Part shown: piece by piece, positions 1-38,498 of the stretch
Layout: every line of letters starts with the position of its first letter
How positions within the stretch are numbered: the first letter of the stretch is position 1
Virus record (IMG/VR): IMGVR_UViG_3300043468_000106
Span: 1-38,498 of that record
Direction: 5' to 3' (one strand)
DNA: 38,498 bases
Origin: a virus
Position numbers and translations under genes: made by a program
The notes under the pieces: generated by a model
What the model was told of the DNA's origin: nothing
Database searches by the model: none
The model's input: the letters and a program-made list of their open reading frames with translations, nothing else

Positions 1-280
1 TGATCATCCACTGCGATGCGCCTTTTCCAATTTCGATGTCGTGCTGGTACAGAGCTTGACGCTCCTCACCCGCAGTCTGCGTCTGAATCTGCTCTAACTT
101 GATTTCTTCGACGCGAGCTTGCGCAAGAAAGCCGCGCTCAGCTAACGCCAGTTCGCGCTCCTTTTGCGCGGCGACAAGGGCTAACTCATGCTTCTTGTCT
201 TGGCGGTCTTGGAAGATTTGCAGAATCTTGGGCAAACCGCCTGCAAGGAACGACAGGAATGTGCTAACCATTGTCATCAT
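1..280 (-). CDS. Holin-like membrane protein, truncated by window edge (copy 1)
   Basis: This is the N-terminal 93 residues of a protein matching the complete 161-aa holin at 36882-37367. It has the same MM start, a short N-terminal hydrophobic stretch, then a charged helical region rich in K, E, Q and R. The C-terminal transmembrane helices lie beyond the window edge. Its start overlaps the stop of the preceding 137-aa gene by 4 nt, as in the right-hand copy. The first ~165 bases have many, mostly silent, differences from the right copy, whereas bases ~165-280 are almost identical. It is either the same gene seen twice in a permuted contig or a diverged second copy. Confidence 0.75.
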   Translation of the reverse strand, partial: MMTMVSTFLSFLAGGLPKILQIFQDRQDKKHELALVAAQKERELALAERGFLAQARVEEIKLEQIQTQTAGEERQALYQHDIEIGKGASQWMI

Positions 281-690
281 TTGGAAGCCCTCACTACGTC
301 GTCGCCCTTGGTAACGGTGACATGATCGCCCTCAACGTCCACCCGCATCGGCTGCTCTTTGCGATCCAGCCGGTCTAGTTTGGCGATCAGTTCCTTAATT
401 ACCTCAAACTCGGGTTTATCTTCCTTCTCCACCGTGCCTGCAATGCTGGCAAGCATAGAGATAAGAGCGGTCAGCGAGGCACCAAGCAGCCCCATCACGG
501 CAGCGATCTTGTCCGAATCTAGCGCAAGGCTAGACAGCACGCCGATCACCACAATGGCCGTGATGTATTTCAGCCCGTCCTTACCAATGGCTTTACCGGC
601 TACGTCCTTGGCAGACGACTGCGCTTCAAGCCGTTGCAACTCGGCCTGTATTTGCACTTTTAGCAACTGGATGTCGGTAACGTCGTTCAT
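277..690 (-). CDS. Small membrane protein, probable lysis cassette (copy 1)
   Basis: The protein has 137 aa. A charged N-terminal helix (about 5-25) is followed by two adjacent hydrophobic segments at about 42-58 and 64-85. The C-terminal part is acidic, with a possible coiled coil around 92-115 and a V/T-rich tail. It differs from the right copy (37364-37777) by a single residue, Ala versus Thr, in the IAKLDRLD segment. It sits directly upstream of the holin with a 4-nt overlap, so a role in lysis as an accessory holin or holin regulator is inferred from context only. No family is recognised. Confidence 0.8.
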   Translation of the reverse strand: MNDVTDIQLLKVQIQAELQRLEAQSSAKDVAGKAIGKDGLKYITAIVVIGVLSSLALDSDKIAAVMGLLGASLTALISMLASIAGTVEKEDKPEFEVIKELIAKLDRLDRKEQPMRVDVEGDHVTVTKGDDVVRASK

Positions 691-699
691 TTTTAACCT

Positions 700-798
700 T
701 TAACTAAAGAACAGTATTGTTAATAGTGCTGCAAACAGTACGCTTACGCAGGCAATTACTTTTAAATTAGCGCGAGTCCGCACCCATGCCGCCCACAT
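700..798 (-). CDS. 32-aa single-pass membrane peptide
   Basis: A short reading frame starts at ATG 798-796, overlapping the TGA of the 73-aa gene (TGATG arrangement), and ends at TAA 702-700. It has a short Trp/Arg N-terminus (MWAAWVRTRANLK) followed by one hydrophobic helix to the C-terminus (about 13-32). The position among lysis-type membrane genes, the coupling, and the otherwise empty 100-bp gap support it. The function is unknown. It could be a small holin/antiholin-like peptide or chance. Confidence 0.45.
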   Translation of the reverse strand: MWAAWVRTRANLKVIACVSVLFAALLTILFFS

Positions 799-1019
799 CA
801 CTTGTCAGCCTTTTCGTCCAACTTGTCCCAGATGCGGGTCAGGATTTGCTCAATACGCTCTAAGGCGGACTTGTAGTCATCGCGGCGCACGAACTGGTGC
901 ATCATCTCTTTGTGGTCACGCTGAAGGTTCTCTAGGCTCGTCGTAATCGAGCGCAGCGTCCATCCGGCAAATGCCGCAGCCACAGTCATTGCAATGTTAA
1001 AAGCCGCCTGATAGTCCAC
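798..1019 (-). CDS. Membrane-anchored coiled-coil protein
   Basis: The protein has 73 aa with a GTG start at 1019, chosen because GGAG lies about 7 nt upstream. An N-terminal hydrophobic segment (about 7-23) is followed by a long charged helix with heptad-like spacing (residues 28-70). This architecture (N-terminal anchor plus coiled coil) resembles inner-membrane spanins and other small phage lysis proteins, but no motif fixes its identity. It lies 1 nt after the preceding 64-aa gene and overlaps the next small peptide by 1 nt. Confidence 0.65.
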   Translation of the reverse strand: MDYQAAFNIAMTVAAAFAGWTLRSITTSLENLQRDHKEMMHQFVRRDDYKSALERIEQILTRIWDKLDEKADK

Positions 1020-1020
1020 G

Positions 1021-1215
1021 TCACTTCTCCGAAAGCGCCTGCGTGGTGACAGCCCGCAGCACGAGGTTTGCCAAAGCGCCGACCATTAGTATCGCCGCAG
1101 CCACTTCCTGCCCCCACAGCACGGTCATGTGACCGCCTACGAGTTCAAGGCCGCCAAGGACGGCAAGCAGGACATTCCACCAAACGGTCTTAGACTTAAG
1201 TGCGCCTTGCAGCAT
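1021..1215 (-). CDS. Small two-helix membrane protein, holin-like
   Basis: The protein has 64 aa with two hydrophobic segments (about 12-26 and 34-54) separated by a short turn, and basic/polar ends. The small size, two-TM topology and location between the ejection proteins and the holin cluster fit a class II holin-like protein. That is inference from topology and neighbourhood. It ends 1 nt before the next gene's GTG start. Confidence 0.65.
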   Translation of the reverse strand: MLQGALKSKTVWWNVLLAVLGGLELVGGHMTVLWGQEVAAAILMVGALANLVLRAVTTQALSEK

Positions 1216-1223
1216 GTAATCGC

Positions 1224-2717
1224 CTAAAACCCAAGTTGGTTGATGCGCTCTTGCTCCGCAAGGAAGTCCATTTCTTCTGGCGATTCGCCGCCAAGAAGGG
1301 CTGGCCCTGCTTGCAAGAATGTTTCAGGACGAAACGGCTGGGTCGGCACGCCGGAAGCAGCAAATGAGCGAAGTTGCTCCGCTCTGGCTAATGCAAGACG
1401 GTTAGCGGCTGCACGCGACGCATAACCCGTTCCGGCAAGAAGACCGGCACCGAGCAATCCGGCGCCCTTAAACGCGCCGGTATACCCAAGGCCGGGAGTA
1501 ATTGACCGGAAACTGCCGCCGCGAATTTCGCTAAGTCGAGGAGGCGCGGCCAACACCCCAATACCTTCAAGCATGGAAATGTCAAAACGGCCTTTCCCGA
1601 TTTTACGGATTAAGTCTTTTTCGGCTTCCGTAAATTGCCGCATAGCGCGGTCATTGTCGGCCAGTTTGGCGAACTTCTCTTTAATCTTGACGGCAGGTTC
1701 GCCTTTGCCGGTAGTGGCCTCACGAATCGTTCGCTCGATTAGTTTGCTGCGACTCATCCGAGTGTACAAATCACGAGCCTTAACTAACTCTCGTTGAACG
1801 GCCTCGGGCGCAACATCTTTGATGAAGTCATCAATATCTCTTACCAAGGCAGAGCCGATACGCGACTCATCCTTGCTAGTGCTTCCTGCTGCTCTGCCCG
1901 CCACTCGGCGCAGTACGTCCAACTGATTGATCGTAATGGGCTGACCAGTCTTGGCCTGCTCAACAAACGCATTAACCGCAACTTGCGCCTTGGGGTGCAA
2001 AACCGAGTTAAACCCAGATTTATTCAGAGTGTCTTCGATCTTGTAAGACAACTGAGCAATACGCTCAGGCCCCACATCGGCCTTTGCGGACTCAACGTTC
2101 GCATAAGCCCGCTCAGACGCTTTCTTCAGTTCTTTGGTTGTCGGGGCTTTTGCCGCCATAAACGGCCTGATCATGCCGCCAACAACAGGGGTGGCGGCGC
2201 CAATGACAGCGCCCTCTTCAATCGCTTCTGGATCGGCAACGGCAGCACTAACGGCGCCAGCGGTACCGCCGCCCGCAATTCTCGTAAGAAGCGGAATATC
2301 TCGCCCCAAGCCACCAGACTGAACGGCTCGGCCAAACTGATTCACAATCCGAGTCGCTTCTGGGGCCATCGCACGGATGCCGGGAATGGCAGTACCAGCG
2401 CGAATAGCACTGCCAAGCAGAGGGCCAGCGGCCATGCTGGCGGTAAACTGAGCGCCAGCACGCATGGCTTTCGCACGCTCTTCTGGCGTCATGCCAGTTT
2501 GGGCAACTTGCTCACGAAAGCCGGTTGCGCGATCTATTGCCAAAGACGGGCCTTCCTCTCTGCGAGGAGCAGGCTTGTTTCGCTTGCCGCCACGAGTGCG
2601 CGGACCTTTAGGGATTGCTTCTACATCAGACCCAGATGCGAGGAACGCATCCACGTCAAACTCGTCGTTGCTCGTTGCGGTATCCGCTAAGAACGCATCA
2701 ACGTCAAAGTCATCCAT
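1224..2717 (-). CDS. Internal virion / ejection protein (497 aa)
   Basis: This is an Ala/Gly/Arg-rich protein whose N-terminus carries two copies of the motif FDVDAFLA (about residues 4-11 and 20-27). A basic linker follows (about 38-52). The centre has several Gly/Ala-rich hydrophobic stretches (about 90-190), and the remainder is largely alpha-helical. It is the last of three consecutive genes (261, 419 and 497 aa) placed where P22-like phages encode ejection proteins gp7, gp20 and gp16, so delivery into the cell with the DNA is inferred. Its ATG follows the upstream TGA by 2 nt. No catalytic motif was seen. Confidence 0.7.
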   Translation of the reverse strand: MDDFDVDAFLADTATSNDEFDVDAFLASGSDVEAIPKGPRTRGGKRNKPAPRREEGPSLAIDRATGFREQVAQTGMTPEERAKAMRAGAQFTASMAAGPLLGSAIRAGTAIPGIRAMAPEATRIVNQFGRAVQSGGLGRDIPLLTRIAGGGTAGAVSAAVADPEAIEEGAVIGAATPVVGGMIRPFMAAKAPTTKELKKASERAYANVESAKADVGPERIAQLSYKIEDTLNKSGFNSVLHPKAQVAVNAFVEQAKTGQPITINQLDVLRRVAGRAAGSTSKDESRIGSALVRDIDDFIKDVAPEAVQRELVKARDLYTRMSRSKLIERTIREATTGKGEPAVKIKEKFAKLADNDRAMRQFTEAEKDLIRKIGKGRFDISMLEGIGVLAAPPRLSEIRGGSFRSITPGLGYTGAFKGAGLLGAGLLAGTGYASRAAANRLALARAEQLRSFAASGVPTQPFRPETFLQAGPALLGGESPEEMDFLAEQERINQLGF

Positions 2718-2719
2718 TA

Positions 2720-3979
2720 TCAGACTCCGAGTTTTTTGCGAACTTCAGCCGCACGCGGATGCTTCGGATTCTTTTTCAGCCAATCCATAGCCTTTTGACG
2801 TTCTGAGGCAGAAACGCCCGCAGCAGGTCTTTCAGCAGCAGGAGCCATGCGCTTGCCGGGTTTGTTGTCCTCAACAAACTGACGGATGCTCTTCAAAATA
2901 GCCCTGTTTGACTCGTAGTCATTAGCCGGATTCGTAACCGCATCCAACCATTGCTGGAGTTCAACGTTGCTGTTCAGTTCTTGCGCGGACATCCCAGTTG
3001 CGGCCTTGATGCCTTGCAACAAACGCAAACGAGCACTTTGTACTTGGTTACGCAACGATTGCGCTTTCGTGCCTGTTGCGCGACCGAGCATTTGCCCAAG
3101 ATCACTAGTCTGAGCAGAGATTTTTAAATTCTCTTGTGCGCTTCGCTTCGTGCTAGGGATAGCGCCCATGCGGTTTAATTCGTCGTAGTTTGTCTCCATT
3201 TCCTCGATAACGGAAATGAAGGCATCACCACTCTTCTCGCCTTTTTCAACCGGGGCTTTACCCTTCGGGCCAATGACGCCGGGAGAACCGATGCCACCGC
3301 CGCGCCAACGCTTGACATCGACCAGCAAGATTTGGCTAGGGTCATTCGGGTCTTCAACTTCTTTAATTTCAGGGTTGTATTCAGAAGCCTTTTCTCTCGA
3401 AACGCCTTTCGTTAGGCGCGGGCCTGCTTCTTCCCCTGTCATCGGATTAACAAATGCAACGGTATCATTAAGGTCAACTTGCTCCAATTCCTTGGTCAGC
3501 AAGTCGGCAGTCATCAGACTATTGGATTTGTTCTCAGGGCTGTATTCAACCGGAATAATCGGGTCAAAATCGGGAAACTCTGTTACCAACTGTGAACGCC
3601 AAGAGTCCCAGCCGGGCTGGTCAGTTACCCTAGCCAAAGTGTCACGCGACGTTGCCAGAATGGCGTCAATCCCGCTTTGGCGCTCTTGTACGCCCTTGCC
3701 GATTGACTGCATACCTTTGCCGCGCTGCTCTTCAAGTTCGTACAGTTCTTTCTGAGCGCCGGGTACGGCATACGCAAAACCAGCGCGAGCCAGTTGATTG
3801 CCATACGCAAGCGGGTCAATCATGCCTTCCTTCATGGCGGCAGTCGCAGCCTGACGCCGGGCCTCATTCAATCGAGCCATCTCAGCAGCCTGCGCTTCAG
3901 CAGCAGCACGCTGGCGGCCCAACTGCATGGCCTCATACGCATCAATATATGCGCGCCCAGATGCAAGTTCGTTAGCCAT
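2720..3979 (-). CDS. Internal virion / ejection protein (419 aa)
   Basis: This is a mostly helical protein: the N-terminal ~60 residues are an Ala/Glu/Arg/Gln-rich coiled-coil-like region, the middle is mixed, and the C-terminus is basic (GKRM and KKNPKHPRAAEVRKK). The composition and place between the DNA-transfer-like protein (3982-4740) and the 497-aa protein fit the second ejection protein of P22-like phages. No sequence motif confirms it. It is separated by 2 nt from both neighbours, indicating one polycistronic message. Confidence 0.65.
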   Translation of the reverse strand: MANELASGRAYIDAYEAMQLGRQRAAAEAQAAEMARLNEARRQAATAAMKEGMIDPLAYGNQLARAGFAYAVPGAQKELYELEEQRGKGMQSIGKGVQERQSGIDAILATSRDTLARVTDQPGWDSWRSQLVTEFPDFDPIIPVEYSPENKSNSLMTADLLTKELEQVDLNDTVAFVNPMTGEEAGPRLTKGVSREKASEYNPEIKEVEDPNDPSQILLVDVKRWRGGGIGSPGVIGPKGKAPVEKGEKSGDAFISVIEEMETNYDELNRMGAIPSTKRSAQENLKISAQTSDLGQMLGRATGTKAQSLRNQVQSARLRLLQGIKAATGMSAQELNSNVELQQWLDAVTNPANDYESNRAILKSIRQFVEDNKPGKRMAPAAERPAAGVSASERQKAMDWLKKNPKHPRAAEVRKKLGV

Positions 3980-3981
3980 GA

Positions 3982-4740
3982 TTATTGGCCTCCGTATGGC
4001 GGTTCGTAATAACCATATTGCGGGCTACGCCACGGAATAGCAGAAGATCGAACAGGGCTGTAAGTTGTTTTTCTGCTTTGTATATCCACCGGCTGTAACT
4101 GATTGGTTCGATATTGCGTAAAACCACTTAAGGCGTCGCCCAAAGCGGTTTGATAAATATTGCCAACCTGTCCCGCCCGATTGGCTTGAGCGGCTCCAAT
4201 ATCGCCATACGCTTGAGCAGCGCCGCCCGCGTATGCACGTCCACCAACACCCGCCATTTGCGCGGCATTTTGCCCAAATTGACCAAGGTTCATCAGCGCG
4301 TTAGTTACCGTAGAGCGTTGGTCCATCAGACGGTTATAAGCATTCATAAACTCTTGCGAGGCAAGGTTTTGCCCAAACTCCGTGCCCGCCTTGATGGCTC
4401 CGCCACTCAAGTATCGGCCACGAGCGGATTGCATACGAGCAAGGGCCTTCTCGCCCTCAGACAATCGGAATCCATAACCGGGATCAATCAGCACGTCTTC
4501 CATCGTTGGCGTCTTGGTATACATGCCGCCGGGGCCGTACAACGCCGTCAACTGGTTCATGCTCATCTCGCCAGCGCCAAGATACGGCTTCTGGCGGGCA
4601 ACATCTTCCTCGTACATCTGCTTGCGAAGCGCGATGTCTCGATCAGCCTGCTTTCGGACAGCCTGCTCTTGCTTATCGGCTGCACGCTTTTGAAGCACTC
4701 CCCCTACAACAGTGCCGATAATCTGAACCGGATTAGCCAT
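3982..4740 (-). CDS. DNA-transfer / internal virion protein, P22 gp7/gp20-like
   Basis: The protein has 252 aa from the ATG at 4740, chosen over an in-frame codon 9 residues upstream because GAGGAA lies 7 nt before it. The start overlaps the preceding stop as ATGGCTAA. An N-terminal hydrophobic stretch is followed by a charged coiled coil rich in K, Q and R. Then comes the conserved block DPGYGFRLSEGEKALAR, an ARGRYLSGGA-type motif, NRL, and a Gly/Ala-rich region. This signature is widespread in phage DNA-transfer proteins that enter the cell with the genome. Neighbouring ejection genes support the call. Confidence 0.75.
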   Translation of the reverse strand: MANPVQIIGTVVGGVLQKRAADKQEQAVRKQADRDIALRKQMYEEDVARQKPYLGAGEMSMNQLTALYGPGGMYTKTPTMEDVLIDPGYGFRLSEGEKALARMQSARGRYLSGGAIKAGTEFGQNLASQEFMNAYNRLMDQRSTVTNALMNLGQFGQNAAQMAGVGGRAYAGGAAQAYGDIGAAQANRAGQVGNIYQTALGDALSGFTQYRTNQLQPVDIQSRKTTYSPVRSSAIPWRSPQYGYYEPPYGGQ

Positions 4741-5182
4741 TTGGGAATTCCTCGCGATACTTCGCAAAACTTTCGCCGTATAGTGCCATTACCGCACCTG
4801 CTTTTTCCATAGCAGACTCTCGGCCCTGACACAACAGCACCACTAAAAGAACCAAGTCATAGTACGTAGCACGCCAAACAAACGACTTTTCATCTGCTTG
4901 ACCGCTACGCTCGGCGTCATCCGACGCCTTCCATTTCAGAATGGCCGTGCCCAGCGCGGGCAATAACTGCCCAGCGTGAGCCATAAAAAAACTGTTTGCA
5001 GGCATATTGACGAGCGCGCGCCATACGGTGTCATCCAACACCTTGCGATCTACGGCATCGCCATCGGCCACGTCGTCAAACGTCTGCGTGACATGCCACA
5101 AGTCAATTAGCCATGCAGCAGCGTCAGGCGGTATGTCTAGCACCTTAAAGTTTTCAATCAGCCAGTATTCGGCGTCGATCAC
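4733..5182 (-). CDS. Conserved hypothetical protein next to ejection genes
   Basis: The protein has 149 aa and starts at GTG (GTGA overlap with the upstream stop). It is helical and rich in Trp and Ala, with a hydrophobic segment LVLLVVLLC near residue 113 and an acidic patch around 35-45. The size and position just before the DNA-transfer gene suggest a virion morphogenesis accessory, perhaps an ejection-protein chaperone. That is inference only, and the family is not recognised. Confidence 0.65.
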   Translation of the reverse strand: MIDAEYWLIENFKVLDIPPDAAAWLIDLWHVTQTFDDVADGDAVDRKVLDDTVWRALVNMPANSFFMAHAGQLLPALGTAILKWKASDDAERSGQADEKSFVWRATYYDLVLLVVLLCQGRESAMEKAGAVMALYGESFAKYREEFPNG

Positions 5183-5514
5183 GAGATTTCTCGGCCTGAA
5201 CAGCGAATGTTGATGGCAGAGGCAGCGGACGCAATAGTCGAAATAGAGCCGCCAGAATCAATGGTGTGCCCGACCAATTCCGGGAACGTATACGTCTCGG
5301 AAGGCAACAAAGTCTTGCTCTTAACAATTAAGTTTGAATTGCTAGACGAACTGCCAACAGTAATTAAGTTTACAGAAATAGTGGCCGCACTAACACTGTA
5401 ATTAGTGGCTGTAAACTTATCTATGATAGCCGTTACGTTGGACGCGGTGTATTGAGTCGTTTGCGCGTCAGCAGCCGTTCTGGCTGAAATTAAAACTTTA
5501 GATATGACTGCCAT
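5179..5514 (-). CDS. Small beta-rich structural protein
   Basis: The protein has 111 aa from ATG 5514, preferred over a start 10 residues upstream because GAGG lies 5 nt before it and the longer form would overlap the previous gene. It is Ser/Thr/Ile/Val-rich with short alternating beta segments and very few charged residues, typical of head-fibre or tail-decoration proteins. It follows the Gly-rich fibre gene. The function is not established. Confidence 0.65.
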   Translation of the reverse strand: MAVISKVLISARTAADAQTTQYTASNVTAIIDKFTATNYSVSAATISVNLITVGSSSSNSNLIVKSKTLLPSETYTFPELVGHTIDSGGSISTIASAASAINIRCSGREIS

Positions 5515-5521
5515 AAATACC

Positions 5522-6577
5522 TCAAGGCGCAGAATCGACTTCAACAGTAATAACGCAGAAATTCACTATTTCTTGAGTCGCTGCATTACGAATTTGAATG
5601 TACAACTCACGTTCAACAGCGTTATTAGTTGCCGACAACGTGAAATCTCTTGTGGTGCCAAGCGAGAGCCATGTTTGCGGTGTGGCTCCGCCAACAACGC
5701 CACCGCCAGGAATCCCGCCGGGACCGCCTCCTTGCGGAGACCACTGAGCATAAACCTCATAATCTGATGAGGTTCCGCTGGTAAGCCATTCACCCGTGAT
5801 GTTGACCAATGTACCCGATACGTTAGTGGCGAGGGCTTGACCGTCAGATCGCAATCGGTAAGTCGCGGTTGCCGTGCCTCCAACGCCAGATAACGACAAA
5901 TTGGCCGCGTACTGATCGCTTAACACGACGTTTGATGGATAGGTCCAATAGAAGCAAATGCGCCCACCGCCGCCATTTCCTCCGACTGCGCTGACTACGC
6001 CGCCAGAGCCGACTCCGGGGCCGCCACCGCCGCCGGGAGTTCCGCCCGCAACGGAATAACTGGAGCCACCCGTACCCCCGCCTCCGGCGACGTTGCCAGC
6101 GTCTCCGCCGACCAAGTTAGTTCCGGCAGTTGCAGCGGACGTTGCTGGAAATGGAATGCCGCCATCAAGAACGTTGACCCCAGCGGCTCCGGGCGCAGTT
6201 TCTCCTCCCCCGCCGCCGTACCCAGCCGTTAATTCAATGCCTCCGCCACCGGGCGGAAATTCAACAACAGAAGGGCCGCCATTAGAGCCATCAGCGATCG
6301 TAGTGCTTCCTGCGCCACCAGTGCCGACATTGTAGGAAATTTGCGAAGAACCGCCCGCAACCGAAAATGAACGCTTGGCATATCCTGCGCCACCGCCACC
6401 ATACCCGGCGCTGCTGCCATTGACGCCACCTCCGCCACCGCCGCCCCACATTTCAACAGTGACGCCAGTGGAGCCTGTAGGGGCAGTGATTGTTCCGCTC
6501 TGGCCTGCCGCAAAGCATTGCCCACCCGGCGCGGATGATGCACTAGACAGCCACAGCAAAAAGTCTGCGCCTGACAT
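5522..6577 (-). CDS. Glycine-rich tail fibre / adhesin
   Basis: The protein has 351 aa. After a short N-terminus, residues ~25-210 are an unbroken Gly-rich domain with GGGG runs interrupted by S, A, P and aromatic residues, similar to glycine-rich receptor-recognition domains of phage adhesins. The C-terminal ~130 residues are beta-rich, suggesting a separate folded domain. It overlaps the preceding fibre gene by 1 nt (TAATG). A role in host-surface binding is inferred from composition and neighbours. Confidence 0.7.
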   Translation of the reverse strand: MSGADFLLWLSSASSAPGGQCFAAGQSGTITAPTGSTGVTVEMWGGGGGGGVNGSSAGYGGGGAGYAKRSFSVAGGSSQISYNVGTGGAGSTTIADGSNGGPSVVEFPPGGGGIELTAGYGGGGGETAPGAAGVNVLDGGIPFPATSAATAGTNLVGGDAGNVAGGGGTGGSSYSVAGGTPGGGGGPGVGSGGVVSAVGGNGGGGRICFYWTYPSNVVLSDQYAANLSLSGVGGTATATYRLRSDGQALATNVSGTLVNITGEWLTSGTSSDYEVYAQWSPQGGGPGGIPGGGVVGGATPQTWLSLGTTRDFTLSATNNAVERELYIQIRNAATQEIVNFCVITVEVDSAP

Positions 6578-7377
6578 TAACTAACTCCGGGGCCGTTAAT
6601 AATCCAGTTAGTGCTGCCTACCTTCAACAGTACGGCCATAGCATTTTGCGCCAAAGTGCGAGTTCCAGTAGAAGTGCTATTCGCCAAGGTCAACGTGTCA
6701 GTGGTAATAGCCACTGAAAGCGACGTGGCATTTCCGTTTACAACCCCGATGATAGTGCCGATTGGAAACGCAGCAGCACTGTTTGCAGGAATGGTGAGCG
6801 TTATGCTCGTTCCATTCATGTAAATGTGCTTACCAGCATCGCACAACTTTAATTCATAACTGGCTGTTTGGCTGTTCTGCGGGCAATCTCGATAGCCAAT
6901 AACATGATTGACGTTTGGAGTGCAGTTATCAGGAACTTTGGCTTGCCCAGTAAAGGTTGGGCTTGCGATTGGGGCAAACGTCGCATCTGTCTGCGCCTTG
7001 GTATACGCATCCGTGATGCCGTAACCAGCCAAGGTCGTCGGTGTATTGGTAATGTTTGACCAATTTATTCCGGTTACTGCCGGATCAATAATTGCCGGGA
7101 TGTTGTCGTATGTGCCAATCAAAACGCCCGCAGAGGTGCGAACTATGAATTTGTAAGCGTATCCCTCTGTTAACCAAATCTCCGCAGGCGTGCGTCCAGC
7201 CGAGTTCAGCACGATGGGATTGCTGTTAGCCGTTCCGCCCGTGCTGCTTGTATAGGTTGCGCGAGGGGTCGTGGTACCAGCGTCATACGAATAAACAAGA
7301 CCGCCCGAAAGCGGATCGCCGTTGTTGTCGAAAAACTGTGCGCCAGCGCCAGCAAAGGCCGAAAGATTAACGGTCAT
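6577..7377 (-). CDS. Tail fibre / tailspike protein with common N-terminal domain
   Basis: The protein has 266 aa. The N-terminal ~95 residues carry the recurrent phage fibre module recognised by AGAGAQFFDNNGDPLSGG, a Y-DAGTTTP-ATYTS segment and NPIVLNSAGRTPAEIWL, ending in a GTYDNI motif. This module attaches receptor-binding proteins to the tail in many podo- and siphoviruses. The remainder is beta-rich without an obvious enzymatic domain. It sits between two other tail proteins, with an ATGA overlap upstream and TAATG downstream. Confidence 0.75.
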   Translation of the reverse strand: MTVNLSAFAGAGAQFFDNNGDPLSGGLVYSYDAGTTTPRATYTSSTGGTANSNPIVLNSAGRTPAEIWLTEGYAYKFIVRTSAGVLIGTYDNIPAIIDPAVTGINWSNITNTPTTLAGYGITDAYTKAQTDATFAPIASPTFTGQAKVPDNCTPNVNHVIGYRDCPQNSQTASYELKLCDAGKHIYMNGTSITLTIPANSAAAFPIGTIIGVVNGNATSLSVAITTDTLTLANSTSTGTRTLAQNAMAVLLKVGSTNWIINGPGVS

Positions 7378-8078
7378 ATATTCACCTGATTGACGGTAAG
7401 AATGACAGACGGAATGCCGGGATGCACCGCCGTTGCCGCCTCTGCAAGTAATTGAACCGATGTGTCATCTGCCGCCCACATCAACTCAAAGTAGTCGCCA
7501 TTAGACATTTCAAAAAACAAATTTGCGGCACAAAAAATTTCGCCATTATTTCCTTGAATGCGTATTTGTGATGCGGTGTTTGAAACGTTTACGCCATTCA
7601 ACCTAGCCCATACATACGCCAAGGCCGTGCCGCCTGATGTTTTATCAAACTGTATTGAAAAGGCAAAGTTATATACGCCGGGCCTATTAGCATAGATGCG
7701 CGACGTTGGAGTTCCTCGACGAACGCCTTTGGCAACTACGGTCGTGTTAAATGTAACTGGATATGGGGTGTTAATAGCAGCCGCGACTTGAGTCGTGGTG
7801 TCATAAAACGAACCATAATCTGCCGGAACAATTTGCTGCGGGGGCGGCAAAAGTTGCAGGGCTTGGATTTGAGATTGAATATCGCCTAACGCGGATTCTG
7901 TCTGTGCAAGCGCGTCCGGCTGAATCTCAAAGTCGTTCAGCGTAAACTGATTTGTTCCCGACCCAGTCAGCACAAACAAATTGTTGAAAAAACGAAACCA
8001 CTCACGAGACACTAGTCCCGTGCGTTCGTCTATCAACGGCACGCGAGGAGCCGGTATGCGGGTAATGTTGCTAGGCAT
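7374..8078 (-). CDS. Tail protein with C-terminal jelly-roll-like domain
   Basis: The protein has 234 aa. The N-terminus (PAPRVPLIDERTGLVSREWFRFF) is a conserved phage tail segment. A short helix (about 65-85) leads to a beta-rich domain (about 95-230) with YGSFYDTTTQ, GVYNFAFSIQFDKTSG, NGDYFELMWAADD and PSVILTV motifs. That combination recurs in phage fibre or whisker proteins with a TNF/C1q-like fold. It is encoded directly after gp10 with an 8-nt overlap, where P22 has its tail-needle gene, so a tail tip or fibre-adaptor role is plausible. Confidence 0.7.
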   Translation of the reverse strand: MPSNITRIPAPRVPLIDERTGLVSREWFRFFNNLFVLTGSGTNQFTLNDFEIQPDALAQTESALGDIQSQIQALQLLPPPQQIVPADYGSFYDTTTQVAAAINTPYPVTFNTTVVAKGVRRGTPTSRIYANRPGVYNFAFSIQFDKTSGGTALAYVWARLNGVNVSNTASQIRIQGNNGEIFCAANLFFEMSNGDYFELMWAADDTSVQLLAEAATAVHPGIPSVILTVNQVNI

Positions 8079-9501
8079 TGGTTCCCGATATGCTCAGTTC
8101 TGCGCCCATGATGGCGATTTTTACGGGGTCCGTGCCAGATACTTCGTACACGCGGTCGCGTAATTTAACCGTCATCCCTAGACGACGATAAAACACACGG
8201 AAAAAATACTGACCAATTTTGCCTATTGTTGCTTGATGGTAGTTAGACCATGTATGGCCTCCATCATCCGACCAGCGCAACATAATCTCGGGGTCGCTGC
8301 CTTGGCCGAGGTTTAAGCCAACGCCTGACTCCATATCAATCTGAAGCGCGTGATGAGCGGTGCGCTTAAGATTGTTCTCGCCAGTTGGCAGGGCACGCCA
8401 TGATCGCAACCATTTTTGCACCGCACCGTTGTCTTTGTATTCATCTAGGCTAAACGTATAAACGTTGCCGTTCTCAAAGTCGCCCACAGTCGGTTTATCA
8501 AGGAAGTTCGTTTGGCAGTTGGAGCGGTGGCGCTTGAAGTCGCCGTTATCAAACCCAGCGCGTTCGTGCCACGAGTTTGTCGAAGCGTCATATACCCAAG
8601 TGGCATTAGCCGACGGAAAAATCAGCACATAGAACGTATGGCCGTCCTGCTGATAAGTATAAGCCAGCGCGTCCGTCGGATCGGAATAGCCCTGTATGGC
8701 GTATTCAATAGCATGGGTTGAAACGCGCACGCCTTGGTAGCCTTCCGCTCGATACACGATACCTGTACCACGAGCGTCTGAGCCAAGCCAAAAAACGCTG
8801 TTGTCCATCTTGGCAACAGAATATGGGGCAATACAACCAATTTCGTTGTACGCGCCTTGAATACGCGCTAGAGGAAAATCAATCTCTCCAGCGTTGTACC
8901 AAACCTCAACCGAGTTCTCGCCAAACAACCATACTTCTCGATGGTCAACAATAATTGCCACCACGTCATCAGGCGCACCTTCCGCGCTGGCAAAGTCCAG
9001 CGGGTCGATTGACAGGCCGTCTAAAAGGCTTGTAATCCAAATACGCTGGCTGTTGGGTTCATTAAAAACAAAGTACCCATCTAGATACCCAACCGTTACC
9101 GCACCCGGAAAGTCAGGGTCAGTGATCTGCCCAAACGCCAGTGTGTCAAAGTTGTAGATAAATCCGTCAGGATTGCAGGCAATAAATAATTGCGTGCCGT
9201 TATCGGCCATAGACACAGGGCCGGTTCCGGTGACATCACCAATCTTGGTAATTACTAACGAACTGGAAACCTTGTAAAACTCGTTGGCTGAAATGACATA
9301 TAAGATGTCATTGTGTGTGTATAGCCCACGGATAGGGCCAGTGCCAACCGTAGTCAACAACTTTAAACCGGGACAACGCTGCAAGTACGCCGGTTCTTTT
9401 CCGCCTTCTGGGATAATTTCTGGATACAAATTGATCATTCGATTGGCAGCCGCGTTTGGGCTGCGAATCAAATATGCTGACCCCAGAATTGGCGTCTTCA
9501 T
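8071..9501 (-). CDS. Packaged DNA stabilization protein, P22 gp10-like tail accessory factor
   Basis: The protein has 476 aa, close to P22 gp10 in size. It starts with the family signature (LGSAYLIRSPNAAANRMINLYPE followed within a few residues by LQRCPGL). It continues with a beta-propeller-like repeat pattern of short strands. In P22, gp10 joins gp4 below the portal and closes the packaged capsid. The order coat - gp4 - gp10 - fibres here matches that role. The ATG overlaps the gp4-like stop by 1 nt (TAATG). Confidence 0.88.
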   Translation of the reverse strand: MKTPILGSAYLIRSPNAAANRMINLYPEIIPEGGKEPAYLQRCPGLKLLTTVGTGPIRGLYTHNDILYVISANEFYKVSSSLVITKIGDVTGTGPVSMADNGTQLFIACNPDGFIYNFDTLAFGQITDPDFPGAVTVGYLDGYFVFNEPNSQRIWITSLLDGLSIDPLDFASAEGAPDDVVAIIVDHREVWLFGENSVEVWYNAGEIDFPLARIQGAYNEIGCIAPYSVAKMDNSVFWLGSDARGTGIVYRAEGYQGVRVSTHAIEYAIQGYSDPTDALAYTYQQDGHTFYVLIFPSANATWVYDASTNSWHERAGFDNGDFKRHRSNCQTNFLDKPTVGDFENGNVYTFSLDEYKDNGAVQKWLRSWRALPTGENNLKRTAHHALQIDMESGVGLNLGQGSDPEIMLRWSDDGGHTWSNYHQATIGKIGQYFFRVFYRRLGMTVKLRDRVYEVSGTDPVKIAIMGAELSISGTNA

Positions 9502-10214
9502 TAGAAGTTGCCCGTAAAGATATTAAAGCGCGGACGGTTAACGAGCAGCGCCGCTGGCATCGCCATCACGTCATCCGGGTTGTTGATGCGCTTCAAGTCG
9601 CGCTTGCTGTACATAGCAATACGCTGAACCTGCGGGGATGGTTCGACACCAAACTCGGCTGCAAGTTCACAGGCCAAGTTGAATCGAAATGCTCGAAGGT
9701 ACCCCGGCGGAAACGCTAAATCAGTAGCCAATGTGGCAGGCGTTGTTAGCGGTCGCACGGATACAAAATGGAACTCCAGCACCTTGGTTGGCACCGGATA
9801 GATATAAATCTCAACGTCCGGGTAGGTCATGTTGACCCACATAAACTGCGGATACGTAGAGGTTACGGTCTTGACGGCAATATTGTTGTATTGCTCGTTG
9901 TTAATCAGTTTGATGCCATACGACACGTTGGTCGAGGCGTCACGGAAATAGGTGGCGTCGTCCATCAGGATAGGACGCTCGGCTACAAACGTGCCGGTCG
10001 GTCCCATCGTAATCGTGCGGACGTTGGGTTGCCAGTTGTAGACTTGATCTTGGGTTGAAAAGACCGATAGACGCTCGGTACTCCAAGAGTCAAGCATCTG
10101 GTTAAGTGCGGTGAGGGCGTCCTGCGACGTGGCTGCGGAGGGAACTTCACCCTCGGCCAACTGCCCGATCAGCCGCAACGCGCCGTTGATTTGATCGGCA
10201 GCAGTTGTAGCCAT
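9501..10214 (-). CDS. Head completion protein, P22 gp4-like tail accessory factor
   Basis: The protein has 237 aa. The N-terminal helical region (QINGALRLIGQL, then ALTALNQMLDSW and ERLSVF) is the conserved start of the P22 gp4 family of adaptor proteins that dock under the portal ring. The C-terminal part has the expected LACELAAEFGV-type helix. It is translationally coupled to the gp10-like gene. No lytic-enzyme motif was looked for beyond this signature. Confidence is high from motif plus synteny. Confidence 0.85.
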   Translation of the reverse strand: MATTAADQINGALRLIGQLAEGEVPSAATSQDALTALNQMLDSWSTERLSVFSTQDQVYNWQPNVRTITMGPTGTFVAERPILMDDATYFRDASTNVSYGIKLINNEQYNNIAVKTVTSTYPQFMWVNMTYPDVEIYIYPVPTKVLEFHFVSVRPLTTPATLATDLAFPPGYLRAFRFNLACELAAEFGVEPSPQVQRIAMYSKRDLKRINNPDDVMAMPAALLVNRPRFNIFTGNF

Positions 10215-10217
10215 GAT

Positions 10218-10424
10218 TTACTCCTTACGGCGGCGACGAGTTCTCAACGCATTATGCTGAGAATCCCCCAGCGCCGCCATATCTGACGACGCCGAGGGTT
10301 CAGACTCATCAGGATCAGAGGGATCAAACTCCTCCCATCCTTGTTCCATATCTTCCCTCGCTTCCATCCACGAGATAGCAATTTTTTCCCCATGTCTGGG
10401 GTGGCGAAGGTAGATATTGGACAT
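10218..10424 (-). CDS. Small acidic/basic hypothetical protein
   Basis: The protein has 68 aa. It starts with a basic stretch (RHPRHGEK), has a very acidic, Ser-rich centre (DPSDPDESEPSASSD), and ends with a run of Arg/Lys (RTRRRRKE). It sits between a capsid-associated protein and gp4, 3 nt from the next gene. It might be a virion or assembly accessory. No family was recognised. Confidence 0.6.
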   Translation of the reverse strand: MSNIYLRHPRHGEKIAISWMEAREDMEQGWEEFDPSDPDESEPSASSDMAALGDSQHNALRTRRRRKE

Positions 10425-10425
10425 A

Positions 10426-10791
10426 TTACGAGGCCAGCAACGGCAGGCTGTACCACTGGGTTGCGCTGTAAGCCACCAACATCGTCGCGGTGTTTGCCGC
10501 GATGTTGTAGGAAGCGTTAGCGGACAACGCGTTAACGATTGCGCCCGAAGCCGGGTAAATCTTCAGAATGGAACCAGCGCCATTCTTGACGATTACAACC
10601 TGACCCGGTTCGGCAACCGGAAGAATCACGCCTTTCGTACCGTCAGCGCCCGTGACCAGCGTAAACGCCGAGCCAAGAGCCGCAGCGTCGGTCTGGGCAG
10701 AGCCAGTCGCCGCAACGGTTGAAACACCCAAGAAAAGACTGCTGAACTGCGGGTCTGCGTAGGCAACACCAACTGCCTGTGTATTAGGCAT
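10426..10791 (-). CDS. Probable capsid decoration / head-associated protein
   Basis: The protein has 121 aa, rich in Ala, Val, Thr and Gly with few charges and alternating beta strands (GQVVIVKNGAGSILKIYPASG). Its similarity in style to the neighbouring 134-aa protein and its place downstream of the coat gene suggest a head decoration protein. A stem-loop lies just upstream, at 10813-10840. The functional call is by context only. Confidence 0.65.
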   Translation of the reverse strand: MPNTQAVGVAYADPQFSSLFLGVSTVAATGSAQTDAAALGSAFTLVTGADGTKGVILPVAEPGQVVIVKNGAGSILKIYPASGAIVNALSANASYNIAANTATMLVAYSATQWYSLPLLAS

Positions 10792-10812
10792 ATCAATACC
10801 CCTTTAGGTTAT

Positions 10813-10840
10813 GCCCCCGGCGGGTTTCCCCGCCGAGGGC
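10813..10840 (-). terminator. GC-rich stem-loop after the capsid genes
   Basis: A 12-bp stem (10813-10824 with 10829-10840) encloses a 4-nt loop that reads GAAA (GNRA type) in the minus-strand RNA. One position is a C-A mismatch in plus-strand RNA but a G-U pair in minus-strand RNA, so the helix is complete only in the direction of the genes. It starts 8 nt after the stop of the 134-aa gene. There is no T-run behind it, so it may be an attenuator or mRNA-stabilising 3' hairpin rather than a strong terminator. Confidence 0.6.
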
Positions 10841-10847
10841 GTTGCCA

Positions 10848-11252
10848 TTACGAAACGCGGTAGACAGTCCACGCGCCAACGCCGGTCTTGCGGCAACGGA
10901 AGTGGCCGGACGAAGCCGCCGCAACCGCACCCGCACCAACCAGCGTCCAACCCGTGCCGACGGCCACCGTAACCGCATCTGAACCTGACGCATCAATATT
11001 GATGACGAAGAAGTCAAATGCAGAATCGTTCTTCTCGCTCATCGACGGGTAGGCGGCCTCAAGAAGAGCCACCGTCGGCAGCGTCAAATTGCCAGCCGTG
11101 CCGTTGAAAGTGAAAAGACCCGCGACCAGTTCAGCAGGGGACGCCGTAGCGGCTGCCGTCAAGGCAAGCGGGGCAACCTGCGAGAAAAACAACGGCTCGC
11201 CATTGTTGCCGTCGCCAATCTGATAACCACCAGAACCATTAGGAAGTGCCAT
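10848..11252 (-). CDS. Probable head-associated structural protein
   Basis: The protein has 134 aa, rich in Ala, Gly and beta segments. The N-terminus reads MALPNGSGGYQIGDGN and the centre FTFNGTAGNLTLPTV. It is the first gene after the coat protein, a slot often used for head decoration or fibre proteins. No enzymatic motif was seen. The strong stem-loop directly after its stop codon would protect or attenuate the coat-plus-decoration transcript. Confidence 0.65.
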   Translation of the reverse strand: MALPNGSGGYQIGDGNNGEPLFFSQVAPLALTAAATASPAELVAGLFTFNGTAGNLTLPTVALLEAAYPSMSEKNDSAFDFFVINIDASGSDAVTVAVGTGWTLVGAGAVAAASSGHFRCRKTGVGAWTVYRVS

Positions 11253-11278
11253 TTTTAGTTACTCCTTAAATTTAACCA

Positions 11279-12484
11279 TTAACCCCAGAGGCGGACAGCC
11301 ATCTGCGGACGGATCACCGAGTAGCCATACAGCACGTCGATACGGCACGGCATACGGTCGTTGTTGATGTCGTACTGACGAACAACGCGCATGGAGATAC
11401 CGTTGTGGACCTGACGCGAAGCCATGTCAACGCCCTGCGGCAGCAGGAGGTCAGCCGTGGCAAACGCAATCGAGTCGCGATGGTACACGAGGTTCTGCGG
11501 GTACTGGCTCGAAGCGCCACCCAAGAAGGTGACAGCGGCACCAGACTGCGGGAACGAGTCAACCGTGGCAAGAGCAACGCTGGAAGTGTAGATCGCCGGG
11601 CTGATCTTCACAGCAGCATACGCACCGCCCGAGGCAGCCACGTCTTCCGTCACCACGAACTGCTGGAGCGAGCCAGTCGATTCGCGGGTCTGCGGGTTGA
11701 CCGAGTACACGTTAGCAATCGTGAACACGTCGCCCTTCTTGATCGTCTGCGAGCCAGTGCCGGTGATCGCAATCGACGACGTGCCCTGAGCCGAAACCGT
11801 CGTGGTGACAGTGTGGGCGCCAGAACGGCTGCCGGTCGTGAACTGCTTGATCGACTGCGACATGGCAAGTTCGTCGTAACCGAGGATGCCTTCGCCCATC
11901 AAGCCGCTCTTAAACTGCTTGCTGATCGTTGACACCGGGTTGAACAAGCCCTTCATGCCTTCCACGAGCGCGGCGTTAGCAGCCGGGTTCACGGTGGCGT
12001 AGCGGGGCGACATGCCAGCGGCGGCTTCGTTCAACTTCTGCTGCGCCTGCAACAGAACGAGCGAGGTGCCCGGAGTCGTGCCCGGAGTACCAACCGACTG
12101 GTAGATGCTGTTGAACGAGTTGGCAACGTCAGCGTCGATGCTGGAGGCCAACTGGCTGATACGCGGCTTCAGCACGCGCTCGGCAAAGTCGTCCAACTGC
12201 ATCGTCATTTCGGCGGTCGTAAAGTTGACGCCGATGTGCTTCTGCGAAGCAACCGTCAAGGTCGTGAACTGCTCGTTGTCGTCCTGAACTTGCAGGGCGG
12301 CACCGTCGGTCACAAGAGCGCGGTCCGGCAGACGGATACGCAGCGTGGTGCCGATCTTGGCGCCTTCCACGGCATACGAATCGTCGTACTGACGGTTCAC
12401 GTTGCGGGTGATCACAAGGTTGTTCTCAAGAATTTCGAGAGCCTTCCGAGTGATCATGTCAATAGTAAGAAGTGTATTAGCCAC
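11279..12484 (-). CDS. Major capsid (coat) protein, P22 gp5-like
   Basis: The protein has 401 aa, within the usual range for P22-type coat proteins. The N-terminus (MANTLLTIDMITRKALEILENN), the NVNRQYDDSYAVEGAKIGTTL segment and MTMQLDDFAERVLKPRISQLA are characteristic of the P22 coat family with an HK97 fold. A Thr/Ser/Val-rich stretch around 215-300 corresponds to the inserted-domain region. The C-terminus (YGYSVIRPQMAVRLWG) is typical. The gene is preceded by the scaffold gene, as in P22. Confidence 0.9.
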   Translation of the reverse strand: MANTLLTIDMITRKALEILENNLVITRNVNRQYDDSYAVEGAKIGTTLRIRLPDRALVTDGAALQVQDDNEQFTTLTVASQKHIGVNFTTAEMTMQLDDFAERVLKPRISQLASSIDADVANSFNSIYQSVGTPGTTPGTSLVLLQAQQKLNEAAAGMSPRYATVNPAANAALVEGMKGLFNPVSTISKQFKSGLMGEGILGYDELAMSQSIKQFTTGSRSGAHTVTTTVSAQGTSSIAITGTGSQTIKKGDVFTIANVYSVNPQTRESTGSLQQFVVTEDVAASGGAYAAVKISPAIYTSSVALATVDSFPQSGAAVTFLGGASSQYPQNLVYHRDSIAFATADLLLPQGVDMASRQVHNGISMRVVRQYDINNDRMPCRIDVLYGYSVIRPQMAVRLWG

Positions 12485-12505
12485 TTTCGTGTCCTCAAAA
12501 AGATG

Positions 12506-13285
12506 TTAGCGGTTACGCGCTTCCCAATTCTTAATCTGTCGCTGACGCTCGCGCTCAATCCACTCTGACGCACTCATGGCCGAAATTGACCGTGGGTCCG
12601 TCGTGTCGTAGACCGGAGCGCCAGTGCCTTTTGCCGTGACAGGCTTAATAGGCGGGGGCGCACTGGTAGTCTTTTTAACAGGGGCAGGACTGTCGGCCAT
12701 TTTGGCCTCAATCTTGCCAATTTCCTTAGCCTGAAGGAATTGCGGTAAGCGGGAAATGCGCTCGGCTTCCTTCGGATTAGACCCCAGAAAGTAGGCTATA
12801 TCTGGCCCCAAATCTGACGCCTGAATCGTCTGTGCCATCACAGTCGTGATCGGCAGTGCGTTGTTGTACGCGACTTGCTCGAAGTCATCGTACTTGTCAC
12901 GCGCAGCCTCTTCACGCTCGTGATACGCCTCTAAGAGAGCCATCTGCTCCCGCTCTGCTTCGCGTCGGGCGAGGAGTTCTGCTGCTTTGCGTTCGGCTAA
13001 AGCCTCGGCATAAGCGTCAGGGTCTTCGTCCTTGCTAGGCAGGGCAGCGGCTTCAGCCTGAAATGGCTGCGCTTTTAACGCCTGCTCTCTTTCCCACTTG
13101 CGACGTTCCCTCGCAAGCCTCTTGCCGACCATTGCGTCCAACTCTTCTTGAGTGAACGTTTTGGCTGGCTTTTCCTCCGGCTGTTGCGTTTCTGCAACGA
13201 CTTCAAGTTCCGGGGCCGCCGTAGCCTCCGGTTCCGGCGCGGATACTTCCGCTACAACTTCAGGGACTTGATTTTCGTCCGACAT
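12506..13285 (-). CDS. Scaffolding protein
   Basis: The protein has 259 aa. The acidic N-terminal ~40 residues (EPEATAAPELEVVAETQQPEEK) are followed by the segment TFTQEELDAMVGKRLARERRKWE, a hallmark of phage scaffolds. A long Ala/Glu/Arg helix (~60-125) follows, and the C-terminus is basic (EWIERERQRQIKNWEARNR), as expected for coat binding. The position right before the coat gene supports the call. A GGAAG-type ribosome site precedes the ATG. A putative promoter and palindrome lie 45-75 bp upstream. Confidence 0.85.
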   Translation of the reverse strand: MSDENQVPEVVAEVSAPEPEATAAPELEVVAETQQPEEKPAKTFTQEELDAMVGKRLARERRKWEREQALKAQPFQAEAAALPSKDEDPDAYAEALAERKAAELLARREAEREQMALLEAYHEREEAARDKYDDFEQVAYNNALPITTVMAQTIQASDLGPDIAYFLGSNPKEAERISRLPQFLQAKEIGKIEAKMADSPAPVKKTTSAPPPIKPVTAKGTGAPVYDTTDPRSISAMSASEWIERERQRQIKNWEARNR

Positions 13286-13329
13286 AAACTTCCTTACGGA
13301 AACCTGATGAACCGCATCAGTACGGTCAA

Positions 13330-13358
13330 ACTTTAACTTACAAGTTGCGTATGTGCAA
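13330..13358 (-). promoter_or_regulatory. Putative leftward promoter for scaffold/capsid genes
   Basis: On the minus strand, TTGCAC (13358-13353) is followed after 17 nt by TAAAGT (13335-13330), 45 bp before the scaffold start codon. The -35 box lies inside the 16-bp palindrome at 13344-13359. A small inverted repeat, CTGATG / CATCAG with a 5-nt loop, lies between the promoter and the gene. The prediction rests on consensus match and placement only. Confidence 0.5.
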
Positions 13359-13359
13359 C
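13344..13359. promoter_or_regulatory. Palindromic operator-like 16-mer, distant member of the control-region repeat family
   Basis: The site reads GTTGCGTATGTGCAAC: arms GTTGC and GCAAC with a 6-nt centre. It differs by one defined base from the consensus GTTGCGTNNATGCAAC repeated at 26538-26621. It covers the -35 box of the putative scaffold promoter, so a phage regulator could bind both places. Confidence 0.55.
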
Positions 13360-13360
13360 A

Positions 13361-13753
13361 TTATGCTTGACTTGAAGGAGAATTAACTACAACCCAAGAC
13401 TGCGTGCCTTCATCCCATGTGTACATTTTGGGCGGCTCACCAGTACCGGCATCTTGCGGCATTGGCACCGGAGCCTGCCATTGGGCATTAACGTCCAGAA
13501 CCCACGACGGATACGGCTGCGGTGCTACGAAAGCGTCGATGTCGGCGCGGTAGGTGTAGCCGATACCAGCGTAGTTCTTGCGAATGTTGCCGTTGTAACT
13601 GGTTTGCTTCCAGTTACCGCCGAGCAACTTCTGGCAGAACGCCACGCCGATGCTTTCAAGTTCATTGCCGTTAGCGTCAGACGTATCCTTGTTGTCTACA
13701 ACGATGACGCGCTTGACGACATTGTTTTCATCCAATTCTGCGAAGTGTGCCAC
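13361..13753 (-). CDS. Conserved aquatic-phage protein (MAHFAELDENN family), copy 1
   Basis: The protein has 130 aa. The sequence contains NNVVKRVIVVDN, ESIGVAFCQKLLGGNWKQTSY, NIRKNYAGIGYTY and PQPYPSWVLD motifs, a set seen in small proteins of many marine and freshwater phages. A structural or fibre-associated role is usually assumed, but the biochemical function is unknown. It is paired with the 2OG-Fe(II) oxygenase gene upstream, whose last codons carry its GGAG ribosome site. A paralogue lies at 37965-38348 with the same partner. Confidence 0.8.
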   Translation of the reverse strand: MAHFAELDENNVVKRVIVVDNKDTSDANGNELESIGVAFCQKLLGGNWKQTSYNGNIRKNYAGIGYTYRADIDAFVAPQPYPSWVLDVNAQWQAPVPMPQDAGTGEPPKMYTWDEGTQSWVVVNSPSSQA

Positions 13754-13757
13754 TTTG

Positions 13758-14360
13758 TTACTCCTTCAAATGCAATGCGGTCAGGCTGCTTTCGTCACCT
13801 ACATAGCCAGCCGGAAAAGTATTAAATGCCAAAGATACTCGATCATCGCCCTGCACGGTTTCTACCATGTGCGTCAGGCTTGACGGAAACAGCATCAAAT
13901 CGCCAGCGCCAACCTCAAACCACCACGAATCGCTGTTGTGGATGTTGTAGTTGTCGGTCGGCAGTTTGATCTGCTGATAGCCGTCTTTGTAAAAGTAAAT
14001 CTTGTCCCGCTCACGGGCAGCCTTGAGGTACAGCACCCCAGACACAAACGAGTTGGGATGCGCGTGTTTGTGGTGGTATTGACCGGCCTTGGTGTAGTTC
14101 AGCCACGATTGCGTCAGGCGCAGCGTAACGTCGTGTTTCGGCGCGTAAATAGAACGCAGATACTCGTTGACGCTGGCTTCGGCAAACGCCTTGAGGCTTG
14201 CCATCGTGTCGTGACGCAGCACATAACGGTCATCGCTCGTCGTGTTGCCCATGTTGCTATGCGTCGGCTGCTCGTCCACAAACGACATTTCCTTGGCGGT
14301 GTAGTCCCGTCCAAGTTCAAACTTGGCGACAGCCGTAGGAAAAAGGTTGTATGTAATCAC
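13758..14360 (-). CDS. Putative 2OG-Fe(II) oxygenase (TIGR02466-like), copy 1
   Basis: The protein has 200 aa. The double-stranded beta-helix features are visible: a His cluster HHKHAHP (96-102) followed by NSFVSGVLYLK, GDLMLFPSSLTH with the distal His at about 164, and an Arg at about 174 within DDRVSLAFN. These fit the Fe(II)-binding His residues and the 2-oxoglutarate-binding Arg of the family. Substrates of phage members are unknown; virion protein hydroxylation or nucleotide/lipid modification are possibilities. It lies between fibre genes and the scaffold. A second, truncated copy is at 38353-38498. Confidence 0.8.
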   Translation of the reverse strand: MITYNLFPTAVAKFELGRDYTAKEMSFVDEQPTHSNMGNTTSDDRYVLRHDTMASLKAFAEASVNEYLRSIYAPKHDVTLRLTQSWLNYTKAGQYHHKHAHPNSFVSGVLYLKAARERDKIYFYKDGYQQIKLPTDNYNIHNSDSWWFEVGAGDLMLFPSSLTHMVETVQGDDRVSLAFNTFPAGYVGDESSLTALHLKE

Positions 14361-14605
14361 GCAACCGCCTTTTCAATCTGGGCAACGTAGTCGTCAAACG
14401 CAGCCTGCTGCTCGGGCAACAGGATCGTCGGCACCGCGTCCTCAAGTTCCTTGATCTTTTCAATCGTGAACATGATTTCATCCCAAGACGGCTTGGGTCG
14501 CGGGTCTTCCCAGCGGGTGATCTCGCGGTTGCTGATCTCCCACTTTGCGCCGGGGCGAAGCAAGTGCATCGCCGTATCAATGCCCATGAGTTGATAGGTT
14601 TTCAT
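14357..14605 (-). CDS. Small tail-fibre-associated protein
   Basis: The protein has 82 aa: MKTYQLMGIDTAMHLLRPGAKWEI followed by RPKPSWDEIMFTIEKIKELED and a C-terminal helix. The (R)PGAKW and PSWDE(I/V) pattern recurs in small phage proteins located next to fibre genes, including XkdW-like proteins. A fibre-assembly or tail accessory role is inferred. It overlaps both neighbours by 4 nt. Confidence 0.65.
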   Translation of the reverse strand: MKTYQLMGIDTAMHLLRPGAKWEISNREITRWEDPRPKPSWDEIMFTIEKIKELEDAVPTILLPEQQAAFDDYVAQIEKAVA

Positions 14606-17040
14606 GTGAAGTTGACCTTGAGGATAACGATACCGGAGCCGCCTGCTGCGCCGGGGCCATTTCCACCCCCGCCGCCACCTGCGCCTCCGCCAGTATTAGC
14701 CGTACCCGGATTGCCAGTTCCTCCAGAAGTGGCTACGCCATTTCCGCCACCGCCTGAACCGCCAGTTCCGGCAGCAGTTCCGCCCGGTGTAAATCCACCG
14801 CCACCACCACCGCCAGCGTAGGTTACGCTGCTGCCGCTAATTGACGATGCTGTGCCAGCGCCTCCATTACCGGCTTGAGGCGTTGTTCCGTTAGCGCCAA
14901 CAGCAGAAGCACCGCCACCGCCACCGGCAGACGCGCTACCCGGAACGCCTACCCCTGTGCCACCATTTGATCCTTGTGACGGGCTTACTGATGGAGTGTT
15001 TCCGTTGCCGCCCGTGCCGCCACCACCCCAGCCGCCGCCGCCAGAGCCGCCATTCTTTCCATTAGCACTTCCGGCGGTCGCGCCACCACCGCCCCCTCCA
15101 GTTGAGGTTATGGTGCTAAATGTAGAATCAGCGCCAGATGATCCAGAGGTAGAGCCAGAACCAGCGCCCCCCGCGCCAACGGTAATCGTGTAATCGGTGC
15201 CTGCGGTAATACTTAAAGCAGTCCCGGTACGAAAACCGCCTGCACCACCACCGCCAGAGGCGTTATATCCACTACCCCCACCCCCCGCAACAACGAGGTA
15301 GTCAACGCTCACCGCACCCGCTGGTGCAGTCCACTTCTGCGATGACTTAAAGGTGAAGATTGTGGCAGAGCCGATGTCGTACTTGAGGATGACGATGCCA
15401 GAGCCGCCTGCGCCGCCTATGTTTTTAGCGTTACCACCACCACCACCGCCGGTGTTAGCGGTGCCAGCATTAGCCGTTCCAATGCCATTTACCCCAGCAC
15501 CGCCGCCACCAGCACCACCAGCGCCGCCCGTTCCAGATGTTCCGGGGACATCAAGACTGCCCCCGCCGCCACCGCCAGCATAGGTAACGCTGCTTCCAGA
15601 AATTGAAGATGCTGTGCCAGCGCCACCAGCGCCTGCTACTGTACTATTCGGAGCCGAACCACCGACAGCAGAGGCGCCGCCTCCACCCCCAGTTCCAGCC
15701 CCGACACCTGTGTTATATCCAGTACCGCCATTATTACCTTGCGATGGCGAAGTGCTAGGCGTGTTACCCGTACCCGCAGTTGATGTTGCTCCCGTACTTA
15801 ACGGAGTGCCACCGCCTCCCCCAGAACCGCCATTAAGACCTCCAGAAGTTGCAGAATAAAATCCTGCACCTCCGCCGCCATTAGAAGTAATTGTGCTAAA
15901 TACTGAATTTGAGCCTGTAGAGCCGGTTGTTGATAAACCTCCAGAACCCCCAGCACCAACAGTAATTGTGTAGTCAGTTCCGGCGGTAACGCTAAATCCA
16001 GTTCCGGTGCGAAATCCGCCAGCGCCACCGCCGGCTCCTGCCACATCAAATGGCCCTGTCATTCCTCCTGCACCACCGCCGCCGCCCGCGACGACAAGGT
16101 ACTCCACCGCGCTAACACCGCTCGGGCAAGTCCATGTGCCGGTAGAAGTGAACGTGGCTACGACAGATTGGACGGGGACGGTGTATTTGAGGATGACGAT
16201 GCCGGAACCGCCTGCGCCGCCTGCGCCATCGGAGGAAGGAAGCGAAAATCCACCGCCGCCACCGCCACCGCCAGTATTGGCAGTTCCGGCACTTGCTGTG
16301 GTGCTACTTGCAGACCCATTTCCACCGCCACCGGACGCGCCATTTCCTGCCGATCCAGCACCGCCCGCATTTGCGCCGCCGCCACCGCCGCCCGCGTAAG
16401 TAACGCTTGAGCCAGAAATTGATGATGCTGTTCCAGCACCACCATTACCACCGGCAGTTGTTGATCCGTTTGATCCGACCGTTGATGCACCGCCTCCACC
16501 ACCGCCGCCTAAAGTGCCGGGAAGAGTTCCGCTGCCGTCGCCTCCGTTGCTTCCCTGTGATGGCGAAACAGACGGCGTATTTCCCGTGCCACCTGTTCCT
16601 GCCGTTGCGTTTGGTGAAACAAACGAATACGAGCCACCGCCACCAGAGCCGCCGTTTAATCCGGTACGAAGTGTTGTGCCTGCATCGCCGCCAGACGCGC
16701 CGCCGCCGCCGCCGGTAGAGGTAATTGTGCTAAATACTGAATCATTGCCGTTACTTCCACGGGCAGAACGAGTTGATGCGCCATTGCCGCCTGCTCCAAC
16801 CGTAATGGTGTAGTTTGTACCCGCAGTAACGCTTAATCCGGTGCCAGTACGGAATCCGCCAGCGCCGCCAGCGCCTGCCGAAACTGCACCGCCACCGCCG
16901 CCGCCTGCAACGACAAGGTATTCAACTTGCGTCACGCCGGTCGGGGCAGTCCAGTTACCCGATGCGGTGAAAATCTTATATTCGGTGTAGGCCGCGCCCG
17001 CCACTTTGGCGGCAAGCAGCAAACTCATGATGCCGCTCAT
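14602..17040 (-). CDS. Large glycine-rich adhesin with three tandem modules
   Basis: The protein has 812 aa, built from three repeats of ~255-290 residues. Each begins with an F-(T/K)(A/S)S---W(T)(A/C)P motif and a VEYLVVAGGGG-like strand. A long poly-Gly/Ser/Ala/Thr region follows, containing NTPSVSPSQGSNGG-, TASSISGSSVTYAGGGGGG- and TANTGGGGGG-type motifs. Each ends with AGGSGIVILK. Approximate boundaries are 1-288, 289-557 and 558-812. Gly-rich domains like this form receptor-binding bundles in phage adhesins. It follows the 748-aa fibre gene by 3 nt, so it may be a fibre tip. The tandem repeats favour recombination and length variation. Confidence 0.75.
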   Translation of the reverse strand: MSGIMSLLLAAKVAGAAYTEYKIFTASGNWTAPTGVTQVEYLVVAGGGGGGAVSAGAGGAGGFRTGTGLSVTAGTNYTITVGAGGNGASTRSARGSNGNDSVFSTITSTGGGGGASGGDAGTTLRTGLNGGSGGGGSYSFVSPNATAGTGGTGNTPSVSPSQGSNGGDGSGTLPGTLGGGGGGGASTVGSNGSTTAGGNGGAGTASSISGSSVTYAGGGGGGANAGGAGSAGNGASGGGGNGSASSTTASAGTANTGGGGGGGGFSLPSSDGAGGAGGSGIVILKYTVPVQSVVATFTSTGTWTCPSGVSAVEYLVVAGGGGGAGGMTGPFDVAGAGGGAGGFRTGTGFSVTAGTDYTITVGAGGSGGLSTTGSTGSNSVFSTITSNGGGGAGFYSATSGGLNGGSGGGGGTPLSTGATSTAGTGNTPSTSPSQGNNGGTGYNTGVGAGTGGGGGASAVGGSAPNSTVAGAGGAGTASSISGSSVTYAGGGGGGSLDVPGTSGTGGAGGAGGGGAGVNGIGTANAGTANTGGGGGGNAKNIGGAGGSGIVILKYDIGSATIFTFKSSQKWTAPAGAVSVDYLVVAGGGGSGYNASGGGGAGGFRTGTALSITAGTDYTITVGAGGAGSGSTSGSSGADSTFSTITSTGGGGGGATAGSANGKNGGSGGGGWGGGGTGGNGNTPSVSPSQGSNGGTGVGVPGSASAGGGGGASAVGANGTTPQAGNGGAGTASSISGSSVTYAGGGGGGGFTPGGTAAGTGGSGGGGNGVATSGGTGNPGTANTGGGAGGGGGGNGPGAAGGSGIVILKVNFT

Positions 17041-17043
17041 GGC

Positions 17044-19290
17044 TTAACTCACGTTGCCGTTAATAACGCAAACCGTACCTGATATAAACAGAATTGTCGC
17101 AACACCTCTTGTAGCCAACGTAACGGTTGCTTTGTCGCTATCCGTGCCCGCGATGTACGCCGTCGTAATCGTGCAGGTAATCGTGATGTTGCCAGAGGTG
17201 TTGTTAAACACCGACACCACATCGCCAGTCGCAAATGTCGCATCGGGAATCGTGATCGAGCCGCCAGATCCGACTTCAATAAACTCACCAACGTCGCCGG
17301 TAGCCAGCGTGTAAGAAGTTGTCTTAGCCGATCCTGAACGCGGGATGTTTCGATAGCCAACCGCGTTAGTGCCGTCAGCCGTACAGTTAGACAGGTTGCC
17401 CGAGGTCGGCGTACCCAATACCGGCGTCACCAAGGTTGGCGTATTGGCAAACACCAGGGCGCCAGTACCCGTCTCGTCCGTCACCGCAGCAGCAAGGTTC
17501 GCGCTCGACGGCGTAGCAAGCCATGTGGCGACGTTGCTTCCAAGGCCGGAAATGCCCGTTGAAACAGGCAAGCCCGTACAACTTGTCAGCGTGCCAGAGG
17601 ACGGAGTTCCAAGAGCGCCGCCATTAACAACGAACGCGCCTGCTGATCCCGTATTAACGCCCAGCGCAGTAACAACGCCGGTACCCGTTGTAATGCTGCT
17701 CGGCGCAGCGCCAGCGCCGCCACCGACAACCAACGCATTTGCAGCCAGCGCAGTTGACGAGGCAATCGTTCCGGCAGCGGTAAAGGCCAACACGCCGCCG
17801 CTTGTTCCGCTGGTTAATCCGGTGCCACCATTGGCAACAGGCAAAGTGCCTGTAACATCCGATGCAAGGTTAACCGAAAGCGTACCGCCCAGTGTCAGGT
17901 TGCCGGAACTTGTCACCGTGCCGGTAAGCGTAAGGCCGTTAACCGTACCTGTGCCGCTAACCGATGTAACTGTTCCCGTGCCGCCGGTTGCTGCAATCGT
18001 AATAGCGCCGGAACCGTTGGTAATGCTAATGCCACTACCAGCAGTAAGCGTCGCTTTTGTAAGCGTGTTACCAGTGGAGTTGCCAATTAACAACTGACCG
18101 TTGGTGTAAGACGTTTGACCCGTACCGCCATTGGCAACAGGCAAAGTGCCGGTAATTTGGCTTGTTAGGTCAACACCAGACAGTGTACCGCCTAGCGTCA
18201 AATTACCCGACGAGGTAACAGTGCCGGTCAGCGTAATGCCATTTACCGTGCCTGTGCCTCCAACAGAAGTGACCGTTCCAGTACCGCCAGCCGCAATCCA
18301 CGACAGCGTGCCGGAGCCGTTGGTTGAAAGAACATTCCCATTCGAACCATCAGCGCTTGGGAGCGTATAAGTCGTGCTGCCAGCAGCCGCAGCCGGAGCA
18401 ATACCAACGTAACCAGATGAAGAACCAGAAAGGCGAAGAGTGCCCTTAACATCAAGTTCGCTGCCGGGGGTAAGATAACCAGCGCCGATACCAACGTTGC
18501 CGTTGTTAAGAATAACCATGCGAGTGACAGATACGCCACCGGACGACTCTGCTACATCGTAAAGATTAAACTGCATCGGCAACGGCGTTCCCGTGCCTTC
18601 TGAGTTTGAATTTAATGATGCCGCAACATTTGTAAGGCGAATACTTGCGCTGCCAGCGTTGTTTGGATCAGATGAACTATTAGACAAACTCCAACTTGTA
18701 GTCGTGCTGGTTCCATTTGGAATTACACTAACTCGAGTATCAGCGTTTGTCGTATAACTCTGAAAAACAGTTCTGCCGGACCAAAGACCGTTAAATTTTC
18801 CAGTAATTTTTTGGCTTGTACTTGAAAATGTTAAGTTTCCAGAAGCCAAGTCAATTTTTTCAGACGGCGTGTTAGTGCTTACGCCAATTCGATCGGTTGA
18901 CGCATCAACAAACAGCAAGTTTGCGTCAGTATCACCCTCAATGCGCGTATCCTTGTCTGCACCGGCTTCGTTAATAACTACAGCGCCATTCAGTGATGAA
19001 TCGCCAGAAACATCAAACTTGGCCGACGGCGTATTAGTGCCAATACCAATACGATCCGTTGAGGCGCTGGCAAAGAAAAGATTTGCGTCTGAGTCGCCTT
19101 CAATACGGGTGTCGTTATTGCCGCCAGCCTCGTTAACAACCAGCGACCCGTTGATGGTCGTTGATGGCATCGCGCTTGCGATGTTTGAAAGCGTTAACTT
19201 GTAGTTAGCGCCTGATCTGGCAATGACATATTCGTCGCCTGATTGGGCTGGCGCGCCAGAACTTAATGCACTAATTTTAGTGTCGGCCAT
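17044..19290 (-). CDS. Large tail fibre protein with internal repeats
   Basis: The protein has 748 aa. The N-terminus (MADTKISALSSG-P--GDEYVIARSG) is a common virion-attachment motif. Two repeats of VVNEAG--DTRIEGD-DANL-F--ASTDRIG-TNTPS occur within residues ~45-150. Two further repeats (GTVTSV-GTGTVNG-TLTGTVTSSGNLTLGGTL and TGTLPVANGGTG) lie at ~335-500. The C-terminal ~150 residues form a beta-rich domain ending in VATILFISGTVCVINGNVS. The architecture matches trimeric fibre shafts. GGAG lies 6 nt before the start. Confidence 0.78.
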   Translation of the reverse strand: MADTKISALSSGAPAQSGDEYVIARSGANYKLTLSNIASAMPSTTINGSLVVNEAGGNNDTRIEGDSDANLFFASASTDRIGIGTNTPSAKFDVSGDSSLNGAVVINEAGADKDTRIEGDTDANLLFVDASTDRIGVSTNTPSEKIDLASGNLTFSSTSQKITGKFNGLWSGRTVFQSYTTNADTRVSVIPNGTSTTTSWSLSNSSSDPNNAGSASIRLTNVAASLNSNSEGTGTPLPMQFNLYDVAESSGGVSVTRMVILNNGNVGIGAGYLTPGSELDVKGTLRLSGSSSGYVGIAPAAAAGSTTYTLPSADGSNGNVLSTNGSGTLSWIAAGGTGTVTSVGGTGTVNGITLTGTVTSSGNLTLGGTLSGVDLTSQITGTLPVANGGTGQTSYTNGQLLIGNSTGNTLTKATLTAGSGISITNGSGAITIAATGGTGTVTSVSGTGTVNGLTLTGTVTSSGNLTLGGTLSVNLASDVTGTLPVANGGTGLTSGTSGGVLAFTAAGTIASSTALAANALVVGGGAGAAPSSITTGTGVVTALGVNTGSAGAFVVNGGALGTPSSGTLTSCTGLPVSTGISGLGSNVATWLATPSSANLAAAVTDETGTGALVFANTPTLVTPVLGTPTSGNLSNCTADGTNAVGYRNIPRSGSAKTTSYTLATGDVGEFIEVGSGGSITIPDATFATGDVVSVFNNTSGNITITCTITTAYIAGTDSDKATVTLATRGVATILFISGTVCVINGNVS

Positions 19291-19293
19291 GAC

Positions 19294-19467
19294 TTACTCC
19301 AATTCAATCTTGCTGCCGTCTTCGAGCAGCACAAATGAGCCGTCTTCAAGCAGCAAAAATCCGCCGCCACTTGGCGAAGGCGCAGCCTTCGGACGGCCAA
19401 GAGCAATAATTGATCCTAGCCCAATGGCTAGACCATTTCTTAACGCTACGCCAAAATAACGAGCCAT
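19294..19467 (-). CDS. 57-aa protein with repeated LLEDGS motif
   Basis: A short gene from ATG 19467, overlapping the previous stop by 1 nt (TAATG), to TAA 19294. The N-terminal half is hydrophobic/Gly-rich (YFGVALRNGLAIGLGSI), and the C-terminus contains a tandem FLLLEDGS / FVLLEDGS / KIELE motif that looks like short beta strands. Its end supplies the GGAG ribosome site of the large fibre gene. It is probably a small virion or fibre-associated protein. The function is unknown. Confidence 0.65.
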   Translation of the reverse strand: MARYFGVALRNGLAIGLGSIIALGRPKAAPSPSGGGFLLLEDGSFVLLEDGSKIELE

Positions 19468-19769
19468 TAGTTTTGGTTAATTGGTTTAGCGTAAACCGTT
19501 CCGCCAGAAGACACTTCAATAGCGCTTACACGCCACGGAGCGCCCGTGCCTTGCGGGACAATAAACGGAATTGGCGTATTAGCCGGAACCGGAGTGCTAT
19601 TGCTTGTAGCAGTAACGTTTTCGCCAACCGCTACGTAAGCATCCGATGTACACCAAACGACAACGCCTTGCGGACCAGCGGGCCAAGTTGATGTTGAGCC
19701 AGCCGTACCAGTATAAGAAGCGGTCTTGGCTGGAAACAGACCGTCAGCAAGTGGATTAAGAAGTTCCAT
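19467..19769 (-). CDS. Small structural protein
   Basis: The protein has 100 aa, beta-rich with few charged residues (TGTAGSTSTWPAGPQGVVVW, then SDAYVAVGENVTATSNSTPVPANTPIPF). The pattern resembles head- or tail-decorating proteins that accompany fibre genes. It sits at the portal-proximal end of the fibre cassette. No family was recognised. Confidence 0.65.
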   Translation of the reverse strand: MELLNPLADGLFPAKTASYTGTAGSTSTWPAGPQGVVVWCTSDAYVAVGENVTATSNSTPVPANTPIPFIVPQGTGAPWRVSAIEVSSGGTVYAKPINQN

Positions 19770-19778
19770 GTCGTTACC

Positions 19779-20141
19779 TCAAGCCAAGAATTTTAGGCGG
19801 TAAATCGTAGATAAGTACAAGCCAAAAATGGCGTCTAACAGGTTTTGCAGCGTTGTGTCGTCTTTACTGACGACTTTATACCGCATTTCCTCAAGTTCCT
19901 TAAGTTCCTTTTCCAAAAAGTCAAGCACGTTGTTTGACTTCTGGGCAGAGGCTAGGGCAATCGGGCCGATCAGCCCGTGCCGCCCCTGATAGGCTTCGGC
20001 AAAGTCGTCCGCGAGCGGAATAATGCCCTCGTAAAACTTCTGTAGCGCTTTGTGCTTGGCGTAGTTACGGGTATTTAGATGCGTGGAATGGGTCACATCC
20101 CGCGCTAGAAATAGCCGTCCGATAAAGACTTCGCAGGTCAT
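19779..20141 (-). CDS. Helical-bundle protein, DUF5856 / Dps-like style
   Basis: The protein has 120 aa, almost entirely helical. It contains HLNTRNYAKHKALQKFYEGI, LADDFAEAYQGRHGLIG and a final helix LLDAIFGLYLSTIYRLKFL. The HxxTxxYAxHKAL and (D)xxAExYQGRxG patterns are those of small phage proteins (DUF5856-like) that resemble the ferritin/Dps bundle. Whether it binds metal or DNA is unknown. It directly follows the portal with a 4-nt overlap. Confidence 0.65.
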   Translation of the reverse strand: MTCEVFIGRLFLARDVTHSTHLNTRNYAKHKALQKFYEGIIPLADDFAEAYQGRHGLIGPIALASAQKSNNVLDFLEKELKELEEMRYKVVSKDDTTLQNLLDAIFGLYLSTIYRLKFLA

Positions 20142-22321
20142 TGCGGCGGTAACTCCATCGGCATTTGCGGGGGCATTTCCATCGGCATTTCAGCCTCTCT
20201 AGGGGCCGGGGCTACAAGGTCGTTGGCGGACAGCATCCCGCTAATCGTGCCCATTACGATGTCTTGAATCTGCTCTTCGGACATGCCCGCCTGAACCGCG
20301 CTGATACGCTTGGTCTCGGCGTCATACGCCTTAATCTGCGCTTCCTGCTCCTTGATACGCAGTTCCGTTGCTTCCATAGACTGCGAGACATTTCGGAGCA
20401 TCTGGAACATCTGATCCATCTCAGCGCCCATCGCCTCAATCTGCTGATTAGCGGCTTGCAACGCTGGGTCTTCGTTAGGATCGGCAAGCAATTTTGGGTC
20501 AATGGTCTTAGAGAGACGCTTGGCAATTTCCTGCGCTCCCGGCCAGTCCATATTCTTGACAAACAGGTCGCCTGCCACGCCCCAAAGGTTCGGGTTGGCT
20601 TGCAAAATTTGCGACATTGCGTCCATCGCCTCTTGGCGCTTGGTCATGTAAGACGGGCCGGTCGTAACGGCTACGTCGTACTTACCCACGGACGGGTTGT
20701 AGATTTTTTCAATAACAACACCAGCCTGATCCATGATTTTACGGACAGGCTCTTGTTGCATCGGGTCGATACGCACCGTCGAGGTTTCCCCATCGATGCC
20801 GATGATGCGAGCGATACGCTGGGTATCGTAAATCTTCGGAATCAAGTCAACGAGTTGACGCGTAACGTAGCGGATAGCGCGGGCAAGGTTATCTACGTAA
20901 TGATATGACCCCGTATCGCCCTGACGTTCACGCGCCAATATGGCCCGACCCGAGCGCTCGTTAGACGTGGCGCCAAGGCTAGAGTCATAGTAGCCCGTCG
21001 TAGACTTAATGTCGTCCGACGCGCCCATCTTAGCCTGAATAAGGCCCGTTTGTGCAAGGGGTGGGGCGGCACGTTGGGGCAACGGCAGCATGTTGCCAGC
21101 GCCGTCCGTAACGTCAGGATTGACCTCCAAATACGGCCAGTTTTGCGTGTTGGCGGTCTTCCACTGATGCTCGTATCCCTCAAACTGCCCACCGTAGCCG
21201 ATAAACGGCGCTTTGGGGGCCAAGGCGAGCATTTCCGCCTCTTGGGATACCCAGTAGTTGTACATGCGCTGCGCGTCTTTAGCGTTACGCACGAGGCCGC
21301 TGATGTAGATACGGCCTTCCACTTCGTATTCGTTGCCGACCACGCGGACAACCGGAATCGACTTACCCGGCCACTCCTGCTCTTCCAGCACCTCGTAGCC
21401 GTTTGTCTTCATCCACTTAATCTTGCGGATGTCTACGTCACGGGTGCGAATTGGAGAAAGGCCCATCGCCTCCATTTGGTCGGCTTCAGGCGAGCCAGCG
21501 TAGGCGGTAGCACCGCCCGGATACAGGTTTAACTTGGCTTTTTCATAGTAAGCGTAGAAGTATTCCGCAATCCGTACTGAATCGTCGGTAATCCACTGCG
21601 CCAGATTCTCGTCACCAATACCACGGCTCTGGATCGACGAGATGGGTTCGGCGTCAGGAAAATGACGCTCAAACTCCTCACGGGGCATGTCCTCGGTTAT
21701 GAAACACCATTCTGCATCGGCTCCGCACGGGTCTTGGATGTGCGGGTCCATATATACCGAGAACGAGTTACGAACGCGAGCAATACGGATATCTTGGTCA
21801 AACGAATCCGGGTCGCAATACTCGGTCAGGATGCGGATATAGCCTTCGCCGTACGTAACCTGATTCTCACAGGCGGTGTCGTAGGCAACGTCGGCATCCG
21901 AGATGTACTCGATGTGCCGGACGATACCGTCAAACACTTCGGCGACTTCAATGTCTGCCTTGTCATCGACCGGGATGACTTTGCCAGCAGGACGGTTCTG
22001 GCGTTGGTCGTTCGTGACCTGTCGAACGTGCTGGGGCAGTTTGTTGATGGTCAGGCAGGGACGAGCGTTGATTGTCTGACCCTGCACTGCGCCACGGGTG
22101 GCTAAGACCTCTTGCGGCCACTGCCAGCGGTTATCTGGAGAACCCGCCATAAAGCGCAGGTCGTCCAGTTCGCTATCGCGAGACTCGCTATAAGCCGTCA
22201 GGGACAACTGCATTCGGGTACGCGCTTGGGCGAGGATATCGCCCGTACTACGCGCACGGCGGCTCTCGGGCGTATTAGCCACCTGAGCCGCGCCCTTCAT
22301 CCCTGTCGGGTCTTTAGCCAT
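20138..22321 (-). CDS. Portal protein, P22 gp1-like
   Basis: The protein has 727 aa, the size of P22 portal. The family sequence is evident: DLRFMAGSPDNRWQWP, RPCLTINKLPQHVRQVTNDQRQN, then GEGYIRI and DPHIQDPCGADAEWCF. The centre includes NERSGRAILARERQGD, typical of the stem/clip region. The C-terminus has a long coiled-coil barrel-like helix (~620-690) and a Met/Pro/Glu-rich tail (PMEMPPQMPMELPPQ). The portal forms the dodecameric DNA channel and packaging motor dock. The start overlaps the preceding small gene by 1 nt. Confidence 0.9.
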   Translation of the reverse strand: MAKDPTGMKGAAQVANTPESRRARSTGDILAQARTRMQLSLTAYSESRDSELDDLRFMAGSPDNRWQWPQEVLATRGAVQGQTINARPCLTINKLPQHVRQVTNDQRQNRPAGKVIPVDDKADIEVAEVFDGIVRHIEYISDADVAYDTACENQVTYGEGYIRILTEYCDPDSFDQDIRIARVRNSFSVYMDPHIQDPCGADAEWCFITEDMPREEFERHFPDAEPISSIQSRGIGDENLAQWITDDSVRIAEYFYAYYEKAKLNLYPGGATAYAGSPEADQMEAMGLSPIRTRDVDIRKIKWMKTNGYEVLEEQEWPGKSIPVVRVVGNEYEVEGRIYISGLVRNAKDAQRMYNYWVSQEAEMLALAPKAPFIGYGGQFEGYEHQWKTANTQNWPYLEVNPDVTDGAGNMLPLPQRAAPPLAQTGLIQAKMGASDDIKSTTGYYDSSLGATSNERSGRAILARERQGDTGSYHYVDNLARAIRYVTRQLVDLIPKIYDTQRIARIIGIDGETSTVRIDPMQQEPVRKIMDQAGVVIEKIYNPSVGKYDVAVTTGPSYMTKRQEAMDAMSQILQANPNLWGVAGDLFVKNMDWPGAQEIAKRLSKTIDPKLLADPNEDPALQAANQQIEAMGAEMDQMFQMLRNVSQSMEATELRIKEQEAQIKAYDAETKRISAVQAGMSEEQIQDIVMGTISGMLSANDLVAPAPREAEMPMEMPPQMPMELPPQ

Positions 22322-22458
22322 TACTTGCCCTTCTTACCGGCTTTACGCTTGACCGAATACGCGATGGCAACAGCCTGCTTAACAGGCTTGCCAGCCTTCA
22401 CTTCAGCGCGAATGTTCTTGCGAAAAGCCCCCTTAGAGGCGGACTTTACAAGAGGCAT
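22321..22458 (-). CDS. 45-aa basic protein
   Basis: Starts at ATG 22458 (TAATG overlap with the previous stop) and ends at the portal start (another TAATG). It contains [14 protein letters not shown] and [19 protein letters not shown]. The [11 protein letters not shown] motif is recurrent in tiny phage proteins. It is very basic, so it may bind nucleic acid or be packaged. The function is unknown. Confidence 0.65.
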
Positions 22459-22646
22459 TAACGCATACCCCGTTTCATCGGAGTCGGTCGGAAATCGACC
22501 GCAGTGCGGATCATGTCCTCGTTAACGCGCTTCGGCATACGCGGAGCAGGCATCCGGGGCTTCTGCATCCGGCTGTTTTGGATCATGTCACCGACTGTTG
22601 CGCCGGGGGACACGCCGATCGGACCGGGGTTTTTCTTTCCGTACAT
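22458..22646 (-). CDS. 62-aa Met/Pro/Arg-rich hypothetical protein
   Basis: A 62-aa basic protein with repeated (K/A)PRMP motifs ([13 protein letters not shown]) and a [17 protein letters not shown]-terminal segment. Starts and stops are coupled to its neighbours in the terminase-portal cassette. It is low in predicted structure and has an unknown function. Confidence 0.55.
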
Positions 22647-22651
22647 GCTTC

Positions 22652-22825
22652 TTAGCCTTTTTTGGAGGTTTTACGGGGTTTTCGGGCGGTAAGGGCTGAC
22701 TTTCTGAAATTGGCAGCCGTTGGAGCGCCCTTAGAACCCGGTTTACGCATCTTTTCGCCCGATCCCGCAGCGATTCGAGCGCGTTTAGCATGAATGTTCG
22801 CATATAGTCCCTTTTTTGCAGCCAT
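22652..22825 (-). CDS. 57-aa conserved basic phage protein (KGLYANIHAKR family)
   Basis: The frame from ATG 22825 to TAA 22652 encodes a protein with KKGLYANIHAKRARIAAGSG and EKMRKPGSKGAP, a pattern repeatedly seen in small phage proteins beside terminase or portal genes. It starts 1 nt after the previous stop. The longer overlapping frame at 22588-22839 lacks this signature and is treated as a shadow. It is basic, with unknown function. Confidence 0.7.
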   Translation of the reverse strand: MAAKKGLYANIHAKRARIAAGSGEKMRKPGSKGAPTAANFRKSALTARKPRKTSKKG

Positions 22826-22826
22826 T

Positions 22827-23087
22827 TCAGCATTTCCATCGTTTTAAAGATGCTTTAGCGCGTTCGGCTGGCCCCTTGGCGTTGCGAACGACCCCTTTCA
22901 TGCGGGCGCAAAACGACTTTTTACGTCCTGCGTCCGCTTTTGTCTTCGGACTGGGCGCCGGAGCCTTCAAATTAGACCCCGTTGCACGATTATATTTTGC
23001 ACGACCTTTCGCGGTCAATCCCGCCCCTCTTGACACGGACTGCTTTTCTCCTCTACCAACTGAGAGGCTGACGGACTTTCTAGCCAT
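22827..23087 (-). CDS. DUF6321-like basic protein
   Basis: The protein has 86 aa from ATG 23087, which overlaps the terminase stop (TAATG). A start 15 bp upstream would overlap the terminase more and is less likely. Motifs are RGEKQSVSRGAGLTAKGRAK, YNRATGSNLKAPAP, GRKKSFCARM and a C-terminal KASLKRWKC. These define a family of short basic phage proteins (DUF6321-like) encoded next to packaging genes. The two conserved Cys residues (SFCARM, RWKC) could ligate metal. The role is unknown, possibly in packaging or DNA condensation. Confidence 0.75.
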   Translation of the reverse strand: MARKSVSLSVGRGEKQSVSRGAGLTAKGRAKYNRATGSNLKAPAPSPKTKADAGRKKSFCARMKGVVRNAKGPAERAKASLKRWKC

Positions 23088-24616
23088 TAGGCACCCATCC
23101 AAGTGTTGACCATGCCGCTATCGCGGCTAACAATAACGGTACGCGCTCGTTCGCGGTATTCGCGGTGCGCCACGGGATACGCAAACGTAACAGCAATAGC
23201 GTCGGCAGCGTCAGGCGACGCAAGACCGCGCGACTTCATGTCCTTTTTAGATTCCAGCAAGATAGCGCCAGAGGAATTGATCTTTTGCTTTGGACCTGTG
23301 AGGTCGGCTTTTAGTTGCCGGTCGTTCGGCAGCGCAGCGTCTTTTAGCCACGTTTTCATTTCGCCCCACAACTCTGCACGCTTGTTTTGCCACATAGCCG
23401 GGGTCTTGGACTTCCATCCGAAGTTAACGCCACGCACCACCTTATAGCGCTGCTCTTTCAAGCGATCAAGGATGCCGTAACCTAGTCCGCCTTCGTCAAG
23501 GACGACGAGTGTGGGTTGGTACTCTTCAATCGCGTCGATAACTCGGCCAACAATCTCCATCGTGTCTTCTCCTTTGAAGCGCTTAATGGCGATGATGTCA
23601 CGGCCCTGTCGGACTGCGATAACCGTCGAGTCCGCTCCACTTCGCGCCGGATCGACTCCGATAACTCGTGGCGCTGTCTCGTCCTTATACCTGTTACGAG
23701 CCATGGCCTGATCCACAAGGCTAGGCGGTATAAATTGGTCGTTACCTTCTGACGGAAACTCTCCATAAACTTCCACCTTGGCTTGCGGTGAGTCGATGCC
23801 GTATTCGTCGATAATCTGCTGATACACCGACTTATCGGTTTCTTCAACGGTGCGAGCGTCAATGTTGCGGGTGTTCCAGAACGCACGCTTAGAGTGGAAC
23901 GCCTCGAAGAAGTAGCCCTCGTTACGACGGGGGTTACTAAACGACATCCAGAAACGGTGCGGGGTGTTCTCCGTAAAAAAGCCTGCCGTCACCGACCAGA
24001 TGGGGTCAGGGATACCGCTGGCTTCGTCGAAGATGACCATAACGCCGTCGAAGTTGTGGACACCGGCATACGAGTCGGGGTTCTCTTCGGACCACAAGCG
24101 ACCCTCAACGGACCAGTAACGCGTACCTTTCTTGAGGTCACGTTCAACGAGTTCGGCGAGCCATTTAGCGGGCATCACGCGGGTGGCGCTAATCTCAAAC
24201 CAATGCGAATTGATCAGGAGCGCTGCCCACTTAGTAATTTCTGCCCATGTAATCGAGCGTAACTGCGCTTCGGAGTTAGCCGACACAATGGTCGTTGAGC
24301 CTATGCGGGTACTCAGCATCCAAAGGATGAGCCACGACACGAGCGCAGACTTACCGATACCGCGACCGGAAGCCGTTGCCATACGCAGGACTTCGTAGGA
24401 TGTTGCGGTCTTATTCTTCGCAGTGTGGGCGGCAATGTCGCGCAGGATTTCCCGCTGCCACTTACGCGGACCCTTGAAGTGTTCTAAAGGCGTGCCTTTC
24501 TGGCCCCAAGGAAAAGCGAGTAGCACGAAGGCCTCTGGGTCGTCCTTAATAACGGGCGACCAGAGTTTGCTCATCAGCAACTCTTCTTCTTCAGGGCTAT
24601 AGATCGGCTGTTGCAT
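23087..24616 (-). CDS. Terminase large subunit
   Basis: The protein has 509 aa. The ATPase domain has Walker A SGRGIGKS (83-90) and Walker B VMVIFDEAS (192-200), followed by the SNP-R coupling motif at about 227-231. The nuclease domain has acidic residues in RVIGVDPARSGADS (D322), LVVLDEGGLGYG (D374) and SPDAADAIAVTF near 476. It cuts the concatemer and drives ATP-dependent DNA translocation into the prohead through the portal. It lies between the 225-aa gene and the basic mini-gene cassette. Confidence 0.92.
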   Translation of the reverse strand: MQQPIYSPEEEELLMSKLWSPVIKDDPEAFVLLAFPWGQKGTPLEHFKGPRKWQREILRDIAAHTAKNKTATSYEVLRMATASGRGIGKSALVSWLILWMLSTRIGSTTIVSANSEAQLRSITWAEITKWAALLINSHWFEISATRVMPAKWLAELVERDLKKGTRYWSVEGRLWSEENPDSYAGVHNFDGVMVIFDEASGIPDPIWSVTAGFFTENTPHRFWMSFSNPRRNEGYFFEAFHSKRAFWNTRNIDARTVEETDKSVYQQIIDEYGIDSPQAKVEVYGEFPSEGNDQFIPPSLVDQAMARNRYKDETAPRVIGVDPARSGADSTVIAVRQGRDIIAIKRFKGEDTMEIVGRVIDAIEEYQPTLVVLDEGGLGYGILDRLKEQRYKVVRGVNFGWKSKTPAMWQNKRAELWGEMKTWLKDAALPNDRQLKADLTGPKQKINSSGAILLESKKDMKSRGLASPDAADAIAVTFAYPVAHREYRERARTVIVSRDSGMVNTWMGA

Positions 24617-24618
24617 TA

Positions 24619-25296
24619 CTATTCTTCACCGCTCAATGGAGGCGCCATTGAAGACTGAATAAAACCTTTAAGGGAGCGGTTTTTAGGATTGTTTGCAATT
24701 CGCTTAAAGTTTTCAGTGTCTTTAGCGTATTGCTGGCTGGTTTCGTACTTGCTACGCCCTGTGCCAATCCAAGCACTTGCAAACGGAATGCCTAAACGTT
24801 TAGACACTTTAGACTTGTCGTAAATAGCGGCAATTAACCTGCCAGCCTCAGGGCCGTAATCAACAGAATAACGGTTATAAATAGCCACCGATTCTGGGTC
24901 ATTAACGTTAAATTCGTTAGTGCCCAAGTTCTCTCGGCCTTCTTTTAACAACATAGCCGTCACTACTTCTGGCGACATGTTTTCTGCAACGCCCGGCACT
25001 TTGTTGCGAATAGCATCGCCAATAGCGGTCGAAAACAACCGGACTGATTCGGCGTTGTATTTAGACGGCAACGTTTCTAATTGCTGTTTACGGCGGTCGT
25101 AGCGGTATCCGCCAATAAAGACTGGGTTGTTGTAGTTAGCCAGTGATTCGGCGTACTTAAACTTTCTACCGCCAAGTCCACCAATAGCGCGAACATCTAG
25201 TTGCGGCTCTTTAATGTAAGGCGACTGAGCCAGAACATTAACGTCCGGTTTAGGTTTGTACCCAAAAAGTTGAGCCAATCTATTCAGCATTGACAT
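24619..25296 (-). CDS. Conserved phage protein, possibly lysozyme-like
   Basis: The protein has 225 aa. The helical region ~95-200 contains LFSTAIGDAIRNKVPGVAENMS, AMLLKEGRENLGTNEFN, GRLIAAIYDKSK and FASAWIGTGRSKY. The KEGR---GTNEFN segment with a downstream aromatic W-G-G resembles lysozyme-like or transglycosylase-type phage domains, but no catalytic Glu assignment can be proven. It lies between the two terminase subunit genes, so it may act in the virion or in packaging. The functional call is tentative. Confidence 0.6.
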   Translation of the reverse strand: MSMLNRLAQLFGYKPKPDVNVLAQSPYIKEPQLDVRAIGGLGGRKFKYAESLANYNNPVFIGGYRYDRRKQQLETLPSKYNAESVRLFSTAIGDAIRNKVPGVAENMSPEVVTAMLLKEGRENLGTNEFNVNDPESVAIYNRYSVDYGPEAGRLIAAIYDKSKVSKRLGIPFASAWIGTGRSKYETSQQYAKDTENFKRIANNPKNRSLKGFIQSSMAPPLSGEE

Positions 25297-25774
25297 GGGC
25301 AGTGTCCTCCGGTGCGTACTGTATCGCAGCGGGTTGCTCGTGCGCTAATTGATCCGGCGTAGCGTCATATACGCGGCCCGCCAAGACGCGAGATTCTGCC
25401 TCTTGCAGCGCGGCGACAATACTGATTTGAGATTTAATATCGACCTGAACTTGCTGCTTGGCAACCCATCCGTGAAGGTGGGTAAGCAGGGCGAGGGCTG
25501 CCTTGCTATCTCCCTCAAGCGCGGCAGAGCGCAATTGAGTCGCCGCCTCAACCTCAGAGTCCGCACGACCTTTCCCCTCGGCGACCGCAGCCGCGTTATC
25601 TAACTGGCAGAGTCTACGGTACTCGACGGGCAGCAACCCAGCCGCAAAGGCCAAGGCGTCACCCTTCAGCCCAAGTTTGGCAGCATCGTAAATTTTTTGC
25701 AGAACCTCCGGCGATGCCTTTAGTTCCCGAGGCGCAAAAGGAATGGACTTAAAGGATTCTGTTACGAGGTTCAT
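25280..25774 (-). CDS. Probable terminase small subunit
   Basis: The protein has 164 aa from ATG 25774. The frame extends 28 codons upstream to a TTG, but that part overlaps another frame and looks non-coding. Features: a helix-turn-helix-like region (SPEVLQKIYDAAKLGLKGDALA followed by GLLPVEYRRL), a helical centre with LALLTHLHGW, and an acidic C-terminus. The size, helical content and position two genes before the large terminase support a small-terminase role (DNA recognition). Direct motif evidence is weak. Confidence 0.6.
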   Translation of the reverse strand: MNLVTESFKSIPFAPRELKASPEVLQKIYDAAKLGLKGDALAFAAGLLPVEYRRLCQLDNAAAVAEGKGRADSEVEAATQLRSAALEGDSKAALALLTHLHGWVAKQQVQVDIKSQISIVAALQEAESRVLAGRVYDATPDQLAHEQPAAIQYAPEDTAHVNAE

Positions 25775-25952
25775 ACCGGAACTCTTTGCCAGAACAGGCG
25801 GGAACGTCAGACATCCATCCGTGGTGGGTGGCATGGGCACACCAGACCTTTTCAGCAACCCTAGTCACTTGAGCGGCCCAGAAGCAAGAGCGGCATACCA
25901 GAGACTTGGCAGCAAACTCTAACCACTCTGCCTCAGACATCTGTATCGGCAT
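25749..25952 (-). CDS. Small Cys/His-containing protein at the start of the late block
   Basis: The protein has 67 aa from ATG 25952. Cys and His residues (LVCRSCFWAA, WCAHATHHGW, PACSG) could form a zinc site of C-x2-C type. It overlaps the terminase-like gene by 26 nt. An extended -10 box (TG-T-TACAGT) ends 6 nt before the ATG with no Shine-Dalgarno, suggesting a leaderless start. It is the outermost gene of the leftward block. The function is unknown. Confidence 0.5.
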   Translation of the reverse strand: MPIQMSEAEWLEFAAKSLVCRSCFWAAQVTRVAEKVWCAHATHHGWMSDVPACSGKEFRYEPRNRIL

Positions 25953-25958
25953 ACCGAG

Positions 25959-25967
25959 ACTGTAACA
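25959..25967 (-). promoter_or_regulatory. Extended -10 element before the leftward late block
   Basis: The minus strand reads TGTTACAGT (TG-N-TACAGT), ending 6 nt before ATG 25952. No good -35 is present at the usual distance, which is tolerated by extended -10 promoters. The transcript would begin at or next to the start codon. Confidence 0.4.
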
Positions 25968-26537
25968 GAAGGTTTGGCAAGGAAGGAAGAGCAAGAGCAA
26001 CGTGCAGGGTGATCCTGCCGGGAGGCCGCGATCTCCAACAACCGTGGAGCCTGTGTGCCGAGGCGGAAGCGTTTAGGGAGAAAACGTTTAGTGCCTTAGA
26101 TGGTGCGGCTCTTGGACATCCAAATTATCCAAGTCATCAAAACCGCTTCAGTTACCTCTCGGTCGCTACCAGCGCATCTGGTCAGACGTTGCAACAAGAA
26201 GTTTAGCGGAGTTTAAAAAAATAAAAAAGTTTTTGTGGGGGTATTGTTAATGTCAAGGACCTTCCACAGGCCCTGTACCCCCCTTGTTGCTTACTCACAA
26301 CAATTCTTGTGCGTGTACCAAAACTGCAACAGCCTTAAAAGTTTACGGCGAGAGTTAGCGAGAGAGGGTGCCAAAGTTTGGAAGTGCCTCGAATACCAAC
26401 CGAGGATTTTTTAAAGGTGGTTGTTTTTCCCTAGGCAACATTCAGGGACGTTTTTTTTCTAACCATCACTTTTTTGTTTTTAGCCTAGACGCGAATGGTT
26501 ATCGTTATGCGTAATAGAATCGTTTGCAATACGTTAT

Positions 26538-26621
26538 GTTGCGTAGATGCAACGCGTTGCGTTTATGCAACATGGCTACGTTGTGGCGTAGATGCAACAG
26601 TTAGTGTTGCGTGGATGCAAC
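26538..26621. repeat. Four palindromic repeats, GTTGCGTNNATGCAAC
   Basis: Copies lie at 26538-26553, 26556-26571, 26580-26598 (with a 3-nt TGG insertion in the left half) and 26606-26621. Each has arms GTTGC and GCAAC around a 6-nt centre GTNNAT. Right arms end 18, 27 and 23 nt apart. A fifth, one-mismatch copy lies at 13344-13359 over a putative promoter. The array looks like iterons or a multimeric operator. Confidence 0.8.
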
Positions 26622-26640
26622 ACGATCAGGCGTCAGCAAT

Positions 26641-26680
26641 CCGTAGTGACTACGGTAGGCTCTGTAGTCATTTCGACTAC
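26641..26680. repeat. Two inverted repeats sharing GTAGT/ACTAC arms
   Basis: The first is CCGTAG-TGA-CTACGG (26641-26655), perfect with a 3-nt centre. The second is GTAGTC (26664-26669), 5 nt, GACTAC (26675-26680). They lie between the 16-mer palindromes and the TACTAAC array. They could be binding sites of a second dimeric regulator or small cruciforms. Confidence 0.65.
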
Positions 26681-26894
26681 TAACGCTCAAACCCTATAAA
26701 AATAGGCATTTACGAGCAATGTTAGTAAGTCAGTAAGTATTTCTTCCCTATACTTTTACTGTACTAACTTTTTTTGCAACTTCACTACTCTCTGTCTTTT
26801 TTACTAACAGTTTCTATTTCTCCATGATTTTCAATAGTTTAGGTGTTAGTAATTTTCACCCTAACTTCTGAATAGTGCTACTACGCTTACTGAC
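26678..26894. repeat. Phased TACTAAC / GTTAGTA array
   Basis: Exact copies: TACTAAC at 26678, 26762 and 26802; the reverse complement GTTAGTA at 26721 and 26845. A one-mismatch copy, TACTGAC, is at 26888. Successive copies are 43, 41, 40, 43 and 43 bp apart, about four helical turns, so all would lie on the same DNA face. The intervening DNA is AT-rich. The spacing suggests cooperative protein binding or DNA wrapping, for example at an origin. Confidence 0.65.
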
Positions 26895-26926
26895 GCAACA
26901 GATACCTAGCGTTTTGTGTATGTAAC

Positions 26927-26960
26927 TTGTGTTGACAGCATCGACACAACAAGGTGTAAT
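26927..26960 (+). promoter_or_regulatory. Early rightward promoter with overlapping palindrome
   Basis: A perfect -35 TTGACA (26932-26937), a 17-nt spacer and -10 TGTAAT (26955-26960). The -35 lies inside a 23-bp inverted repeat with 9-bp arms, TTGTGTTGA (26927-26935) and TCGACACAA (26941-26949), one mismatch, around a CAGCA centre. This is the best sigma-70 match before the plus-strand early genes, and the palindrome is a likely operator. Confidence 0.7.
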
Positions 26961-26998
26961 GCAATCGTTGACAGACAAAACACACGGAGCAACTAGCA

Positions 26999-27250
26999 AT
27001 GTTTAGCCATTCAGACTTTGAAGCCAACCCGAAAAAGTACGAGTTAGTAAAAACGGCTCGTGTCGCTTCCCATGTATTTACAGAGAACGGCTCTGACGAT
27101 CTTGCAAAGGGTCAATTTGTCGCCGTTCGTCACATTCGCAATGCCTATAACGGCTTGCGTCATCGCATGGAGCCTGTTTACAGCATCACCGCAAGCGGCA
27201 AGGTGTGGGGTGTGATGTTCGCTTCTAATCTCTCTGACTTCGTTCTGTAA
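26999..27250 (+). CDS. Small early protein
   Basis: The protein has 83 aa and is the first gene of the rightward early block. GGAG lies 9 nt before the ATG and a strong promoter ~40 bp upstream. It is a mixed alpha/beta sequence with FSHSDFEANPKKYELVKTAR, QFVAVRHIRN and YSITASGKVWGVMFASNL. No recognised family. First early genes of phages often encode host-takeover factors, but nothing here proves that. Confidence 0.7.
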   Translation: MFSHSDFEANPKKYELVKTARVASHVFTENGSDDLAKGQFVAVRHIRNAYNGLRHRMEPVYSITASGKVWGVMFASNLSDFVL

Positions 27251-27260
27251 GGGGATAACT

Positions 27261-27401
27261 ATGACTCACTTCCTTAACTCCATCGTCTTCGTAGGCTTCA
27301 CCCTCGCTTGTGTTGCCTTTGTAATAGATTCCTTTACACTCGGAGCCGGTGGCATAACCGTTGCCGGTATCGCTGCCTTGATCGACTACGTTCGCAACTA
27401 A
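27261..27401 (+). CDS. 46-aa small membrane protein
   Basis: Starts at ATG 27261 with AAGGGG 7 nt upstream and ends at TAA 27401. Two hydrophobic stretches (about 5-22 and 28-41) are separated by a short Ser/Gly turn, ending in DYVRN. Good ribosome site, position inside a tight operon and a clear two-helix pattern support a real gene. The function is unknown; superinfection or membrane effects are possible. Confidence 0.65.
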   Translation: MTHFLNSIVFVGFTLACVAFVIDSFTLGAGGITVAGIAALIDYVRN

Positions 27402-27419
27402 CTCTCGGAAAATCACAAA

Positions 27420-27677
27420 ATGAAGCCTTACGCACAATACAAACCAGACGGCAAACTGTGGTCAGCAGGTCGCACCATTTATGGCCTCTGCGCTGCTTAT
27501 AACCATGCCACAAGCCCATCACGCTTGATGACGGACGAGCAGCACCAACGCTCTAACGTCTACGCTCGCGCCATCCGTAACCGTATTAGACGCATGGGCT
27601 ACCGATACGGAGAGCATTACTCGGAATGGTCGAATGGTGCTCTCTATCCGTGTTCTGTTAAGTCTACCAATCCCTAG
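27420..27677 (+). CDS. Small basic early protein
   Basis: The protein has 85 aa, basic and rich in Arg/Tyr, with GRTIYGLCAAYNHATS, NVYARAIRNRIRRMGYRYGE and a C-terminal WSNGALYPCSVK. The RAIRNRIRR segment could bind nucleic acid. It ends 3 nt before the hammerhead ribozyme, which separates it from the next gene on the message. No family was recognised. Confidence 0.65.
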   Translation: MKPYAQYKPDGKLWSAGRTIYGLCAAYNHATSPSRLMTDEQHQRSNVYARAIRNRIRRMGYRYGEHYSEWSNGALYPCSVKSTNP

Positions 27678-27680
27678 AGA

Positions 27681-27730
27681 GGTCGAAACGCCGTGAGGCG
27701 TCTAGCAGTTATGCTGCTACTGATGAGACC
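27681..27730 (+). ncRNA. Type II hammerhead ribozyme
   Basis: All conserved core elements are present in type II order (open at stem II). Stem II strand GGTC (27681-27684), GAAA (27685-27688), stem III closed by the A27688-T27701 pair plus CGCC/GGCG (27689-27692 with 27697-27700) and a GTGA tetraloop, then C27702 as the cleavage-site base. Next stem I TAGCAG/CTGCTA (27703-27708 with 27714-27719) with loop TTATG, the core CTGATGA (27720-27726), and stem II strand GACC (27727-27730). Predicted self-cleavage lies between 27702 and 27703. It fills the gap between two early genes, so it could process the early mRNA. Activity is inferred from the intact consensus. Confidence 0.9.
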
Positions 27731-27751
27731 AACAAACTAGGAGATATGCAC

Positions 27752-28051
27752 ATGGGTTACACAATCAACGACACCGAATCCCGATACAACGGTTGGACTA
27801 ACTACGCTACGTGGCGCGTCAATCTGGAGATCTTCGACGGGTTCGACCCCTCTGACTATTTCTCAGGCTTTGACGCTGACGATATCGACGCATTGGCTGA
27901 CGGTCTGTCTGACTACGCCGATCAAGTGTTGTTCGAGTGCGCTACCGTCGAGGGGTTAGCCGCTGACTATGCCCGCGCCTTTTTGTCTGACGTTAACTGG
28001 CGAGAGATTGCCGAGCATATGTTGGACGCCATCAAGCAGGAGGCCGCATGA
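27752..28051 (+). CDS. Small phage protein, DUF7249-like
   Basis: The protein has 99 aa from ATG 27752. TAGGAG lies 8 nt upstream of this codon, while an ATG at 27746 is too close to it. The N-terminal YNGWTNYATWRVNLEIFDG is a signature of small phage proteins (DUF7249-like), followed by an acidic stretch (FSGFDADDIDALADGLSDYA) and a helical C-terminus. It is the first gene downstream of the ribozyme, and its ribosome site is retained after cleavage. The molecular function is unknown. Confidence 0.75.
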   Translation: MGYTINDTESRYNGWTNYATWRVNLEIFDGFDPSDYFSGFDADDIDALADGLSDYADQVLFECATVEGLAADYARAFLSDVNWREIAEHMLDAIKQEAA

Positions 28052-28359
28052 ACGCTCACACTCCATACCCGTGGACGGTAGACGGAACAATTGCCGCCGA
28101 AAATTTAGATGTAATCGGTGAAGGTGGCCGCGTTGCCATGCTTGATTGCGACGATATCGACGCCGACACGTTAGAAGCCAATGCTCGATTGATCGCCGCC
28201 GCACCGGAACTCCTCGAAGCCCTGATCCTTTTGCTGAATGTAGAAAGCGCAGCCTTATGGGGGGCGCGTTTAACCGCCGCGAATAATGGTTTAGATGTTG
28301 CCTATCATTTTGATAAGGCTAGAGCCGCCATCGCCAAGGCTAGCGGGGAGGCCGCATGA
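28048..28359 (+). CDS. Small phage protein with ANARLIAAAPELLEAL motif
   Basis: The protein has 103 aa. A beta-rich N-terminus (TPYPWTVDG, DVIGEGGRVAML) is followed by the very common phage motif ANARLIAAAPELLEAL and a C-terminal KARAAIAKASGE helix, as in Ea22/ead-type accessory proteins of temperate and lytic phages. The function is unknown despite broad distribution. The ATGA overlap with the preceding gene shows coupling. Confidence 0.75.
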   Translation: MNAHTPYPWTVDGTIAAENLDVIGEGGRVAMLDCDDIDADTLEANARLIAAAPELLEALILLLNVESAALWGARLTAANNGLDVAYHFDKARAAIAKASGEAA

Positions 28360-28541
28360 GAGCCTTTGACGTGGTGCTATTTACCTGCATCCAAGAGGTC
28401 GTAACCGTTGAGGCACGCGACGAGGACGATGCCGCCGAGATCGCCTTGCACATCGTCCGAGCGGGCTACACGAAACACGACCAACTGGATTGGGACGTCG
28501 AAGAGGTAAATATAGGAGACCCTGCCGATGTCGCAGAATGA
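28356..28541 (+). CDS. Small acidic hypothetical protein
   Basis: The protein has 61 aa, strongly acidic, with AFDVVLFTCIQEVVTVEARDED followed by AAEIALHIVRAG, a beta-beta-alpha-like pattern found in small phage accessory proteins. Overlaps its neighbours by 4 and 14 nt. No function can be assigned. Confidence 0.6.
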   Translation: MRAFDVVLFTCIQEVVTVEARDEDDAAEIALHIVRAGYTKHDQLDWDVEEVNIGDPADVAE

Positions 28542-28737
28542 CCAGATACGCGCCGCCCTGATTCTAGGGCGCTCGCTCACCCCGCTCGATGCCTTGCAGG
28601 ACTATGGATGCTTCAGGCTTGCTGCCCGTATCGCAGACCTACGCCGTGAGGGCATGGACATTGAGTGCATTAACGAAACGAAGAACGGCAAGCGATACGC
28701 TCGCTATCAACTGCGGAGGCCGTATGCGTCTGCATAA
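28528..28737 (+). CDS. Helix-turn-helix domain protein
   Basis: The protein has 69 aa. The sequence ILGRSLTPLDALQDYGCFRL, AARIADLRREGMDIE and YARYQL matches the short winged-helix phage domain in which a conserved R-AARI-DLR-G recognition helix is followed by a beta wing. It probably binds DNA. It may regulate the early block or the repeats in the control region, which is inference from its type only. AGGAG lies ~10 nt before the start. Confidence 0.75.
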   Translation: MSQNDQIRAALILGRSLTPLDALQDYGCFRLAARIADLRREGMDIECINETKNGKRYARYQLRRPYASA

Positions 28738-28846
28738 ACTCTGGCAACTAGGGTACTGGTACGCTCGCGGCCACGATTGGCGACACGTACCGCCCCCGAA
28801 CTGGCGATCCAGCCGCGCACAACATCCGCTCTCCAATTACTGGTGA
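28724..28846 (+). CDS. 40-aa Trp/His-rich peptide
   Basis: ATG 28724, with GGAGG 5 nt upstream, to TGA 28846. It is rich in Trp, His, Arg and Pro (LWQLGYWYARGHDWRH, PPPNW). It overlaps the HTH gene by 14 nt. The longer frame opening at 28589 is mostly a shadow of the HTH gene. The good ribosome site favours a real gene; the function is unknown. Confidence 0.55.
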   Translation: MRLHKLWQLGYWYARGHDWRHVPPPNWRSSRAQHPLSNYW

Positions 28847-28850
28847 CACT

Positions 28851-29060
28851 ATGGAAAAGCCACACATACCAACCCTGCAAGAATTAGAGGCTCTATTTGC
28901 CGACGACGATACACCCCTCACCTACCGAGCACCCCCCGACCCTGCGCGGCTCCAAACGGCTGTGCGGGCGTTTATCAGCGCATGGGATGACGACTTGACG
29001 GTTAGGGAACTCGCGCCTTTTGTTGAGGAAGTGCGCCGCGCATTGGAGGGTAGGCCATGA
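28851..29060 (+). CDS. Small acidic helical protein
   Basis: The protein has 69 aa, acidic. It contains PTLQELEALFADDDTPLTY and an amphipathic helix AVRAFISAWDDDLTVRELAPF followed by VEEVRRALEG. It lies in the coupled early operon, 4 nt after its predecessor, with an ATGA overlap to the next gene. No family was recognised. Confidence 0.6.
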   Translation: MEKPHIPTLQELEALFADDDTPLTYRAPPDPARLQTAVRAFISAWDDDLTVRELAPFVEEVRRALEGRP

Positions 29061-29191
29061 CCGAGTTTCATGAACGATGGGGGTTGCAGCCAACCTATCC
29101 ACGGCTAACCCGTTGCACTCGCCGGTATTGGATCACTTATCTCGGGCGATGCGTAGATACTGCGAGGGCGACACTATGGCGGGATTCTTGA
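29057..29191 (+). CDS. 44-aa Arg/Trp-rich peptide
   Basis: ATG 29057 overlaps the previous TGA (ATGA) and has GGAGGG upstream; stop at 29191. The peptide is basic and aromatic (RWGLQPTYPRLTRCTRRYWI). Coupling and ribosome site support expression. The function is unknown. It overlaps the next small gene by 16 nt. Confidence 0.5.
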   Translation: MTEFHERWGLQPTYPRLTRCTRRYWITYLGRCVDTARATLWRDS

Positions 29192-29238
29192 TCGCCGTCG
29201 CCTTGACGGTACTTGCGTCGATATTGTTCGACGATTAA
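29176..29238 (+). CDS. 20-aa single-helix membrane peptide
   Basis: ATG 29176 with GAGGG upstream, TAA 29238. It encodes MAGFLIAVALTVLASILFDD, one uninterrupted hydrophobic helix with an acidic end. It is the last frame before the terminator hairpin of the early block. The length is marginal, so this is a candidate rather than a firm gene. Confidence 0.4.
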   Translation: MAGFLIAVALTVLASILFDD

Positions 29239-29240
29239 CG

Positions 29241-29270
29241 GAGGGGGCTTCGCGCCCCCTCTCTTATTTC
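29241..29270 (+). terminator. Terminator of the rightward early block
   Basis: An 8-bp stem GAGGGGGC (29241-29248) / GCCCCCTC (29254-29261) with a 5-nt loop is followed in the plus direction by the T-rich TCTTATTT. It lies between convergent operons, 2 nt after the early block's last stop and overlapping the end region of the leftward helicase gene. It may weakly act in both directions, but the T-rich side favours the plus strand. Confidence 0.75.
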
Positions 29271-30589
29271 ACGGCCTGAAGATCAGGCTTACCCTCGACC
29301 ATCGCCCGGATGTCTGACTTGCTACGGTCGGCCAACTCGGGAGCCACCCAGAGGTGTTTCGGCGTCTGATATTCGCGGCTCATAACTCGCCCGATATCCT
29401 TCCAGCCACTCTCTCGCAGGGCGACGAATAACGTCTCACGGGACGGTTTATGGCCGTCCGTACCTGCGGCAATGCCAGACAGCACCTCCGACCACGGAGA
29501 GCCTATAACGCCTCTAGCGAAGACTCCGCGACGTTGCCGCACCATGTCAGCGATAAATGCCTCGCCGCCGCTCATGCCAAGATCGACCATCGCCAATTTC
29601 GCATCAGTCAACGGCGGCACGGCTCCGGGGTTGAACGCGCTAACGTCTCGCGCATCCAGGTAACCCGCCACAGCCTCAAACCCGCCCTTGCCGTACCAAT
29701 CCCACAGCCTTGCGGCTTCGTCGTCCGGTAGGCGTGGCGCTTGCGACCAGATGACGAACCAGCGTCGATCATCAGCCGGAATCGTAATGGGCGCTCGATC
29801 ATTACTGAACGCCAGCACGAAAATCCTATTCACCACATAGTACGGGTGCTGTTGCTTCTTATTGACCAGCAGCAACTCGGGCGGCGCAGCGATCACGGGC
29901 TTCAGGTTGTTTTCCATCGCTCGACGGTCATCGCCCTTGCGGTATCGAATCTCGTTTAGCACGATGACTTCGGACTCGTAGGTATAGCCCCACGAGCCAG
30001 CGACCTCTTCAGCCCTAGCCACGGCTATGTTCTTGAGCGAACCGCCGCCAATAGACCACAGGAAAGGCGCCCAGAGCGTGTCCTTACCACCACCCGGCAA
30101 ACCCGTGTGCAGCACGGCATGGTTTATCTTGCGGCTCGGGTTCTGGCGCTTGTACGCCATCACGTTCAAAACGTGTTCGCGCTCAAAGTCGGCAGGGATC
30201 ATCCGGTGCAGGTGGTTTAGCCACAGCGATACGTCCGCGCTCTGTGCGGCTGGCCGTGAGTCCTTCCACTTGTTGACGTAGCCCACCCCGGCTTTCTTCA
30301 GCAACTCGGTTTCACCCGGCGCATACGTCAGGGCGTTAGCGACGTAACTACCCATCGCAGCCCGGTTCTCATCGAAGAAGGTAGCCGCCTCAATGCGCCT
30401 AGCCTTGTTGTGTACGGAGTAGCACGGCGTGCCCCGAAACAGGGCGTTAAACGTCTGCCGGGAATAGTCCTGATGCGTCTTGACATCGAAAAACAGGTCG
30501 CCCTCGGCAACGTAAACAAATCGTTTAAACCAGTCAGCCGGTGCCAACTGCGATACATCACCATCCGCGAGACTTTCGTATTCATCCAT
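29264..30589 (-). CDS. Superfamily 3 / D5-like replicative helicase
   Basis: The protein has 441 aa from ATG 30589; a GTG ten codons upstream is an alternative but lacks a ribosome site. The ATPase core has Walker A GLPGGGKDT (~163-171), Walker B-like VIVLNEI (~208-214), a sensor segment FVLAFSNDRAPI and DDRRWFVIW with candidate Arg-finger residues. This is the order in phage/plasmid D5-type (DUF5906-like) helicases. The ~100-residue N-terminal part resembles the pre-helicase domain. No AEP primase motifs were seen. It would unwind the origin; the host must supply the polymerase. It is the last gene of the leftward early operon. Confidence 0.82.
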   Translation of the reverse strand: MDEYESLADGDVSQLAPADWFKRFVYVAEGDLFFDVKTHQDYSRQTFNALFRGTPCYSVHNKARRIEAATFFDENRAAMGSYVANALTYAPGETELLKKAGVGYVNKWKDSRPAAQSADVSLWLNHLHRMIPADFEREHVLNVMAYKRQNPSRKINHAVLHTGLPGGGKDTLWAPFLWSIGGGSLKNIAVARAEEVAGSWGYTYESEVIVLNEIRYRKGDDRRAMENNLKPVIAAPPELLLVNKKQQHPYYVVNRIFVLAFSNDRAPITIPADDRRWFVIWSQAPRLPDDEAARLWDWYGKGGFEAVAGYLDARDVSAFNPGAVPPLTDAKLAMVDLGMSGGEAFIADMVRQRRGVFARGVIGSPWSEVLSGIAAGTDGHKPSRETLFVALRESGWKDIGRVMSREYQTPKHLWVAPELADRSKSDIRAMVEGKPDLQAVK

Positions 30590-30626
30590 TGCATAACCCC
30601 ACTGTTCTGCTATTCTCACGGAGCAT
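30582..30626 (-). CDS. 14-aa leader peptide coupled to the helicase
   Basis: ATG 30626 has GGAG 9 nt upstream and encodes MLRENSRTVGLCNG. Its TGA (30584-30582) overlaps the helicase ATG (ATGGATGA, 8-nt overlap). A 7-bp inverted repeat, CACGGAG (30617-30623) / CTCCGTG (30636-30642), spans its start region and ribosome site, so folding could control translation. Small and unproven. Confidence 0.4.
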   Translation of the reverse strand: MLRENSRTVGLCNG

Positions 30627-30663
30627 TGCGATTTTCTCCGTGTACTTCTCCTAGAGAGACTTC

Positions 30664-30691
30664 AGCCCCACCTCACCGTGGGGCTTTTTTT
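30664..30691 (+). terminator. Rho-independent terminator, antisense to the leftward operon
   Basis: Stem AGCCCCAC (30664-30671) / GTGGGGCT (30678-30685), loop CTCACC, followed by seven T. The T-run is on the plus strand, whereas the flanking genes run on the minus strand, so it would stop rightward transcripts passing the 29241 terminator or arising antisense. In the minus direction it would be a 5' hairpin before the helicase leader. Confidence 0.7.
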
Positions 30692-31010
30692 ATGGACTGC
30701 CCATTCGTCGGTTAGCCGAGATGGTGCGCCATGTGTCGAGGACGATGCGCTCGGTTTCGCGCTTGTTCGCCATCTTGGCGTAGAGCGCGACAGCCGCACA
30801 ATACCGTTCGTGCGACTCTTTCGTGGCGTGGTGGGTCGCGGCAATCGCTTGCCGCTCCGCCACCGTACCCTCGGCATGAGTAAAGACGGCCTCACGGGTC
30901 GCCTTCCAGCCATACTCGGCACGCTCCATCTCAGCCTTTGCCAGCGCGCACGGCTCGTCTGTATCGACGAGATACCGCAGCGCTTTCTCGGCTCTTTCTT
31001 CGCTAATCAT
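30690..31010 (-). CDS. Conserved coiled-coil phage protein
   Basis: The protein has 106 aa. The pattern EKALRYLVDTDEPCALAKAEMER, TVAERQAIAATHHATKESHERY and WRTISANRRMG is widespread in phages next to recombination genes. It is almost wholly helical. The function is unknown; an accessory role in replication or recombination is inferred from the neighbours (SSB-like protein, YqaJ, ERF). It overlaps the next upstream gene by 1 nt. Confidence 0.7.
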   Translation of the reverse strand: MISEERAEKALRYLVDTDEPCALAKAEMERAEYGWKATREAVFTHAEGTVAERQAIAATHHATKESHERYCAAVALYAKMANKRETERIVLDTWRTISANRRMGSP

Positions 31011-31324
31011 TAGAAGCCCAACGGATCGTTGAGGTCAGCGTTTGCCCAATTCTCTTCGGTCAACCCTGCGGCTGGCGCGGCTTTCTTTGCCTGAACCTGC
31101 TTCGGGTTGAACTTCAGCGCAAGATACTTTTTGCCGCTCTTCGCAGTCTTTAAGCGTGCGTCAATCCAATATTCGGTGTCACCAATCAAGCCGCTGCCTT
31201 TGTAATCAGCGTCTTCGATGGTGTAAGTATCGCCCGTCGAACTTTTAACGGTGCGCGGCTCGCCCTTGTTTTCGTTTTTAAACACTGAACCCGTATTCGG
31301 GCGAACTTCATAAGTTTTGTTCAC
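31010..31324 (-). CDS. Small OB-fold/DUF736-style protein, possible ssDNA-binding role
   Basis: The protein has 104 aa. The N-terminal half has beta-strand motifs (NTGSVFKNENKG, then YWIDARLKTAKSGKKYLALKF) like the DUF736-type proteins found beside phage recombinases. The C-terminus is acidic and ends in NDPLGF, resembling the acidic tail of single-strand DNA-binding proteins. The position between YqaJ and the helicase fits. Binding to ssDNA is inferred. Confidence 0.6.
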   Translation of the reverse strand: MNKTYEVRPNTGSVFKNENKGEPRTVKSSTGDTYTIEDADYKGSGLIGDTEYWIDARLKTAKSGKKYLALKFNPKQVQAKKAAPAAGLTEENWANADLNDPLGF

Positions 31325-31932
31325 AGAGTCATCTCCTTCAATTTAGAAACCTTATCATCTAACTCAGCCAAAAACTCCTGCACCTCTTTCTCTAAAAGGG
31401 TGATGCAGTCTGTATCCCGTGGGATACGCACCACGAGCAGTTGTAATTCCTCGGGCATCCTCGGATCGTATGAGACCCAATCGCACCAGTCCGTACCCGT
31501 GCAGGCCATCTGCCATTGCATCTGATAAAAATACTTTTGCGGCGGCTCACGCTCAAAGAGGTACTCAATGTGCGTAGCCGTAGACGGACACTTAATCTCG
31601 ACGCAGCCATTGACGCCCACCAATCCGTCAGGACTGGCTCCTGCCATTTCGATTGCAGGGTGGTTGATAAAGCCTACCTCGGTGACGAGTTCGCCTACTT
31701 TGGCGCTGTAAGCGTCTCGCGCTTTGGCTTCTTGCTCGACGCCCCATTCCATCGCGGCACTACTGAACCCTTCGGTCGGCTTGCCGGTTAAGCGTTCGCA
31801 TACCAACTGCGCCATGTAGTTTGCGCGGGTAGCAGCATAGCCACTCTTCGTTCGTGCCACTACATCCGCCACCTTTGAGGCTGTCACCTTACCCAAACGG
31901 GCGGCGTGCCATTCTGTTGTTCGTTGCTCCAT
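31321..31932 (-). CDS. YqaJ-like viral recombinase (5'-3' exonuclease)
   Basis: The protein has 203 aa from ATG 31932 (TGATG overlap with the previous stop; a GTG one codon earlier is possible). Motifs of the lambda-exonuclease/YqaJ fold: Q-TTEWHAARLGKVTASK at the N-terminus, GVEQEAKARDAY, then the catalytic SPDGLVG and CVEIKCP (Asp ~102, Glu ~112, Lys ~114). It would resect double-stranded ends to give the substrate for the ERF annealing protein in the same operon. Length and motif spacing are normal for the family. Confidence 0.88.
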   Translation of the reverse strand: MEQRTTEWHAARLGKVTASKVADVVARTKSGYAATRANYMAQLVCERLTGKPTEGFSSAAMEWGVEQEAKARDAYSAKVGELVTEVGFINHPAIEMAGASPDGLVGVNGCVEIKCPSTATHIEYLFEREPPQKYFYQMQWQMACTGTDWCDWVSYDPRMPEELQLLVVRIPRDTDCITLLEKEVQEFLAELDDKVSKLKEMTL

Positions 31933-32243
31933 CACTTGTTTCTCTTCATAAATTCCAGCGCCTCACGGCTGAAATTAAAACCGGCGTATTCGTAAGTGTA
32001 TGTGCTGCCATCGTCCCAAATGACAATGATGAAATCATTGCCTAGCACGTAACAGCCGCGAGCCTGAATCTCGCCGCCATCGCCACGAATAAAAGCGAAA
32101 TGCTTTTCATCACAATTTGTTTTCGAGGTTGTAAAATATATCTGACCGTTAGCCCGATTGTTCACACTACCCAATAAATACGGCAAGTCATCTGCTGACG
32201 CCACGCCAATCATTAACGCGGCTACTGCTATCCACCTTTTCAT
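31932..32243 (-). CDS. Exported small protein with signal peptide
   Basis: The protein has 103 aa from ATG 32243 (GGAG 7 nt upstream, TGATG overlap). A classical signal peptide, MKRWIAVAALMIGVASA, is followed by DD, with predicted cleavage after Ala17. The mature part (~86 aa) is beta-rich with two Cys (TNCDE, ARGCYV) that could form a disulfide in the periplasm. A secreted protein inside a recombination operon is out of keeping and may act in superinfection exclusion or envelope modification. The family is unknown. Confidence 0.7.
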   Translation of the reverse strand: MKRWIAVAALMIGVASADDLPYLLGSVNNRANGQIYFTTSKTNCDEKHFAFIRGDGGEIQARGCYVLGNDFIIVIWDDGSTYTYEYAGFNFSREALEFMKRNK

Positions 32244-32467
32244 CACTCTTCTCCTGTCTCCATGAGACGTTTAAGTTCTCGACACTCGCGCTCAAGGCGC
32301 TCCATCTTTTCTGTAGTTACAATAAGTCGGCTGGTTGCCTCGTCCCGTTGCTCCAATACGCGCCTCAACTTCTCGGCCAACGCTTGCGATAATTCTGACG
32401 AGTCAGGGATCGCCATTGTGTGACCGATGATTTCGTAGTCGGTCATTAGCGCGTAGTAAGGGGTCAT
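32243..32467 (-). CDS. Small coiled-coil protein
   Basis: The protein has 74 aa. After a short N-terminus, residues ~27-72 form a strongly charged helix with heptad-like Leu spacing (LAEKLRRVLEQRDEATSRL, KMERLERECRELKRL). ATGA overlap with the upstream gene. No family was assigned; small coiled-coil proteins are common in phage early operons. Confidence 0.6.
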   Translation of the reverse strand: MTPYYALMTDYEIIGHTMAIPDSSELSQALAEKLRRVLEQRDEATSRLIVTTEKMERLERECRELKRLMETGEE

Positions 32468-32688
32468 TGCAGTTCACCTTGCTTCCACAGCAGGTAGTCG
32501 TACTGCTTGATGCCACGGTGCAGCGCAGAGGCCATGTGCATGGGCTTTAGCCCCCACTCCTGCGCTAGCGGCTTATAGTTGATGCGCTTCTTTCTGGCTT
32601 TGGCATCGGCTTTACGCTCACGCAGCACCTTGTACTGCTCGAACGTAATGCCGGGGTTATAGCGTGACGGTTTAGTATAGGTTTTCAT
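32464..32688 (-). CDS. Small basic protein, possible helix-turn-helix
   Basis: The protein has 74 aa from ATG 32688; the frame extends 14 codons upstream without a convincing start. It is basic (KADAKARKKRINY), and a segment YKPLAQEWGLKPMHMASALHRG looks like a helix-turn-helix with a recognition helix. DNA binding is inferred. Its start overlaps the preceding gene by 17 nt. Confidence 0.55.
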   Translation of the reverse strand: MKTYTKPSRYNPGITFEQYKVLRERKADAKARKKRINYKPLAQEWGLKPMHMASALHRGIKQYDYLLWKQGELQ

Positions 32689-32995
32689 GTCCGGGCACCT
32701 GATACCACGACAAAACAATCTTGGCCGCATCCCGATGATCTTTTATCAAGCGCAGGTCTTTGGCCTTGTTCTTCTCAAACACGCCGTTTGGATACGCACC
32801 AGCCTTACGCTCTTCGATCATCTGTTCCATCATCTCAACGGTATTGGTCAGCGACCAAGCCACGATGTATGACTCAACGTCACTTAGTATTTCTTTCACT
32901 AGCCTCTGCTCCTTTACGCTGAGGCCAACTTGCTTTTCTTCTCGCTGAACAGGCTTAGATGCACCTTTCGCTCGCTTGCGTTTAGGCTTTTCCAT
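32672..32995 (-). CDS. Basic N-terminal, helical hypothetical protein
   Basis: The protein has 107 aa. The N-terminus is highly basic (KPKRKRAKGASKP), and the rest is helical (KEQRLVKEILSDVESYIVAW and EMMEQMIEERK). It overlaps the 3' end of the ERF gene by 82 nt in another frame. No closer alternative start was found, so either the overlap is real or the true start is a rare codon downstream. The function is unknown. Confidence 0.55.
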   Translation of the reverse strand: MEKPKRKRAKGASKPVQREEKQVGLSVKEQRLVKEILSDVESYIVAWSLTNTVEMMEQMIEERKAGAYPNGVFEKNKAKDLRLIKDHRDAAKIVLSWYQVPGHENLY

Positions 32996-33495
32996 ATTCC
33001 GTTTAACTCCTCGATAGTGGCTGCTAGTTGTACTGCCGCCTCAACAGCAGGATCGGTCGTGGCTGCGGCGACTTCATGCGTCTGTGAGTCGGCGTCGTTA
33101 TCGCCCTCGGTCGGGATGCAGAACGCTTGGAAGGCGGCGTACTTGTAAGCCGCAGACATGGCCTTGTTACTGGCCTTGTCGCCCGAGTCCATCGCTTCGC
33201 CTACGGTGATGACCGTGTGCTTGCTACCGTCTTCGGCGGCCACAAAGTCAAACTCCACGGTCAGCGTGACGTAGAACAGCGCAGTGCCTTGGCGGTTCTG
33301 GCGCTCGATAACCTGTCGGTCGGTAACGCGGGGCAGGATGCACAAGCCGTGCTTTGACAGCAACGGCGAGAGCGCACCGTACACAGCGTCGATGCCACGG
33401 AAAGCGTAGCCCTGCGACTGGTTCTTGCTGTCTTTGCTAATGCCGATCTTGGATAGTTCGGCGGTGACAGCGGCAATCTTCTCGTAGACCTTCAT
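32914..33495 (-). CDS. ERF family single-strand annealing protein
   Basis: The protein has 193 aa from ATG 33495 (GAGGAG 7 nt upstream; earlier codons in frame overlap the previous gene). Family motifs: NQSQGYAFRGIDAVYGALSPLLSKHG, VTLTVEFDF, and GEAMDSGDKASNKAMSAAYKYAAFQAF followed by CIPTEGDNDAD, the hallmark Walker-like/annealing region of Erf. It partners with the YqaJ exonuclease to form a two-component recombination system. The C-terminus (~140-193) overlaps the next gene by 82 nt and is the variable domain. Confidence 0.88.
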   Translation of the reverse strand: MKVYEKIAAVTAELSKIGISKDSKNQSQGYAFRGIDAVYGALSPLLSKHGLCILPRVTDRQVIERQNRQGTALFYVTLTVEFDFVAAEDGSKHTVITVGEAMDSGDKASNKAMSAAYKYAAFQAFCIPTEGDNDADSQTHEVAAATTDPAVEAAVQLAATIEELNGIWKSLNASERKVHLSLFSEKKSKLASA

Positions 33496-33764
33496 GCTTG
33501 TTCTCCTCTTGCGCGGATAGCGTCGGCGCACTGTGAATTACCAAGAACCCATGCGACATGCGCGTCTGCCCTATTGCGCTCAACTAATTCGTCACACAGC
33601 CCAGCGCACGCTTCCCGCTCGACTGCGGCAACAAGGTGTGCGAACTTATAAATGGCCTCAGAAGTTTCGGCTTCAATTTGCTCAGTTACCGAATCGCCAT
33701 CTATAAAGTCGATAAGGTAAAAGCCGACGCTCTGAGCCATACGTAAAATTTCTTCGCGGGTCAT
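33492..33764 (-). CDS. Conserved small phage protein
   Basis: The protein has 90 aa with MTREEILRMAQSVGF, FAHLVAAVEREACAGLCDELV and CADAIRARGE. This frequent phage pattern (EREAC and AIRARG) has no known function. It overlaps the ERF start by 4 nt, so it belongs to the recombination operon. Confidence 0.7.
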   Translation of the reverse strand: MTREEILRMAQSVGFYLIDFIDGDSVTEQIEAETSEAIYKFAHLVAAVEREACAGLCDELVERNRADAHVAWVLGNSQCADAIRARGEQA

Positions 33765-33973
33765 TGCGGATTCCTCAGTTTGGCGGATGCAGCGTCAATC
33801 GCAGCAATGCACTCGGCAAACGCTTGGTGCAGTTTAAAAGCGCCTTCGGCTTCGATGCGGTTGAGTTCGTTTAAGCCTTCGATGACGTTGAAGGCGGCGT
33901 GTTCGGCGCGGCAGTGCAACTCCATGAGTCGGTCACGTTCCTGCTCGGCCAAGATGCGGTAATCGTCTTCCAT
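33761..33973 (-). CDS. Small helical protein, first gene of the leftward early operon
   Basis: The protein has 70 aa from ATG 33973, selected because GGAGAAAG precedes it by 6 nt; an ATG at 33985 is a second option. It is entirely helical (DYRILAEQERDRLMELHCRA and AFKLHQAFAECIAAIDAAS). It is the promoter-proximal gene after the divergent switch. No family was recognised. Confidence 0.6.
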   Translation of the reverse strand: MEDDYRILAEQERDRLMELHCRAEHAAFNVIEGLNELNRIEAEGAFKLHQAFAECIAAIDAASAKLRNPQ

Positions 33974-34006
33974 GTCTTTCTCCATCGGGGCCAATCCCCG
34001 AAGTGC

Positions 34007-34034
34007 AGTATACTCCCGTTGACGATCATGTCAA
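34007..34034 (-). promoter_or_regulatory. Leftward early promoter
   Basis: Minus strand TTGACA (34034-34029), 16-nt spacer, TATACT (34012-34007). Near-consensus, just before the replication/recombination operon. An inverted repeat, TCGGGG-N5-CCCCGA (33985-34001), lies over the expected start of transcription. The -35 overlaps the operator palindrome. Confidence 0.7.
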
Positions 34035-34035
34035 C
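34018..34035. promoter_or_regulatory. Shared palindromic operator between divergent promoters
   Basis: A perfect inverted repeat, GTTGAC (34018-34023), 6 nt, GTCAAC (34030-34035). It covers the -35 boxes of both the leftward and rightward promoters, so a bound dimer, plausibly the Cro-like protein at 34055, would repress both. Confidence 0.65.
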
Positions 34036-34047
34036 ACCTGTTACTGT
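34019..34047 (+). promoter_or_regulatory. Rightward promoter of the Cro-like gene
   Basis: TTGACG (34019-34024), 17-nt spacer, TACTGT (34042-34047), with an extended -10 TG before it. The ATG at 34055 begins 7 nt after the -10, predicting a leaderless transcript. Confidence 0.6.
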
Positions 34048-34054
34048 GCAACCT

Positions 34055-34213
34055 ATGACACCGAAACAACTACTGAAGATTTATGGCTCCCAGAGCGAGA
34101 TTGCTCGGGCGTTGGGCGTAACCCGGCAGGCTGTGCTGCGCTGGTTCAAGGAAGACAAGATTCCTGCGTTGCGCCTGTATCAAATTCAATGCGTGCTGAA
34201 GGTCAATGAATAA
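34055..34213 (+). CDS. Cro-like DNA-binding protein
   Basis: The protein has 52 aa from ATG 34055; an in-frame ATG at 34028 lies inside the operator and upstream of the predicted transcript start. The core KQLLKIYGSQSEIARALGVT followed by RQAVLRWFKEDKIPALR is a Cro-type helix-turn-helix: the recognition helix begins at the R in VTRQAV, and the overall length is like P22 Cro. It probably binds the adjacent palindrome and regulates both divergent promoters. No CI partner gene was found. Confidence 0.75.
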   Translation: MTPKQLLKIYGSQSEIARALGVTRQAVLRWFKEDKIPALRLYQIQCVLKVNE

Positions 34214-34520
34214 TCCAGTTACGAATAGCACCGACATATCGTGGGCGTCACAGGCCAACGTGCGGTATTGGGAAAGCGTCAAGCACACGCCGTTTGGCAA
34301 ACTGCGGTTAGCCGATGCGTATCTCGCTCGGATCGGCGTAGGCGACTGGTCGCAGCGTGCAGAGCGCACCTCGTGGCTCAAGAACTACGTGGGTGACATC
34401 CTGCGCTCGCTGGACGATGCGACTGAGGCATACGGCGACCCGCACGTTCGGGGCATGGTGCGGGAACTGTGGGGCGAACCCGGCGTGACGAAGTTGAAGG
34501 CTAGGTGCAAACCGGCATAA
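34206..34520 (+). CDS. Hypothetical protein downstream of Cro-like gene
   Basis: The protein has 104 aa. The start overlaps the previous stop (ATGAATAA), with GAAGG upstream. The sequence contains ISWASQANVRYWESVKHTPF, ADAYLARIGVGDWSQRAERT and MVRELWGEPGVTKLKARC; it is helical. It resembles small phage early proteins that follow a Cro/repressor gene. No specific function. Confidence 0.65.
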   Translation: MNNPVTNSTDISWASQANVRYWESVKHTPFGKLRLADAYLARIGVGDWSQRAERTSWLKNYVGDILRSLDDATEAYGDPHVRGMVRELWGEPGVTKLKARCKPA

Positions 34521-34521
34521 T
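34494..34521 (+). promoter_or_regulatory. Putative promoter directly before the nuclease gene
   Basis: TTGAAG (34494-34499), 16-nt spacer, CATAAT (34516-34521), then 6 nt to ATG 34528, which has no Shine-Dalgarno. It is one of a series of -10 boxes at the same distance from a start codon. Confidence 0.4.
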
Positions 34522-34527
34522 CGGCGT

Positions 34528-34836
34528 ATGCGCTACGCTAAACGCCGAGACAACAACCACACCGAGATTGTAGAAGCCCTCCGTAAGGCCAACTTCGAGG
34601 TCATTGACTACGCCTCGGCAGGGCACGACATCCCTGACCTGTTGGCCGTCAAGCCAATGCACGACGGCATGGCGTGGATATGCTGGATAGAGGTCAAGGC
34701 CAAGGGTGGGCGGCTGTCAGAGGGGCAGAAACGCTTTCAGGGCTTCTTCCAGCCTAGGGGCGAGTGGTACGAAGCCCGTGACCCCGACGACACCGTATGC
34801 GCCCTACAGGCGCTTTACTTGCAGCGCCTTAAATAA
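34528..34836 (+). CDS. VRR-NUC-like phage nuclease (PD-(D/E)XK fold)
   Basis: The protein has 102 aa: RRDNNHTEIVEALRKANFEV, the acidic IPDLLAV, then CWIEVKAKGGRLSEGQKRF, i.e. D-x(n)-E-x-K catalytic residues followed by a Q-x-x-F helix. These are features of short phage Holliday-junction-resolvase-like / VRR-NUC nucleases. Likely substrates are branched DNA during replication or packaging. A putative promoter ends 6 nt upstream. Confidence 0.78.
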   Translation: MRYAKRRDNNHTEIVEALRKANFEVIDYASAGHDIPDLLAVKPMHDGMAWICWIEVKAKGGRLSEGQKRFQGFFQPRGEWYEARDPDDTVCALQALYLQRLK

Positions 34837-34848
34837 TTCATTTACAAT
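34819..34848 (+). promoter_or_regulatory. Putative promoter before the 34855 gene
   Basis: TTGCAG (34819-34824), 18-nt spacer, TACAAT (34843-34848), then 6 nt to the ATG at 34855. It lies within the 3' end of the nuclease gene. A leaderless arrangement similar to those at 34055, 34528 and 25952. Confidence 0.4.
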
Positions 34849-34854
34849 ACGGCC

Positions 34855-35118
34855 ATGAAGAACTGGCGCGTATTGAACCAAAACCTGAATCTGTTTAACG
34901 AGGCCGAGGTCAAGGCGCTCTTGGACGAGGAGATTGCCGGTCAGCGGCGTTCCACGTTCCTCAAGCGCCTACACCAGCGGTACTGCACCCTGCGTGCAAA
35001 CCGCGAACGGGCTGAGATATTCAGCGCCGCCGCAAGTATGTCAGGTAGTCAGCCCCTTCCTCCGGCTCCCACCACACCTTCACCAAGTCTGGATGGTCAG
35101 GCGGTAGCGCAGGGTTAA
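34855..35118 (+). CDS. Conserved small phage protein with aberrant C-terminus
   Basis: The protein has 87 aa. The first ~58 residues (WRVLNQNLNLFNEAEVKALL, RRSTFLKRLHQRYCTLRANR, ERAEI) are a conserved phage helical protein. The last ~30 residues are Pro/Ser/Ala-rich low complexity and overlap the convergent metallophosphoesterase gene by 98 bp, so they are probably a late extension after loss of the original stop. The function is unknown. Confidence 0.6.
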   Translation: MKNWRVLNQNLNLFNEAEVKALLDEEIAGQRRSTFLKRLHQRYCTLRANRERAEIFSAAASMSGSQPLPPAPTTPSPSLDGQAVAQG

Positions 35119-36082
35119 TCGTCGTTAGGGCACAGGGCGACAGGCAGTTGTCCCTGAACCCGCGCTCCTTGGCGTAGCGATCGTAAATCTTATAGGACGC
35201 CACCTTACAGGCGTGCATCGTGATGCCGCTGATCGCATCCTTCAAGACGCTATACGCCGACTCGTGCTTGTGACCGGCCACGTATAAATGGTCGCGGGTT
35301 CCCATCAGCGCAGCCTTCATCGGCCCATGCGCCGGGTTCCAAATACTAGAGCCGCTGTGGTCGTGGCGGGCGTTAACCCGTACCTCTAGGCCGTTCGGGA
35401 ATCGAAGCGCTAGGCGGGCTTCTGAGGACTTATAAAGGGCATCCTGCTGCTTGGCTATCCAACGCAGGGGATCGCCTGAGCCTGACCACAGGTCGTGGTT
35501 GCCGCCGATCATGTACAGCCAGTTGCAGCGGTTGATAAACCACTCGGCTATTTTCCAAGCCTGCGCTGCCGAGGTCGTCTGGTCGGCGTAGAGGCGGGCA
35601 AGGCGGCCACACCAGTTGTTCGTGGTGTCGCCTACGTTCGCTGCGAATAGCCCCTCGGTGCGGTTCACAAGGTCGGTGTGGCGCTCAATGGCTTCAATGT
35701 CGCAGCCGTCGTCGTCTACGTGCGGGTCACCAAAGTGCAGGATGCCGATAGCACCGTCCATCTTCACTTTGATAGGAATGAGTTTGCTGGCTTCTTCGTG
35801 TTCGCGCTTGTGCTGGAACTTACGCTTGCGCTGGGCAATCAGTTCCTCGATGGGAACGTCGTCGTCGGGCAGCGCGGTGAACTCGTAATCGCCCTTGTCT
35901 ACGACTTGGCGTCCGGGCTGGTAGGTGGAGTCAGGGATAACGTACCCCTTGTCCTTCATCTTTTTTAGCCGCATCTGCAAAGTCCGCTCGTTCATTTTGA
36001 ACTTTGCAGCGACTATTGCCCGTATGCCGTTTGCTTCCTGTAGCGACTTTAATATCTGATCATCGGATGCCTTGGACTGCAT
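35021..36082 (-). CDS. Metallophosphoesterase with N-terminal helix-turn-helix
   Basis: The protein has 353 aa. Residues ~1-50 look like a DNA-binding helix-turn-helix (DDQILKSLQEANG, RAIVAAKFKMNERTLQMRLKK). The calcineurin-like domain (~110-330) has GDPHVD (D119, H121), VGDTTN (D152), GGNHD (N195, H196), H240 and GHKHE (H271, H273), the expected metal-ligand set for two metals. Phage members act on nucleic acids or nucleotides, but the substrate here is unknown. The operon is shared with the HExxH and lysis genes; GGAG precedes the start. Confidence 0.8.
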   Translation of the reverse strand: MQSKASDDQILKSLQEANGIRAIVAAKFKMNERTLQMRLKKMKDKGYVIPDSTYQPGRQVVDKGDYEFTALPDDDVPIEELIAQRKRKFQHKREHEEASKLIPIKVKMDGAIGILHFGDPHVDDDGCDIEAIERHTDLVNRTEGLFAANVGDTTNNWCGRLARLYADQTTSAAQAWKIAEWFINRCNWLYMIGGNHDLWSGSGDPLRWIAKQQDALYKSSEARLALRFPNGLEVRVNARHDHSGSSIWNPAHGPMKAALMGTRDHLYVAGHKHESAYSVLKDAISGITMHACKVASYKIYDRYAKERGFRDNCLSPCALTTINPALPPDHPDLVKVWWEPEEGADYLTYLRRR

Positions 36083-36085
36083 TGC

Positions 36086-36382
36086 TTACTCCATTGTTGT
36101 GAGCATCTGTTGCAGCAAGTGTCCAATCCGATCTACAAATTGCTCGTCTCGGCTTAGGTCATCGTGACCAGCGATGTCGAGCATCGCGTGAATCGCCTCA
36201 TGCGCCCACACTTGCTGCCGGTTTGTGCCTTTACAAGAACTTACGATGTGTATCTCGTATTTGTCTGGAAGCCACATTCCAACACAATTTTTGCCGTGAC
36301 GCCACTTGGAGGGCGGAATTACTTTGACATTGATGGTGTGACCGGCTAGTTGGAAGCGCTTAGGTATGCCGTCTTGTCGCAT
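36086..36382 (-). CDS. Small HExxH zinc-peptidase-like protein
   Basis: The protein has 98 aa. It contains HEAIHAMLDIAGHDDLSRDE, with the zinc-binding HExxH and a downstream His/Glu that could be the third ligand. The N-terminal half has beta strands (GHTINVKVIPPSKW, YEIHIVSS). Proteins of this type are common beside phage lysis or regulatory genes. Catalytic activity is inferred from the motif. It lies 3 nt upstream of the metallophosphoesterase. Confidence 0.7.
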   Translation of the reverse strand: MRQDGIPKRFQLAGHTINVKVIPPSKWRHGKNCVGMWLPDKYEIHIVSSCKGTNRQQVWAHEAIHAMLDIAGHDDLSRDEQFVDRIGHLLQQMLTTME

Positions 36383-36405
36383 AGCGCCCGCTCCATTAAA
36401 TGAGG

Positions 36406-36885
36406 CTAACTCAAAAACAATACCCGCTCGTCGTTACGACGTTTGACGAGGCCGGGTAACACCTTACCACCGGCTTTTGTCCACTTTTTGAATTCTTCGG
36501 CTGCCTCTTCAAAGTCGCCTCGATTGACCTTCATCCGCAAGCCAGAGCGCTGAAGGTTGCCTAGCCCCACGTTAAAGGCAAAAGATACAAGAGCATCAAA
36601 GACTCCCTGACGGCCAACAACAGCAGGGCAAAGTCGAACCACACCACGCTCAAACCGGCCAAGGTCTTGAGCAAGTATCCGGTCCACCTCGTCCATTGAG
36701 AGAGTTCGATCCCATCCTGCGGGTATCGGTAGGCTCTTGCGTTCCTCATACTTCACCGCAGCGTGAGCCGGGTCTATAACGTGGCCGACCCCGACCGTCC
36801 ATAGCAGGGCCGGACACCGATAAGGGCGCGTCCTTACGCCCTCATGATGCTTGATCATTTGTATTGCAGCAGGACTGACCTTCAC
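36406..36885 (-). CDS. Endolysin, GH24 lysozyme
   Basis: The protein has 159 aa, the normal size. The catalytic region HHEGVRTRPYRCPALLWTVG has the E-8-C-5-T arrangement: E15, C24, T30, where T4 lysozyme has E11, D20, T26. Later FNVGLGNLQRS and helical segments match the family. There is no signal peptide or N-terminal anchor, so release would depend on the holin encoded just upstream with a 4-nt overlap. It cuts peptidoglycan glycan chains at lysis. Confidence 0.88.
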   Translation of the reverse strand: MKVSPAAIQMIKHHEGVRTRPYRCPALLWTVGVGHVIDPAHAAVKYEERKSLPIPAGWDRTLSMDEVDRILAQDLGRFERGVVRLCPAVVGRQGVFDALVSFAFNVGLGNLQRSGLRMKVNRGDFEEAAEEFKKWTKAGGKVLPGLVKRRNDERVLFLS

Positions 36886-37367
36886 TTCTTGCCGAAAGCC
36901 TGCGTGCCAAACCAGAAGGCAATGATTGACGACAGTATTAGCATCTCGTCATCCGAAAACACTTCAGCCATTGCAGCGGCAAACGGCACACTCGTGTTGT
37001 AGGCATACCAGACGCCTGCGATGTTGATGGCGACTAGTTCCAGCACAAAGATGTAGGTCACAACCGGACGCACCGACGCACGCAGGTTGATCATCCACTG
37101 CGAGGCCCCCTTGCCGATTTCCATATCGTGCTGGTACAGGGCTTGGCGTTCCTCGCCTGCCGTCTGCGTCTGGATTTGCTCTAACTTAATTTCCTCAACC
37201 CGTGCCTGCGCGATAAACCCGCGTTCTGCGAGGGCTAGTTCGCGCTCCTTCTGCGCGGCGACAAGGGCTAACTCATGCTTCTTGTCTTGGCGGTCTTGGA
37301 AGATTTGCAGAATCTTGGGCAAACCGCCTGCAAGGAACGACAGGAATGTGCTAACCATCGTCATCAT
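36882..37367 (-). CDS. Holin, 3TM-type (GTA_holin_3TM-like), copy 2
   Basis: The protein has 161 aa from ATG 37367 (GAGGG ~8 nt upstream). An N-terminal hydrophobic stretch (~4-20), a long charged helix (~25-85), then two membrane helices (~100-122 and ~141-157) joined by an acidic loop. The RPVVTYIFVLELVA segment and IIAFWFGTQAF ending match the 3TM holin family linked to release of phages and gene transfer agents. It directly precedes the endolysin. A near-identical N-terminal copy is cut by the left window edge. Confidence 0.82.
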   Translation of the reverse strand: MMTMVSTFLSFLAGGLPKILQIFQDRQDKKHELALVAAQKERELALAERGFIAQARVEEIKLEQIQTQTAGEERQALYQHDMEIGKGASQWMINLRASVRPVVTYIFVLELVAINIAGVWYAYNTSVPFAAAMAEVFSDDEMLILSSIIAFWFGTQAFGKK

Positions 37368-37777
37368 TTGGAAGCCCTCACTACGTCGTCGCCCTTGGTA
37401 ACGGTGACATGATCGCCCTCAACGTCCACCCGCATCGGCTGCTCTTTGCGATCCAGCCGGTCTAGTTTGGTGATCAGTTCCTTAATTACCTCAAACTCGG
37501 GTTTATCTTCCTTCTCCACCGTGCCTGCAATGCTGGCAAGCATAGAGATAAGAGCGGTCAGCGAGGCACCAAGCAGCCCCATCACGGCAGCGATCTTGTC
37601 CGAATCTAACGCAAGGCTAGACAGCACGCCGATCACCACAATGGCCGTGATGTATTTCAGCCCGTCCTTACCAATGGCTTTACCGGCTACGTCCTTGGCA
37701 GACGACTGCGCTTCAAGCCGTTGCAACTCGGCTTGTATTTGCACCTTCAGCAACTGGATGTCGGTAACGTCGTTCAC
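37088..37777. repeat. Right copy of the 690-bp near-repeat (partner 1-690)
   Basis: Gap-free match at offset 37087. The near-identical core (~37252-37777) covers the 137-aa gene and the holin start; the distal ~165 bp are clearly diverged. Beyond 37777 the two loci carry unrelated genes: XhlA-like here, a 32-aa peptide and 73-aa membrane protein at the left. Confidence 0.85.
37364..37777 (-). CDS. Small membrane protein, probable lysis cassette (copy 2)
   Basis: The protein has 137 aa, with one residue different from the 277-690 copy (Thr instead of Ala in ITKLDRLD). Two hydrophobic segments (~42-58, ~64-85) and a charged C-terminus. Here it follows an XhlA-like protein and precedes the holin with a 4-nt overlap. 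Lysis accessory role by context. Confidence 0.8.
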   Translation of the reverse strand: MNDVTDIQLLKVQIQAELQRLEAQSSAKDVAGKAIGKDGLKYITAIVVIGVLSSLALDSDKIAAVMGLLGASLTALISMLASIAGTVEKEDKPEFEVIKELITKLDRLDRKEQPMRVDVEGDHVTVTKGDDVVRASK

Positions 37778-37968
37778 TTCTGCAACGCCTCCAACAGCAG
37801 CAATCCCATGCTGCCGAGTGCGCCAAGCAGGATCAAAATGATTGCGCCACCGATCTTTAACATCAGTTGCTCAAGGCGTTTAAGGCGAGCGTGGATGGCC
37901 TCGTACCGTACTGTGCAAACATCAATGTGGCTGGTAACGGTCACTTCTAGCTCTTGGACAGATGTCAC
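37774..37968 (-). CDS. XhlA-like membrane protein
   Basis: The protein has 64 aa. An N-terminal amphipathic helix (VTVTSHIDVCTVRYEAIHARLKRLEQL) is followed by one C-terminal membrane helix (~39-60). This topology matches haemolysin XhlA-type phage proteins that cooperate with holins. It overlaps both neighbours by 4 nt. It is present only at the right copy of the repeat, not at the left. Confidence 0.65.
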   Translation of the reverse strand: MTSVQELEVTVTSHIDVCTVRYEAIHARLKRLEQLMLKIGGAIILILLGALGSMGLLLLEALQK

Positions 37969-38348
37969 GGCATACCCTCAACCGCGACCCACGACAACGT
38001 GGCTTCATCCCATGAATACATCTTGGGCGGTTCGCCTGTACCGGCATCCGATGGCATCGGCACCGGAGCCTGCCATTGGGCATCAGCGTCCAGCGTCCAT
38101 GACGGGTACGGCTGCGGCGCTACGAAAGCGTCAATGTCAGCGCGGTAGGTGTAGCCGACGCCTGCGTAGTTTTTGCGGATGTTGCCGTGATAACTAGTCT
38201 GTTTCCAGTTACCGCCAAGCAACTTCTGGCAGAACGCCACGCCGATGCTCTCCACCTCTGTGCCGTTGGCGTCAGCGGTGTCGGAGTTGGCTACGACGAT
38301 GACCCGCAGCACAACATTGTTTGAATCAAGTTCAGCAAAATGAGCCAT
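37965..38348 (-). CDS. Conserved aquatic-phage protein (MAHFAELDENN family), copy 2
   Basis: The protein has 127 aa, a close paralogue of 13361-13753 over its whole length (same VAFCQKLLGGNWKQTSYHGN and NIRKNYAGVGYTY blocks), with differences concentrated near the N-terminus and the last residues. Again it follows the 2OG-Fe(II) oxygenase gene, but here it sits beside lysis genes rather than the scaffold. The function is unknown. Confidence 0.8.
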   Translation of the reverse strand: MAHFAELDSNNVVLRVIVVANSDTADANGTEVESIGVAFCQKLLGGNWKQTSYHGNIRKNYAGVGYTYRADIDAFVAPQPYPSWTLDADAQWQAPVPMPSDAGTGEPPKMYSWDEATLSWVAVEGMP

Positions 38349-38352
38349 TGTC

Positions 38353-38498
38353 TTACTCCTTCAAATGCAATTCGGTCAGGCTGCTTTCGTCTCCAACATA
38401 GCCAGCCGGAAAAGTGTTAAATGCAAGGGAAACACGGTCATCGCCCTGCACGGTTTCTACCATGTGCGTCAGGCTTGACGGGAACAGCATCAAATCGC
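38353..38498 (-). CDS. Putative 2OG-Fe(II) oxygenase, truncated by window edge (copy 2)
   Basis: Only the C-terminal ~48 residues are inside the window: the GDLMLFPSSLTHMVETVQGD block with the distal iron-ligand His, the DDRVSLAFNTFPAGYVGDE block and ending in LHLKE. Apart from one residue near the end (ELHLKE for ALHLKE) it matches copy 1 at 13758-14360. The rest of the gene lies beyond the right edge. Confidence 0.75.
   Translation of the reverse strand, partial: DLMLFPSSLTHMVETVQGDDRVSLAFNTFPAGYVGDESSLTELHLKE

Follow-up and report, generated by a model that had tools for sequence, protein, structure and literature searches.

A type II hammerhead ribozyme with a probable role in separating the messages of two neighbouring phage genes

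The locus and the structure of the ribozyme

The 38,498 bases of the window make up an entire viral contig, whose portal and coat proteins are P22-like. Judged by the portal protein, its closest annotated relatives are DSL-LC05, a phage of Dishui Lake (72%), and ctNMl277 from Manatee Spring (69%); the ribozyme model found no match in either. The element described below lies between two genes of a rightward module of small genes. Gene A (27420–27677, + strand) codes for a protein of 85 aa, which has no match in Pfam and PHROG, and ends with the stop codon TAG at 27675–27677. Gene B (27746–28051, + strand) codes for a DUF7249 protein. That the two are early genes, as the sequence-only reading had it, is an assumption. 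It has two candidate ATGs, at 27746 and 27752; the second, the more likely start, is better spaced (8 nt) from the Shine–Dalgarno-like AGGAG at 27739–27743 (+), and several homologues start there. Comparison with annotated phage records gave no match for the DNA of the region 27400–28100 or for the gene B protein. No sigma-70 promoter was found in the region 25500–29400, and no tRNA was found in the window.

Two other features of the contig can be mentioned. Upstream of the small-gene module, a stretch of 86 bp (26537–26622) contains the palindromic 18-mer TGTTGCGTAGATGCAACA in four near-copies; these repeats look like repressor operators, a putative assignment. A YqaJ-type exonuclease (31321–31935, − strand) and an ERF-type single-strand annealing protein (32914–33531, − strand) constitute a phage recombination module.

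The sequence-only reading of this DNA had proposed a complete type II hammerhead at 27681–27730, with GAAA, a UC cleavage site and CTGATGA in the proper order. The letters of the + strand, the structural scan and the fold bear this out to the base. The strand reads successively GGTC, GAAA, CGCC, GTGA, GGCG, T, C, TAGCAG, TTATG, CTGCTA, CTGATGA and GACC. All the bases of the invariant hammerhead core are present (C3 U4 G5 A6 N7 G8 A9, G12 A13 A14 and U16.1 H17), and three helices meet at this core: stem II is open, and loops close stems I and III.

All the parts of the ribozyme lie on the + strand. Stem II (4 bp) is formed by GGUC (27681–27684) and GACC (27727–27730) and is flanked by A27680 on the 5′ side and A27731 on the 3′ side. 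The segment GAAA (27685–27688; G12 A13 A14 A15.1), invariant in relatives, comprises the core GAA at 27685–27687 and A27688 (A15.1), which pairs with U27701. Stem III (ACGCC/GGCGU, 5 bp; 27688–27692 and 27697–27701) is read from the sequence, the fold and the relatives, and is closed by the tetraloop GUGA (27693–27696). The base H17 is C27702, and by homology to the hammerhead core the cut is predicted between 27702 and 27703. Stem I (UAGCAG/CUGCUA, 6 bp; 27703–27708 and 27714–27719) carries the loop UUAUG (27709–27713). It is followed by the core segment CUGAUGA (C3 to A9; 27720–27726), in which N7 is U27724.

The structural scan of both strands of the window found 27681–27730 as the sole perfect type II match. 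Applied to 300 first-order Markov windows that keep the dinucleotide statistics, the same scan yielded 11 weak matches and none equally strong. The isolated RNA folds in silico to exactly the expected three-way junction, with −20.4 kcal/mol and z = −3.1 relative to shuffled sequences. Our own covariance model, run with filters off, gives 80.7 bits for the element, a score obtained with the window sequence included among the rows of the model, against 10 bits at the next place in the window; no further hammerhead copy above 10 bits was found in the window with this model.

Conservation and placement in related phages

Relatives were gathered by searches with both flanking proteins and with a ribozyme pattern. 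In 19 other contigs, a ribozyme directly precedes a gene B homologue, the protein identity ranging from 100% down to about 46%. These copies include ones with an unrelated stem III sequence; the distant copies L133, L134, L148 and L035 have a different stem III sequence or different loops and occupy the same place. Close gene B homologues with no ribozyme in front of them also exist (L124, L123, L127, L131 and L132), so the element comes and goes, and gene B can do without it.

Covariation is shown chiefly by an alignment of 11 sequences, which is not fitted to the structure because it is ungapped. All 15 pairs are intact in every sequence (100% of pair cells paired), both bases are changed in three of the six stem I pairs (UA/AU/CG, GC/AU and AU/GC), and pairing shifted by one to three columns is destroyed. 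In close relatives, loop III switches between GUGA and GAGA, which is still GNRA, and the sole core base that varies is N7 (U or C), a free position. A wide alignment of 122 distinct rows has 96.5% of its cells paired and 416 double changes, where shuffles give about 100; it was given less weight because it is fitted to the model and leans to it. The stem II pairs covary in this wider set. Among the matches listed, N7 is U in 154, C in 15, A in three and G in two, as counted with a pattern scan that left N7 free and required the other core bases. The sequence-only reading had tied its proposal to whether related phages conserve the paired bases, and the ungapped alignment clearly indicates that compensatory change does conserve them.

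The exact sequence lineage of the element was found in 19 contigs of the viral collection, and a search of bacterial genomes found none. It is conceivable that the ribozyme cuts RNA but is kept mainly as a near-constant joint for homologous recombination of small gene cassettes, cleavage being secondary. The ribozyme of this lineage links 11 upstream and eight downstream gene families at 23 loci (counts including one unassigned flank), L202, L203 and L211 have a near-identical gene A but differ in the gene behind it, and the phage encodes its own ERF- and YqaJ-type recombination proteins. The copy in L211 (5268–5317) looks hybrid: the first pair of stem I is mismatched between the halves AGGCAG and CTGCTA, and the gene that follows is a new one, as might result from a crossover within the ribozyme. 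Gene swapping at ribozyme joints is a likely process, but it leaves the RNA-level selection unexplained: stem I has paired substitutions, the GNRA loop is kept through change and N7 is the sole free core base. In addition, distant copies are alike in structure with little stem sequence in common, and the exact fit from stop codon to ribosome site is not explained by recombination alone. Maintenance mainly as a recombination joint seems to us quite unlikely.

This fit is precise in the window. The element had been described as filling the gap between the stop codon of gene A and the Shine–Dalgarno sequence of gene B. The stop was correctly placed, ending at 27677 and thus 3 nt before stem II; the ribosome-site motif, given as 27738, begins one base further on. 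The order of stop codon, ribozyme and ribosome site holds and is kept in related phages. Of 174 type II hammerheads among the matches listed, 140 (80%) have the stop of a long open frame at −2 to +4 nt from stem II, against 3% of random same-strand positions. Downstream, the median distance to a start codon that has a ribosome-site motif is 23 nt (174–178 phage type II hammerheads, among the matches listed), and both stop and start are close in 79% of this listed set, against 5% for random positions. In many listed copies, the last base of the stop codon is itself a base of stem II or the base flanking it. The window element obeys the same placement rule as the collected set.

Hammerheads may also be clustered. 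The region 8401–11325 of L021 contains seven, with about one open frame between neighbours and the stop of this frame next to the following ribozyme, and L027 has five in 1.4 kb (5507–6947), at consecutive gene junctions; the contig of L004 (77 kb) contains 10. In these three contigs, many neighbouring hammerheads are separated by a single gene, the stop of which abuts the next ribozyme. Taken from sequence data, such arrangements suggest that phages may use these ribozymes as gene-by-gene mRNA separators.

The proximity of the stop codon to stem II is also consistent with cleavage gated by translation. Given the size of the ribosome footprint, a ribosome terminating on gene A would cover stem II and GAAA and block folding, and uncut bicistronic mRNA would persist when gene A is heavily translated. 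The distances given above, both in the window and in the listed matches, and the stop bases that belong to stem II or its flank agree with this reading; tight packing alone, however, would put stop codons at the same spot. We regard such gating as unlikely. It is a refinement of the separation of the two messages by cleavage, which we favour, and is compatible with it.

Two sub-types of type II hammerheads and the Rfam score

At least 174 distinct type II hammerheads were collected from viral contigs, with a bias due to the gathering pattern, in which the core and a portion of stem III are fixed. The 174 distinct matches listed comprise 111 with a long loop I and 63 with a short loop I, the window element being short. 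Among the matches listed, the long-loop set has a stem II of mostly 2–3 bp and a loop I strongly complementary to the tail (z about 15 relative to swapped tails), whereas this complementarity gives a weak signal in the short-loop set (z about 3.9). Stem II has exactly 4 bp in 61 of the 63 short-loop matches listed; 59 of these 63 have an A next to it on the 5′ side, and 49 have one on the 3′ side. The consensus of the 9-nt loop region in the short-loop set is G-UNANG-C, with T in 46, A in 35 and G in 38 of 49 among the matches listed. The 5′ A is present in 34 of the 37 listed short-loop copies whose stop codon does not reach that base, so the stop codon is not its only source.

In the window, the possible helices between loop I and the tail have 3 bp (GUU:AAC) or 4 bp (AGUU:AACU), and both would break into stem I; a helix of 5 bp can form in the relatives L125 and L126. 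As judged from these features, the window element is a member of a common sub-type that appears to have no clear pseudoknot. Its cleavage rate could be low, because no strong loop I–tail pseudoknot is apparent. In the part of the work of Perreault et al. (2011; PMC3088659) covered here, this pseudoknot is needed for fast cleavage in the test case, and many hammerheads do without it; the short-loop sub-type is on this basis a refinement and not a new class. With a looser pattern, short-loop type II-like matches were also observed in 13 bacterial contigs (L239–L251), including Asticcacaulis, Singulisphaera, Lentzea and Sciscionella.

No Rfam model reaches its gathering score anywhere in the window. 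The sequence-only reading had proposed a search with the hammerhead type II model as a check, and the best model is indeed RF02276 (Hammerhead_II), but the score of 23.5 bits (E = 0.0076 for 201 bp) falls short of the gathering value of 37 bits. A default-settings Rfam search therefore misses the element. None of the 13 related ribozyme-bearing loci reaches the gathering score. Long-loop loci pass it, with up to 48.8 bits, and the short-loop loci L003, L005, L020, L025 and L027 fail. The model apparently fits the sub-type with a 2–3 bp stem II and a loop I–tail pseudoknot, hence the low score, and we infer from this pattern that the score reflects the sub-type described by the model, not a defective ribozyme. 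An inactive, decayed or chance hammerhead-like hairpin would be compatible with a score below gathering, and published in vitro tests found no activity for some natural candidates (PMC3088659, in the part covered here). Against the perfect core and stems, the conservation and the covariation of the window element, this explanation is highly improbable.

Known systems and the predicted separation of messages

The type II hammerheads of Perreault et al. (2011; PMC3088659) flank single prophage genes, and processing into single-gene mRNAs was proposed for them; in the part of that work covered here, in vitro cleavage is described for tandem prophage hammerheads, one set of which also cleaves in E. 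coli. The window element has the same catalytic core and the same open stem II permutation as these ribozymes and RF02276, the same intergenic place between short genes in phage DNA, and the same proposed cutting of the transcript. The published consensus, as covered here, and the copies passing Rfam have a stem II of 2–3 bp, a larger loop I and a loop I–tail pseudoknot, whereas in the window element stem II has exactly 4 bp between A and A, loop I is small and UNANG-like, and no clear pseudoknot can be seen. The covered part of that paper does not state the short-loop sub-type or the stop-codon rule, and a search among openly accessible papers after 2011 found none on phage type II hammerheads. 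Novelty is accordingly less than the sequence-only reading had suggested: prophage hammerheads and the processing idea were already published (PMC3088659), and the window element is a well-supported new example. The theta (HDV-like) ribozymes of gut phages (Nat Commun 2024, PMC10879173) are likewise phage-encoded and of a self-cleaving class, cleavage being predicted here; in the covered part of that report they form another ribozyme class and are tied to suppressor tRNAs, whereas the search of the window found no tRNA.

It is likely that 27681–27730 (+) is a functional self-cleaving type II hammerhead that separates the messages of genes A and B. During rightward transcription of the small-gene module, the ribozyme would fold as RNA polymerase passes and would cut after C27702. 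The upstream mRNA would end with the stem III hairpin and a 2′,3′-cyclic phosphate, and the downstream mRNA would start with a 5′-OH and the stem I hairpin, about 45–50 nt before the start codon of gene B. The ribosome site of gene B would be left intact and both reading frames kept whole. Genes A and B would then be present as independently translated and independently decaying messages, with possible effects on stability and expression. From hammerhead chemistry and bacterial RNA decay, a 5′-OH and hairpins at the ends are expected to slow 5′-phosphate-dependent and 3′ exonuclease decay. Operon-internal processing, as the locus had first been interpreted, is thus supported and accounts best for the observations; about 175 other phage hammerheads among the matches listed are placed in the same way.

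Unmasking of the gene B ribosome site by cleavage was also considered. The predicted accessibility of this site is low before cleavage and low after it, so a switch freeing the ribosome site is unsupported, and this candidate was rejected.

A broader suggestion, which we hold to be rather unlikely, concerns the pseudoknot-poor sub-type, with its 4 bp stem II between A and A and its UNANG loop I. Missed by the Rfam threshold, it might sit at the stop-to-start junctions of many phages, where the terminating ribosome would be set against ribozyme folding, and each gene would obtain a separate mRNA only while ribosomes are not reading the message upstream of it.

The proposed separation of messages by the ribozyme has a sharp and testable layout (stop codon, ribozyme and ribosome site), and natural relatives exist with or without the element before the same gene. 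The survey also suggests that a common hammerhead sub-type of phages may have been passed over by the standard RNA model.
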